NCBI GenBank assembly: GCA_030596125.1
Contig: JAUVKT010000011.1
Coordinates: forward strand, 1-47,104
DNA: 47,104 nucleotides
Source: Bacteroidales bacterium
GTDB lineage: Bacteria > Bacteroidota > Bacteroidia > Bacteroidales > VadinHA17
Direction of reading: 5' to 3'
A program made the position numbers and the translations under genes. The notes beneath the pieces are model-generated. The model saw nothing but the letters and a program-made list of their open reading frames with translations, was not told where the DNA came from and ran no database searches. Of this stretch, positions 1-47,104 are shown in pieces. Each line of letters starts with the position of its first letter. Within the stretch, counting starts at the first letter, position 1.

Positions 1-1579
1 TAAGATAGAACTGAAGAACATTTGATGATTCAATTTCCAGAGGTGTAACCTTCCCATTTATTAAATCTTTTGATTCGAGGCTCAGGTAATCATTGATCTT
101 AGTAACTGCAGATCCATTAATTTCTTCGGGTGGGTTTTTCCTGTAATTAATCATCATATTGGTGATCTCCACGGCTCCCTCTTTCCCTTTTCTTACAATA
201 TTAATAAGTCTCTCCTTATAAAACCCATATTCGTGGTAAATGTCTATTAAAAGTTCATAGATGGTTTTTCCTTCAGAAGCAGCGAATGCTGCTATCTCAG
301 CGACTAGGGCACAAGATCCTACTGCATCTTTATCACGTACATAGTCGCCAGGTAAAAAACCAAAACTCTCTTCACCGCCTCCGATAAACTTTTTACTATC
401 GCCTATATTAACCATAAGGCTGGCAAAATATTTGAATCCTGTAAGTACATTAAAGCACTCAACTCTGTTTTGATCAGCTATCTTATCAAAAAGATCGGAT
501 GTAACTATCGTTTTAATGATGTACTCATTTCCTGTTAAAAGGTTTCTCTCTTTCATCTGGCTGATAATATACCAGATAAGGATTAAACCGGTCTGATTAC
601 CATTCAGAAGGACAAATTCATTTCTACTGTTTCGTACTGCAATACCCAGTCTGTCGGCATCGGGATCAGTCGCCATAACTACGACAGCATCGGTTTTCAG
701 AGCCTTTTCAATTGCCATCTTAAGTGCTGCCGACTCCTCCGGGTTGGGCGATTTAACGGTTGGGAAATTACCATCTACTATGTCCTGTTCGGGAACGTTT
801 ATAATATTTGTAAACCCAAACCTTTTCATTGCATCGGGTACTAATTTAACCCCGGTACCATGTATTGGTGTGTATACGATGCCAATATCATGATATTTCC
901 TTATTATGTCAGGGTTAATACTGTAGACGGCGGCAGCTTCAATAAAGAGTTCATCTATCTCTTTGCCGATAGAATGAATCAAATCAGGATTGGGATCAAA
1001 TTTTATATCTTTTACTGATTTTATATCTTTTACCTCACTGATAATATTGGTGTCGTGTGGTGAGGTTATTTGTCCGCCGTCGTCCCAGTAGGCTTTATAA
1101 CCGTTATACTCCGGGGGATTGTGAGATGCTGTTATAATTACACCACTTTTACATCCAAGATGGCGAATTGCAAATGATAACTCAGGAGTTGGTCTAAGGG
1201 CATCAAAAAGATAAACCTCAATACCATTGGCAGAAAATATCTCTGCGGCAACTTCGGCAAAGTACCTGCTGTTATTTCTGCAATCATAACCGATTGCTAC
1301 TTTTATTACCTCTCTGTTTCCAAACTGTTTGATAAGGTAATTCGAAAGCCCCTGCGTTGTCAGTCCGAGTGTGTATTTGTTCATCCTGTTGGTACCTGCT
1401 CCCATTATACCTCTTAGTCCGCCGGTACCAAACTCAAGATCTTTGTAAAATGCATCTACAAGGGCTTTCTCATCATTAGCCATCATGTTACGTACTTCGG
1501 ACCTTGTCTCTTCATCATACTCATCTGTCAGCCATGTTGCTGCTTTGGAGCGAATAATTTCAATTTCATTGTTATCCAT
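1..1579 (-). CDS. phosphoglucomutase/phosphomannomutase family protein (C-terminus beyond window edge)
   Basis: Reverse-strand reading frame from ATG at 1579 (MDNNEIIRSKAATWLTDEYDEETRSEV...LEFGTGGLRGIMGAGTNRMN...GVIITASHNPPEYNGYKAYWDDGGQI...ATDPDADRLGIAVRN). TASHNP and DPDADR are phosphohexomutase motifs. Open to the left edge, so absent from the ORF track. Confidence 0.93.
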   Translation of the reverse strand, partial: MDNNEIEIIRSKAATWLTDEYDEETRSEVRNMMANDEKALVDAFYKDLEFGTGGLRGIMGAGTNRMNKYTLGLTTQGLSNYLIKQFGNREVIKVAIGYDCRNNSRYFAEVAAEIFSANGIEVYLFDALRPTPELSFAIRHLGCKSGVIITASHNPPEYNGYKAYWDDGGQITSPHDTNIISEVKDIKSVKDIKFDPNPDLIHSIGKEIDELFIEAAAVYSINPDIIRKYHDIGIVYTPIHGTGVKLVPDAMKRFGFTNIINVPEQDIVDGNFPTVKSPNPEESAALKMAIEKALKTDAVVVMATDPDADRLGIAVRNSRNEFVLLNGNQTGLILIWYIISQMKERNLLTGNEYIIKTIVTSDLFDKIADQNRVECFNVLTGFKYFASLMVNIGDSKKFIGGGEESFGFLPGDYVRDKDAVGSCALVAEIAAFAASEGKTIYELLIDIYHEYGFYKERLINIVRKGKEGAVEITNMMINYRKNPPEEINGSAVTKINDYLSLESKDLINGKVTPLEIESSNVLQFYL

Positions 1580-2453
1580 AGTTCACGCTAATTTTATTAA
1601 GACACAAAGCCAGACTCTCTTTCCAATGTGGAATAGTCAGGCTATAACTTTTTAATATTTTGTCTTTACTCATTACTGAATAGACCGGTCGTTGAGCAGG
1701 CAGAGGATAACCTGATGTGGGTATAGGTACAATTTTAGTATTTAATTTTTTGATGTTTATAATTTCTGTGGCAAATTGATACCATGTTGCTTCACCCAGG
1801 TTAGAGTAATGAAAGATTCCCGGTCTGAAAATATTTTCTCCTGATTCTGCTTTTCTGATTATCTCAATAAGTGTGGCAGCAAGGTCATATGCATATGTGG
1901 GTGTTCCTGTCTGGTCGTCAACTATTTTCACCTCATCCATTTTCCCGGCAAGCTTCAGGACGGTCTTGACAAAATTGCTCCCAAATGATGAATAGAGCCA
2001 TGATGTTCTGATTACCATGGAATTTGCATTCTTAAGTGCTTCTTTTTCTCCCAGAAGTTTCGACAGACCGTATTTTGAGATGGGCGATGGAATATCGGTT
2101 TCGGTATATGGGATTTTTGAATTTCCATCAAACACGAAATCGGTTGATATATGTATCAGTCTGCAATCTGTTTTACTGATTGCCTTAACAATATTAGAAA
2201 CTGCAGTTCCATTGATCTGGTTAGCTTTGTCTTCGTTTGTTTCAGCCTTATCAACTGCAGTGTATCCTGCACAATTTATTATATAGCGTGGTTTTTCCCT
2301 GTTTATGACAGAGCTTAGCTTATTAAAATCTGTTATGTCGAGTGTGTCGATATCTGTAAATATAAATCTTGCGCCGGGCAGGTTTCCCCGCATCTCATTC
2401 AGTTCGCTTCCCAGTTGTCCGTCTGATCCTGTAATAAGAATTGTAAACTCCAT
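1572..2453 (-). CDS. rfbD: dTDP-4-dehydrorhamnose reductase
   Basis: N-terminal GxxGQLG Rossmann motif, STDFVFDG, YGxSKLLGE; adjacent to rfbC/rfbA. Overlaps the upstream mutase start by 8 bp. Confidence 0.93.
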   Translation of the reverse strand: MEFTILITGSDGQLGSELNEMRGNLPGARFIFTDIDTLDITDFNKLSSVINREKPRYIINCAGYTAVDKAETNEDKANQINGTAVSNIVKAISKTDCRLIHISTDFVFDGNSKIPYTETDIPSPISKYGLSKLLGEKEALKNANSMVIRTSWLYSSFGSNFVKTVLKLAGKMDEVKIVDDQTGTPTYAYDLAATLIEIIRKAESGENIFRPGIFHYSNLGEATWYQFATEIINIKKLNTKIVPIPTSGYPLPAQRPVYSVMSKDKILKSYSLTIPHWKESLALCLNKISVNYG

Positions 2454-2455
2454 AT

Positions 2456-3004
2456 TCAGAAATTCATTTCAGCTTTATTTATCTCCGGATTATTCAGATC
2501 TTTATCACTTACGATGGCTTTTGCAAGATCTATCTGCCAGTCGATCCCAATTGTTCTGTCATTAAAAAGAATACCTCTCTCGTGCTCTTTACTGTAGAGA
2601 TTATCACATTTATAAAGAATGACAGCTTCGTCACTTATAACTGAGAACCCGTGAGCAAATCCACGTGGTATAAAGAGCTGTTTTTTTTCTTCGGAATCGA
2701 GAAACAGGCCGAACCATTTTTTATATGTAGGTGAGTCGGTTCGCAGATCAACAGCAACATCAAAAATTTTCCCTTTTATAACCCTGATAAGCTTTGACTG
2801 CGCCTTAGGGTTCAACTGGTAATGTAGTCCCCTTATCACATTCAGGGCTGATTTTGATTCATTATCCTGCAGCGGGTAATAATCGAGTCCCTTATCGAGA
2901 AAATTTTTCTGATTATAACTTTCGAAGAAATAACCCCTTGTATCCTTATATACTACAGGCTCAATAATCAGAAGTCCCGGAAAATTAGTTTCAATAACTC
3001 TCAT
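2456..3004 (-). CDS. rfbC: dTDP-4-dehydrorhamnose 3,5-epimerase
   Basis: RGYFFESYN, NVIRGLHYQ, LFIPRGFAHGF motifs; gene context. Confidence 0.95.
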   Translation of the reverse strand: MRVIETNFPGLLIIEPVVYKDTRGYFFESYNQKNFLDKGLDYYPLQDNESKSALNVIRGLHYQLNPKAQSKLIRVIKGKIFDVAVDLRTDSPTYKKWFGLFLDSEEKKQLFIPRGFAHGFSVISDEAVILYKCDNLYSKEHERGILFNDRTIGIDWQIDLAKAIVSDKDLNNPEINKAEMNF

Positions 3005-3019
3005 TAATTGGATAAGTTA

Positions 3020-3913
3020 TTATCTGTTTTCATTATAAATCCGTATCCCTTCATCAGCAATTCGTTTGAGGTAGGCTCCATACTGACTTTTACCGTAAGA
3101 TTCTGCCAGCCATAACAATTGTTCCCTGTCGATAAAACCTCTTATATATGCTATTTCTTCAATACATGAAGCTTTGAGACCCTGTCTCTGCTCAAGAGTT
3201 GCAATGAAGTTTGATGCTTGCAACAGACTGTCGTAAGTACCTGTATCGAGCCATGCCATACCCCTGCCTAAAAGATTAACTTTCAGACTGCCCTCATCCA
3301 GGTAAAGCTTGTTAAGATCTGTAATTTCGAGTTCACCTCTTGCTGAGGGTTTGAGTGATTTGGCTTTATCGACAACATCGTTCCCATAAAAATATAATCC
3401 GGTTACAGCATAATTTGACTTGGGTTTTGCCGGCTTCTCCTCAATTGATACTGCATTTTTGTATTTATCAAATTCTACAACTCCATATCTTTCAGGGTCA
3501 GTTACATAATATCCAAAAACAGATGCACCTGATTTTATTTCTGCAGTTTTCAGCAGGGTGTCTCCAAAACCGTGTCCGTAGAAAATATTGTCGCCCAGGA
3601 TCATGCATACCGGATCGGGGCCGATAAATTCTTCACCGATCATAAATGCCTGTGCCAGTCCTTCCGGTTCAGGTTGTGTGGCATAAGAAAAGCTCATTCC
3701 AAGATTTGAGCCATCACCTAACAGATCCTCGAACACCAGTACATCCCTGGGAGTTGATATAACCAATACTTCCCTGATACCTGCAAGCATTAATACCGAG
3801 AGCGGATAATAGATCATAGGTTTATCATAAACCGGTAATATCTGTTTTGAAATTGATTTTGTAACAGGATGTAACCTGGTACCTGCTCCGCCGGCTAAAA
3901 TAATACCTTTCAT
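3020..3913 (-). CDS. rfbA: glucose-1-phosphate thymidylyltransferase
   Basis: [57 protein letters not shown]. Confidence 0.97.
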
Positions 3914-3942
3914 TTAATAGCTGTTTAACTTATAGTTAATAA

Positions 3943-4884
3943 TTATTTGTCAGAAATTTTTCTGAAATATTCACATGTTTTCCTGAGCCCCTCATCGAGT
4001 GCAGTAACCGGTTTCCATCCAAGTTTCTTATTTGCTAACGAGATATCCGGCTTACGCCTAAGAGGATCATCTTCAGGAAGTGGTTTAAATATAATATCAG
4101 AACCCGAACCGGTAATGTCGATGATCTTTGCGGCCATATTAAGTATTGTTATCTCTTCAGGGTTCCCAAGGTTTATTGGGCCGGTGCATTTACCATCATA
4201 TTCCATCAATTTCTTCAGACCTTCAATAAGATCATCAATATACTGGAAACTTCTTGTTTGATTACCATCACCAAAGACGGTAATATCTTCACCTTTTAGC
4301 GCCTGGACGGTAAAATTGGATACAACTCTTCCGTCATCAGGCATCATACGGGGTCCGTATGTATTAAATATCCTTGCTATCCTGATGTCGACATTGTTTT
4401 GCATATGATAACTCATAAACAATGTTTCGGCGCATCTTTTCCCTTCGTCATAACATGCCCGCGGACCAAGTGGATTAACGTTTCCCCAATAGGTCTCAGG
4501 CTGAGGATGTACAAGTGGATCACCATATACTTCGCTTGTTGAAGCTTGCAATATTCTTGCACCGGTTCGTTTTGCAAGTCCGAGCAAATTAATCGAACCC
4601 ATTACAGATGTCTTAACGGTTTTTATGGCATTATACTGGTAATGTATTGGAGAAGCAGGACATGCAAGGTTGTAAATCTCATCTACTGCGGCATAAAATG
4701 GCATTGTAATATCATGCCTTATTAATTCAAAGTATGGGTCATTAATAAGATCAATAATGTTTTTTCTGGAACCTGTAAAATAGTTGTCCAGACATAAAAC
4801 TTCATTACCATCGTTTAACAGACTTTCGCATAGATGAGACCCAATAAATCCGGCACCTCCGGTCACTAATATTCTTTTTCTCAT
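3943..4884 (-). CDS. UDP-glucuronate decarboxylase (UDP-xylose synthase) family SDR protein
   Basis: [86 protein letters not shown]: characteristic UXS rather than RfbB. Confidence 0.9.
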
Positions 4885-5212
4885 GAACTATTTTTATCAA
4901 TTTCCTTTGTGTGTCATTCTGAAAACCGAATAATATTGAACCAAAAAAGTCTCTTTATCCAAATAGCTTAAAAAGGCCAGACAGATTTATATAGAAACAA
5001 GTTTGTACGACATTTGAATGACTTCATTTTTATAACATACAAATATAGTAATTCCTGAATTATCAAAAAATCGATATAGCATTTCTATATGGTCTTAGGT
5101 ACGTGAAAACTAACTAAATATTAGGATTTTAGATTAGTCTTAAGTAATTTTGCGTTCAATTTTTATCAATATAATGTCTAACTTATTAATTATTAGATTA
5201 TTCAATTAAATC

Positions 5213-7366
5213 ATGTCAGAAAAAAGTAAGAACGAAACTGAAAAGGCTGTAGAGGCTACAGAGGCTGTAAAAGAAGAGGCTGTAGAGGCAGTAAAAGAAG
5301 AGGCTGTAGAGGCTGTAAAAGAAGAGGCTGTAGAGGCAGTAAAAGAAGAGGCTGTAGAGGCAGTAAAAGAAGAGGCTGTAGAGGTTGAGCAAAGCGAAAT
5401 CCCGCCAAGCGGGACTGTAAAAGAAGAGGCTGTAGAGGTTGAGCAAAGCGAAATCCCGCCAAGCGGGACTGTAAAAGAGAAGGCTGTAAAGGCTGTAAAA
5501 GAAGAGGTAGTTGAGACTGTAAAGGCAGTAAAGAAAGCGAAAAAAGTAAAGGTTGATGTTGATGACAAACCTGAAAAAACATCGGTTGAAGATTTTGACT
5601 GGGATGTTTTTGAGAGTAAAGGCTCTCATGAATCTCCTAAGTTTAAGGAGTATGAGACTATGTACAATGAAACATTGTCAACAATTGCAGTTGATGAGGT
5701 TGTAGATGGTAACGTAATCTCAATGACCAAGCGTGAAGTTGTAATTAATATCGGGTACAAGTCAGAAGGTGTTGTGAGCCTGAATGAATTCAGGTATAAT
5801 CCGGATCTCAAGCCGGGTGATACAGTTGAAGTTTATGTAGAGAGCCAGGAGGATAAAAAAGGACAGCTTATTTTGTCTCACAAGAGAGCTCGTGCACTTA
5901 AATCCTGGGAAAGGGTTAATACGGCTCTCGAAAATGATGAAATTATCAATGGTTACATCAAGTGTCGCACCAAAGGTGGTATGATCGTAGATGTTTTTGG
6001 TATAGAGGCCTTCCTTCCAGGATCACAGATTGATGTCAAGCCAATACGCGACTATGATATTTATGTCAATAAAACAATGGAATTCAAGGTTGTTAAGATA
6101 AATCATGAATTCAAAAATGTTGTTGTGTCTCATAAAGCACTTATTGAGGCTGAACTTGAGACTCAAAAGAAAGAGATTATAGCTAAACTTGAAAAGGGAC
6201 AGGTTCTTGAGGGAACAGTTAAGAATATTACATCCTATGGAGTATTTATTGACCTTGGTGGAGTAGATGGCCTTATCCATATTACAGATCTTTCATGGGG
6301 CAGGGTTAACCATCCTGAAGAGATCGTTCAACTTGATCAGAAGTTGAATGTTGTAATTCTTGACTTCGATGATGATAAGAAGAGAATTGCTCTTGGTCTG
6401 AAGCAACTTACATCTCATCCATGGGATTCCCTTGACGAGAAACTGAAAGTTGGTGATAATATTAAAGGTAAAGTTGTTGTGATGGCTGATTATGGCGCGT
6501 TTGTTGAGATTGCATCCGGAGTTGAAGGTCTGATTCACGTATCTGAAATGTCATGGTCGCAACATCTCAGAAGCGCTCAGGAATTTATGACTGTGGGTGA
6601 TGAGGTTAATGCTGTTATTCTTACACTTGATCGTGAACAGAGAAAAATGTCACTCGGAATTAAACAGCTTAAGACCGATCCGTGGGAAAAAATTGATGAA
6701 AAATATTCAGTGGGTTCGAAGCACACAGCAAAGGTGCGTAATTTTACCAATTTTGGAGTATTTGTAGAAATTGAAGAGGGGATTGACGGATTGATCCATA
6801 TATCTGATCTTTCATGGACCAAAAAAATTAAGCATCCGGCTGAATTTACATCTATCGATTCTGAGATTGAGGTAGCTGTACTTGAGATTGATAAGGAAAA
6901 CAGGAGGTTGAGCCTGGGACATAAGCAACTTGAAGAGAACCCATGGGATGTATTTGAAGATCTGTTTACTGTCGATTCTATCCATGAAGGCACAATCGTA
7001 AACGTGTTTGATAAAGGAGCAGTAGTTGCACTTCAGTATGGTGTTGAAGGATTTGTTACTCCAAAACATCTTGTTAAAGAAGATGGATCTTCCGGCAAAA
7101 TAGAGGAAAAGTTGCAATTCAAGGTTATTGAATTCAATAAGGCTGCCAAAAAGATAATTTTGTCTCATAGCAGAATATTTGAGGATGAAAAGCGCGGAAA
7201 AAAACATGAAACACCCAAAAGTGCTCATAAGGATACAAAGCATACTGCCAGGAAAATCAAATCAAATCTTGAAAAAACAACTCTTGGTGATATAACTGAT
7301 TTAGCGGCTCTTAAAGAAGAAATGGAAGAAAAAGAGAATAAATCTTCCAAATCTAAGAAAAAATAG
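5213..7366 (+). CDS. rpsA: 30S ribosomal protein S1 with expanded repetitive N-terminal extension
   Basis: Six S1-type repeats recognisable (e.g. VLEGTVKNITSYGVFIDLGGVDGLIHITDLSW, HTAKVRNFTNFGVFVEIEEGIDGLIHISDLSW). N-terminus is EAVKEEAVEAVKEE tandem repeats; Lys-rich C-terminus. Confidence 0.95.
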   Translation: MSEKSKNETEKAVEATEAVKEEAVEAVKEEAVEAVKEEAVEAVKEEAVEAVKEEAVEVEQSEIPPSGTVKEEAVEVEQSEIPPSGTVKEKAVKAVKEEVVETVKAVKKAKKVKVDVDDKPEKTSVEDFDWDVFESKGSHESPKFKEYETMYNETLSTIAVDEVVDGNVISMTKREVVINIGYKSEGVVSLNEFRYNPDLKPGDTVEVYVESQEDKKGQLILSHKRARALKSWERVNTALENDEIINGYIKCRTKGGMIVDVFGIEAFLPGSQIDVKPIRDYDIYVNKTMEFKVVKINHEFKNVVVSHKALIEAELETQKKEIIAKLEKGQVLEGTVKNITSYGVFIDLGGVDGLIHITDLSWGRVNHPEEIVQLDQKLNVVILDFDDDKKRIALGLKQLTSHPWDSLDEKLKVGDNIKGKVVVMADYGAFVEIASGVEGLIHVSEMSWSQHLRSAQEFMTVGDEVNAVILTLDREQRKMSLGIKQLKTDPWEKIDEKYSVGSKHTAKVRNFTNFGVFVEIEEGIDGLIHISDLSWTKKIKHPAEFTSIDSEIEVAVLEIDKENRRLSLGHKQLEENPWDVFEDLFTVDSIHEGTIVNVFDKGAVVALQYGVEGFVTPKHLVKEDGSSGKIEEKLQFKVIEFNKAAKKIILSHSRIFEDEKRGKKHETPKSAHKDTKHTARKIKSNLEKTTLGDITDLAALKEEMEEKENKSSKSKKK
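5244..5530 (+). repeat. Tandem coding repeat in rpsA 5' end (about 24-nt unit gaggctgtagaggcagtaaaagaa, then a 54-nt unit in duplicate)
   Basis: Read directly. The 24-nt unit encoding EAVEAVKE recurs; two consecutive 54-nt units carry gaggttgagcaaagcgaaatcccgccaagcggga (5381-5414 and 5435-5468). Confidence 0.93.
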
Positions 7367-7401
7367 ATATATTAGGGCTACTAATTACTAAAGTCAATGC
7401 C

Positions 7402-7740
7402 ATGGATTTTAATATTGAAAATCGGGATAAAAGTACATTAATACAGGTTCAGGCTGAAAAGCTGGATACTCATATAGCTCCGGCTCTTAAGTCTGAATTG
7501 GTGCTTGTTTCAGGAAAAGGAGAGAAAAATATTATTTTGGATCTTGAAAAATGCCAGTATTGTGATTCATCAGGACTGAGCGCAATCCTGGTAGCAAACC
7601 GTTTATGTAAGAATGCTGGTGGTACATTTGTCCTTTGTGGACTGAATGATGCCGTTGAAAGATTAATAACAATCTCCCAGCTTGATACAGTTCTTAATAT
7701 AACCGGTACTGTTGATGATGCTGAAGGCGTTATTTCTTAG
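7402..7740 (+). CDS. STAS-domain anti-sigma factor antagonist-like protein
   Basis: IILDLEKCQYCDSSGLSAILVANRLCKNAGG: STAS signature around the DSSGL phospho-serine motif. Confidence 0.85.
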   Translation: MDFNIENRDKSTLIQVQAEKLDTHIAPALKSELVLVSGKGEKNIILDLEKCQYCDSSGLSAILVANRLCKNAGGTFVLCGLNDAVERLITISQLDTVLNITGTVDDAEGVIS

Positions 7741-7754
7741 ATCAGTTTAGGTCA

Positions 7755-8666
7755 GTGATTTTTGAAATTACAATACTCGGAAGTAGCTCAGCTTTACCGA
7801 CCTCTCAACGATATCCATCCGCTCATGTGCTTAATGCGCATGAGCGGTTTTATTTAATTGACTGCGGGGAGGGAACCCAAATGCAATTAAGAAAGAACCG
7901 GATAAGGTTAGGAAAAATAAATAATATCTTTATCAGTCATATGCATGGCGACCACCTGTTCGGTTTATATGGATTGCTTTCAACCCTGAACCTCACCGGC
8001 AGGAAAACCCCTATGAATATTTTTGCTCCTGAGCAGTTTGGCCCTATAATGCAAAGTCATCTTAGTGATTTTGATCTTTACCTGAGATATGATTTAAACT
8101 TTCACCCTCTTAAAGGTGATAACCCTTCTCTCATATTCGCAGATAAGATTATTACGGTGACCTCAATCCCATTGAGGCACAGGATACCAACCTATGGCTT
8201 TCTTTTCAGGGAAAAACAGAAAGAGAGAAACATAATTAAGGAGTCTCTCAAAGAATACAGGATTCCGCTGGTCTCAATTCCCGGGATCAAGCAGGGAGAA
8301 GATTTTATTACCGGATCGGGGAAAGTTATTCCAAATCGTGATATAACTACCGACCCTCCAATACCAAGATCATATGCATACTGTTCAGACACCTCTTATT
8401 TCGAACAACTGTCGCAATTTGTCAAAGGTGTTGATCTGCTTTACCATGAGGCAACTTTCGGATCTGAACTTGCTGACCTTGCAAGAGAAACCGGCCATTC
8501 CACTTCAATAGAGGCTGCTACTATAGCAAAAAATGCAGGAGTAAAGAAGTTGGTTATTGGTCACTTTTCGGCACGCTATAAAAGCGTAAAACCATTAGTG
8601 GAGGAGGCCAGGTCAGTTTTTAAAGATACAATTGCTGCTGCGGATGATGCAGTTATTACGATTTAA
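7755..8666 (+). CDS. rnz: ribonuclease Z (MBL fold)
   Basis: LGSSSALPT, IDCGEGTQMQLR, FISHMHGDHLFGLYGLLST, CSDTSY, HEATFG, GHFSARY. GTG start in the ORF track. Confidence 0.95.
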   Translation: MIFEITILGSSSALPTSQRYPSAHVLNAHERFYLIDCGEGTQMQLRKNRIRLGKINNIFISHMHGDHLFGLYGLLSTLNLTGRKTPMNIFAPEQFGPIMQSHLSDFDLYLRYDLNFHPLKGDNPSLIFADKIITVTSIPLRHRIPTYGFLFREKQKERNIIKESLKEYRIPLVSIPGIKQGEDFITGSGKVIPNRDITTDPPIPRSYAYCSDTSYFEQLSQFVKGVDLLYHEATFGSELADLARETGHSTSIEAATIAKNAGVKKLVIGHFSARYKSVKPLVEEARSVFKDTIAAADDAVITI

Positions 8667-8732
8667 TTGCCTGAGTCAAACCGAAAAGATTGGCTATATT
8701 TGGTGCAATTATAAATTTAAATTAATAATACT

Positions 8733-10262
8733 TTGCAGGAAAAGATTTTAATACTCGACTTCGGCTCTCAATATACCCAGTTGATAGCTCGCCGGGTTCG
8801 TGAACTGAATGTTTATTGCGAGATACATCCATTTAATGACTTTCCTGAGCCTGATTCGGATATCAGGGGAGTAATACTTTCAGGCAGCCCTTACTCGGTA
8901 CGGGATAGTGAAGCTCTTTACCCGGATCTTGAGAAAATAAAAGGTGTTATACCTCTCCTGGGTGTATGCTATGGAGCACAATACCTTGCTCATAACTACG
9001 GGGGTGAAGTGTTACCTTCGAACACCAGAGAGTATGGCAGGGCTAATATGGTATATGTCGATAATTCAAATCCTCTTTTTAATAATATTACAAAAGGATG
9101 TCAGGTATGGATGTCACATGGTGATACTATTGCCCGTATTCCGGCGAATTATAAGATTATTGGATCTACCGGAGATGTAGAGATAGGTGCCTATCATATA
9201 AAGGGCGAGGATACATGGGGAATTCAGTTTCACCCTGAAGTATACCATACAGTGGAAGGCAAGCAGATACTTGAAAATTTTGTGGCAGGTGTGTGTGGGT
9301 GTTCACAAAACTGGACTCCTGATTCGTTTGTGGAGACTACAGTTAGAGAACTGAGGGCAAAACTGGGAAATGATAAAGTTGTTCTTGGTCTTTCCGGGGG
9401 TGTAGATTCATCAGTTGCCGGATTCCTGCTTAATAAAGCAATCGGAGATAACCTTACATCTATTTTTGTTGATAACGGGCTTTTAAGAAAAGGCGAATTT
9501 GAGAAGGTATTGGAATCATATAAAGGACTAGGTCTCAATGTGATAGGAGTGGATGCTGTCGATAGATTTTTGGATGAGTTAGCAGGTGTTTCAGAACCGG
9601 AGAAGAAAAGGAAGATTATAGGAAGAGTTTTTATTGAAGTATTTGAAGAGGAGGCGCGTAAAGTAAAAAATGTAATATGGCTTGCGCAGGGAACTATTTA
9701 TCCTGATGTTATCGAGTCTGTCTCGGTAAATGGACCTTCAGCTACCATTAAGTCGCACCATAATGTGGGGGGCTTACCAGGGAAGATGAATCTGAAAGTT
9801 ATTGAGCCCCTTAATCTTTTATTTAAGGATGAAGTACGCAAGGTAGGTTCTGCTATGGGCATGCCTGATTATATTTTAAAGCGTCATCCTTTCCCGGGAC
9901 CAGGTCTGTCAATAAGGATACTTGGTGATATTACCAGGGAAAAAGTAAGGATACTCCAGGAAGCCGATGATATATATATAGAGGGTCTGAAGAAAAGTGA
10001 TCTTTATGATAAGGTATGGCAGGCTGGAGTTATATTGCTGCCGGTGAAGTCTGTTGGTGTTATGGGAGATGAGCGCACCTATGAAAATGTTGTTGTATTG
10101 AGAGCTGTTGGTTCCACTGACGGTATGACCGCCGATTGGTCTAACTTGCCTTATGAATTTCTTGGCCGGATATCAAATGAGATTATTAATAAGGTAAAGG
10201 GGATAAACAGGGTGGTATATGATATAAGCTCCAAACCCCCTGCAACTATTGAGTGGGAATAG
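8733..10262 (+). CDS. guaA: GMP synthase (glutamine-hydrolysing)
   Basis: [64 protein letters not shown]-terminal [11 protein letters not shown] start. Confidence 0.98.
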
Positions 10263-10366
10263 AGAGGCGAAAGGCGTAAGGCTAAGGCTAAGGAGGGAAG
10301 ACTGCTAACTGAAGACTGAGAGATGTTGGGAGAAAGAAACAAAATGATAAATAATAAATTTCTCTG

Positions 10367-11974
10367 ATGAAAAAGTGGATATTATTTTTTTTAATATACA
10401 TAGTTGTTGCCCAAAGTATAAATGCACAGCAGCTATTTACCGAACAAACCCTTAAATTTAGCAGGGTGATGGCATTTGTTGAAGCCTTTTATGTTGACAG
10501 TACCAACCAGGAGTTTCTTATAGAAAAAGCCATAACTGAGGTCTTGAAAAATCTTGATCCTCACTCAACTTATATTAACAGTGAGGATGTGAAGGAGATG
10601 AATGAAGGATTAGAGGGCAACTTTGAAGGTATTGGTATTCAATTCAATTTGTTATTTGATTCAATAATTGTTATTGCCCCTATTCCAGGTGGCCCGTCGG
10701 AAAAGGCGGGTATACATGCAGGTGACAGGATTGTAATGATTGAGAATGAGAATGTTGCCGGAGTTGGTATTACAACAAATGGCGTAAGAAAGAGATTGCT
10801 GGGAGATAAAGGGACCAGGGTGAATATAGGTATCTATCGTCGGGGCATTAAAGAGATTCTTGATTACACCATAGTAAGAGACAAAATACCTGTTCACAGT
10901 CTTGATGCTGCATATATGGTAGCTGATAATATCGGATTTGTAAAGTTAAATCGTTTTTCTGCTACTTCCGAGAAGGAGTTCTATGAGGCAATCGGGAAGC
11001 TTCAGGGTAAGAATATGGAGCATCTTATTATTGATCTTCGTGGTAACACAGGAGGCTATCTTGAGGCTGCAATAAGGTTAACTGACCAGTTTTTTGAAAG
11101 TGAAAAACTGATAGTGTACCTGGAAGGACTTAAAACACCCAGACGGGATTTTAAGAGCAGAAAAGGCGGAGTACTTACTGATGCAAGAATAGTGGTACTT
11201 GTGGATGAAGGATCCGCTTCGGCAAGTGAGATATTATCAGGCGCTCTTCAGGATTGGGACAGGGGGGTCATTATGGGACGCAGAACTTTTGGAAAGGGAC
11301 TTGTTCAGAATGGTTTCAACCTGAATGATGGCTCAATGATCCGGTTAACAATCGCAAGATATTATACTCCAACAGGAAGGCTGATACAGAGACCATATGA
11401 CAACGGGATTGAAAAATATATGACAGATTTTTATTCCAGGTATACAAACGGTGAAATGCTAACTGCTGACAGTATAAGTTTCCCTGATTCATTGAAATAT
11501 GCAACCATTATTAATGGCAGGACTGTTTATGGTGGAGGTGGCATTATGCCGGACATATTTGTTCCTGCTGACACAACATGGTATTCAGACTATTACAGGG
11601 ATCTTATACGTAAGAATGTAATAGTTGAATATACACTCGATTATATAGATAATAACCGGAAAAAGCTGGGTAATCGATATCCGGATTTTGAATCTTTTAA
11701 TTCAGAATTTTCTTTTACTCCTGGTGAGATTGCAGATTTTATTGATAATGGTAAATCTCTTGGTGTTGAGTATAACGATGCCCAATTTTGTGTCTCCAAA
11801 AAACAATTGCTGTTAATACTTAAAGGTCTGATCGCCCGTGATCTATGGGAAATGTCTGAGTATTATCAGGTTATCTACCGTAACGACATTCTTGTTAAGG
11901 AAGCAGTGGATCTGATTTCATCTCCTTCAAAATATTATAGTACACTTGGAATTGAGCAATATCAAGATAAATGA
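10367..11974 (+). CDS. S41 family C-terminal processing peptidase (CtpA-like, PDZ domain, signal peptide)
   Basis: Hydrophobic N-terminus; DPHSTYI, GIGIQFNL, PDZ GPSEKAGIHAGDRIVMI, catalytic region VLVDEGSASASEILSGALQDW, GRRTFGKGLVQ. Confidence 0.95.
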   Translation: MKKWILFFLIYIVVAQSINAQQLFTEQTLKFSRVMAFVEAFYVDSTNQEFLIEKAITEVLKNLDPHSTYINSEDVKEMNEGLEGNFEGIGIQFNLLFDSIIVIAPIPGGPSEKAGIHAGDRIVMIENENVAGVGITTNGVRKRLLGDKGTRVNIGIYRRGIKEILDYTIVRDKIPVHSLDAAYMVADNIGFVKLNRFSATSEKEFYEAIGKLQGKNMEHLIIDLRGNTGGYLEAAIRLTDQFFESEKLIVYLEGLKTPRRDFKSRKGGVLTDARIVVLVDEGSASASEILSGALQDWDRGVIMGRRTFGKGLVQNGFNLNDGSMIRLTIARYYTPTGRLIQRPYDNGIEKYMTDFYSRYTNGEMLTADSISFPDSLKYATIINGRTVYGGGGIMPDIFVPADTTWYSDYYRDLIRKNVIVEYTLDYIDNNRKKLGNRYPDFESFNSEFSFTPGEIADFIDNGKSLGVEYNDAQFCVSKKQLLLILKGLIARDLWEMSEYYQVIYRNDILVKEAVDLISSPSKYYSTLGIEQYQDK

Positions 11975-13110
11975 AACTGGTAGCTAAGACATTATACGGA
12001 CTTGAAGAGGTTCTGGTACGAGAGCTTGAAGGCTTGGGAGTTAGTAAGATTAACCGGGTTAACAGGGCAGTAGAATTTGAAGGGGATATTGAAATGATCT
12101 ACCGTACTAACTTTTCGTTACGTACAGCATTATCAATTCTCAAGCCTGTAGCCCAATTTAATATTGGCAGTTCCAAAGATCTCTATAACAGATCAAAAAA
12201 AATTAAGTGGGATGATATTATGGATGTCAGCCAGACTTTTTCAATAATACCGGTAGTTCATTCGAATATATTTAATCATACGGGCTACGCCGGGCTTGTA
12301 CTTAAGGATGCTATTGCTGATTACTTCAGGTTTAAATATAACAGTCGCCCATCTGTTGACACTGTTAACCCTGATATTGTATTCAATCTAAGGGTTAGTG
12401 AATCAAGTGTTACAGTCTCTGTTGATTCTTCTGTTGTTCCGCTCTTTAAGAGAGGTTACAGGAGGGAGAGTGCAAAAGCGCCTATGAATGAGGTGTTGGC
12501 CGCTGGTATTATTTTGCTTTCAGGCTGGGATGGGAAAAATACGATTTTTGATCCAATGTGTGGATCGGGAACTATCCCAATCGAGGCAGCACTGATCGCC
12601 AAAAATATACCACCAGGTAAATACAGAAATTTCTTTGGATTTATGAACTGGAGGGATTTTGATAATGAGGTTTTTAGCCGGGTAAAAATGACCGAACTTT
12701 CCAAAAAAGGTTATTTGGCGCCTTATATCAGGTGTAGTGACAGATCACATGAAGCTATCAGGAATGCCCGGTTAAATATTCGTAATGCAGGATTTGCCGG
12801 TACGATACATACCGATGTTGATGATTTTTTTAAGTCAGAATCTTCCGGTAAAGAGTTCACTATTATTATGAATCCTCCGTATGGAGAGAGGCTCAAAGAA
12901 AATGATATGGCTTCTTTTTATAGTAATATCGGAGAAAGATTGAAACATGGTTATTCCGGTTCTACAGCCTGGATCATTTCGTCAAACTTTGAAGCAATAA
13001 AAAGTATCGGTTTAAAACCATCCCGAAAGTATATTCTATTCAATGGGGCGCTTGAAAGCAGGTTGTTAAAGTTTGATTTGTATAGCGGTTCTCGTAAAAT
13101 CAAACCATAA
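11971..13110 (+). CDS. THUMP-domain class I SAM-dependent RNA methyltransferase (RlmL/YpsC-like)
   Basis: Start overlaps the preceding stop (ATGA). FDPMCGSGTIPIEAALIA, GFMNWRDFD, IIMNPPYGERL. Confidence 0.92.
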   Translation: MKLVAKTLYGLEEVLVRELEGLGVSKINRVNRAVEFEGDIEMIYRTNFSLRTALSILKPVAQFNIGSSKDLYNRSKKIKWDDIMDVSQTFSIIPVVHSNIFNHTGYAGLVLKDAIADYFRFKYNSRPSVDTVNPDIVFNLRVSESSVTVSVDSSVVPLFKRGYRRESAKAPMNEVLAAGIILLSGWDGKNTIFDPMCGSGTIPIEAALIAKNIPPGKYRNFFGFMNWRDFDNEVFSRVKMTELSKKGYLAPYIRCSDRSHEAIRNARLNIRNAGFAGTIHTDVDDFFKSESSGKEFTIIMNPPYGERLKENDMASFYSNIGERLKHGYSGSTAWIISSNFEAIKSIGLKPSRKYILFNGALESRLLKFDLYSGSRKIKP

Positions 13111-13178
13111 TATTTACCGGTTTTTGACCCTTCATGTAATAAAAACAGAATTTTGTCAAATGGATATTGGTAAAATTT

Positions 13179-13206
13179 TTTGAACTTAAGATTTTTTTTA
13201 TATTTG
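13179..13206 (+). promoter_or_regulatory. Putative Bacteroidota-type promoter upstream of the siaB-like gene
   Basis: TTTG (13179-13182) then N16 then TATATTTG (13199-13206), matching TAnnTTTG at -7. Spacer is somewhat short; start codon at 13243. Confidence 0.4.
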
Positions 13207-13242
13207 TTGGATAAAACTTAAGCCTAAGTCAAAAAAGAGCTG

Positions 13243-13809
13243 ATGAGCTTTGGTGTAGAGAACTTTTTTAATAGATTACAGACTGACGATGTTATATTCT
13301 CTTATAAGGGGGATATAAGTTCTGATATAATAAACTATGTTCTCGATTCGGTAGAAAAGAAAACCGAAGAGGTGAACGATCCATCTAAAACAAGAAAAAA
13401 GGTCTACAATGTACTTGTTGAGAGTTTGCAAAACCTCTATCATCATGTTGCAGTTGTTCCGGATGATTTTGAGGATCAGAGTTCTTCACGCTTTGGTCTG
13501 ATCGTTATATGCAGGAATGATAAAGGTTACCTGATTACTGCAGGTAATTTTATTTCCACTGATAAAATAGATGAACTGGAGAAAAAAATCGTTAAAATAA
13601 ATAATTCCTCACCTCAGGAGATAAAGGAACTGTATAAACATATCCTTCATCACCAGGAAATTTCTGAAAAGGGTGGGGGAGGTCTTGGTCTTGTGGATAT
13701 TGCAAGGAAAACCGGTAATAAACTCGAATATGAGTTTATTGAATATAGTGAAAAATTCTCTTTTTTCACTCTTAAGATTAAAATTGATTCTATCGAAGTA
13801 TTGAAATGA
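13243..13809 (+). CDS. SiaB family protein kinase-like protein
   Basis: VESLQNLYHHV, GGGGLGLVDIARKTGNKLEYEF (GHKL-like C-terminal motif), and a SiaC/DUF1987-like gene directly downstream. Confidence 0.78.
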   Translation: MSFGVENFFNRLQTDDVIFSYKGDISSDIINYVLDSVEKKTEEVNDPSKTRKKVYNVLVESLQNLYHHVAVVPDDFEDQSSSRFGLIVICRNDKGYLITAGNFISTDKIDELEKKIVKINNSSPQEIKELYKHILHHQEISEKGGGGLGLVDIARKTGNKLEYEFIEYSEKFSFFTLKIKIDSIEVLK

Positions 13810-13831
13810 TAACCTTTTAAAAATAATTGAT

Positions 13832-14212
13832 ATGGAACCGATCATCATTGAAGGAACACCAAAAACCCCAACTGTACGTTTTGATGCTAATGAAGGAATT
13901 TTTTTACTTGAAGGGAGATCAATTCCTGAAAATTCAGTAGAGTTTTATAAGCCTCTTGTTGACTGGCTTGATAACTATAAGGATAATCCGCTTCAGAAAA
14001 CAGTAGTGGAGATAAAACTGGAGTATTTTAACACCAGCTCATCTAAGTGCATACTTGATGTTTTTAAGAAGTTTGAGGTTATTCACAAAGCTAAAAATGA
14101 GGTTGCAGTAAAATGGTTCTACGAAGAGGATGATGAAGATATGCTTGAAGCGGGGGAAGATTATGAATCAATTATCAGGATTCCATTTGAGATGATTGAG
14201 ATAGTTGAGTAA
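13832..14212 (+). CDS. SiaC family regulatory phosphoprotein (DUF1987)
   Basis: PTVRFDANEGIFLLEGRSIPENSVEFYKPLVDWLDNY, LEYFNTSSSKCILDVFKKFE, WFYEEDDEDMLEAGEDYESI: characteristic family motifs. Confidence 0.88.
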   Translation: MEPIIIEGTPKTPTVRFDANEGIFLLEGRSIPENSVEFYKPLVDWLDNYKDNPLQKTVVEIKLEYFNTSSSKCILDVFKKFEVIHKAKNEVAVKWFYEEDDEDMLEAGEDYESIIRIPFEMIEIVE

Positions 14213-14255
14213 TCTTTTAGTTATAATTAAGGTCGGTTTTTTTATATAAAAGAAC

Positions 14256-14284
14256 GGGGTATGCTGTGCATACCCCATTTTTAT
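14256..14284. terminator. Intrinsic, probably bidirectional, terminator between the siaC-like gene and the ABC transporter
   Basis: Perfect 9-bp stem GGGGTATGC-TGT-GCATACCCC (14256-14276) followed by ATTTTTATT, lying between convergent genes. Confidence 0.85.
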
Positions 14285-14300
14285 TATCTTTTTATCATCT

Positions 14301-17300
14301 CTATTTCCCTTTTTCCGATGACTCTTCGATAAAATCAAGAAATCTTTTTAACAGTCTGAAATATAGAACCAGGTAAGTAAATATTATCATCAGCCAGATA
14401 ACAATTATATTAACCCAAAATGTATCGATAAATGTGCCAAAGATCTGTTTCCGGGGGGCATAAAAATGAGCCTTAATGAAAGGATGCTCAGGATCCTGAA
14501 ATATAGGATCTATCTTTTGTATTATGCGTCCCTTGAATTCGATTGTTCGATCATCCGTTTCATTTGAATTTTTTACAAATTCTTCAAGACTTTCGTTATA
14601 ATGTTTTTTCTTTAATTCAAGAAATGCTTTAGGGTCTTTATTGGTTGCTGCAACTATTATTGCATCTCTTTGTGCATTAGCTTCATTATACCATTTCTTG
14701 TAATTTTTATTAAGGATCTCAACAAGCTTTTTTGTTTCTGTTAAAGCTTCTGAGTTAACAGTCTCAGGAACAAGTTGGTCGAGATAACTAAAATTCACGT
14801 TGCGCAAGTTTGCTTCCAGTTCGATTTCATTTCTGACCAACTTAAGATCATTGATAAAATCTTCATCCATGGTTCCTTTTTGCAGATCATTTTCAAGATT
14901 CTCTAATTTGTTTTTAATTTTTGAGTACCAGTAATTCTTCTTAAAATTAGTAATACTCATTACCTTTTCATATTGGTACAGATCTGCTTCATAATCATTA
15001 TTCATAAACTGCTTCACGGCAAGTGCTTCGTATCCCCAACGGGAAACAATAGCCTCACCGTAGAATGGAATATTGGTTGGTGAGGCGATGTTTGGGTTTA
15101 GCTTCTCAAACTTGACTATTACCCCGCTTAAAACAATTTGGGGAATAACCAGGAAGGGGATTAAGATGTAAATAGTAACAACAGCCTTGAAACTGTCTGA
15201 GATAACCAGGCCGAGGAGGTTGGATGCTGCCCAGCAACTGAAAAGCACAAGCCAGTATTCAAACATCATTCCATGAATTCCGGTGATGCTGTTGCCTACA
15301 AGCACAAAAGTAAATGCCTGTACAGCCGAAATAAACAGTTGGACAACTACCTTGGAGGAAAGATAACTATTCCAGCTAAGGTTTAGAAATGCTTCACGTT
15401 TTAAAATTTTCCGGTCTTTAAATATCTCTTCTGCGCTAACTGTTAGCCCCATAAAAATGGCAACTATAACCGACATAAACAGATAAACCGGAAGGTTGGA
15501 GTTCTCAAGAAGTGTATATCCTGCATCCCGGGCACTTTCATCATAATACCTGATCAGGAATGCAAGAAAGAATGCCAACACTGGTGCTTCAATAAGTGTA
15601 ATTAACAGGTATTGCAGATCAGCCGATTTTGAGAGTAGATCTCTCTTTGTAAATACAAGGAACTGCTTTAATTTGCCGGGTGTCTTAAACGAAATTTCAG
15701 GTATTCCTTTACCTTCGGGAAGTGCTTTTTCTTTGTTTTGCAGATAGTTTTTGTAATGACCATTCCACTCTTTGGGAGCTATTTTTCTTACATCTGTTGC
15801 TTTTCCATATTCGTCAAGTACCTTGGCTTCAACGATATTGAACACCTGTTCCGGATTTACATTACCACAGGTATGGCACTCACTATCGTTCCAGTTGGCC
15901 TGAAGTGTTCTTGATTTGAAATATATTATTGATTCTATCGGATCACCATTATATATAAGGTAGCCTCCGGTATCGAGAATAACCAATCGGTCGAACATCT
16001 TAAATATATCAGACGATGGTTGGTGTATTACTACAAAAAGAAGTTTCCCTTTCAAAGCAAGCTCTTTAAGCAGATCAAGAATATTTTCAGAATCCCTCGA
16101 TGAAAGACCAGATGTTGGCTCATCAAGAAACAGAATAGCTGGTTCTCTGATAAGCTCAAGTGAAATATTTAATCGTTTCCTTTGTCCCCCGCTAATTTTT
16201 TTATTAAGCGGACTACCTACTTTCATGTCTTTTATTTCGTACAGACCCAGGTTTTGAAGGGTTTTTATCACTCTCTCTTCAATTTCTTTTTCAGTGAGAT
16301 TGTCGAAACAGAGCTTTGCGTTATAGTAAAGATTCTGATAAACAGTAAGTTCTTCAATTAACAGATCATCCTGAGATACATATCCTACGAGCCCTTCAAC
16401 CTCGTCAGTTTTGGAGTGAATGCTTACACCGTTAACACACACTTTTCCCTTGTAGGGTGGGTTTGTTCCGTTCAGGACATTTAGAAGCGTTGATTTGCCG
16501 GCACCTGAAGCTCCCATAATCCCAACGAGTCTTCCCGATTCCTCTTCAAATGACATCTTTTTGATACCTATATGACCACTTTTAAATCTGTATTCAAGAT
16601 CTTTAACCTGGTATAAAACACGGGATTCCTGCAATTCCTCCCTCCTGAAGTGGGTAATTATATCACTGTAATATATAGGGGTTGATTTAGGATCCCTTAA
16701 TGAGGATCCCGGGTTGAATGGGTAAATCTTATTATCCTGCAAAAGTTGTCCGTTCATGTATAGTTCACCAACTATTGAGAACCTTACATAATACATATTT
16801 GCTGATGGCACCTCAAGTATCCATATCTGGCCCTGGACCGAATCATTCCTGAGATGGATAATATCCAGTTCTTTACCTGGGCCAGGATTGTTATCGATAA
16901 CGAGAATTTTTCCTGAGTTGGGTATTGAATCAAATTTATTAAGTACAAAACTTGTAATTAACTCAAATTCGTCCGACTCAATATAAAAAGTTTCAGCAAC
17001 TGCCTTGATAAATTCCAGTTCATCATCACTTATTTTTTCAACGTCAGATATACAAAATTCAAGTAACTGAACAAGAACAATTATTTTCTGGTCCTGGGTT
17101 AACTGATCGTTGATTTGTGTCGTTATTTTGAGAACCCTTACAGATACAGCAGACTGGCGCTTTTTTTGAAGGCTTTTTTTCTGTCGTTCCTGGGCTTCCC
17201 TGTAGAAATCGTCAAAAACAGAAAGATATTCATTAACAAGTTCCTCGTTGAGCAGCCTTCTCAGAAATGCTCCAACCACTACTCTTCTGTCACTGTCACT

Positions 17301-17363
17301 GCTTTGCGGTCTGGCAATAATTGCAAAGAGCTGAATTAAGGCTTTTAATATCTTTTCACTCAT
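14301..17363 (-). CDS. ABC-2 type transporter, fused ATPase/permease (ABCG-like half-transporter) with accessory N-terminal domains
   Basis: Walker A GIMGASGAGKSTLLNVL, signature ISGGQRKRLNIS, Walker B AILFLDEPTSGLSSRD, hydrophobic TM segments after about residue 590. N-terminal helical TerB-like region, then a beta-rich FHA-like region. Confidence 0.88.
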   Translation of the reverse strand: MSEKILKALIQLFAIIARPQSSDSDRRVVVGAFLRRLLNEELVNEYLSVFDDFYREAQERQKKSLQKKRQSAVSVRVLKITTQINDQLTQDQKIIVLVQLLEFCISDVEKISDDELEFIKAVAETFYIESDEFELITSFVLNKFDSIPNSGKILVIDNNPGPGKELDIIHLRNDSVQGQIWILEVPSANMYYVRFSIVGELYMNGQLLQDNKIYPFNPGSSLRDPKSTPIYYSDIITHFRREELQESRVLYQVKDLEYRFKSGHIGIKKMSFEEESGRLVGIMGASGAGKSTLLNVLNGTNPPYKGKVCVNGVSIHSKTDEVEGLVGYVSQDDLLIEELTVYQNLYYNAKLCFDNLTEKEIEERVIKTLQNLGLYEIKDMKVGSPLNKKISGGQRKRLNISLELIREPAILFLDEPTSGLSSRDSENILDLLKELALKGKLLFVVIHQPSSDIFKMFDRLVILDTGGYLIYNGDPIESIIYFKSRTLQANWNDSECHTCGNVNPEQVFNIVEAKVLDEYGKATDVRKIAPKEWNGHYKNYLQNKEKALPEGKGIPEISFKTPGKLKQFLVFTKRDLLSKSADLQYLLITLIEAPVLAFFLAFLIRYYDESARDAGYTLLENSNLPVYLFMSVIVAIFMGLTVSAEEIFKDRKILKREAFLNLSWNSYLSSKVVVQLFISAVQAFTFVLVGNSITGIHGMMFEYWLVLFSCWAASNLLGLVISDSFKAVVTIYILIPFLVIPQIVLSGVIVKFEKLNPNIASPTNIPFYGEAIVSRWGYEALAVKQFMNNDYEADLYQYEKVMSITNFKKNYWYSKIKNKLENLENDLQKGTMDEDFINDLKLVRNEIELEANLRNVNFSYLDQLVPETVNSEALTETKKLVEILNKNYKKWYNEANAQRDAIIVAATNKDPKAFLELKKKHYNESLEEFVKNSNETDDRTIEFKGRIIQKIDPIFQDPEHPFIKAHFYAPRKQIFGTFIDTFWVNIIVIWLMIIFTYLVLYFRLLKRFLDFIEESSEKGK

Positions 17364-17442
17364 TGGTTAGAAAGGTTTGTACGCTTTAAGATGAGGAAAA
17401 ATAATAAATTATGATCTTAATTCCTAATATCATTATGTTTCC

Positions 17443-18024
17443 TTATTTTCTGCTTTTTCTTTTTTTTTTGACTGAGAATCCGAATTTTCCAATAAATGCA
17501 CCGGTTTCATAATACTTGCCATGCGAAAAATTCAGGAGGTTGGCCAGATTGAGGTTAAAAGACTCATCCTCCTCATTATAATATTGTTTGTCAGCATGCA
17601 CTGCTACTATCTCAGCAAGGAACATATGGTGAGCACCGAGTTCTTTAACCTCTTTTACAACACACTCTATATTAACAGGTGACTCTTTTATTAAGGGTGC
17701 TTTAACAATATCAGCATTAACCGGGGTAAGGCCCATCTCCCTGAACTTATCGTAGTCCCTGCCTGATTTAACCCCGCACCAGTCGGTTGCTCTTGCCAGC
17801 TTCTTTGTTGTCAGGTTAATAACAAAATCTCCAGTACGTTTGATAATGCCGTAAGAATGGCGCGATGGCCTTACAGAAATATAGCACATGGGTGGATCTG
17901 TACATACTGTTCCTGTCCATGCAATTGTAATAATGTTATACTCCTCCTTGTTTTCACCGCATGAAACCATGATTGCAGGCAGGGGGTAAATCATAGTACC
18001 AGGCTTCCATCTTAGCTTTTCCAT
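17443..18024 (-). CDS. flavin reductase family protein (FMN-binding split barrel)
   Basis: MEKLRWKPGTMIYPLPAIMVSCG, ITIAWTGTVCTDPPMCYISVRPSRHSYGII, FVINL. Start chosen at internal ATG 18024 rather than the ORF-track 18045. Confidence 0.85.
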   Translation of the reverse strand: MEKLRWKPGTMIYPLPAIMVSCGENKEEYNIITIAWTGTVCTDPPMCYISVRPSRHSYGIIKRTGDFVINLTTKKLARATDWCGVKSGRDYDKFREMGLTPVNADIVKAPLIKESPVNIECVVKEVKELGAHHMFLAEIVAVHADKQYYNEEDESFNLNLANLLNFSHGKYYETGAFIGKFGFSVKKKRKSRK

Positions 18025-18090
18025 AAATGTGAACTTTAAGATCAAAGATAATATTATAAGACAATTGATTATTATGGTTCATAGTTAAAG

Positions 18091-18259
18091 AAGTTAAAAG
18101 TGAACTAAAGTTAAAAAAGGTTGAATTGTTTAATCGTGTAATCGTTTAATTGTTGGGGAGTACGCTGATTAAATCGTCCTAAACAGTTTAACAGTTTAAC
18201 AATTTAACATTTCAACAGTTAAACAATTTCAGTGACTAAAGTTAAAAGTGACTAAAGTT
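18091..18259. repeat. Intergenic low-complexity repeat locus with octamer periodicity and an imperfect long inverted repeat
   Basis: aagttaaaagtgaactaaagtt at one end, gtgactaaagttaaaagtgactaaagtt (18232-18259) at the other; arms 18123-18154 and 18198-18229 match as reverse complements at 24/32 positions. Confidence 0.85.
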
Positions 18260-18307
18260 GAGTGGATTAAGAAGGATAAGAAAGGATGGCAGGGATCAAC
18301 AAAATGA

Positions 18308-18649
18308 TTACGTAAAACTCTCAATGCAACTCTCTAAATCGTCAAATAGTTCAAATACGGTATGTAACTGAAGACTCTCAAACAGTGCCCTTATTTCACT
18401 GCTTAGTCCACATATTTTTAATACTCCGTAGTTGTTTCGTGCAGTTTTCATTGTTATCAGAAAACAACCAAATCCCGAACTATCTATATACTTAATACCA
18501 TTGAGGTCAATAATTACCCTGGCATTGGGAGAATAAAAAAGTTTTTGCAATTGTTCTCTTGCTTCATCCGCAATAAGCGCATTGAACTTTTCAAGACCAT
18601 CGAATGAGAACTGTACAATATTATTTTCTAGTTCGGTTATATTAATCAT
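18308..18649 (-). CDS. STAS-domain anti-sigma factor antagonist-like protein
   Basis: ARVIIDLNGIKYIDSSGFGCFLITMKTAR: STAS DSSG motif. 4-bp overlap with the upstream Hpt gene. Confidence 0.87.
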   Translation of the reverse strand: MINITELENNIVQFSFDGLEKFNALIADEAREQLQKLFYSPNARVIIDLNGIKYIDSSGFGCFLITMKTARNNYGVLKICGLSSEIRALFESLQLHTVFELFDDLESCIESFT

Positions 18650-18996
18650 TCTTCAAGATTATTGAGGTAGATATCGAGTTCGGTAATGGCAATATCGGTT
18701 TGTGCTTTAAAATCAGATATATAACCCGGATAGGTGTCGGCCTCTTCTCCGGTTTTTGCTTTTAGTTCGAGATATTTCAGCTTCATGGCCATATCTTCCA
18801 TTCCCATTATAGCTATTGAAGATTTAGCTTTATGAGCAAGCAGCCCGAGGTCATAATAGTTCTTTTCTTCAAGTAGTTTACTCATTTCATCATTAAATTC
18901 AATTACCTGGTCTTTGAAGATCCCGATCATTTCAGATATAATTTCCTTAGATCCTCCGCAGACTTCTTCAAGATATGAAACATTAATGATTTTCAT
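18646..18996 (-). CDS. Hpt (histidine phosphotransfer) domain protein
   Basis: LGLLAHKAKSSIAIMGMEDMAMKLKYLE matches the Hpt active-site HxxKSS context; small helical protein. Confidence 0.82.
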   Translation of the reverse strand: MKIINVSYLEEVCGGSKEIISEMIGIFKDQVIEFNDEMSKLLEEKNYYDLGLLAHKAKSSIAIMGMEDMAMKLKYLELKAKTGEEADTYPGYISDFKAQTDIAITELDIYLNNLEE

Positions 18997-19144
18997 GAGT
19001 TTACGGCTAATGTATTATGTTCAGTTTTAAGCAAAAATATAAAAATTTGAGACCATGACTATAAAAAAGTGAAAAATATTTGATAAGGCGATCGATAGTC
19101 TGAATAAAATAACCTATATTTTGTTGATAAATTAAAATGCTTTT

Positions 19145-20515
19145 ATGATGAAAATTTTATTAGTCTTTGTTTTGTTTTTTCTGTTTGGTATTATGCATAA
19201 TGTTAATGCCCAGGAGAATCCTAAAATAGTAAAATCAGAATTTGTAATTGACAAGGATGGTGCCGGCCAGGCATGGGGACATGTAAGGAAAGGTGATAAA
19301 TATTATAAAATTGGAGGGGGACTTTATGTTGAGGCAATTAAACACTATGAACAGGCTGTCGGATTTAATACTGACAATGCAGCGTTGAATTATAAGCTGG
19401 GTGTAGCTAATCTCCTTGGAGGTGATCAGCAATCGGCGCTTCCATATTTTCTTAAATCACATATACTTGATTCGGATATTACTGATGATATTTTTTTATT
19501 AACCGGAAGGGCTTATCAGTACAGGGGAGATTACGGTAAGGCAATCGATTGTTATAATATTTATTCAAATGATGCTATTGAGAACGGGACCCTTGATATT
19601 GATGTGAGCAGATATATCAGGGAGTGTAACAATGCGATTGAGATGGCAGATGCCGGGCCGGAATTGGAGATTTGCAATCTGGGGAATTCAATTAACTCAT
19701 CCGAAGATGATTATTCACCGGTTATCTCAGGTGATGGAAAGCTATTGTATTTTACCTCTCGAAGGTGTTTATATGAAAAGGGAGAAAGAGTGAAGTTTGA
19801 TATGAAATGGGATGAGAATATTTTTGTTTCTGCTTTATCTGATAGTGGATGGGAGCAGGCAGGATCGGTGGCAAAGGTTAATTCCGAAGTCAATGAGGGC
19901 ATCCTTTATGTAAATAATGAGAATACTATTATGTTCATATATGCCGGTTGGACGGGTAATGGAGATATCTATTTTCTTACTTCAAAAAAAGATAAATGGA
20001 GTAAGCCTCTTCCTATGGAAAACGGGATAAACAGTGCAGGCAGGGAGACATCTTTGGCATTTACAAAAACCGGCGATGAAATATACTTTACAAGTGACAG
20101 GAAAAAGGGAAGTTTTGGAGGGCGTGATATCTATTGCATTAAGAGGATAAAGAAGAACAGGTGGACCAAACCATATAACCTTGGAATAAATATAAATTCC
20201 CCGAACAATGAAGAGGCGGTATGGGTCTCTGTAACTGGTGATACGCTTTGGTTTAGCTCAAATGGTCATGAAGGAATAGGAGGATATGATATTTTTATGA
20301 GTACAAGGGATGAGTCAGGGGAGTGGTCTAAACCGGAAAATATGGGTATTCCGGTTAATACACAGTGGGATGATTTGTTCTACCGGCCTTCGGCAACCGA
20401 TCATAAATTATCATATTTTTCTTCGAACCGACCTGGAGGGAGTGGCGGATTAGATATATATACTATCCGGATTGTAGCCTCAGATAGTACAAATTCATAT
20501 CCTCTCAGGCATTGA
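19145..20515 (+). CDS. secreted TPR / WD40-like (PD40) beta-propeller protein
   Basis: Signal peptide; TPR-like HYEQAVGFNTDNAALNYKLGVANLLGG; repeated PD40 blades (YFTSRR, IYFTSDRKKGSFGGRDIYCIKR, LWFSSNGHEGIGGYDIFMS, YFSSNRPGGSGGLDIY). Confidence 0.85.
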   Translation: MMKILLVFVLFFLFGIMHNVNAQENPKIVKSEFVIDKDGAGQAWGHVRKGDKYYKIGGGLYVEAIKHYEQAVGFNTDNAALNYKLGVANLLGGDQQSALPYFLKSHILDSDITDDIFLLTGRAYQYRGDYGKAIDCYNIYSNDAIENGTLDIDVSRYIRECNNAIEMADAGPELEICNLGNSINSSEDDYSPVISGDGKLLYFTSRRCLYEKGERVKFDMKWDENIFVSALSDSGWEQAGSVAKVNSEVNEGILYVNNENTIMFIYAGWTGNGDIYFLTSKKDKWSKPLPMENGINSAGRETSLAFTKTGDEIYFTSDRKKGSFGGRDIYCIKRIKKNRWTKPYNLGININSPNNEEAVWVSVTGDTLWFSSNGHEGIGGYDIFMSTRDESGEWSKPENMGIPVNTQWDDLFYRPSATDHKLSYFSSNRPGGSGGLDIYTIRIVASDSTNSYPLRH

Positions 20516-20611
20516 CCGGGAAGGCGGACAACGGAATTGATTATGATTTATCCATTATTAATTCAAATTTTATAAATTTGTAGATTACTAAATTTCTAAA
20601 TATCAAATTCA

Positions 20612-21712
20612 ATGAAGCATACAGCTTTTACTAAATTTCATGAAGACCTTGGTGCCAGATTGGTTCCTTTTGCCGGTTATATTATGCCAATAGAATATAC
20701 GGGGATTAATGAAGAACATATAACTGTACGCGAAAAAGTTGGTGTTTTTGATGTTTCTCACATGGGAGAATTCTGGGTTACCGGTCCTAAAGCATTTGAT
20801 TTTCTGCAGTATGTAACATCTAATGATGTTTCGGTACTGGTAGATGGGAAAATACAATACTCATGTTATCCTAATGGCAAAGGAGGCATTGTTGATGATT
20901 TGCTGGTTTACAGATTTAATGATGAAAAATATCTGCTGGTTGTAAATGCCTCAAATATTGAAAAAGACTGGAACTGGTGTGTTAAGCAGGCTGAAAAATT
21001 TGGGATGTCACCGGGTAACGGTCTTGAAAACGTCTCGGATTCTATTGCCCAGTTAGCTGTTCAGGGTCCGCTTGCTTTAAAAGCGATGCAGAAACTTACC
21101 TCTGAGAATGTTACAGATATGGAGTATTACACCTTTAAGGAGATTGAATTTGCCGGAATCAATGATCTGCTTTTTTCGACAACCGGATATACTGGTGCTG
21201 GTGGATGTGAGATTTATGTAAGAAATGAAGATGCCGAAAGACTTTGGCATGCTGTTTTTGAAGCAGGAGAAGAGTTTGGAATAAAGCCGATAGGTTTGGC
21301 TGCCAGAGATACACTTAGACTGGAAATGGGATATTGTCTTTATGGAAATGATATTGACGATACTACCTCTCCTATTGAGGCAGGTCTTGGCTGGATAACC
21401 AAATTTAATGATAATAAGAACTTCATCGACAAGGATATTCTTTCCAGGCATAAAGAGGAGGGAGTTGAACGTCGTCTGAAAGGTTTCGAGATGATTGATC
21501 GTGGAATTCCAAGGCACCATTATGAGGTTGTAAATGCCGGCGGAGAAATTATTGGCACAGTAACATCCGGCACAATGTCTCCTATGATGAAGAGGGGTAT
21601 CGGAATGGCTTATCTTGTAAAGGGGTACTGGAAAGAGGGTGCTGAGATATTTATCAGAGTACGTAACAAAGATCTTAAAGCTGAAGTTGTTAAATTGCCT
21701 ATCTATAAATAG
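20612..21712 (+). CDS. gcvT: glycine cleavage system aminomethyltransferase (T-protein)
   Basis: [73 protein letters not shown]. Confidence 0.96.
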
Positions 21713-21737
21713 ACTACCTGCCATTCAATGGTAAACA

Positions 21738-22472
21738 GTGTTCTATATGGTTAAAAGAGATCTGGAAACCTGTCTTTCACCTGCTATGTCGGGTGTTCAT
21801 CTTAATAGTAATTCCATAGTGGTTGTTATTGATACGCTAAGGGCTACATCTGCAATTTGTAATGCTTTAGAAAACGGGGCTGTCAGCCTTAAACCCGTTG
21901 GAACAGTTGAGGAGGCTAAAAGACTGAAGGAGAAAGGCTTTCTGGTTGCTGCCGAGCGTGATGGATATGTTTTGGATTTTGCTGACTTTGGAAATTCTCC
22001 TTTCAATTTTACTCCTGAAAGAGTTAGGGGTAAAAGCATAGTTTACAGCACTACCAATGGTACACGTACAATTGAAATTGCTTCGGCAGGATATATGGTT
22101 GTGATTGGTTCGTTCCTGAACATTTCAGCTCTTGCAGACTGGCTGAAAGAGCAAGACAGAGATGTTTTGCTGCTTTGTGCCGGATGGAAGGATAAGATAA
22201 ATATTGAGGATTCCCTTTTTGCCGGGGCACTGGCCAGGCGATTGCTTGATAGCGACGTTTTTGAGACAAAGTGTGATTCTGTAAAGATCACTCTTGATAT
22301 GTGGAGCCTTGCAAAGGGTGATATCCTGGGTTATCTTGAGAAGGCTGCCCAGAGGAGCAGACTAAGGGAAAAAGGACTGGATGATTGTATCCCTTTTTGT
22401 CATACACCCGATTCGACCAGGGTTATACCAGTATATAATAATGGAATTATTACCAGATTAAAGGTTGTTTAG
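21738..22472 (+). CDS. 2-phosphosulfolactate phosphatase family protein (ComB-like)
   Basis: VVVIDTLRATSAICNALENGA, AAERDG, DFGNSPFNF, YSTTNGTRTI. Alternative ATG start at 21747. Confidence 0.88.
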   Translation: MFYMVKRDLETCLSPAMSGVHLNSNSIVVVIDTLRATSAICNALENGAVSLKPVGTVEEAKRLKEKGFLVAAERDGYVLDFADFGNSPFNFTPERVRGKSIVYSTTNGTRTIEIASAGYMVVIGSFLNISALADWLKEQDRDVLLLCAGWKDKINIEDSLFAGALARRLLDSDVFETKCDSVKITLDMWSLAKGDILGYLEKAAQRSRLREKGLDDCIPFCHTPDSTRVIPVYNNGIITRLKVV

Positions 22473-22566
22473 TAGCATAACAGGAAGTTAAAAATTTAAT
22501 GGTTTAATTTTATAGCTTTGTTAGATGATCTGAAATTATTGAACTAATTACTTAAAATTTGTATAT

Positions 22567-23637
22567 ATGAAGAAACATAATTTTTACGCCGGACCTTCGA
22601 TTCTTTCCCAATTTACAATTGATAATGTTATAGAAGGAGTCAGGGACTTTGCCGGTACCGGATTATCTGTGCTTGAAGTATCTCACAGGAGTAAAGAGTT
22701 TGTTGCTGTAAATGACCAGGCACAGGCACTCTTTAAAGAGTTGTTAGAAATTCCCGACGGCTATCATGTGCTTTTCCTGGGCGGTGGAGCAAGTTTGCAG
22801 TTTACAATGATTCCTATGAACCTGTTTAAAACCAAAGCTGCATATCTGAATACCGGTTCATGGGCATCAAAGGCCCTTAAAGAGGCTAAGATATATGGTG
22901 AAGTTGTTGAAGTAGCTTCATCAAAGGATGCCAACTTTAACTATATCCCAAGAGATTATTCTGTTCCTTCAGATGCAGACTATTTCCATATCACAACCAA
23001 TAATACGATTTACGGGACTGAAATTAAGAGCGATCTGGATGTTGGTATTCCACTGGTAGCGGATATGTCTTCAGATATTTTCAGCCGCCGTATTGATGTT
23101 TCAAAATACGCTATAATTTATGGTGGGGCACAAAAGAACCTTGCTCCTTCAGGAGTCGCTTTTGCTATTGTGAAGGAGGATATTCTGGGTAAGGTGGATC
23201 GTGCTATTCCTACAATGCTCGATTATAAAACACATATCGATAAGGAGTCTATGTTCAATACACCTCCTGTTCTTCCTATTTTTGCTGCATTTCAGACACT
23301 TAAGTGGCTTAAATCTAATGGGGGTATAGAGGCAATGAACAAAGTAAATGTTGAGAAAGCAGACATGCTCTACTCCGAAATAGAAAGAAACAAACTTTTT
23401 GTTCCTGCAGTTTCCAAAGACGAGGATCGTTCGATTATGAATATATGCTTTGTAATGACTGATGAATATCAGGAGCTGGAGCAGGATTTCAATAGTTTTG
23501 CATCATCAAAAGGGATGGTAGGTATTAAAGGCCACAGGTCGGTTGGTGGTTTCCGTGCTTCAACATATAACGCTTTACCTACGGAGAGTGTTGCTGCACT
23601 GATTGATGTAATGAAAGAATTTGAATCAAACCATTAA
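22567..23637 (+). CDS. serC: 3-phosphoserine/phosphohydroxythreonine transaminase
   Basis: [75 protein letters not shown]. Confidence 0.97.
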
Positions 23638-23648
23638 AATATTTAATT

Positions 23649-24569
23649 ATGAAAGTTCTGATTGCTACGGAAAAACCATTTGCACCAGTTGCAGTGGAAG
23701 GAATAAAGGGAGTAATAGATGGTGCCGGGTATGAGTTGGCTTTACTTGAGAAATATACGGATAAACAGGACCTACTGGATGCAGTTGCAGATGCTGATGC
23801 TATTATTGTAAGAAGCGATAAGATTACTGCTGAGGTTATTGAAGCTGCCAAAAATCTTAAAATTGTTGTACGGGCGGGAGCAGGTTACGACAATCTCGAC
23901 CTGGAGGCATGTAGTGCAAAGGATATTATTGCAATGAATACGCCGGGACAGAATTCAAATGCAGTTGCAGAACTTGCTCTGGGGATGATGGTATTTATGG
24001 CAAGGGGTGGCTTCAATGGTAAGCCGGGAACCGAATTGCGAAAAAAAAACCTTGGTATACATGCTTATGGCAATGTTGGCAGATATGTTGCTGCTATTGC
24101 AAAGGGCTTTGGAATGGATGTTTATGCCTTTGATCCTTTTGTAAGTAGTGACGCGATAGAGAAAGATGGTGTTATTCCTGTTGGCTCAGTTGAAGAGCTC
24201 TATTCAAAGTGTCAGTATGTTTCATTGCATATTCCGGCAACGGCAGAGACAAAGGGTTCTATTGGCTATAAGCTGCTATCCGGAATGCCTGCAAACGGTG
24301 GTCTGATAAACACAGCCCGTAAGGAGGTAATAAACGAGGAGGAATTGCTTAAAGTAATGGAAGACAGGGCGGATTTTGTTTATATTTCTGATATAGCTCC
24401 GGATTGTATTGACACTTTTAATGCCAGGTACGAAGGCAGATTTTTCTTTACTCCTAAAAAGATGGGAGCTCAGACTGCCGAGGCAAATATAAACTCAGGA
24501 TTAGCTGCTGTTAACCAGATAGTGGCATTCCTTGAGAAGGGTGACGAAACATTCAGAGTAAATAAATAA
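23649..24569 (+). CDS. serA: D-3-phosphoglycerate dehydrogenase / 2-hydroxyacid dehydrogenase
   Basis: VVRAGAGYDNLDL, MNTPGQNSNAVAELALGMM, GIHAYGNVGRYVAAIAKGFGMDVYAFDPF, INTARKEV; adjacent to serC. Confidence 0.9.
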   Translation: MKVLIATEKPFAPVAVEGIKGVIDGAGYELALLEKYTDKQDLLDAVADADAIIVRSDKITAEVIEAAKNLKIVVRAGAGYDNLDLEACSAKDIIAMNTPGQNSNAVAELALGMMVFMARGGFNGKPGTELRKKNLGIHAYGNVGRYVAAIAKGFGMDVYAFDPFVSSDAIEKDGVIPVGSVEELYSKCQYVSLHIPATAETKGSIGYKLLSGMPANGGLINTARKEVINEEELLKVMEDRADFVYISDIAPDCIDTFNARYEGRFFFTPKKMGAQTAEANINSGLAAVNQIVAFLEKGDETFRVNK

Positions 24570-24584
24570 CCGGTAAAATTTGTT

Positions 24585-25835
24585 ATGGCTATTATTAAAC
24601 CATTTAGAGCATTACGACCGCCAAAAGTGTATGCACAGGAAGTGGCATGCCTGCCATATGATGTAATGAATATTGAGGAAGCTAAAGAGATGGCTGCCGG
24701 CAAAGAGAGATCATTATTACATATTACAAGGTCTGAAATTGACCTTCCTGAAGGTATTGATGTACATAGTGAAGAGGTGTATAACAGATCTGTCACCAAT
24801 TTTGCTGCCTGGCAGGAAAAAGGATGGTTAAAACAGGATTCTGAACCTCATTACTATATTTATGCCCAGACAATGGGTGATCGTACACAATATGGTATAG
24901 TCGGAGCCGCTTCAGTTGATGATTACCTGAATGGTATTATCAGGAAGCATGAACTTACAAGACCTGATAAAGAGGAAGACCGTATGATCCATGTCAGGGT
25001 TAACAATGCCAATATTGAACCGGTATTCTTTACCTACCCCGCGGTCAGGGAAATAGATGATATAGTGGAGAGCATTGTAAAGAATGAAGAAGCTGAATAT
25101 GATTTTGTTGCTGAAGATGGTTTTGGTCATCACTTCTGGGTAGTAAGGGATGCTGAGGTTAATAAAAAATTAGAGGACCTGTTTCTTTCCAGAGTTCCCT
25201 ATACTTATGTTGCTGACGGACATCATAGAACAGCAGCGGCAGCTCTCGTAGGTAAAGAGAAGCGGCAGAAAAAACCGGAGTATACAGGTGATGAAGAGTT
25301 TAATTTTTTTCTTGCCGTCCATTTTCCTGATGACCAGTTACAGATAATAGACTATAACAGGGTTGTTAAGGATCTCAACGGAAACAGTCCCGATGAGTTT
25401 ATCGCTAAATTAAAAGAGAATTTTGATATGGTGGAGAAAGGCGCAGATATTTACAAGCCTGATTCACTTCATAATTTTTCTATGTATCTTGGGGGTAAAT
25501 GGTATAGCCTCACAGCCAAAGCTGATACTTATGATGATAATGATCCGATAGGCGTTCTGGATGTAACAATTCTTACAAGTTCAATTCTCTCACCGATACT
25601 CGATATACAGGATCTTAGAAGAGCAAAGAGGATAGAATTTGTAGGAGGTATAAGAGGCCTTGGCGAAATCAAAAGAAGAGTCGATAGTGGAGAAATGGAG
25701 GTAGCTTTCGCCCTTTACCCGGTTTCTATGCAACAATTGATAAATATTGCTGATTCAGGTAATATTATGCCACCTAAGACTACATGGTTTGAACCAAAAC
25801 TGCGTAGCGGACTGGCAATACACCTGCTTGATTGA
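24585..25835 (+). CDS. DUF1015 domain-containing protein
   Basis: IKPFRALRP, LPYDVMNIEEA, YVADGHHRTAAAALV, FFLAVHFPDDQLQIIDYNRVVKDL; family conserved beside serC/serA in Bacteroidota. Confidence 0.9.
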   Translation: MAIIKPFRALRPPKVYAQEVACLPYDVMNIEEAKEMAAGKERSLLHITRSEIDLPEGIDVHSEEVYNRSVTNFAAWQEKGWLKQDSEPHYYIYAQTMGDRTQYGIVGAASVDDYLNGIIRKHELTRPDKEEDRMIHVRVNNANIEPVFFTYPAVREIDDIVESIVKNEEAEYDFVAEDGFGHHFWVVRDAEVNKKLEDLFLSRVPYTYVADGHHRTAAAALVGKEKRQKKPEYTGDEEFNFFLAVHFPDDQLQIIDYNRVVKDLNGNSPDEFIAKLKENFDMVEKGADIYKPDSLHNFSMYLGGKWYSLTAKADTYDDNDPIGVLDVTILTSSILSPILDIQDLRRAKRIEFVGGIRGLGEIKRRVDSGEMEVAFALYPVSMQQLINIADSGNIMPPKTTWFEPKLRSGLAIHLLD

Positions 25836-25856
25836 ATATTTATTATAATCTTAAAT

Positions 25857-25885
25857 GCCCTTGGTAAATATCAGGGGCTTTTTTA
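25857..25885 (+). terminator. Intrinsic terminator after the DUF1015 gene
   Basis: GCCCTTG-gtaaatat-CAGGGGC stem (one G-T wobble) followed by a T run (ttttttattttt). Confidence 0.85.
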
Positions 25886-25908
25886 TTTTTATGAACTGAT
25901 TTACTGAA

Positions 25909-26589
25909 ATGAATATAGCTGAGAATATAAATAAAATAAAATCTGAGATTCCGGCTTCTGTAACACTGGTTGCTGTTTCAAAAACCAAACCTAATGCAGA
26001 TATTATGGAGGCATATAATAGCGGATTCAGTGTCTTTGGCGAGAACAGGGTTCAGGAACTGATTGATAAAAGACCTCAGCTGCCATCAGATATCAGCTGG
26101 CATATGATTGGACATCTGCAAACAAACAAAGTTAAATACATAGCAGGGTTTGTTGAAATGATTCATGCTGTCGACTCTTTGAAATTGGTGAATACAATTG
26201 ATAAAGAGGCTTCTAAGTATAACAGGGTAATAAATATTCTTCTCCAGTTCCATATTGCCAGAGAAGAGACAAAATATGGTTTTAATATTGAGGAGGTAAA
26301 TGAGATATTAAGCGATGAGCTTTTATGTAATCTCAAACATGTTAGAATATGTGGAGTAATGGGAATGGCTACTTTCACCGATGACACCTCACTAATCCGG
26401 TCTGAATTCAGATATTTAAAAGGTTGTTTTGATTCACTTAAAAACGGTATCTTTAATGATAAGAGCTATTTTACGGAGGTATCCATGGGGATGTCGGGTG
26501 ATTATTTAATAGCAATTGAGGAAGGAAGTACTATTATTAGAGTCGGAAGTTCTATATTTGGTGAAAGAAATTTTTGTGAGAAGAAGTGA
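25909..26589 (+). CDS. YggS family PLP-binding protein
   Basis: VTLVAVSKTKPNADIMEAYNSGFSVFGENRVQEL, WHMIGHLQTNKVKYI, MGMSGDYLIAIEEGSTIIRVGSSIFG. Confidence 0.95.
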   Translation: MNIAENINKIKSEIPASVTLVAVSKTKPNADIMEAYNSGFSVFGENRVQELIDKRPQLPSDISWHMIGHLQTNKVKYIAGFVEMIHAVDSLKLVNTIDKEASKYNRVINILLQFHIAREETKYGFNIEEVNEILSDELLCNLKHVRICGVMGMATFTDDTSLIRSEFRYLKGCFDSLKNGIFNDKSYFTEVSMGMSGDYLIAIEEGSTIIRVGSSIFGERNFCEKK

Positions 26590-26745
26590 CTGAAGTTAAA
26601 AGTGACTAAAGTTAAAAAACTGAGGCTAAGGCTGAGGCTGAGGACTGAAGACTGAGGACTGAAGACTGAGGACTGAAGACTGAAGACTGAGGACTGAAGA
26701 CTGAAGACTGAAGACTGAAGACTGAAGACTGAAGACTGCCGACTA
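26586..26745. repeat. Intergenic simple-repeat locus with a heptamer tandem array (RGACTGA)n
   Basis: 26642-26738 is 13 full copies plus a partial copy of (A/G)GACTGA, preceded by gtgactgaagttaaaagtgactaaagttaaaa and a (gctgag)-like stretch, and followed by CCGAC. Confidence 0.97.
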
Positions 26746-26764
26746 ATTTAGATAAATCATATAG

Positions 26765-27742
26765 ATGGTAAATTTAACAACAGAGTATCTTGGCTTAACA
26801 TTAAAAAGTCCGTTAATAGTAAGCAGCAGTGGGCTGACCGATAATATTGATAAACTTTTAATTGCTGAGGAGAGTGGGGCCGGTGCAGTAGTTCTCAAAT
26901 CACTGTTTGAGGAGGAGATAAATTATCATGCCGGATCATTATCAGAAACTGGTGATTATCCGGGTGCGGAAGATTATATATTACAGTACACTAAATCTCA
27001 CTCTCTTGATAACTACCTGAAGCTAATTGGTGAAGCCAAAAGCAAATTGTCGATTCCTGTTATACCAAGTATTAACTGTATATCATCTGATGACTGGGTG
27101 AATTTTGCAAGAAATATTGAGAATGCGGGCGCCGATGCACTGGAAATTAATCTGTTCTTTCTGCCGGTTGATAAAAAACTTTCATCTGTAAATGCAGAAA
27201 ATCTCTACTTTAATCTGGCAGAAAAGATAAAGGCTACGATAACAATTCCAATTGCTCTCAAGATAGGACCACGATTCACCAATCTGCTATATATGATCGA
27301 CCAGTTTTATGCAAGGGGGATAGATGGAGTAGTACTTTTTAACAGGTTCTATGAGCCGGATATCGATATAAATTCAGTACGTATTATTCCAGCCTCGGTA
27401 TTTAGTGCTCCGGAAGATAAACGTTATGTTCTGAGGTGGATTGCAATGGCAGATGCTGCTATCGGTAATATAAGCCTTGCAGCTTCCACCGGAGTTCATG
27501 ATGGAGGGGATGCAATAAAGTATCTTTTAGCAGGAGCTGATGCAGTACAGGTTTGTTCTATCCTTTATAAAAATGGAGTTGAGTTTATTAAAGATATGAC
27601 AGAATCTATTGAAAGATGGATGAGTGAGAAGGGATTTGATAATGTTTCAGATTTCAGGGGAAAACTGAATTACCATAACGTGAGCGAACCCGGGAAATAC
27701 GAAAGATCCCAGTTTATGAAGTATTTTTCATCTTACGATTAA
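26765..27742 (+). CDS. dihydroorotate dehydrogenase-like protein
   Basis: TEYLGLTLKSPLIVSSSGLT, GAGAVVLKSLFEEEI, IPVIPSINC, IALKIGPRFTN, GVVLFNRFYEPDID, ASTGVHDGGDAIKYLLAGADAVQVCS: DHODH-like TIM barrel. Confidence 0.9.
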   Translation: MVNLTTEYLGLTLKSPLIVSSSGLTDNIDKLLIAEESGAGAVVLKSLFEEEINYHAGSLSETGDYPGAEDYILQYTKSHSLDNYLKLIGEAKSKLSIPVIPSINCISSDDWVNFARNIENAGADALEINLFFLPVDKKLSSVNAENLYFNLAEKIKATITIPIALKIGPRFTNLLYMIDQFYARGIDGVVLFNRFYEPDIDINSVRIIPASVFSAPEDKRYVLRWIAMADAAIGNISLAASTGVHDGGDAIKYLLAGADAVQVCSILYKNGVEFIKDMTESIERWMSEKGFDNVSDFRGKLNYHNVSEPGKYERSQFMKYFSSYD

Positions 27743-27883
27743 TACATTATAGTTGTCATTACAACTTATTTTATTCTCTTTCGTTATACAAGATAGAAAA
27801 GATCACTTAGAGATAGGTTTTTGATAAATAAAAATTATGTGCTAAATTAGTCCGAAAATAGACCGAATATAAAACTAGCAATC

Positions 27884-28804
27884 ATGAAAAACAGACCATT
27901 TTCGAAATTAGTTTTTGTAATTGTAATAGCTATTGTTGGTGCTTTTACTCTTAATAGCTGTGGATCAAAGGGTAAGCAGGAGGCGGCGGCACCTTCACTG
28001 GAAATTACAGAAATTGATGAATCAGTTCTACAGGATGTTAAAACGGCTGAAAGAATTTTTTATTCACTTCCGTCTCCACTTGAATCAGCAATGCTTATTA
28101 AATCAGCTGGTGCCAGGTTTGATGCTGATTTTCTTAATTCAACTGACGCAGTGTCACGTTACTCAACCAATAGGGATATGGCTCTGAACCTGGGCATATA
28201 CACTTGTGACCTGAGTTTCTCCAGCCTTTATGATCAGACCCAATTGGTTATAGAATACATGTCGGCTGCTAAGAAAATGGCTGACGGACTGGGGATACTG
28301 GATGCAATTAATGAAGAAACAATAAACAGGCTTGAGGAGAATGTTAATAACCGCGAAGTTATTATGGATATTGTTTCAGAAACCTTCCTTAATTCAAATT
28401 CATATCTGGAAGAAAATGAGCAGCCGGCAATAGCGTCTATTGTGCTTGTTGGAGCATGGGTTGAAGGCCTTTATATTGCTACACAACTTGTTGATGCTGA
28501 AGAGTTCGATAGTAATAAACTCGTTGGCAGGATTATTGATCAGAAATTATCTGTTGGAATTATGTTAAAACTTCTGGAAGATAATAATGATCATCCCGCA
28601 GTAGGTCCGATGATTGACCAGATGAATGAACTAAAAGCGGTATTTGACAAAATTAAGATCTCTACTACAAAGATTACGCCTGAGATTGATGAGGAGACAA
28701 ATACAACTGTTCTACGGTCTGAAGTTACTACAGATCTGACATTTGAAGTATTTGTTGAACTTGGAGAAAAAGTAGCAGAGATCAGAAATTCTTATGTAAA
28801 TTAA
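27884..28804 (+). CDS. putative lipoprotein of unknown function
   Basis: N-terminal hydrophobic stretch ending LNSCGSKGK (lipobox-like). No family recognised. Confidence 0.7.
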   Translation: MKNRPFSKLVFVIVIAIVGAFTLNSCGSKGKQEAAAPSLEITEIDESVLQDVKTAERIFYSLPSPLESAMLIKSAGARFDADFLNSTDAVSRYSTNRDMALNLGIYTCDLSFSSLYDQTQLVIEYMSAAKKMADGLGILDAINEETINRLEENVNNREVIMDIVSETFLNSNSYLEENEQPAIASIVLVGAWVEGLYIATQLVDAEEFDSNKLVGRIIDQKLSVGIMLKLLEDNNDHPAVGPMIDQMNELKAVFDKIKISTTKITPEIDEETNTTVLRSEVTTDLTFEVFVELGEKVAEIRNSYVN

Positions 28805-28810
28805 GGAATT

Positions 28811-29257
28811 ATGAAACGATTATTTAATACTACGATTTTTTTATCTTTAATGCTTTTTGTCTTCACTTCATTTGAGGCAAATGCACAATGTAAAGGTTTT
28901 GCAAAGAAAGTTTGCAAGGCGAAACTGGAATCTTTCATGCATGATGGGAACTATCATGCTGCGATTCTGACAGAGGGGGAGGAAGCTGAACTTTATAAAA
29001 CCTTTTATTCCGGTCAGGAATACAGGATGGCTATATGTGGTACGGATAATCTTCCGCCTATTGAGTTTAAGATAATGGATGCTAATAGAAATATCCTGTA
29101 TTCAAATAAGGATCATGATTACAGCAATACCTGGGATTTTTCACTGGAGTCGAGCCAGCAACTTAAACTGGTAATAACTGTTACAACGTTTGAGCAGGCA
29201 TCGGAAGCTCCTGCCAGCGGATGTGTGTCAATTATGTTCGGTTTTAAGATAGATTAG
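28811..29257 (+). CDS. small secreted protein of unknown function
   Basis: Signal peptide MKRLFNTTIFLSLMLFVFTSFEANAQC; directly follows the preceding lipoprotein gene. Confidence 0.7.
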   Translation: MKRLFNTTIFLSLMLFVFTSFEANAQCKGFAKKVCKAKLESFMHDGNYHAAILTEGEEAELYKTFYSGQEYRMAICGTDNLPPIEFKIMDANRNILYSNKDHDYSNTWDFSLESSQQLKLVITVTTFEQASEAPASGCVSIMFGFKID

Positions 29258-29279
29258 TTTTACCTGCAATAAGTTTCAC

Positions 29280-29315
29280 GAGGGTACTTCAATCAGGTAC
29301 CCTCTCTTTTTATTT
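29280..29315. terminator. Intrinsic terminator hairpin between convergent genes, spanning the uvrA stop codon
   Basis: GAGGGTAC-TTCAATCAG-GTACCCTC (29280-29304), 8-bp perfect stem, then TCTTTTTATTTT. The uvrA stop (29293-29295) lies in the loop. Confidence 0.85.
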
Positions 29316-32109
29316 TGTGTCTGAGATATTTCCCGGTATATGATTGCTTACATCCGATCAATTCTTCAGGTGTTCCTGCAAAGATTACTTTACCTCCCTT
29401 TTCACCACCTTCCGGGCCAAGGTCTATTATCCAGTCGGCGTTCTTTATCATCTCTACATTGTGTTCTATTAGAATTACTGAGTGACCATTTTCTACGAGT
29501 GCATTCAGTGAATTCAGGAGCTTGTTAATGTCATGAAAATGAAGTCCGGTAGTGGGTTCATCAAAAATAAAAAGTATATGTTCACCAGCTTTTTCATGAC
29601 TAAGATAATATGCCAGCTTAACCCGTTGACTCTCACCACCTGATAATGTTGAAGAGGATTGCCCCAGTCTTATGTAACCCAGTCCGACATCTGCAAGAGG
29701 TTTAAGCTTTCTGATGATTTTCTGTTCTTGCTTATCATTAATCACCAAGAAAAATTCAATGGCTTCGTTAATAGTCATCTCAAGAATCTGATAGATGTTC
29801 TTATCTCTGTATCTGACATCAAGAATATCTTTTTTGAACCTTTTTCCCTTACAACTGTCACAGATTAACTTCACATCTGCCATAAACTGCATCTCTACCT
29901 TAATAATACCTTCTCCCATGCACTCATCACACCTTCCTCCATCCACATTGAAGGAGAAATGAGATGCTTTGTATCCGTTTTGAACTGATATCTGCTGATC
30001 GGCAAATAGTTTTCTAATCTCATCAAAAGCTTTCAGATAGGTTACCGGGTTTGAACGACTCGATTTGCCAATTGGATTCTGGTCGACAATCTCAATTGCT
30101 GTTATTGAAGCTGTGTCGCCCTTTAGCACAGAAAATTTACCTGGCTTTACAGAAAAAAGATCAAGCTGATTTTTGAGTGCCGGATAAAGTATTCCGGTGA
30201 CGAGTGATGATTTGCCAGATCCGCTAACGCCCGTAATTGATGTAATAATATTGAGAGGAAACCTGACATCAATATTTTTGAGGTTGTTTTCCCTGGCTCC
30301 TGTTATTTCTATATAGCTGTTCCATTTTCGCCTGACTGAAGGAACAGGTATTGAAAGAACTCCATTCAGATATTTTCCGGTGATTGAAGTCTCAGAATCC
30401 ACTTCGGATGGAGACCCTTTGTAAATAATCTCACCTCCCAGTCGCCCTGCTTCAGGCCCGATATCTATTAAAACGTCGGCATTTCTTATAATCTCCTCTT
30501 CATGTTCTACAACAAGTACGCTGTTTCCCAGATCACGAAGCTGAAGCAGGACACCCATAAGCATATTTATGTCACGTGGATGGAGACCTATGCTTGGCTC
30601 ATCTAATATATATAGAGAGCCAACCAGACTGCTGCCAAGGGATGTAGCAAGATTAATACGTTGTGACTCTCCACCTGAAAGGCTTGAAGAGAGGCGATCA
30701 AGGGTCAGATATGATAGGCCAACATCAAACAAGAATTGTAATCTTGACCTGATTTCCAGGAGGATCCTCTCTGCAATTTCCATATCCTTCCTGCCCAATT
30801 TTATGTTTTTTATTAATTTAAGTAATTCGGAGATTGGAATTTGTGTAAGTTCCTGAATTGATTTCTTACAGATTTTTACATAACCTGCTTCCTTTCTCAG
30901 CCTGGCACCCCTGCATTCAGGACAGGTAGTTTTACCTCTGTACCTGCTAAGCATTACCCTGTATTGTATTTTGTATTTCTTTTTTTCCAGGTATTCAAAG
31001 AACCGGTTAAGTCCGTAAAAATATCTATTACCGTTCCAGACGAGCGCCCGTTGTTCTGCAGTAAGTTTGTCCCATGGTTTGTGAATGGGGAAATCGAACT
31101 TTGAAGCATTCATTATCAGGCGTTCTTTCCATTTCTTTAATTTCTCACCTTTCCAGCAAACTATCGCATTATCAAAAACCGAAAGATTCTGATTAGGTAT
31201 TACCAGCTCTTCATCTATACCGATAATCTTACTATAGCCTTCACAAACCGGACATGCCCCGAGTGGATTATTAAAACTGAAAAGATGTTCGGTAGCCTCT
31301 TCGAACTCAATACCATCGGCCTCAAAGTTGTTGGAGAAATGTTCAGGTTTAACCTTTTTTTCTTTTAAGATCTCAATTATGCAATGACCTTTTCCCGTTT
31401 TAAAAGCTGTTTCTACTGAATCGGCTATCCTGCTGAGATTATCTTCTGAATTATCGATAATAATACGATCGATGACTATATAGAATGCAGATATTGCAGC
31501 ATGCTCTCCGTTTGGCAAATCCTGGTCAATTCTTAAAACTTTCCCATCCTTTGTTCGGATCCTGTTAAAGCCCTGCTTGACGAGAAACCTGAAATATTCG
31601 CTGGATTCTATCTTATCTGTTACTGTTGCAGGAGTAAGGATAAGAGCCTTTAATCCGGCATTAAATGAGGCAATATAGCTTACAACATCGTCAACATTGT
31701 GTCTTTTTACCTCTTTTCCTGAAACCGGTGAATAGGTACGGCCTATCCTGGAGTATAGAAGTCGAAGATAATCGTATATCTCTGTGGAGGTACCAACAGT
31801 AGATCTCGGATTTCTGGTATTTACCCGCTGTTCAATGGCAATGGCAGGAGGAATACCACTTATAAAATCAACATCGGGCTTTTCCATTCTGCCCAGAAAC
31901 TGACGAGCATATGAAGATAAACTCTCAACATAACGTCTCTGGCCTTCAGCATAAACAGTATCAAATGCGAGTGATGACTTACCTGATCCTGAAACACCGG
32001 TTATTACAACAAGCCTGTTTTGAGGGATATCGATATCGATCGACTTGAGATTGTGTACTCTTGCTCCTCTGATGCTAATTTCTTGCTGTTTGCCGGTCAT
32101 ATAATTCAC
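29293..32109 (-). CDS. uvrA: excinuclease ABC subunit A
   Basis: VVITGVSGSGKSSLAFDTVYAEGQRRYVESLSSYARQFLGRMEKPDVD, two LSGGESQR signatures, zinc-finger cysteines CPECRGARL and CDECMGEG...CDSCKGKRF. Confidence 0.97.
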   Translation of the reverse strand: MNYMTGKQQEISIRGARVHNLKSIDIDIPQNRLVVITGVSGSGKSSLAFDTVYAEGQRRYVESLSSYARQFLGRMEKPDVDFISGIPPAIAIEQRVNTRNPRSTVGTSTEIYDYLRLLYSRIGRTYSPVSGKEVKRHNVDDVVSYIASFNAGLKALILTPATVTDKIESSEYFRFLVKQGFNRIRTKDGKVLRIDQDLPNGEHAAISAFYIVIDRIIIDNSEDNLSRIADSVETAFKTGKGHCIIEILKEKKVKPEHFSNNFEADGIEFEEATEHLFSFNNPLGACPVCEGYSKIIGIDEELVIPNQNLSVFDNAIVCWKGEKLKKWKERLIMNASKFDFPIHKPWDKLTAEQRALVWNGNRYFYGLNRFFEYLEKKKYKIQYRVMLSRYRGKTTCPECRGARLRKEAGYVKICKKSIQELTQIPISELLKLIKNIKLGRKDMEIAERILLEIRSRLQFLFDVGLSYLTLDRLSSSLSGGESQRINLATSLGSSLVGSLYILDEPSIGLHPRDINMLMGVLLQLRDLGNSVLVVEHEEEIIRNADVLIDIGPEAGRLGGEIIYKGSPSEVDSETSITGKYLNGVLSIPVPSVRRKWNSYIEITGARENNLKNIDVRFPLNIITSITGVSGSGKSSLVTGILYPALKNQLDLFSVKPGKFSVLKGDTASITAIEIVDQNPIGKSSRSNPVTYLKAFDEIRKLFADQQISVQNGYKASHFSFNVDGGRCDECMGEGIIKVEMQFMADVKLICDSCKGKRFKKDILDVRYRDKNIYQILEMTINEAIEFFLVINDKQEQKIIRKLKPLADVGLGYIRLGQSSSTLSGGESQRVKLAYYLSHEKAGEHILFIFDEPTTGLHFHDINKLLNSLNALVENGHSVILIEHNVEMIKNADWIIDLGPEGGEKGGKVIFAGTPEELIGCKQSYTGKYLRHKIKREGT

Positions 32110-32130
32110 TTAAGTAATATTCACTTTTCT

Positions 32131-32230
32131 CAGTTGGCCCTCCTTCGCTCTCCACTTCGTTTCAAGCTTCGGAAGGGCAAAGCAGTTGGCAATCTTCACT
32201 CTTCCAATCTTCCAATCTTCCAATTATTCC
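32131..32230. repeat. Intergenic repeat locus: 44-bp GC-rich insert between 8-bp direct repeats, then an octamer array (cttccaat)n
   Basis: CAGTTGGC at 32131-32138 and 32183-32190 flanks cctccttcgctctccacttcgtttcaagcttcggaagggcaaag; then aatcttcactcttccaatcttccaatcttccaatta. Confidence 0.9.
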
Positions 32231-32377
32231 GGTTAAGTATTAAAGATTCCAAAAGTAATATTTTTAATTTTAATTTTTTTTTAGTTAATTGCGCTTGAAG
32301 AATTTAAATGTCATTAACTATCTAAAGGAGGACCGCCTATAAATCAATTCTACTCTTAAACCAAAAGCGGAGTTAGA

Positions 32378-32965
32378 ATGAATAATAAAATAGCTGATCA
32401 TGAGTTGGTTAAACAATTCATAGATGGAAGGCAGTCTGGTATCGAAGAATTAATCAATAGACATAAAGAGAAGGTTTTTACCTATATTTCCATGTATTTC
32501 AGGGATAAAAATCTTGCTGAAGATATTTTTCAGGAAACTTTCCTGAAGGTGATAAATTCACTAAGATCCGGCAAATACAAGGATAATGGTAAATTTCTAT
32601 CCTGGGTAATGAGGATTGCACATAATCTTATAATCGATCATTTCCGTAAGGTAAAACAGACCAATCTGCTGTCAAATGATGACTATGAAACAGATATTTT
32701 TAATTGCAAAAAATTGGCTGAAGCAAATATTGAAGACTCAATGGTAATGGATCAGATAGCGAATGATGTAAGGAGCCTTCTTGAACAACTTCCGGAGGAT
32801 CAGAAGGAGGTTGTAATGATGAGACATTATGCAGGCCTTAGTTTTAAAGAGATTGCCGATCAAACTGATGTTAGTATTAATACAGCCCTTGGCAGAATGC
32901 GTTATGCTCTTATTAATATGAGAAAGATGATAGAGGAGAAGAATATCTGCCTAACGATTAATTGA
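32378..32965 (+). CDS. RNA polymerase sigma-70 family factor (ECF-like)
   Basis: DKNLAEDIFQETFLKVINSL (region 2), WVMRIAHNLIIDHFRK, LPEDQKEVVMMRHYAGLSFKEIADQTDVSINTALGRMRYAL (region 4). Confidence 0.93.
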   Translation: MNNKIADHELVKQFIDGRQSGIEELINRHKEKVFTYISMYFRDKNLAEDIFQETFLKVINSLRSGKYKDNGKFLSWVMRIAHNLIIDHFRKVKQTNLLSNDDYETDIFNCKKLAEANIEDSMVMDQIANDVRSLLEQLPEDQKEVVMMRHYAGLSFKEIADQTDVSINTALGRMRYALINMRKMIEEKNICLTIN

Positions 32966-33067
32966 TCGTTTGTACAATAATTAATTTTTATTGTCGTTCT
33001 AATGTAAACAGGTTACTAACTGCTTGTTTTGCTTATACCGTATATACTATATTTTATTAATTGAAAA

Positions 33068-33250
33068 ATGCCTATGGATAATAACTCTACTCAATTGTTG
33101 ACATTTGATAAAATTGAAATTAACGAGATAGATCTTTTTGAAGATGCATTTCGGTTTGAACAAGCTTATGCAGATATAATAAATATGCTTTCAAAGGTTG
33201 TGTACAAGCCGGATAATAAGGTAGTTATGAGAATAATTACTGATTTATAA
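33068..33250 (+). CDS. small protein of unknown function downstream of the sigma factor
   Basis: 60-aa ORF, MPMDNNSTQLLTFDKIEINEIDLFEDAFRFEQAYADIINMLSKVVYKPDNKVVMRIITDL, ending just before a terminator. Confidence 0.55.
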   Translation: MPMDNNSTQLLTFDKIEINEIDLFEDAFRFEQAYADIINMLSKVVYKPDNKVVMRIITDL

Positions 33251-33266
33251 AGAATTAAAAATGAAG

Positions 33267-33296
33267 AAAAACACGGATTAGTCCGTGTTTTTTTTG
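33267..33296 (+). terminator. Intrinsic terminator
   Basis: ACACGGA-TTAG-TCCGTGT stem extended by flanking A/T runs, followed by poly-T. Confidence 0.88.
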
Positions 33297-33324
33297 CATA
33301 ATAATATTTAAAATGATATATTTG
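33293..33324 (+). promoter_or_regulatory. Putative Bacteroidota sigma-AB-type promoter for the SPFH gene
   Basis: TTTG (33293-33296) - N20 - TATATTTG (33317-33324), matching TTTG/TAnnTTTG; start codon at 33391. Confidence 0.6.
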
Positions 33325-33390
33325 TGATATTAATATGATATCATACCTTGTTTAAGGTAAATTAATCAGGTTAAATAAATTTATACAATT

Positions 33391-34245
33391 ATGAAGCAGG
33401 AAAAATCATTCAAACCGTTTTCAGGATACCTATTACTATTTGTCCTGTTGTTGATCATTGCAGGTACTGTCCTCTCATTTATTTATGGAGTAATCTGGTC
33501 GGGGATAGTATTTGCTGTACTGTTTATTCTGACTACACATGGTTTTACAGTAGTTAACCCCAACGAATCGGCTGTATTGGTATTATTTGGTGCCTATAAA
33601 GGGACTATAAAGGAGAATGGCTTCTTCTGGGTTAATCCGTTCTTTATTCGCAAGAGAATTTCACTCAGGGCAAGAAATTTTGACAGTGAGCCGATTAAGG
33701 TCAATGATAAGATAGGGAATCCTATAAAGATTGGCTGTGTTCTTGTATGGAAAGTATTTGATACTTATAAGGCTGCGTTTGATGTTGATGAGTATGAGCA
33801 TTTTGTATTTGTTCAGAGTGATGCTGCAATTAGGAAGCTGGCAGGATTGTACCCATATGATAATTTAGAGGATCACGATGCAGTAATCACACTTCGCAGT
33901 GGTGGTGATGAGGTAAATGAGAAGCTTGAAAAAGAGATACGGGAACGTTTGGAAATGGCCGGCATTCATGTGATTGAGGCCAGGATAAACTATATTGCCT
34001 ATGCAGAGGAGATTGCAGGAGCTATGCTTCGAAGGCAACAGGCTACGGCGGTTGTTGCAGCCAGATATAAGATAGTTGAAGGTGCTGTTTCGATGGTTGA
34101 GATGGCCCTTGAACAACTTAATGATAAGGCTATTGTTGTCTTTGATGAGGAGAGAAAAGCAGCTATGGTTAGTAACCTTATGGTAGTGTTGTGTGCCGAT
34201 AAAGATGTAAGTCCTGTTGTAAATACCGGCACACTGCATCAGTGA
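33391..34245 (+). CDS. SPFH (stomatin/prohibitin/flotillin/HflK) domain membrane protein
   Basis: Two N-terminal TM segments; FTVVNPNESAVLVLFGAYKGTIKENGFFWVNPF, LERFE-like REIRERLEMAGIHVIEARINYIAYAEEIAGAMLRRQQATAVVAAR. Confidence 0.92.
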   Translation: MKQEKSFKPFSGYLLLFVLLLIIAGTVLSFIYGVIWSGIVFAVLFILTTHGFTVVNPNESAVLVLFGAYKGTIKENGFFWVNPFFIRKRISLRARNFDSEPIKVNDKIGNPIKIGCVLVWKVFDTYKAAFDVDEYEHFVFVQSDAAIRKLAGLYPYDNLEDHDAVITLRSGGDEVNEKLEKEIRERLEMAGIHVIEARINYIAYAEEIAGAMLRRQQATAVVAARYKIVEGAVSMVEMALEQLNDKAIVVFDEERKAAMVSNLMVVLCADKDVSPVVNTGTLHQ

Positions 34246-34442
34246 TGATTAAGAAAAAAGCATTTGCACTCAGGATTGATCCTGAAAAACTAAAGGCTAT
34301 TGAAAAGTGGGCTGCAGATGAGTTCAGGAGTACTAATGGGCAGATTGAATGGTTGATTGACCATGCTTTGCGAAAGGCCGGAAGGTTTAAAAGAAGGGAT
34401 AATCGAACATCATCAGACTCAGGCCCTGACTCAGAAAACTGA
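34242..34442 (+). CDS. Arc/RHH-like small DNA-binding protein
   Basis: FALRIDPEKLKAIEKWAADEFRSTNGQIEWLIDHALRKAGR: ribbon-helix-helix pattern. Start overlaps the SPFH stop. Confidence 0.78.
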   Translation: MMIKKKAFALRIDPEKLKAIEKWAADEFRSTNGQIEWLIDHALRKAGRFKRRDNRTSSDSGPDSEN

Positions 34443-34447
34443 TATGA

Positions 34448-35152
34448 TTATTGATTCTGAAAATATATAAGGCTGCACACTGCGACACCTGCTGTTTCTG
34501 TTCTGAGTCTGCTTTTTCCCAGGTTAACGGGGATAAAATTATGTTGTTCTGCTACTGTAACTTCTGCGGATGAAAAATCTCCTTCAGGGCCAATAAGTAT
34601 AATAGTATCGGTTCCAGGTTTATAAACATTATTCAGCCCATATGTGTTTCCATATATGCTGCAATGGGCGATAAATCTGTTTTGTGGCAAGTCGCGGGTA
34701 AAAAAATTGCCAAATTCCACAGCAGGATTAATAACAGGTTCCTTTGCCTTAACTGATTGTTTCATGGCAGAGATAATAATCTTTTTTACTCTTTCTGTTT
34801 TAATAATCCTTCGTTCTGAATGGTCACAAACTAATGGGGTAATTTCATCTATTCCAAATTCCACAGATTTCTCAACAAACCATTCAAAACGGTCCATGCT
34901 TTTTGTCGGGGCAATTGCAATGTGTAAATAATAATTTTTGCAATTGTAATCTTTTACCTTATTAACTATCTCAACTTTCGCCTGTTTGCCGGTTAAATCT
35001 GTAATTCTTCCTTCATAAAGTGTTCCCGAACCATTAATTATTTGCACATTATCTCCCTCTTTCAGTCGTAATACCCTGGAAAGATGTCTCGATTCTTCTT
35101 CATTGAGAATAAAGGTGTTATTGTCAGTTTCAGTTGAATAGAATATATGCAT
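34448..35152 (-). CDS. rsmE: 16S rRNA (uracil-1498-N3)-methyltransferase
   Basis: MHIFYSTE..., ESRHLSRVLRLKEGD, LHIAIAPTKSMDRFEWFVEKSVEFGIDEITPL, IILIGPEGDFSSAE, NLGKSRLRTETAGVAV. ATG at 35152 chosen because the longer ORF start would overlap the upstream gene. Confidence 0.93.
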   Translation of the reverse strand: MHIFYSTETDNNTFILNEEESRHLSRVLRLKEGDNVQIINGSGTLYEGRITDLTGKQAKVEIVNKVKDYNCKNYYLHIAIAPTKSMDRFEWFVEKSVEFGIDEITPLVCDHSERRIIKTERVKKIIISAMKQSVKAKEPVINPAVEFGNFFTRDLPQNRFIAHCSIYGNTYGLNNVYKPGTDTIILIGPEGDFSSAEVTVAEQHNFIPVNLGKSRLRTETAGVAVCSLIYFQNQ

Positions 35153-35198
35153 ATGTGATTTGCCGTAAAAATTACTTATATTGTTGTTATACTGATTG

Positions 35199-38100
35199 TT
35201 AGAATTCAAAAGGGTCTTCTTCTCCGATATCACTTGAGATCTCTGTCATCCTCCTGAGAAAACGTTCCAGTCTGTCCTGTACACCAATCATATAACTATA
35301 TGGCTGTCTTATAGTGTTATCAGGGTGTTTTCTGTCATTCTGTTTCTCCTCTCTGATTATTGAATTATAGTTATTATTCCCCGACAGGGTCATCATAACT
35401 CCCCTTGTATAGCTGAACCAGTACCATGTTGAGTCGTCGGCCTTAAGATAGATGTCCAGCATATCGCCTGATCTGCGCTTCTGCATTTCAATATACCCGT
35501 CTACCTTCACATTAATTGATTGTTTACCAATAAATCCAATACCAATTTTTCCTATTGAACGATATGACCTGTATTCGTCATTCCATACCAGTGTAACGTC
35601 ATTCAGAACAAGTTCCGGTTTAAAATCTTTTGGAAAGCTTCTGGCTACCCCATAAAGATTTAATTCCTCTCTAAGCAGGCCGGCTGCCTGCCTTCCCATG
35701 AGATCTTCCATCCTTTTGTTGTACCCTTCGGTACTGATATCAACTGCTTCAAGGGTAGGTATAAATCTTATTTCATCAGCCATTATGGAAAGTCCGGGTT
35801 CGGAGAAATGAAAATTAAATGCCATAATCAGATTTATTTCAACTAATCCTGAATCGGTAATGTGACTGACATTTCCGGCACTTTTCAGTTTAAAAAGGCC
35901 AAAATTGACTCCAGTGTTTACAAAACCTTCGCTGTACAGATCGCAGAAATTACGATCGAATGTTACTAAATTTCCTCCAAGGGAGGTGTTTGCCAGTTTC
36001 TCTTTTGATGCAATTTTATATTTTCCTGCACCTTTATCATATATCAGCCAGCCACTGGCCGGCACAAGTGGGACATCAGCCCATGATTTTCCGTGAGAGA
36101 GAAATGCTGAATACAGATGTGTTGAATCGACAGCGATATATGTGCCCGCTGTGATAAGATTTCCATTTATATCTCTGGCCTTTTCATCGACAGGAATCAT
36201 AATATTTAGTGGGTCGATATCAGAATTAAATCTTATCGGGGCACTTCCAATATTTTCACAACTTTGTACAATTCCTGATGATCCAAGGAAATTCAGATTG
36301 TCATTATCTGCATGGAAATGTACATCGCCCAGGAATGAAAAATCCGGACTAAGCATAAATTTGTCAATTTGTCTGACATGGCCGGTTCCTTTTGATTTTA
36401 ATGAATCTACAAGTATCTCGTTGAATCTGATCGGTTGTATCTCATTGTTCTCATCTATCCAGTCGTATATGCCGGTTGCTGTATATCTGGTACTCCGGAT
36501 AATATCTACCTTAGCTGAATGAATGATATGCCTGTTATTTATTGCAATTATTGACTCGTTAAGTGGGTCCATCCTTGCACCTTTGTTAATTTTCAGAATT
36601 CCGCTATCAGGCTGAATAAGTGCATCTGCAATCTTAATATAATTCACATTTTCGGCTATAACTTTTTCTTCACTAAGAATATATCTGCCGTAGGAAGCGG
36701 TAAAGGAGATAGTATCATTTCTCATGTGAGTGCTGAAAAAGGTTGGCTCTTCAATATTGTTAAGGTCCTGTTTCAGAAGCTCATCAGGTGGCATAAGCGT
36801 AGTGCTTTCTCTTCCACGCTGACTCATTGAAAGTATTTTTGAATCCATATTATACTCAAAATCAGTCATTGTGCAGATATAATTTACTTCCGGAAACATA
36901 ACAAGGGAGGAGTCGGTGTTAAGAGTGAATTTTGATATCTGGTTTTCAAAATCAATAAAAGTGTTCGCATCTTCTGCAATAAAAGCATAACCATCACCCG
37001 AGATGGATTTAAGGTTATAATTTGCCGAATCAGCCTGAATGGTCTTTTCTTCAAAACTGAAATCATTTGCCACTATTCTGGAATCAGTAAGATTAATTAT
37101 TCCTGATCCTGTTAAACCTGTTTTCGACAATAATAGTGTGCCATCAAGAGATGTTCCGTTATCGAACATATCAAAATCGATATTGTCATCCGGATCAGCA
37201 TACCATTTCTCTTCACCGGGATACCATTTTATTAATGTATTTTCAGAGGCGACTTCCGGATTAAGGGTGCTACTTGTCATGCTGAATTGATTGGCCATGG
37301 CAATAACCGAATCGGGGTACATGCTGAATTCATCTGAAGTTGCAATAGCTGTAAGATAATTGAGCCTTCCACTTCCCTTTAGCCCAGCATTACTCATTGT
37401 AATACTGTTGTAAAACCTTCCTTTCCCTTCATAGATATTTAGCCCATCATCAGGGGTTTCATAATAGAACCCCAGAGATTCATCATTTTGAACAGTAGCT
37501 ATCTGTGGCATGGCAGGTAAAATATTCCCTGCAAAAAATTCCCCTTTAAGGTTGAGGTCAGATTCCTGCAGCCTGTCCGTATTTTCAAATACAAATGGTT
37601 CGAGTCTGAAATAAAACTGGTCTGCAGGATAGATGCCTTCCAGCCCCTTTATCTTATCATAGAAAACATATGAATCACTAATAGCACTAAAAATGGGGTA
37701 TTGCTCGAGACTCATAAGTCCGGATTTATTGTTTGGATCGTCTATTAACAATTCAGCCCTGGTCATCTGTATCAGGTCTTCAATACTCCGGGAAAGTATT
37801 CCACCGTATTCATCTCTTTCATCAGTCTCAACCGCCAGCATAATTGAATCAACATTTACAAGATTGATCTTAAAAGTGTCGTAACTGAATTTAAAATCAT
37901 TTCCAAAAATGGTGATCATACCTGCCTGAACAACACCGTTGAATTCAAAACTCCTGTTTTTCTCCAGGGTAATGCTCTTGTCATATGGGAATATGGCAAC
38001 TCTCTGAGAATCACTAAGGAAGATGCGGGGGACGCCATTAATCTTGATTTTGTAATTGTGCATATCAAGCACGGCATTATCAATCGATGATGATGTTTCA

Positions 38101-39698
38101 CTCAGGAAGCTTATTACATCATAGTCTTGTTTTTTTGCAAATGAGTTAATATAGTCATGCAGTTTTTGTTTAATAGTTACTTCATCGTTTGCCCTGTCAA
38201 AGTACAGAAAACCCTTGTTAGCCAGGTCAATGCATAATCCGGTAGCATACTCTCCGGATTGGCGTATCCATTTGGCAAACTCATCAATAGGAAAAGTTTC
38301 AGAATACCACCATTCGGAAAACTGTTTCAGTCTGTATAGTGGATGATATTCATCGAGGCCCATAAGACGGTGAAATTCATTTGCGTTATAGAAAGAGACT
38401 GATTCAAAATAGGCCTGTCCCATGGAGGCTCCTCTTGCACGGGATAATGTGATTTTTGACTCTTTTAGCTTCCATGAAAGGTATTCAAAGTACATATCCA
38501 TTTTATGGTACGAACTATAATAGGGACTGTGGGAAGTAGGGGATCTTGACCTGTATGTATTTAGTTCACCATTTTGAACGTTATAGGAAAATGCAATGTC
38601 GGAGTGGTATATTGAGTCTTCATCAAGATAGAGTGTAAAGGCCGTGCTCTGACTTTTTATACTCTCACTATCGAACAAAAAGCTAATAGATCTTGCATTA
38701 ATATATAGTGTGTCATTCCGGTACATGGTGATCCTGGATGGGTTATAATTATCACCTGTGCCCCGAACCTTGGCTCCCTCGAATGCGAGGCCTCCCTCAA
38801 AATCAACATTTTCATATATATCCTCTATAAGAAACTTCTTCCGGTACGTTTCAAACCTCGGATAGGTTGCTGCGGCCGGGTTATTAATTTTAATTGCTCT
38901 GTCACTTATTTTACCGGTAACTCCATGCGGAAAATAGATATAATGAGTAAAACGGGCAGAGTCAGCCTCAAAAAAGGAGTGCGATATATTTAGTTCATAA
39001 TTTGCAAGTTCTGCAAAAACGTCATCAGGGTTATAACCTGCTTTGACCCATGTTATTTTTCCACCTTTTCCATACAAAATGCGGGTTTCAGGAACATATA
39101 TTCCTGATGTGTTTTCGATCATTGTACTGTCATTTTGTGAATAGCAAATAAGGGTTGTTTGACCCAGTACAATTTTAAAAACCGAATCACATTCAAAAGT
39201 GTATCTGTTGTTGGTTGTTTTCCATATCGAACTGCCTGACTCATACAAAAGATTCTTTGTAATCAGTAAACCTGATGATGTAATAAAACTGTTGAGATCA
39301 CTTAGTCTTGTTAATTGTTTTGCCGATATTATATTTAGTCCTTTCAGCCATGTTATGAAATTATTATTGTCGACATCATATTTGATAAATGACATTATTG
39401 TATTCAGGTAATTTACAAAGTGGGGCGAAGGTCGCATTCTTTTGCTAGCAAGCTGGGACGAAATAATTATGATTTGTTGCTTACTCTCAGTGTTGAAGAT
39501 TGTGCTATCCCATACTGTAATAAAGTCATTCAATAATGTAATCTGTTCGCTATTCAGATTAGGACCCATGAATTTTCGGAACTCCTCAGGAAAAGTAGCC
39601 GGTTCCCCGGAGAAGAATTGCCGGGTTTGGGAATTTAAGCTTACGGTTAGTGTGCCAAATATCAGAATTAGTATAGGAATATGTAGTTTAAGTTTCAT
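35199..39698 (-). CDS. very large exported protein of unknown function with internal repeats
   Basis: 1499-aa ORF with signal peptide MKLKLHIPILILIFGTLTVSLNSQ; repeated beta-rich segments (e.g. GRFYNSITMSNAGLKGSGRLNYL and GTLLLSKTGLTGSGIINLTDSRIVANDFSF). Confidence 0.85.
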   Translation of the reverse strand: MKLKLHIPILILIFGTLTVSLNSQTRQFFSGEPATFPEEFRKFMGPNLNSEQITLLNDFITVWDSTIFNTESKQQIIIISSQLASKRMRPSPHFVNYLNTIMSFIKYDVDNNNFITWLKGLNIISAKQLTRLSDLNSFITSSGLLITKNLLYESGSSIWKTTNNRYTFECDSVFKIVLGQTTLICYSQNDSTMIENTSGIYVPETRILYGKGGKITWVKAGYNPDDVFAELANYELNISHSFFEADSARFTHYIYFPHGVTGKISDRAIKINNPAAATYPRFETYRKKFLIEDIYENVDFEGGLAFEGAKVRGTGDNYNPSRITMYRNDTLYINARSISFLFDSESIKSQSTAFTLYLDEDSIYHSDIAFSYNVQNGELNTYRSRSPTSHSPYYSSYHKMDMYFEYLSWKLKESKITLSRARGASMGQAYFESVSFYNANEFHRLMGLDEYHPLYRLKQFSEWWYSETFPIDEFAKWIRQSGEYATGLCIDLANKGFLYFDRANDEVTIKQKLHDYINSFAKKQDYDVISFLSETSSSIDNAVLDMHNYKIKINGVPRIFLSDSQRVAIFPYDKSITLEKNRSFEFNGVVQAGMITIFGNDFKFSYDTFKINLVNVDSIMLAVETDERDEYGGILSRSIEDLIQMTRAELLIDDPNNKSGLMSLEQYPIFSAISDSYVFYDKIKGLEGIYPADQFYFRLEPFVFENTDRLQESDLNLKGEFFAGNILPAMPQIATVQNDESLGFYYETPDDGLNIYEGKGRFYNSITMSNAGLKGSGRLNYLTAIATSDEFSMYPDSVIAMANQFSMTSSTLNPEVASENTLIKWYPGEEKWYADPDDNIDFDMFDNGTSLDGTLLLSKTGLTGSGIINLTDSRIVANDFSFEEKTIQADSANYNLKSISGDGYAFIAEDANTFIDFENQISKFTLNTDSSLVMFPEVNYICTMTDFEYNMDSKILSMSQRGRESTTLMPPDELLKQDLNNIEEPTFFSTHMRNDTISFTASYGRYILSEEKVIAENVNYIKIADALIQPDSGILKINKGARMDPLNESIIAINNRHIIHSAKVDIIRSTRYTATGIYDWIDENNEIQPIRFNEILVDSLKSKGTGHVRQIDKFMLSPDFSFLGDVHFHADNDNLNFLGSSGIVQSCENIGSAPIRFNSDIDPLNIMIPVDEKARDINGNLITAGTYIAVDSTHLYSAFLSHGKSWADVPLVPASGWLIYDKGAGKYKIASKEKLANTSLGGNLVTFDRNFCDLYSEGFVNTGVNFGLFKLKSAGNVSHITDSGLVEINLIMAFNFHFSEPGLSIMADEIRFIPTLEAVDISTEGYNKRMEDLMGRQAAGLLREELNLYGVARSFPKDFKPELVLNDVTLVWNDEYRSYRSIGKIGIGFIGKQSINVKVDGYIEMQKRRSGDMLDIYLKADDSTWYWFSYTRGVMMTLSGNNNYNSIIREEKQNDRKHPDNTIRQPYSYMIGVQDRLERFLRRMTEISSDIGEEDPFEF

Positions 39699-39822
39699 CG
39701 TTATACGATTTTTTCTTATAGAAAGCCCTGTCTTCTTTTTTCCCTTTATTTGGTCCGTTTGATAACTGAATATTGATTAATGCCGAATGAGGTCAGAATA
39801 AATCTGTAAATATTATCCCTGA

Positions 39823-40581
39823 TTAAAAGGATCCTATGATTTTGCAAAAGTCATCACTCTTAAGTGAAGCGCCCCCGATAAGTCCCCCGTCAACATCAGG
39901 CAGTGAGAACAATTCATCGGCATTACCGGCATTACAACTACCTCCATACAGAATGGTGGTATCTTCAGCAATGGTGTTACCATATTTTTCTTCAACAAGA
40001 CCTCTTATAAAGTGATGCATCTCCTGTGCCTGCTGTGAAGTTGCTGTTACACCTGTTCCAATAGCCCAAACAGGCTCATAGGCTATAACAACATTTAAAA
40101 ATTGTTGATCGGTTATGTTAAAGAGTCCTGTCTCAAGTTGCCTTCTGACAATCTGGAAATGGTTTTGATTCTCTCTCTCCTTAAGCACTTCTCCGCAACA
40201 AAATATCACTTTCAGTTCGTTTTTAAGAGCAGTGATGGTTTTATTGTAAAGCAGATCATCATCTTCCATAAAGTATGACCTTCTTTCACTATGACCTAAG
40301 ATAACATATGTAGCCCCTGCAGATTTTATCATTGAGGCAGAGATCTCTCCTGTATAAGCACCTGACTCCTTTTCAGAACAGTTTTGTGCACCGGTTTTGA
40401 TTATATTGTTATCTACAATATCCGTTACGGCAGCTAAATGGATTGACGGAGTACAAAGAACCGGTTCAACCTGTCCGGGATTATGTTTTTTTAGGTAATT
40501 ATTAATAGATTCTCCAAGTTCTGTTCCCTCCTGCAATGTTTTATTCATTTTCCAGTTACCGGCTACAATTTTTTTTCTCAT
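39823..40581 (-). CDS. tpiA: triose-phosphate isomerase
   Basis: RKKIVAGNWKMNKTLQEG, GAQNCSEKESGAYTGEIS, YVILGHSERR, VIAYEPVWAIGTG, ILYGGSCNAGNADEL, VDGGLIGGASLK. Confidence 0.98.
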   Translation of the reverse strand: MRKKIVAGNWKMNKTLQEGTELGESINNYLKKHNPGQVEPVLCTPSIHLAAVTDIVDNNIIKTGAQNCSEKESGAYTGEISASMIKSAGATYVILGHSERRSYFMEDDDLLYNKTITALKNELKVIFCCGEVLKERENQNHFQIVRRQLETGLFNITDQQFLNVVIAYEPVWAIGTGVTATSQQAQEMHHFIRGLVEEKYGNTIAEDTTILYGGSCNAGNADELFSLPDVDGGLIGGASLKSDDFCKIIGSF

Positions 40582-40605
40582 GATTATAGATTTTTTTTAA
40601 TAATG

Positions 40606-41847
40606 TCACCCCTTCGGGGTTAGGATTTTCAAAAATAATTTCTTTTTAAGAAGGATATTCACAGTAAGGGAGATTAATATAATAACTAACAACACAAGTG
40701 CTAACTTACCACCTTCCCTTATCCTCTTTTTATCAATTTCGTTTTCAATATCATTTATTAAATCTTCATTACCAGGCAATGTGCGGGCAGCCCACTTCTT
40801 TACTATAACGCCCTCTTTAAGTAATAAATATCCCGGATTAGCTCTCACAATGGTTTTAAGTGTTGTTTCATCAGCTGAAAGAAAAGTAAGTCCGTTTTCA
40901 TAATTAATAATATCATCCGGGGATGATGATGTAACTACATAGAAATTTATACCTGCTGCAAGACATTCAAAACCGATCTCAAAACCCTGTTCAAGATTGT
41001 TTAAACTGGCATCTGATAGTTTTGTGCTTATCATCAATATGGTTATGCCCGGTTCATTAAGTATTAAGGCTGTTAAATCCATTCCATACGGATCAACCAG
41101 ACTGAAATCATAGATAGGAGGTTTATAGCCCCTGGAAATAAGTGTTGACTTTTGGTCTGTAAAAACCCATGATGTGTCGTCGGATGGGTAATTTTCAATA
41201 GTGAACTCTTTCTTTTTACCATCTTTCATATATATCAGGGAAATCTCATACTCATCTACCGGTGCATTATCAGGGATTATCATATCTTCCATAATGTTGG
41301 TCCCAGTTTTATAGGGACGAAAATCTACAACAGGAAGATACTTGAAATTGTAAAATACAAAAAGGATAAAAACTATTCCTGTTAATAAAAGAGTGAACCA
41401 TTCTGTTTTGAGAGAAGCGATGATCCTGTATTTCTTTCGTTCCAGGAAGACTATCAGAACAAAAAATGAGATAAAGATATTTTTAAAGAATGTCTGCCAG
41501 TTAGTGAGATGTATCGCATCACCAAAACATCCGCAATCTTCAACAGGATTTGCAATTGACAGATATAGAGTCAGCGGTGTAAAACCGGCCATAAAAATAA
41601 GAAGGCCCCATGATGCTTCCCTGATCCTTATACCGGTCAGTATGGCAAACCCGATCAGAAATTCTGTGCCACACAAGACAATTCCCAGGAAAAATGATAA
41701 TTCATCTATCGAGTTAAATCCAAATGCTGTGAAATAGTCATTGAATTTGTACATCGATCCAAGAGGATCAATGCCTTTTGATATTCCGGAGAAGATAAAA
41801 ACAAGTCCGGCTATAATCCTGCTTATGGTTCTTAACTGTTTTATCAT
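40606..41847 (-). CDS. DoxX / BT_3928-like membrane protein
   Basis: RIIAGLVFIFSGISKGIDPLGSMYKFNDYFTAFG, multiple TM segments, VEDCGCFGDAIHLTNWQTFFKNI, thioredoxin-like C-terminal half; adjacent to tpiA. Confidence 0.85.
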   Translation of the reverse strand: MIKQLRTISRIIAGLVFIFSGISKGIDPLGSMYKFNDYFTAFGFNSIDELSFFLGIVLCGTEFLIGFAILTGIRIREASWGLLIFMAGFTPLTLYLSIANPVEDCGCFGDAIHLTNWQTFFKNIFISFFVLIVFLERKKYRIIASLKTEWFTLLLTGIVFILFVFYNFKYLPVVDFRPYKTGTNIMEDMIIPDNAPVDEYEISLIYMKDGKKKEFTIENYPSDDTSWVFTDQKSTLISRGYKPPIYDFSLVDPYGMDLTALILNEPGITILMISTKLSDASLNNLEQGFEIGFECLAAGINFYVVTSSSPDDIINYENGLTFLSADETTLKTIVRANPGYLLLKEGVIVKKWAARTLPGNEDLINDIENEIDKKRIREGGKLALVLLVIILISLTVNILLKKKLFLKILTPKG

Positions 41848-42530
41848 AAAATGCCTCTGGTGTTTAACAGATCGATAATAAGTTTGAATATCAACTCAGG
41901 GGGTAATATCTTTTCATTTTTGTCACTACAGTCAATAATTTCCAGGGTTGCATCCGATTCCGCCGTTTCAATGTATATCTCTCTTACAGCCCTCTGGAAG
42001 TTCATACTGCTTTCGTGAATATCATTATTTCCCTGCAGGTATGTCCTGTCACTTCCCTTTCTGCTTCCATCCAGTTTTTCTTTTGTAAATTTGAATGGTA
42101 CATCAAGGAATATATTCAGTGATGGTCTGGGAATGCCGAAATAGTCAAACTCCAGGTCTAATATCCAGTTTTTCAATTTTTTACGTAATCCCGGATCATC
42201 AACCTTGGCGCATTGGTAGGCAATATTAGAATAAACATATCTATCCAGTAAAACATAATAATTATCAGATATCCAGTCAGATATCGTTTTAGCTGCATCT
42301 TTTCTGTCTCCGGCATACAGCATTGCCACAAGGTAAGGGTTTACCTGGCTGAGATTACCAAATTCCCCTCGCAGGAAGCGGGAGATAAGCTCCCCAAAAA
42401 ATGGTTCTTCGGTTCTGGGAAAGTGCAGATATCTGTTCTTCGCACCGATATTATCAAAGTATGATTGTAGCAGTTTAATTTGTGTTGATTTGCCTGCTCC
42501 GTCAAGTCCTTCTATAACAATAAGATTCAT
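41844..42530 (-). CDS. tmk: thymidylate kinase
   Basis: MNLIVIEGLDGAGKSTQIKLLQSYF (P-loop), YVYSNIAYQCAKVDDP, LNIFLDVPF. 4-bp overlap with the following DoxX gene. Confidence 0.88.
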   Translation of the reverse strand: MNLIVIEGLDGAGKSTQIKLLQSYFDNIGAKNRYLHFPRTEEPFFGELISRFLRGEFGNLSQVNPYLVAMLYAGDRKDAAKTISDWISDNYYVLLDRYVYSNIAYQCAKVDDPGLRKKLKNWILDLEFDYFGIPRPSLNIFLDVPFKFTKEKLDGSRKGSDRTYLQGNNDIHESSMNFQRAVREIYIETAESDATLEIIDCSDKNEKILPPELIFKLIIDLLNTRGIL

Positions 42531-42562
42531 ACAACTAAATATCAGTAATTTTACAATAGATG

Positions 42563-42570
42563 CAAATATA
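42563..42570 (-). promoter_or_regulatory. Putative -7 element TATATTTG for the tmk-doxX-tpiA operon
   Basis: Plus-strand CAAATATA reads TATATTTG on the minus strand, 33 nt upstream of the tmk ATG; -33 box weak. Confidence 0.4.
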
Positions 42571-42624
42571 GTAAGATACGGTAAAAAATTGGCTAAGTTT
42601 GCTTAACCTGTTAATAATTATAGT

Positions 42625-43464
42625 GTGAAAACATTTCTGAACTTAAAGGGAAGCTTATTTGATCTTACAATTCCCAGGGTAATGGGCATTATGAATATTA
42701 CACCTGATTCTTTTTTCAAGGGAAGCAGAGCTATGGCTGACAGTAACATACTGTTGGCTGTATCTGCAATGGTTGAGGCGGGAGCCGATATGATAGATGT
42801 TGGTGGATACTCGTCAAGACCCGGAGCAAAAATGATTAGTGTAGCTGTAGAGAAGGAGAGGGTTAAAAGAGCACTTACAATAATCCGGGAGAGGTTCCCT
42901 GATCTTATTATTTCTCTCGATACGTTCAGGAGTGAAGTTGCACAGATGGGAATATCCGACTTTGGGATAGACATCATTAATGATATTTCGGCTTTCGGAT
43001 TTGATACCGGTATGTTCGATCTTGTTGCTGAAAAGAATATTCCATATATAATGATGCATATGCAGGGAACTCCTTCAGATATGCAGAATAACCCTGAGTA
43101 TAAAGATGTAGTAAATGACCTGTTGGTGTGGTTTGCCGAAAAATGCGAAAAACTGGTTTCAAAAGGGGTAAAGGATATTATTATTGATCCGGGATTTGGT
43201 TTTGGTAAGACAATTGACCACAATTTCAGGATACTTAATAATCTTGAACGGTTTCATGTATTAGGGTTCCCTGTTCTGGTGGGTCTTTCCCGTAAATCAA
43301 TGATCTGTAAAACTCTTGATATTACACCTGAAAATGCATTGCCGGGTACTATTGTAATGAATACGGTTGCTCTTATGAAGGGTGCATCAATTATAAGGGT
43401 ACATGATGTGACAGAGGCAAAACAAGCGATTAAGCTTCTCGGGAGGATGAAAGCGCAGACCTGA
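42625..43464 (+). CDS. folP: dihydropteroate synthase
   Basis: VMGIMNITPDSFFKGS, GADMIDVGGYSSRPGA, ISLDTFRSEVA, DIINDISAFGFD, MMHMQGTPSDMQ, IIDPGFGFGKTIDHNFRIL. Confidence 0.97.
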   Translation: MKTFLNLKGSLFDLTIPRVMGIMNITPDSFFKGSRAMADSNILLAVSAMVEAGADMIDVGGYSSRPGAKMISVAVEKERVKRALTIIRERFPDLIISLDTFRSEVAQMGISDFGIDIINDISAFGFDTGMFDLVAEKNIPYIMMHMQGTPSDMQNNPEYKDVVNDLLVWFAEKCEKLVSKGVKDIIIDPGFGFGKTIDHNFRILNNLERFHVLGFPVLVGLSRKSMICKTLDITPENALPGTIVMNTVALMKGASIIRVHDVTEAKQAIKLLGRMKAQT

Positions 43465-43520
43465 ATCCTGCGAGCAGATTCCTCGCTGCAAGGAGATTCA
43501 ATTGAACATTTTTTTATATT
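43463..43520 (+). terminator. Imperfect hairpin overlapping the folP stop with downstream T run; possible terminator or repeat element
   Basis: GAATCCT-GCGAG-cagattc-CTCGC-tgca-AGGAGATTC (43463-43499), then attgaacattttttta. Confidence 0.5.
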
Positions 43521-43548
43521 TTTGATCATATTTAAATAAATAACTCTG

Positions 43549-44322
43549 ATGTTTCCTATTACGATTCTTGATATTCTTGATATAGTGCTGGTGGCAATAA
43601 TATTATATCAACTGTATCGCCTTATAAGGGGTACCACTGCACTAAGTATTTTTTTGGGCATTTTTATGGTTTATCTGTTCTGGCTTATTGTCCGGGCACT
43701 GGAGATGGAGCTGGTCAGTTCAATTTTGGGACAGGTGATCGGAGTAGGAGTAATTGCTTTAATTATTGTTTTTCAGCAGGAGATACGGAGGTTTCTTCTT
43801 CTGATCGGTAGCAGATACCTTGGCAGAAGAGGTTTCTCTTTTGAGAAGCTTTTCTCAACCGGGAGCAAGGTTTCCGGTGAAAGATTATTAATCGTAGAGG
43901 AGATCGTGAGGGCAGTTGAAACTATGGCTGAAACAAAAACCGGGGCATTGATTGTAATTGCAAGGAGAGGCACCCTCGATCTCTATTCAGGAGGAGGAGA
44001 AAAACTTAATGCCACGATAAGTTCAGAATTGCTTCAAACGATCTTTTTTAATAACAGTCCTCTTCACGATGGTGCAGTTATTATAGAAGCAGGTAGAATT
44101 CTGGCTGCCCGCGTACCTCTGCCTGCAAATGACAATCCTAATCTTCCCCCAAGGTTTGGGATGCGCCATCGTGCTGCCATGGGGATTTCCGAGCAGACAG
44201 ATTCTTTTGTAATAGTTGTATCAGAGGAGAGAGGGAAAATATCGGTTGCTGATGGAGGGGAGATAACAGAAAACCTGAAGCCAAATGACCTTCGAATCCT
44301 GCTCTCTAAAGAGAACCTATAA
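43549..44322 (+). CDS. cdaA: diadenylate cyclase CdaA (TIGR00159 family membrane protein)
   Basis: N-terminal TM segments; GALIVIARRGTLDLYSGGGEKLNATIS, NNSPLHDGAVIIEAGRILAARVPLP, FGMRHRAAMGISEQTD (DGA and RHR motifs). Confidence 0.96.
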   Translation: MFPITILDILDIVLVAIILYQLYRLIRGTTALSIFLGIFMVYLFWLIVRALEMELVSSILGQVIGVGVIALIIVFQQEIRRFLLLIGSRYLGRRGFSFEKLFSTGSKVSGERLLIVEEIVRAVETMAETKTGALIVIARRGTLDLYSGGGEKLNATISSELLQTIFFNNSPLHDGAVIIEAGRILAARVPLPANDNPNLPPRFGMRHRAAMGISEQTDSFVIVVSEERGKISVADGGEITENLKPNDLRILLSKENL

Positions 44323-44431
44323 ATAAATATTTATACAGATATGGTAGGTAAATGGCAACCGGCCGGATTTGATTGCCGGAGGATTCTGCCGGAGTCAGGG
44401 TGATTGATCCTGCAGTTGCCGGAGAAATTTG

Positions 44432-45655
44432 TCAGAAGATTATGCTGGCGTTCTTAATCAGGGCAATACTGCCCGTAAAATTACCGGTAATAGCATTTAT
44501 ATCTTCAGGAATTACTTTTTTTACACCTATCCTGAGGCACTCTTTTTCTGTCAGGTCAGTTACCATAATAATATTGATCCTGTTTGTCTTCGATATCATC
44601 GAAAGTGCTGTTCCTCCGTTGCCGGAATAATTGATATTTAACTGGTCTATAATATCGCTGTCGGTTCCGGTGAAGATGTCAAGAAATGTACTGTTCCCGA
44701 TCCCATCCCTGCATTCAGCAAGCAAAAGCAATGTGCCATTGTCTTTTACAAAAGTGGCTGCATTGTGAACTGATTTGTGGGTCTGGATAAAATTTATGTC
44801 TTTGGGATACCCGCCTGCACTTGCAATAACCATATCAAACCGTTTTTCACTCTTATATCTGTAGAAGCTGTCGTATATCCGGCAAACCTCAGTAAATTCA
44901 TCGTAGCTTGAACTGACTATTAGTCTGCTGACATTCCCCGCAGGACTAAGAATGCCTGATATTATTACCTTTTTGGGAAGCATCTTATCTATTTCCTGAA
45001 GATCCTCTGCTACGGGATTACCTGTAAGTTGTCCTGACTGACATCCCGGGTCGAGTCTTTTTTTATCAAAATCGATGAATAGTTTATGGTTGCTATAGAT
45101 AGCCTGTCGTTCTCCGAGGCCAGGAAAGATCAACTTCCTTCCCCCGCCATAACCGGCAAAATAGTGATGAGATATTGCTCCAAAGAGAATCAGATGATCA
45201 TGATCAAAAATCTCTTTTCTGACAGTTGCGGGAATGCCTCTTGATGTGATCCCGTTAGTAACCATTGAGTTGAGATCATTACAATCATGGTGGACAAACC
45301 GATACTTATTAAAGGCTTCACCATACGCCATAAGACTTTCTTCATCCGATTGCCGGGGATGGGTGCCATATGCAATATAGAATGTGATATTATCTTTATC
45401 TATACCCTTATCCTCAATGAATCTTATCAGCCAGGGAAGGTGTTTTTCATAACCACACAGTCTTGTTTTATCTGAAACTACTATTCCGATATTGTCTCTG
45501 TTATTAAAGCTGGTAACACGATTAAGATCATCTCTGAAATGGCTCTCATTAATTTCAATATCAGGGCTTATGACCGATAGAAACTCGCTTCGGGGAGGTG
45601 TTTCTATCCTGATCTTATCAGAACCATACTTAAATAAAACGGATGAATTGGTCAT
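44432..45655 (-). CDS. lactate racemase domain-containing protein (LarA-like, DUF2088)
   Basis: VVSDKTRLCGYEKHLPWLI, ITFYIAYGTHPRQSDEE, HHYFAGYGGGRKLIFPGLGERQAIYSNHKLF, VIASAGGYPKDINFIQTHKSV. Confidence 0.87.
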   Translation of the reverse strand: MTNSSVLFKYGSDKIRIETPPRSEFLSVISPDIEINESHFRDDLNRVTSFNNRDNIGIVVSDKTRLCGYEKHLPWLIRFIEDKGIDKDNITFYIAYGTHPRQSDEESLMAYGEAFNKYRFVHHDCNDLNSMVTNGITSRGIPATVRKEIFDHDHLILFGAISHHYFAGYGGGRKLIFPGLGERQAIYSNHKLFIDFDKKRLDPGCQSGQLTGNPVAEDLQEIDKMLPKKVIISGILSPAGNVSRLIVSSSYDEFTEVCRIYDSFYRYKSEKRFDMVIASAGGYPKDINFIQTHKSVHNAATFVKDNGTLLLLAECRDGIGNSTFLDIFTGTDSDIIDQLNINYSGNGGTALSMISKTNRINIIMVTDLTEKECLRIGVKKVIPEDINAITGNFTGSIALIKNASIIF

Positions 45656-45667
45656 AAACAGGGATAG

Positions 45668-46081
45668 TTAATAATGCTTTAATTTCAGGTCCAGAATATT
45701 ATCTTTAATAACAAAACAGGGTAATTCACAATAATCAACCAATTCTTTTGCCCGGGGTGTTATAGAATTGATTGCGCGATATGTTTTACCAGATATTTCT
45801 ATAGTGGAGACGCCTGTATATTCAAGGTTTAAACTTACCTCGATGGATGCGGAGACCAATGATGTAAAAGAGGAAATTATTATACCATCCTCAACTCTTC
45901 CCTGGTAAATATCAACCTGATACTCGGAGTAGGGAGAACCCTCTTTATCTGTCAGAATGGTAAGGTCACAACTTGTTGGTTCAATTAACACACAATCATT
46001 ACAATCATAAATGACCATTTCCTCGCATGAAAAAAGGATGGAAAAAAGTAGCAGAAATAATATTCTTAGTGCTGTATGCAT
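45668..46081 (-). CDS. putative lipoprotein of unknown function
   Basis: N-terminal hydrophobic stretch followed by LFSCEE lipobox-like motif; no family recognised. Confidence 0.6.
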   Translation of the reverse strand: MHTALRILFLLLFSILFSCEEMVIYDCNDCVLIEPTSCDLTILTDKEGSPYSEYQVDIYQGRVEDGIIISSFTSLVSASIEVSLNLEYTGVSTIEISGKTYRAINSITPRAKELVDYCELPCFVIKDNILDLKLKHY

Positions 46082-46112
46082 CTGTTTATAATAAAATCAG
46101 TTAATAACATAT

Positions 46113-47104
46113 TCAATACCACCCGATATTTTTTAACGGAGCTCTTGCCTTGTCAAAGAAAATATTGACTGAAATTCCTGTTTTTATCCAGTGAGCTCCG
46201 GGTTTATAGTATTCACTATTCATATACTCGTATCCTGCAAACAGATTAAACAACCCGATATTGTAATTCAGTTTTATGGATGGCATAATTACAATCCTGT
46301 TTTCAGGTTTTATGTAGGTGCCTAAATAGGTCTCACTGATCATATATCCAACATTTAGATCGGTGACTATCCCAAGGGTGCCATTGTAATAATTCTCTGA
46401 GATGATAAACTCTTTTCCAAAACCGGCATACGGAACATATTTTTTATCGAGATACTGGGTGAAGGAAACATCATTATCTTTTACCAGCACCCTAATATAA
46501 CCGGGTTTAAAATCGATGCCAAGGATTATCCTTATTTTATGTAATGGTTCTGAAAAACAGATAGCTGATCCAAAATAGATATCGGTTAGTTTAAATTTCA
46601 TCCCGGCTGACAGGGTTGCCTGGTCAATGCTGAATTTTACTCTCTCCTCTAATCCCTCATCCCTGAGAATATCGACAATCACCTTTCTGCTATACTTTCT
46701 TGCGATCAAAAACGGATCAAGGGTGCCCTCGGCAGATTTGCCGGTCACAGACTTATTCTTCAGGAGATATCTTGTCATATCCGAATGGCCATTGCGAATT
46801 GCGATGTTAAGGGCATCATAATTATAAATATTTGCCTGACTGGTTTTCGCTCCTTTTTTCAGCAGCAGTCCTGCCATCAGGGTATCCCCGTTTTGTGCAG
46901 CCAGATGCAGAGCTGTAAAACCTTTCTCATCACTACAATCTATATCCGCTCCATTTTGAATAAGCATGTCAGCTATCTCTGCATTGCCAGCCCAGGCTGC
47001 GGCCATAAGAGGGGTCGTCCCGTCTTCTGTCGTGGCATTAATAATGGCATTATAATAGATGAGCATATCCGTGAGGTAGGGATAGTTATAAATTGAAGCA
47101 TAAT
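46113..47104 (-). CDS. ankyrin-repeat protein (N-terminus beyond window edge)
   Basis: Ankyrin repeats GTTPLMAAAWAGNAEIADMLIQNGADIDCSDEKGFTALHLAAQNGDTLMAGLLLKKGA...YDALNIAIRNGHSDMTRYLL. Frame stays open beyond the listed ORF start (47066) to the edge (…YASIYNYPYLTDM). Confidence 0.85.
   Translation of the reverse strand, partial: YASIYNYPYLTDMLIYYNAIINATTEDGTTPLMAAAWAGNAEIADMLIQNGADIDCSDEKGFTALHLAAQNGDTLMAGLLLKKGAKTSQANIYNYDALNIAIRNGHSDMTRYLLKNKSVTGKSAEGTLDPFLIARKYSRKVIVDILRDEGLEERVKFSIDQATLSAGMKFKLTDIYFGSAICFSEPLHKIRIILGIDFKPGYIRVLVKDNDVSFTQYLDKKYVPYAGFGKEFIISENYYNGTLGIVTDLNVGYMISETYLGTYIKPENRIVIMPSIKLNYNIGLFNLFAGYEYMNSEYYKPGAHWIKTGISVNIFFDKARAPLKNIGWY

Follow-up and report, generated by a model that had tools for sequence, protein, structure and literature searches.

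Between the divergently transcribed uvrA gene (minus strand, positions 29293 to 32109; TIGR00630 UvrA, 1102 bits, above the cut-off) and a gene encoding an ECF-type sigma-70 factor (plus strand, 32378 to 32965; TIGR02937, above the cut-off), the 8-bp sequence CAGTTGGC occurs twice, at 32131 to 32138 and at 32183 to 32190, which raises the question of what kind of DNA these two copies bracket and whether the repeat was made by its insertion. The original prediction, derived from the 47,104 nucleotides analysed here (the window), was that of a tiny non-autonomous palindromic element accompanied by a target-site duplication. Coordinates and letters of the repeat and of the bracketed 44-mer are exact, and the 44-mer is clearly richer in GC (0.55) than the 100 bp to its left (0.37) and the segment from 32191 to 32377 (0.28). 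The direct repeat alone, however, is weak evidence since exact 8-mer pairs at a distance of 52 occur three times in the window, in which the 44-mer itself is single-copy. The proposed imperfect stem is present, although this single copy folds no better than shuffled sequences: the z-scores for DNA are +0.88 (plus strand) and +0.36 (minus strand), neither of them significant, and those for RNA +0.62 (plus strand) and a mild -1.93 (minus strand, which is the uvrA-sense strand).

The element stands above chance because about 39 copies of it, 89 to 100% identical, are found in the 2.70 Mb host genome (165 contigs), where a split pattern yields 33 exact matches compared with 0 for the reversed-pattern control. 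As judged by inspection of open reading frames nearly all of these copies are intergenic, and in the host genome none was seen in frame within a protein-coding gene. The claim of a small, non-coding, hairpin-forming element has thus gained considerably from the search of the genome. As the assembly consists of short contigs, it may contain misjoins at repeats. We assign a probability of roughly 0.75 to the reading that the insert represents a non-autonomous palindromic element, dispersed in many copies, which is 45 nt long here and 30 nt in its minimal form, resides in a heptanucleotide array and would have been spread by an enzyme acting in trans; the identity and the anatomy of the element, as described in the following, leave little room for doubt.

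On the plus strand the element, CCCTCCTTCGCTCTCCACTTCGTTTCAAGCTTCGGAAGGGCAAAG, extends from 32138 to 32182 and comprises the 44-mer together with the preceding C. Its 5' half (32138 to 32149), which the search pattern defines as common to the cross-phylum family described below, consists of a CCCTCC stem, a TTC internal loop and a GCT stem. It is followed by a long loop, CTCCACTTCGTTTCA (32150 to 32164), which is typical of the present genome and elsewhere gives way to AA or to loops peculiar to the respective genome. The 3' half (32165 to 32182) contains the AGC stem, the opposing TTC internal loop and the stem GGAAGGG with a bulged A, and ends in an asymmetric CAAAG tail. Within the host genome the core forms two subfamilies, TTTCAAGC and TTTCGAGC, which differ at TTTC[A/G]AGC. 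Scanning 394 other Bacteroidota genomes with the split pattern gave no exact match, so that the family appears patchy and rare in the genera drawn.

The surroundings of the copies answer the question about the 8-bp repeat. At the window locus exactly one heptad, AGTTGGC (32132 to 32138), lies to the left and shares its final C with the element; to the right, the C at 32183 and a further AGTTGGC (32184 to 32190) together make up the second CAGTTGGC. The array then continues from 32191 to 32224 with AATCTTC and the 8-bp units ACTCTTCC, AATCTTCC and AATCTTCC (Tandem Repeats Finder, period 8, 32190 to 32224). The same arrangement recurs throughout the genome: almost every copy is bordered immediately to the left by a heptad of the form A[AG]T[CT]NNC and to the right by a C plus heptads, in one orientation and one register, the heptads seen being AGTCGGC, AGTTGGC, AGTCCAC, AGTCTTC and AATCTTC. 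Exactly one left heptad is present in 22 of the 39 copies, while the right side holds 0 to 12, and heptad arrays devoid of the element are common. Hence, the 8-bp direct repeat is the heptad unit of the array plus a C, i.e. the repeat unit of the target rather than a duplication made by insertion, and this part of the original prediction is not supported; membership of the 8-bp repeat in the array unit had been named in advance as an outcome that would refute it. Other tandem arrays in the same style, built of heptads or octads, are present in the window at 26619 to 26746, 10271 to 10333 and 18182 to 18229.

That a miniature element generates a 7- or 8-bp duplication upon each insertion nevertheless deserves consideration, as left and right heptads are identical more often than random pairing would give (18 of 35 copies versus 10.4; neighbouring units of arrays are identical in 27 of 92 cases), and the excess persists among copies outside the MITE described below (13 of 21 versus 9.2 expected, p = 0.014). 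A weak signal of local duplication, possibly of 7 bp at some sites, thus remains. Moreover, a few matches of 6 to 7 bp between the flanks occur elsewhere, e.g. AAAATTC in L203, and one type of empty site fits the same notion (see below). A duplicated target, however, should vary with the site of insertion, and this pattern is contradicted by the flanking 7-mer belonging to a single sequence class at almost all, otherwise unrelated, loci of the host genome. In two other carriers, Chryseolinea serpens and an Uhrbacteria genome, the contexts of the element are likewise fixed and the flanks share at most GC. We consider this explanation improbable.

Empty sites, as anticipated, do exist in the form of paralogous copies of a MITE. 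The host genome harbours a MITE of 141 to 385 bp with the ends GTAACTAATCAGT...TAGTTAC and 8-bp target-site duplications, in some copies of which the hairpin is placed after the first or after the second heptad (L034, L028, L027, L011 and L032), while in others (L066, L071, L072 and L073) it is absent. At these sites the element has been gained or lost. In L066 the heptads read AGTCGGC-AGTCCAC-AGTCCAC-AATCGGC and in L034 AGTCGGC-AATCCAC-[45]-AGTCCAC-AATCGGC; the length difference between the two is exactly 45 nt at zero net gain of heptads, and this pair, as well as L073 and L027, is explained without any duplication. In contrast, L072 possesses one heptad fewer than the filled sites, as a 7-bp duplication would give. 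Since heptad number itself varies, by one in either direction at the paralogous sites, the MITE leaves the duplication undecided. Perfect target-site duplications flank all five empty MITEs that were checked and only one of six filled ones, for which reason the filled MITEs look older, albeit in a small sample. The element is carried inside a MITE of the type with terminal inverted repeats and target-site duplications, while it has itself neither terminal inverted repeats beyond its hairpin nor a demonstrable duplication. Several MITE copies (L066, L071, L072, L073, L078, L059 and others) contain the decayed 5' end of a gene which reads like a four-helix-bundle protein (PF05635), a fuller relative of which is located at G000:C35:7566-7883. 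This gene was rejected as a partner of the element because heptads lie near one and the hairpin near none of its eight full or partial matches.

The orthologous locus was inspected in relatives of the same family, none of them of the same genus. These retain the sigma gene and the T-rich block upstream of it, and in the same region both heptads and hairpin are absent. Their other neighbour matches UvrA of the host genome by only 33 to 44%; the left side may therefore not be orthologous, and the locus does not represent a clean empty site.

Beyond the host genome, a scan of GTDB representative genomes with the pattern CCTCCTTCGCT-N(0-30)-AGCTTCGG-N(1-3)-GGGCAA revealed at least 103 matching stretches, where we estimate, from 25 fixed bases and the freedom of the gaps at equal base frequencies, a chance expectation well below one; with the reversed control, 0 matches were obtained across 50 carrier genomes. 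Among the matches listed, Patescibacteria and Bacteroidota (Chryseolinea, Niastella, Chryseosolibacter and Bacteroidales) predominate, and Verrucomicrobiota, Lentisphaerae, Omnitrophota, Phycisphaerae, Hydrogenedentes and Alphaproteobacteria are also represented. Without its long loop the element reads C-CCTCC-TTC-GCT-loop-AGC-TTC-GG(N)GGGCAA(G), with a minimal 30-nt form C-CCTCCTTCGCTAAAGCTTCGG(A/C)GGGCAA-G, and among 80 cross-phylum copies CCTCC is preceded by a C in 74. In 24 distinct loops of at least 6 nt, 40 end pairs are formed versus 12.6 expected, a number reached by none of 2000 shuffles. As the loops differ between genomes and their ends yet stay self-complementary, it is the hairpin rather than the loop sequence which is kept. 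Chryseolinea serpens DSM 24574, a cultured strain with two Y1_Tnp loci, contains 27 pattern matches, compared with the 33 found in the host genome with a slightly stricter pattern, and its 30-nt form repeatedly lies between AACCGC and GCAAAG, short repeats of that genome's own; in the Uhrbacteria genome the element is situated between CCCCCTC and GCC..CTCCCCC. We found no description of this element family in the open-access literature searched for its DNA and peptide strings.

In several Patescibacteria the element lies in frame within genes for alanine racemase, TsaD, GAPDH, ValRS, UppS, a P-type ATPase and others, where it is read as a PSFAKASEGK-like peptide. A core length of 1 mod 3 is observed in 19 of 23 copies located well inside open reading frames and in 33 of 57 elsewhere (p = 0.03). 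Annotators should be aware that PSFAKASEGK-like peptides in proteins of Patescibacteria represent insertions. At four patescibacterial loci (L182, L186, L207 and L218) the first codons of a gene are found on both sides of the element in a diverged form encoding a similar peptide, for example MEIRN before and MEIRNIAI after it.

How would such an element move? Its hairpin with the symmetric TTC/TTC internal loop, the one-sided tail and the lack of both terminal inverted repeats and a stable duplication fit single-strand processing by an enzyme of the Y1/HUH type. The element might thus spread as a single-stranded hairpin. A trans-acting enzyme, most likely an HUH/Y1-type transposase residing outside the element, would copy or paste it into short tandem repeats, which in the host genome are the AGTYNNC heptads with their heptad|heptad junctions as the sites of entry; the flanking heptads could subsequently permit precise duplication or loss through slippage or unequal exchange. 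The involvement of a trans-acting Y1-type step is proposed tentatively. A search for a REP-associated transposase had been suggested, and six Y1_Tnp genes or fragments are indeed present, so that a link is conceivable, but none of the six is flanked by the element and the RAYT loci carry other palindromes. One fragment with termini of its own is found about 520 bp away from a copy carried by a MITE. A Y1_Tnp gene is present in 40 of the 50 carrier genomes and no match to it was obtained in the remaining ten, two of which possess five and three copies of the element. The neighbours of the cross-phylum copies are unrelated genes, and the Pfam families found repeatedly next to 80 copies include no transposase family and, specifically, not Y1_Tnp. 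We infer the enzymatic step rather than observe it, because of these ten carriers, the differing termini of the host's Y1_Tnp genes and the lack of a recurring transposase family; for the latter two reasons a RAYT acting in cis was rejected. A GIY-YIG nuclease was likewise dismissed since the four copies in the host genome are not located beside the element. At two loci (L058 and L054, on G000:C107 and C163) a Y1 transposase gene family is bounded by inverted GCGCCA(C/T)AGGTGCGTAATCA together with a CCCCGAGCGCAGCTCGGGG palindrome; one copy of this gene family is truncated and situated close to a MITE that carries the hairpin.

The main rival to enzymatic spread is an exchange among heptad arrays by recombination or template switching, in which a heptad-hairpin-heptad block would be copied through slippage or gene conversion without any transposase. 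Three copies arranged in tandem at C125:2408-2576 with a period of 52, i.e. 45 + 7, which agree with enzymatic spread as well, a chimeric form, CAGTCGGCCCTCCTTCGCCTTAGCC, at C76 and the frequency of a single left heptad all speak for such events. So does the resemblance between the flanks of cross-phylum copies, which are often imperfect direct repeats (L151 and L195 being good examples) and exceed control positions at the same loci by 12 to 1.6 (score of at least 22, 40-bp flanks). Array recombination, however, hardly accounts for copies at heptad-free sites in other genomes and within unrelated housekeeping genes, both of which require movement to non-homologous sites. We therefore regard it as possible but the less probable account.

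Since no more than about 30 bp separate the window copy from the uvrA reading frame, and its RNA fold in uvrA sense is mildly favourable, the hairpin could instead be a conserved structured RNA or regulatory element, e.g. of the uvrA 5'-UTR, kept in many copies for functional reasons. This is very unlikely: the Rfam search returned no family (best match 19 bits versus a cut-off of 100), the cross-phylum copies adjoin unrelated genes, and the orthologous sigma gene of the relatives is preceded by neither heptads nor hairpin. A bolder version of spread by transposition would regard the 30-nt hairpin core as a cross-phylum mobile element of an unrecognised enzyme, which on insertion would duplicate the bases next to it, and the heptad arrays that are so frequent in intergenic DNA of Bacteroidota as accumulated footprints of its insertion and loss; we give it little credence.

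In kind, the element is REP-, RPE- or SDR-like. REP elements and REPINs are GTAG- and CGTC-tagged palindromic repeats mobilised by RAYTs, which are mostly intergenic, lie at times in frame inside genes including those of tRNA synthetases, and in the CGTC class have no dedicated transposase (PMC3733652). The present element shares with them an imperfect palindrome of 20 to 45 nt, genome-specific variants, tens of copies and a mostly intergenic, sometimes in-frame location, and with the CGTC class the lack of a dedicated transposase. In contrast, its ends in the copies inspected are C-CCTCC and GGGCAA(A)G without a GTAG (GYAG/GTRG) or CGTC tag, no cognate RAYT flanked by the repeat was found among the host's Y1_Tnp genes or in the neighbourhoods of 80 copies, one core occurs in very distant phyla, and the element sits in heptad arrays. 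As tag and RAYT linkage were both tested and neither was found, we do not classify it as a REP. Rickettsia palindromic elements, as summarised in PMC10969869, are about 150 nt long and lie in frame in unrelated housekeeping genes. The cross-phylum copies resemble them by description in the latter respect, whereas the present element measures 30 to 45 nt, has other hosts and is intergenic in the host genome. By its description, the cyanobacterial small dispersed repeat SDR5 in HIP1 (Elhai et al. 2008, cited in PMC4390886 and PMC3116915) is likewise a mobile element of very small size that occupies an exact position within a short iterated motif, as is seen here for the host's heptads and the short repeats of Chryseolinea serpens, its target and host being different ones (HIP1 instead of a heptad tandem array). 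Heptanucleotide TAACTGA repeats are found in intergenic regions of Beggiatoaceae, Cyanobacteria and Bacteroidetes (PMC4679880, in excerpt); they have heptad direct repeats in Bacteroidota intergenic regions in common with the arrays described here, but consist of another unit, and the excerpt reports no nested palindrome.

Palindromic repeats of very small size are usually reported for one genome at a time, while here one core, CCTCC-TTC-GCT..AGC-TTC-GG-N-GGGCAA, recurs across phyla, keeping its hairpin and changing its loop, and nests, depending on the host, in tandem repeats or in essential genes. If the element moves, it may point to a mobilising enzyme that has so far escaped recognition, or to horizontal exchange in which Patescibacteria and neighbouring organisms take part. 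It would also allow the origin of heptad arrays in intergenic DNA to be tested.

Two further repeats were observed. A second palindrome, CCCTGTAGAAATA...TATTTCACAGGGCAAGC, occurs in the same heptad register at L037, L016 and L019 and once adjoins the 45-nt element with one heptad in between. Within the window, a perfect 54-bp tandem repeat containing the palindrome CCCGCCAAGCGGG lies at 5363 to 5470 inside the open reading frame from 5213 to 7366, adjoined by 24-bp coding repeats.
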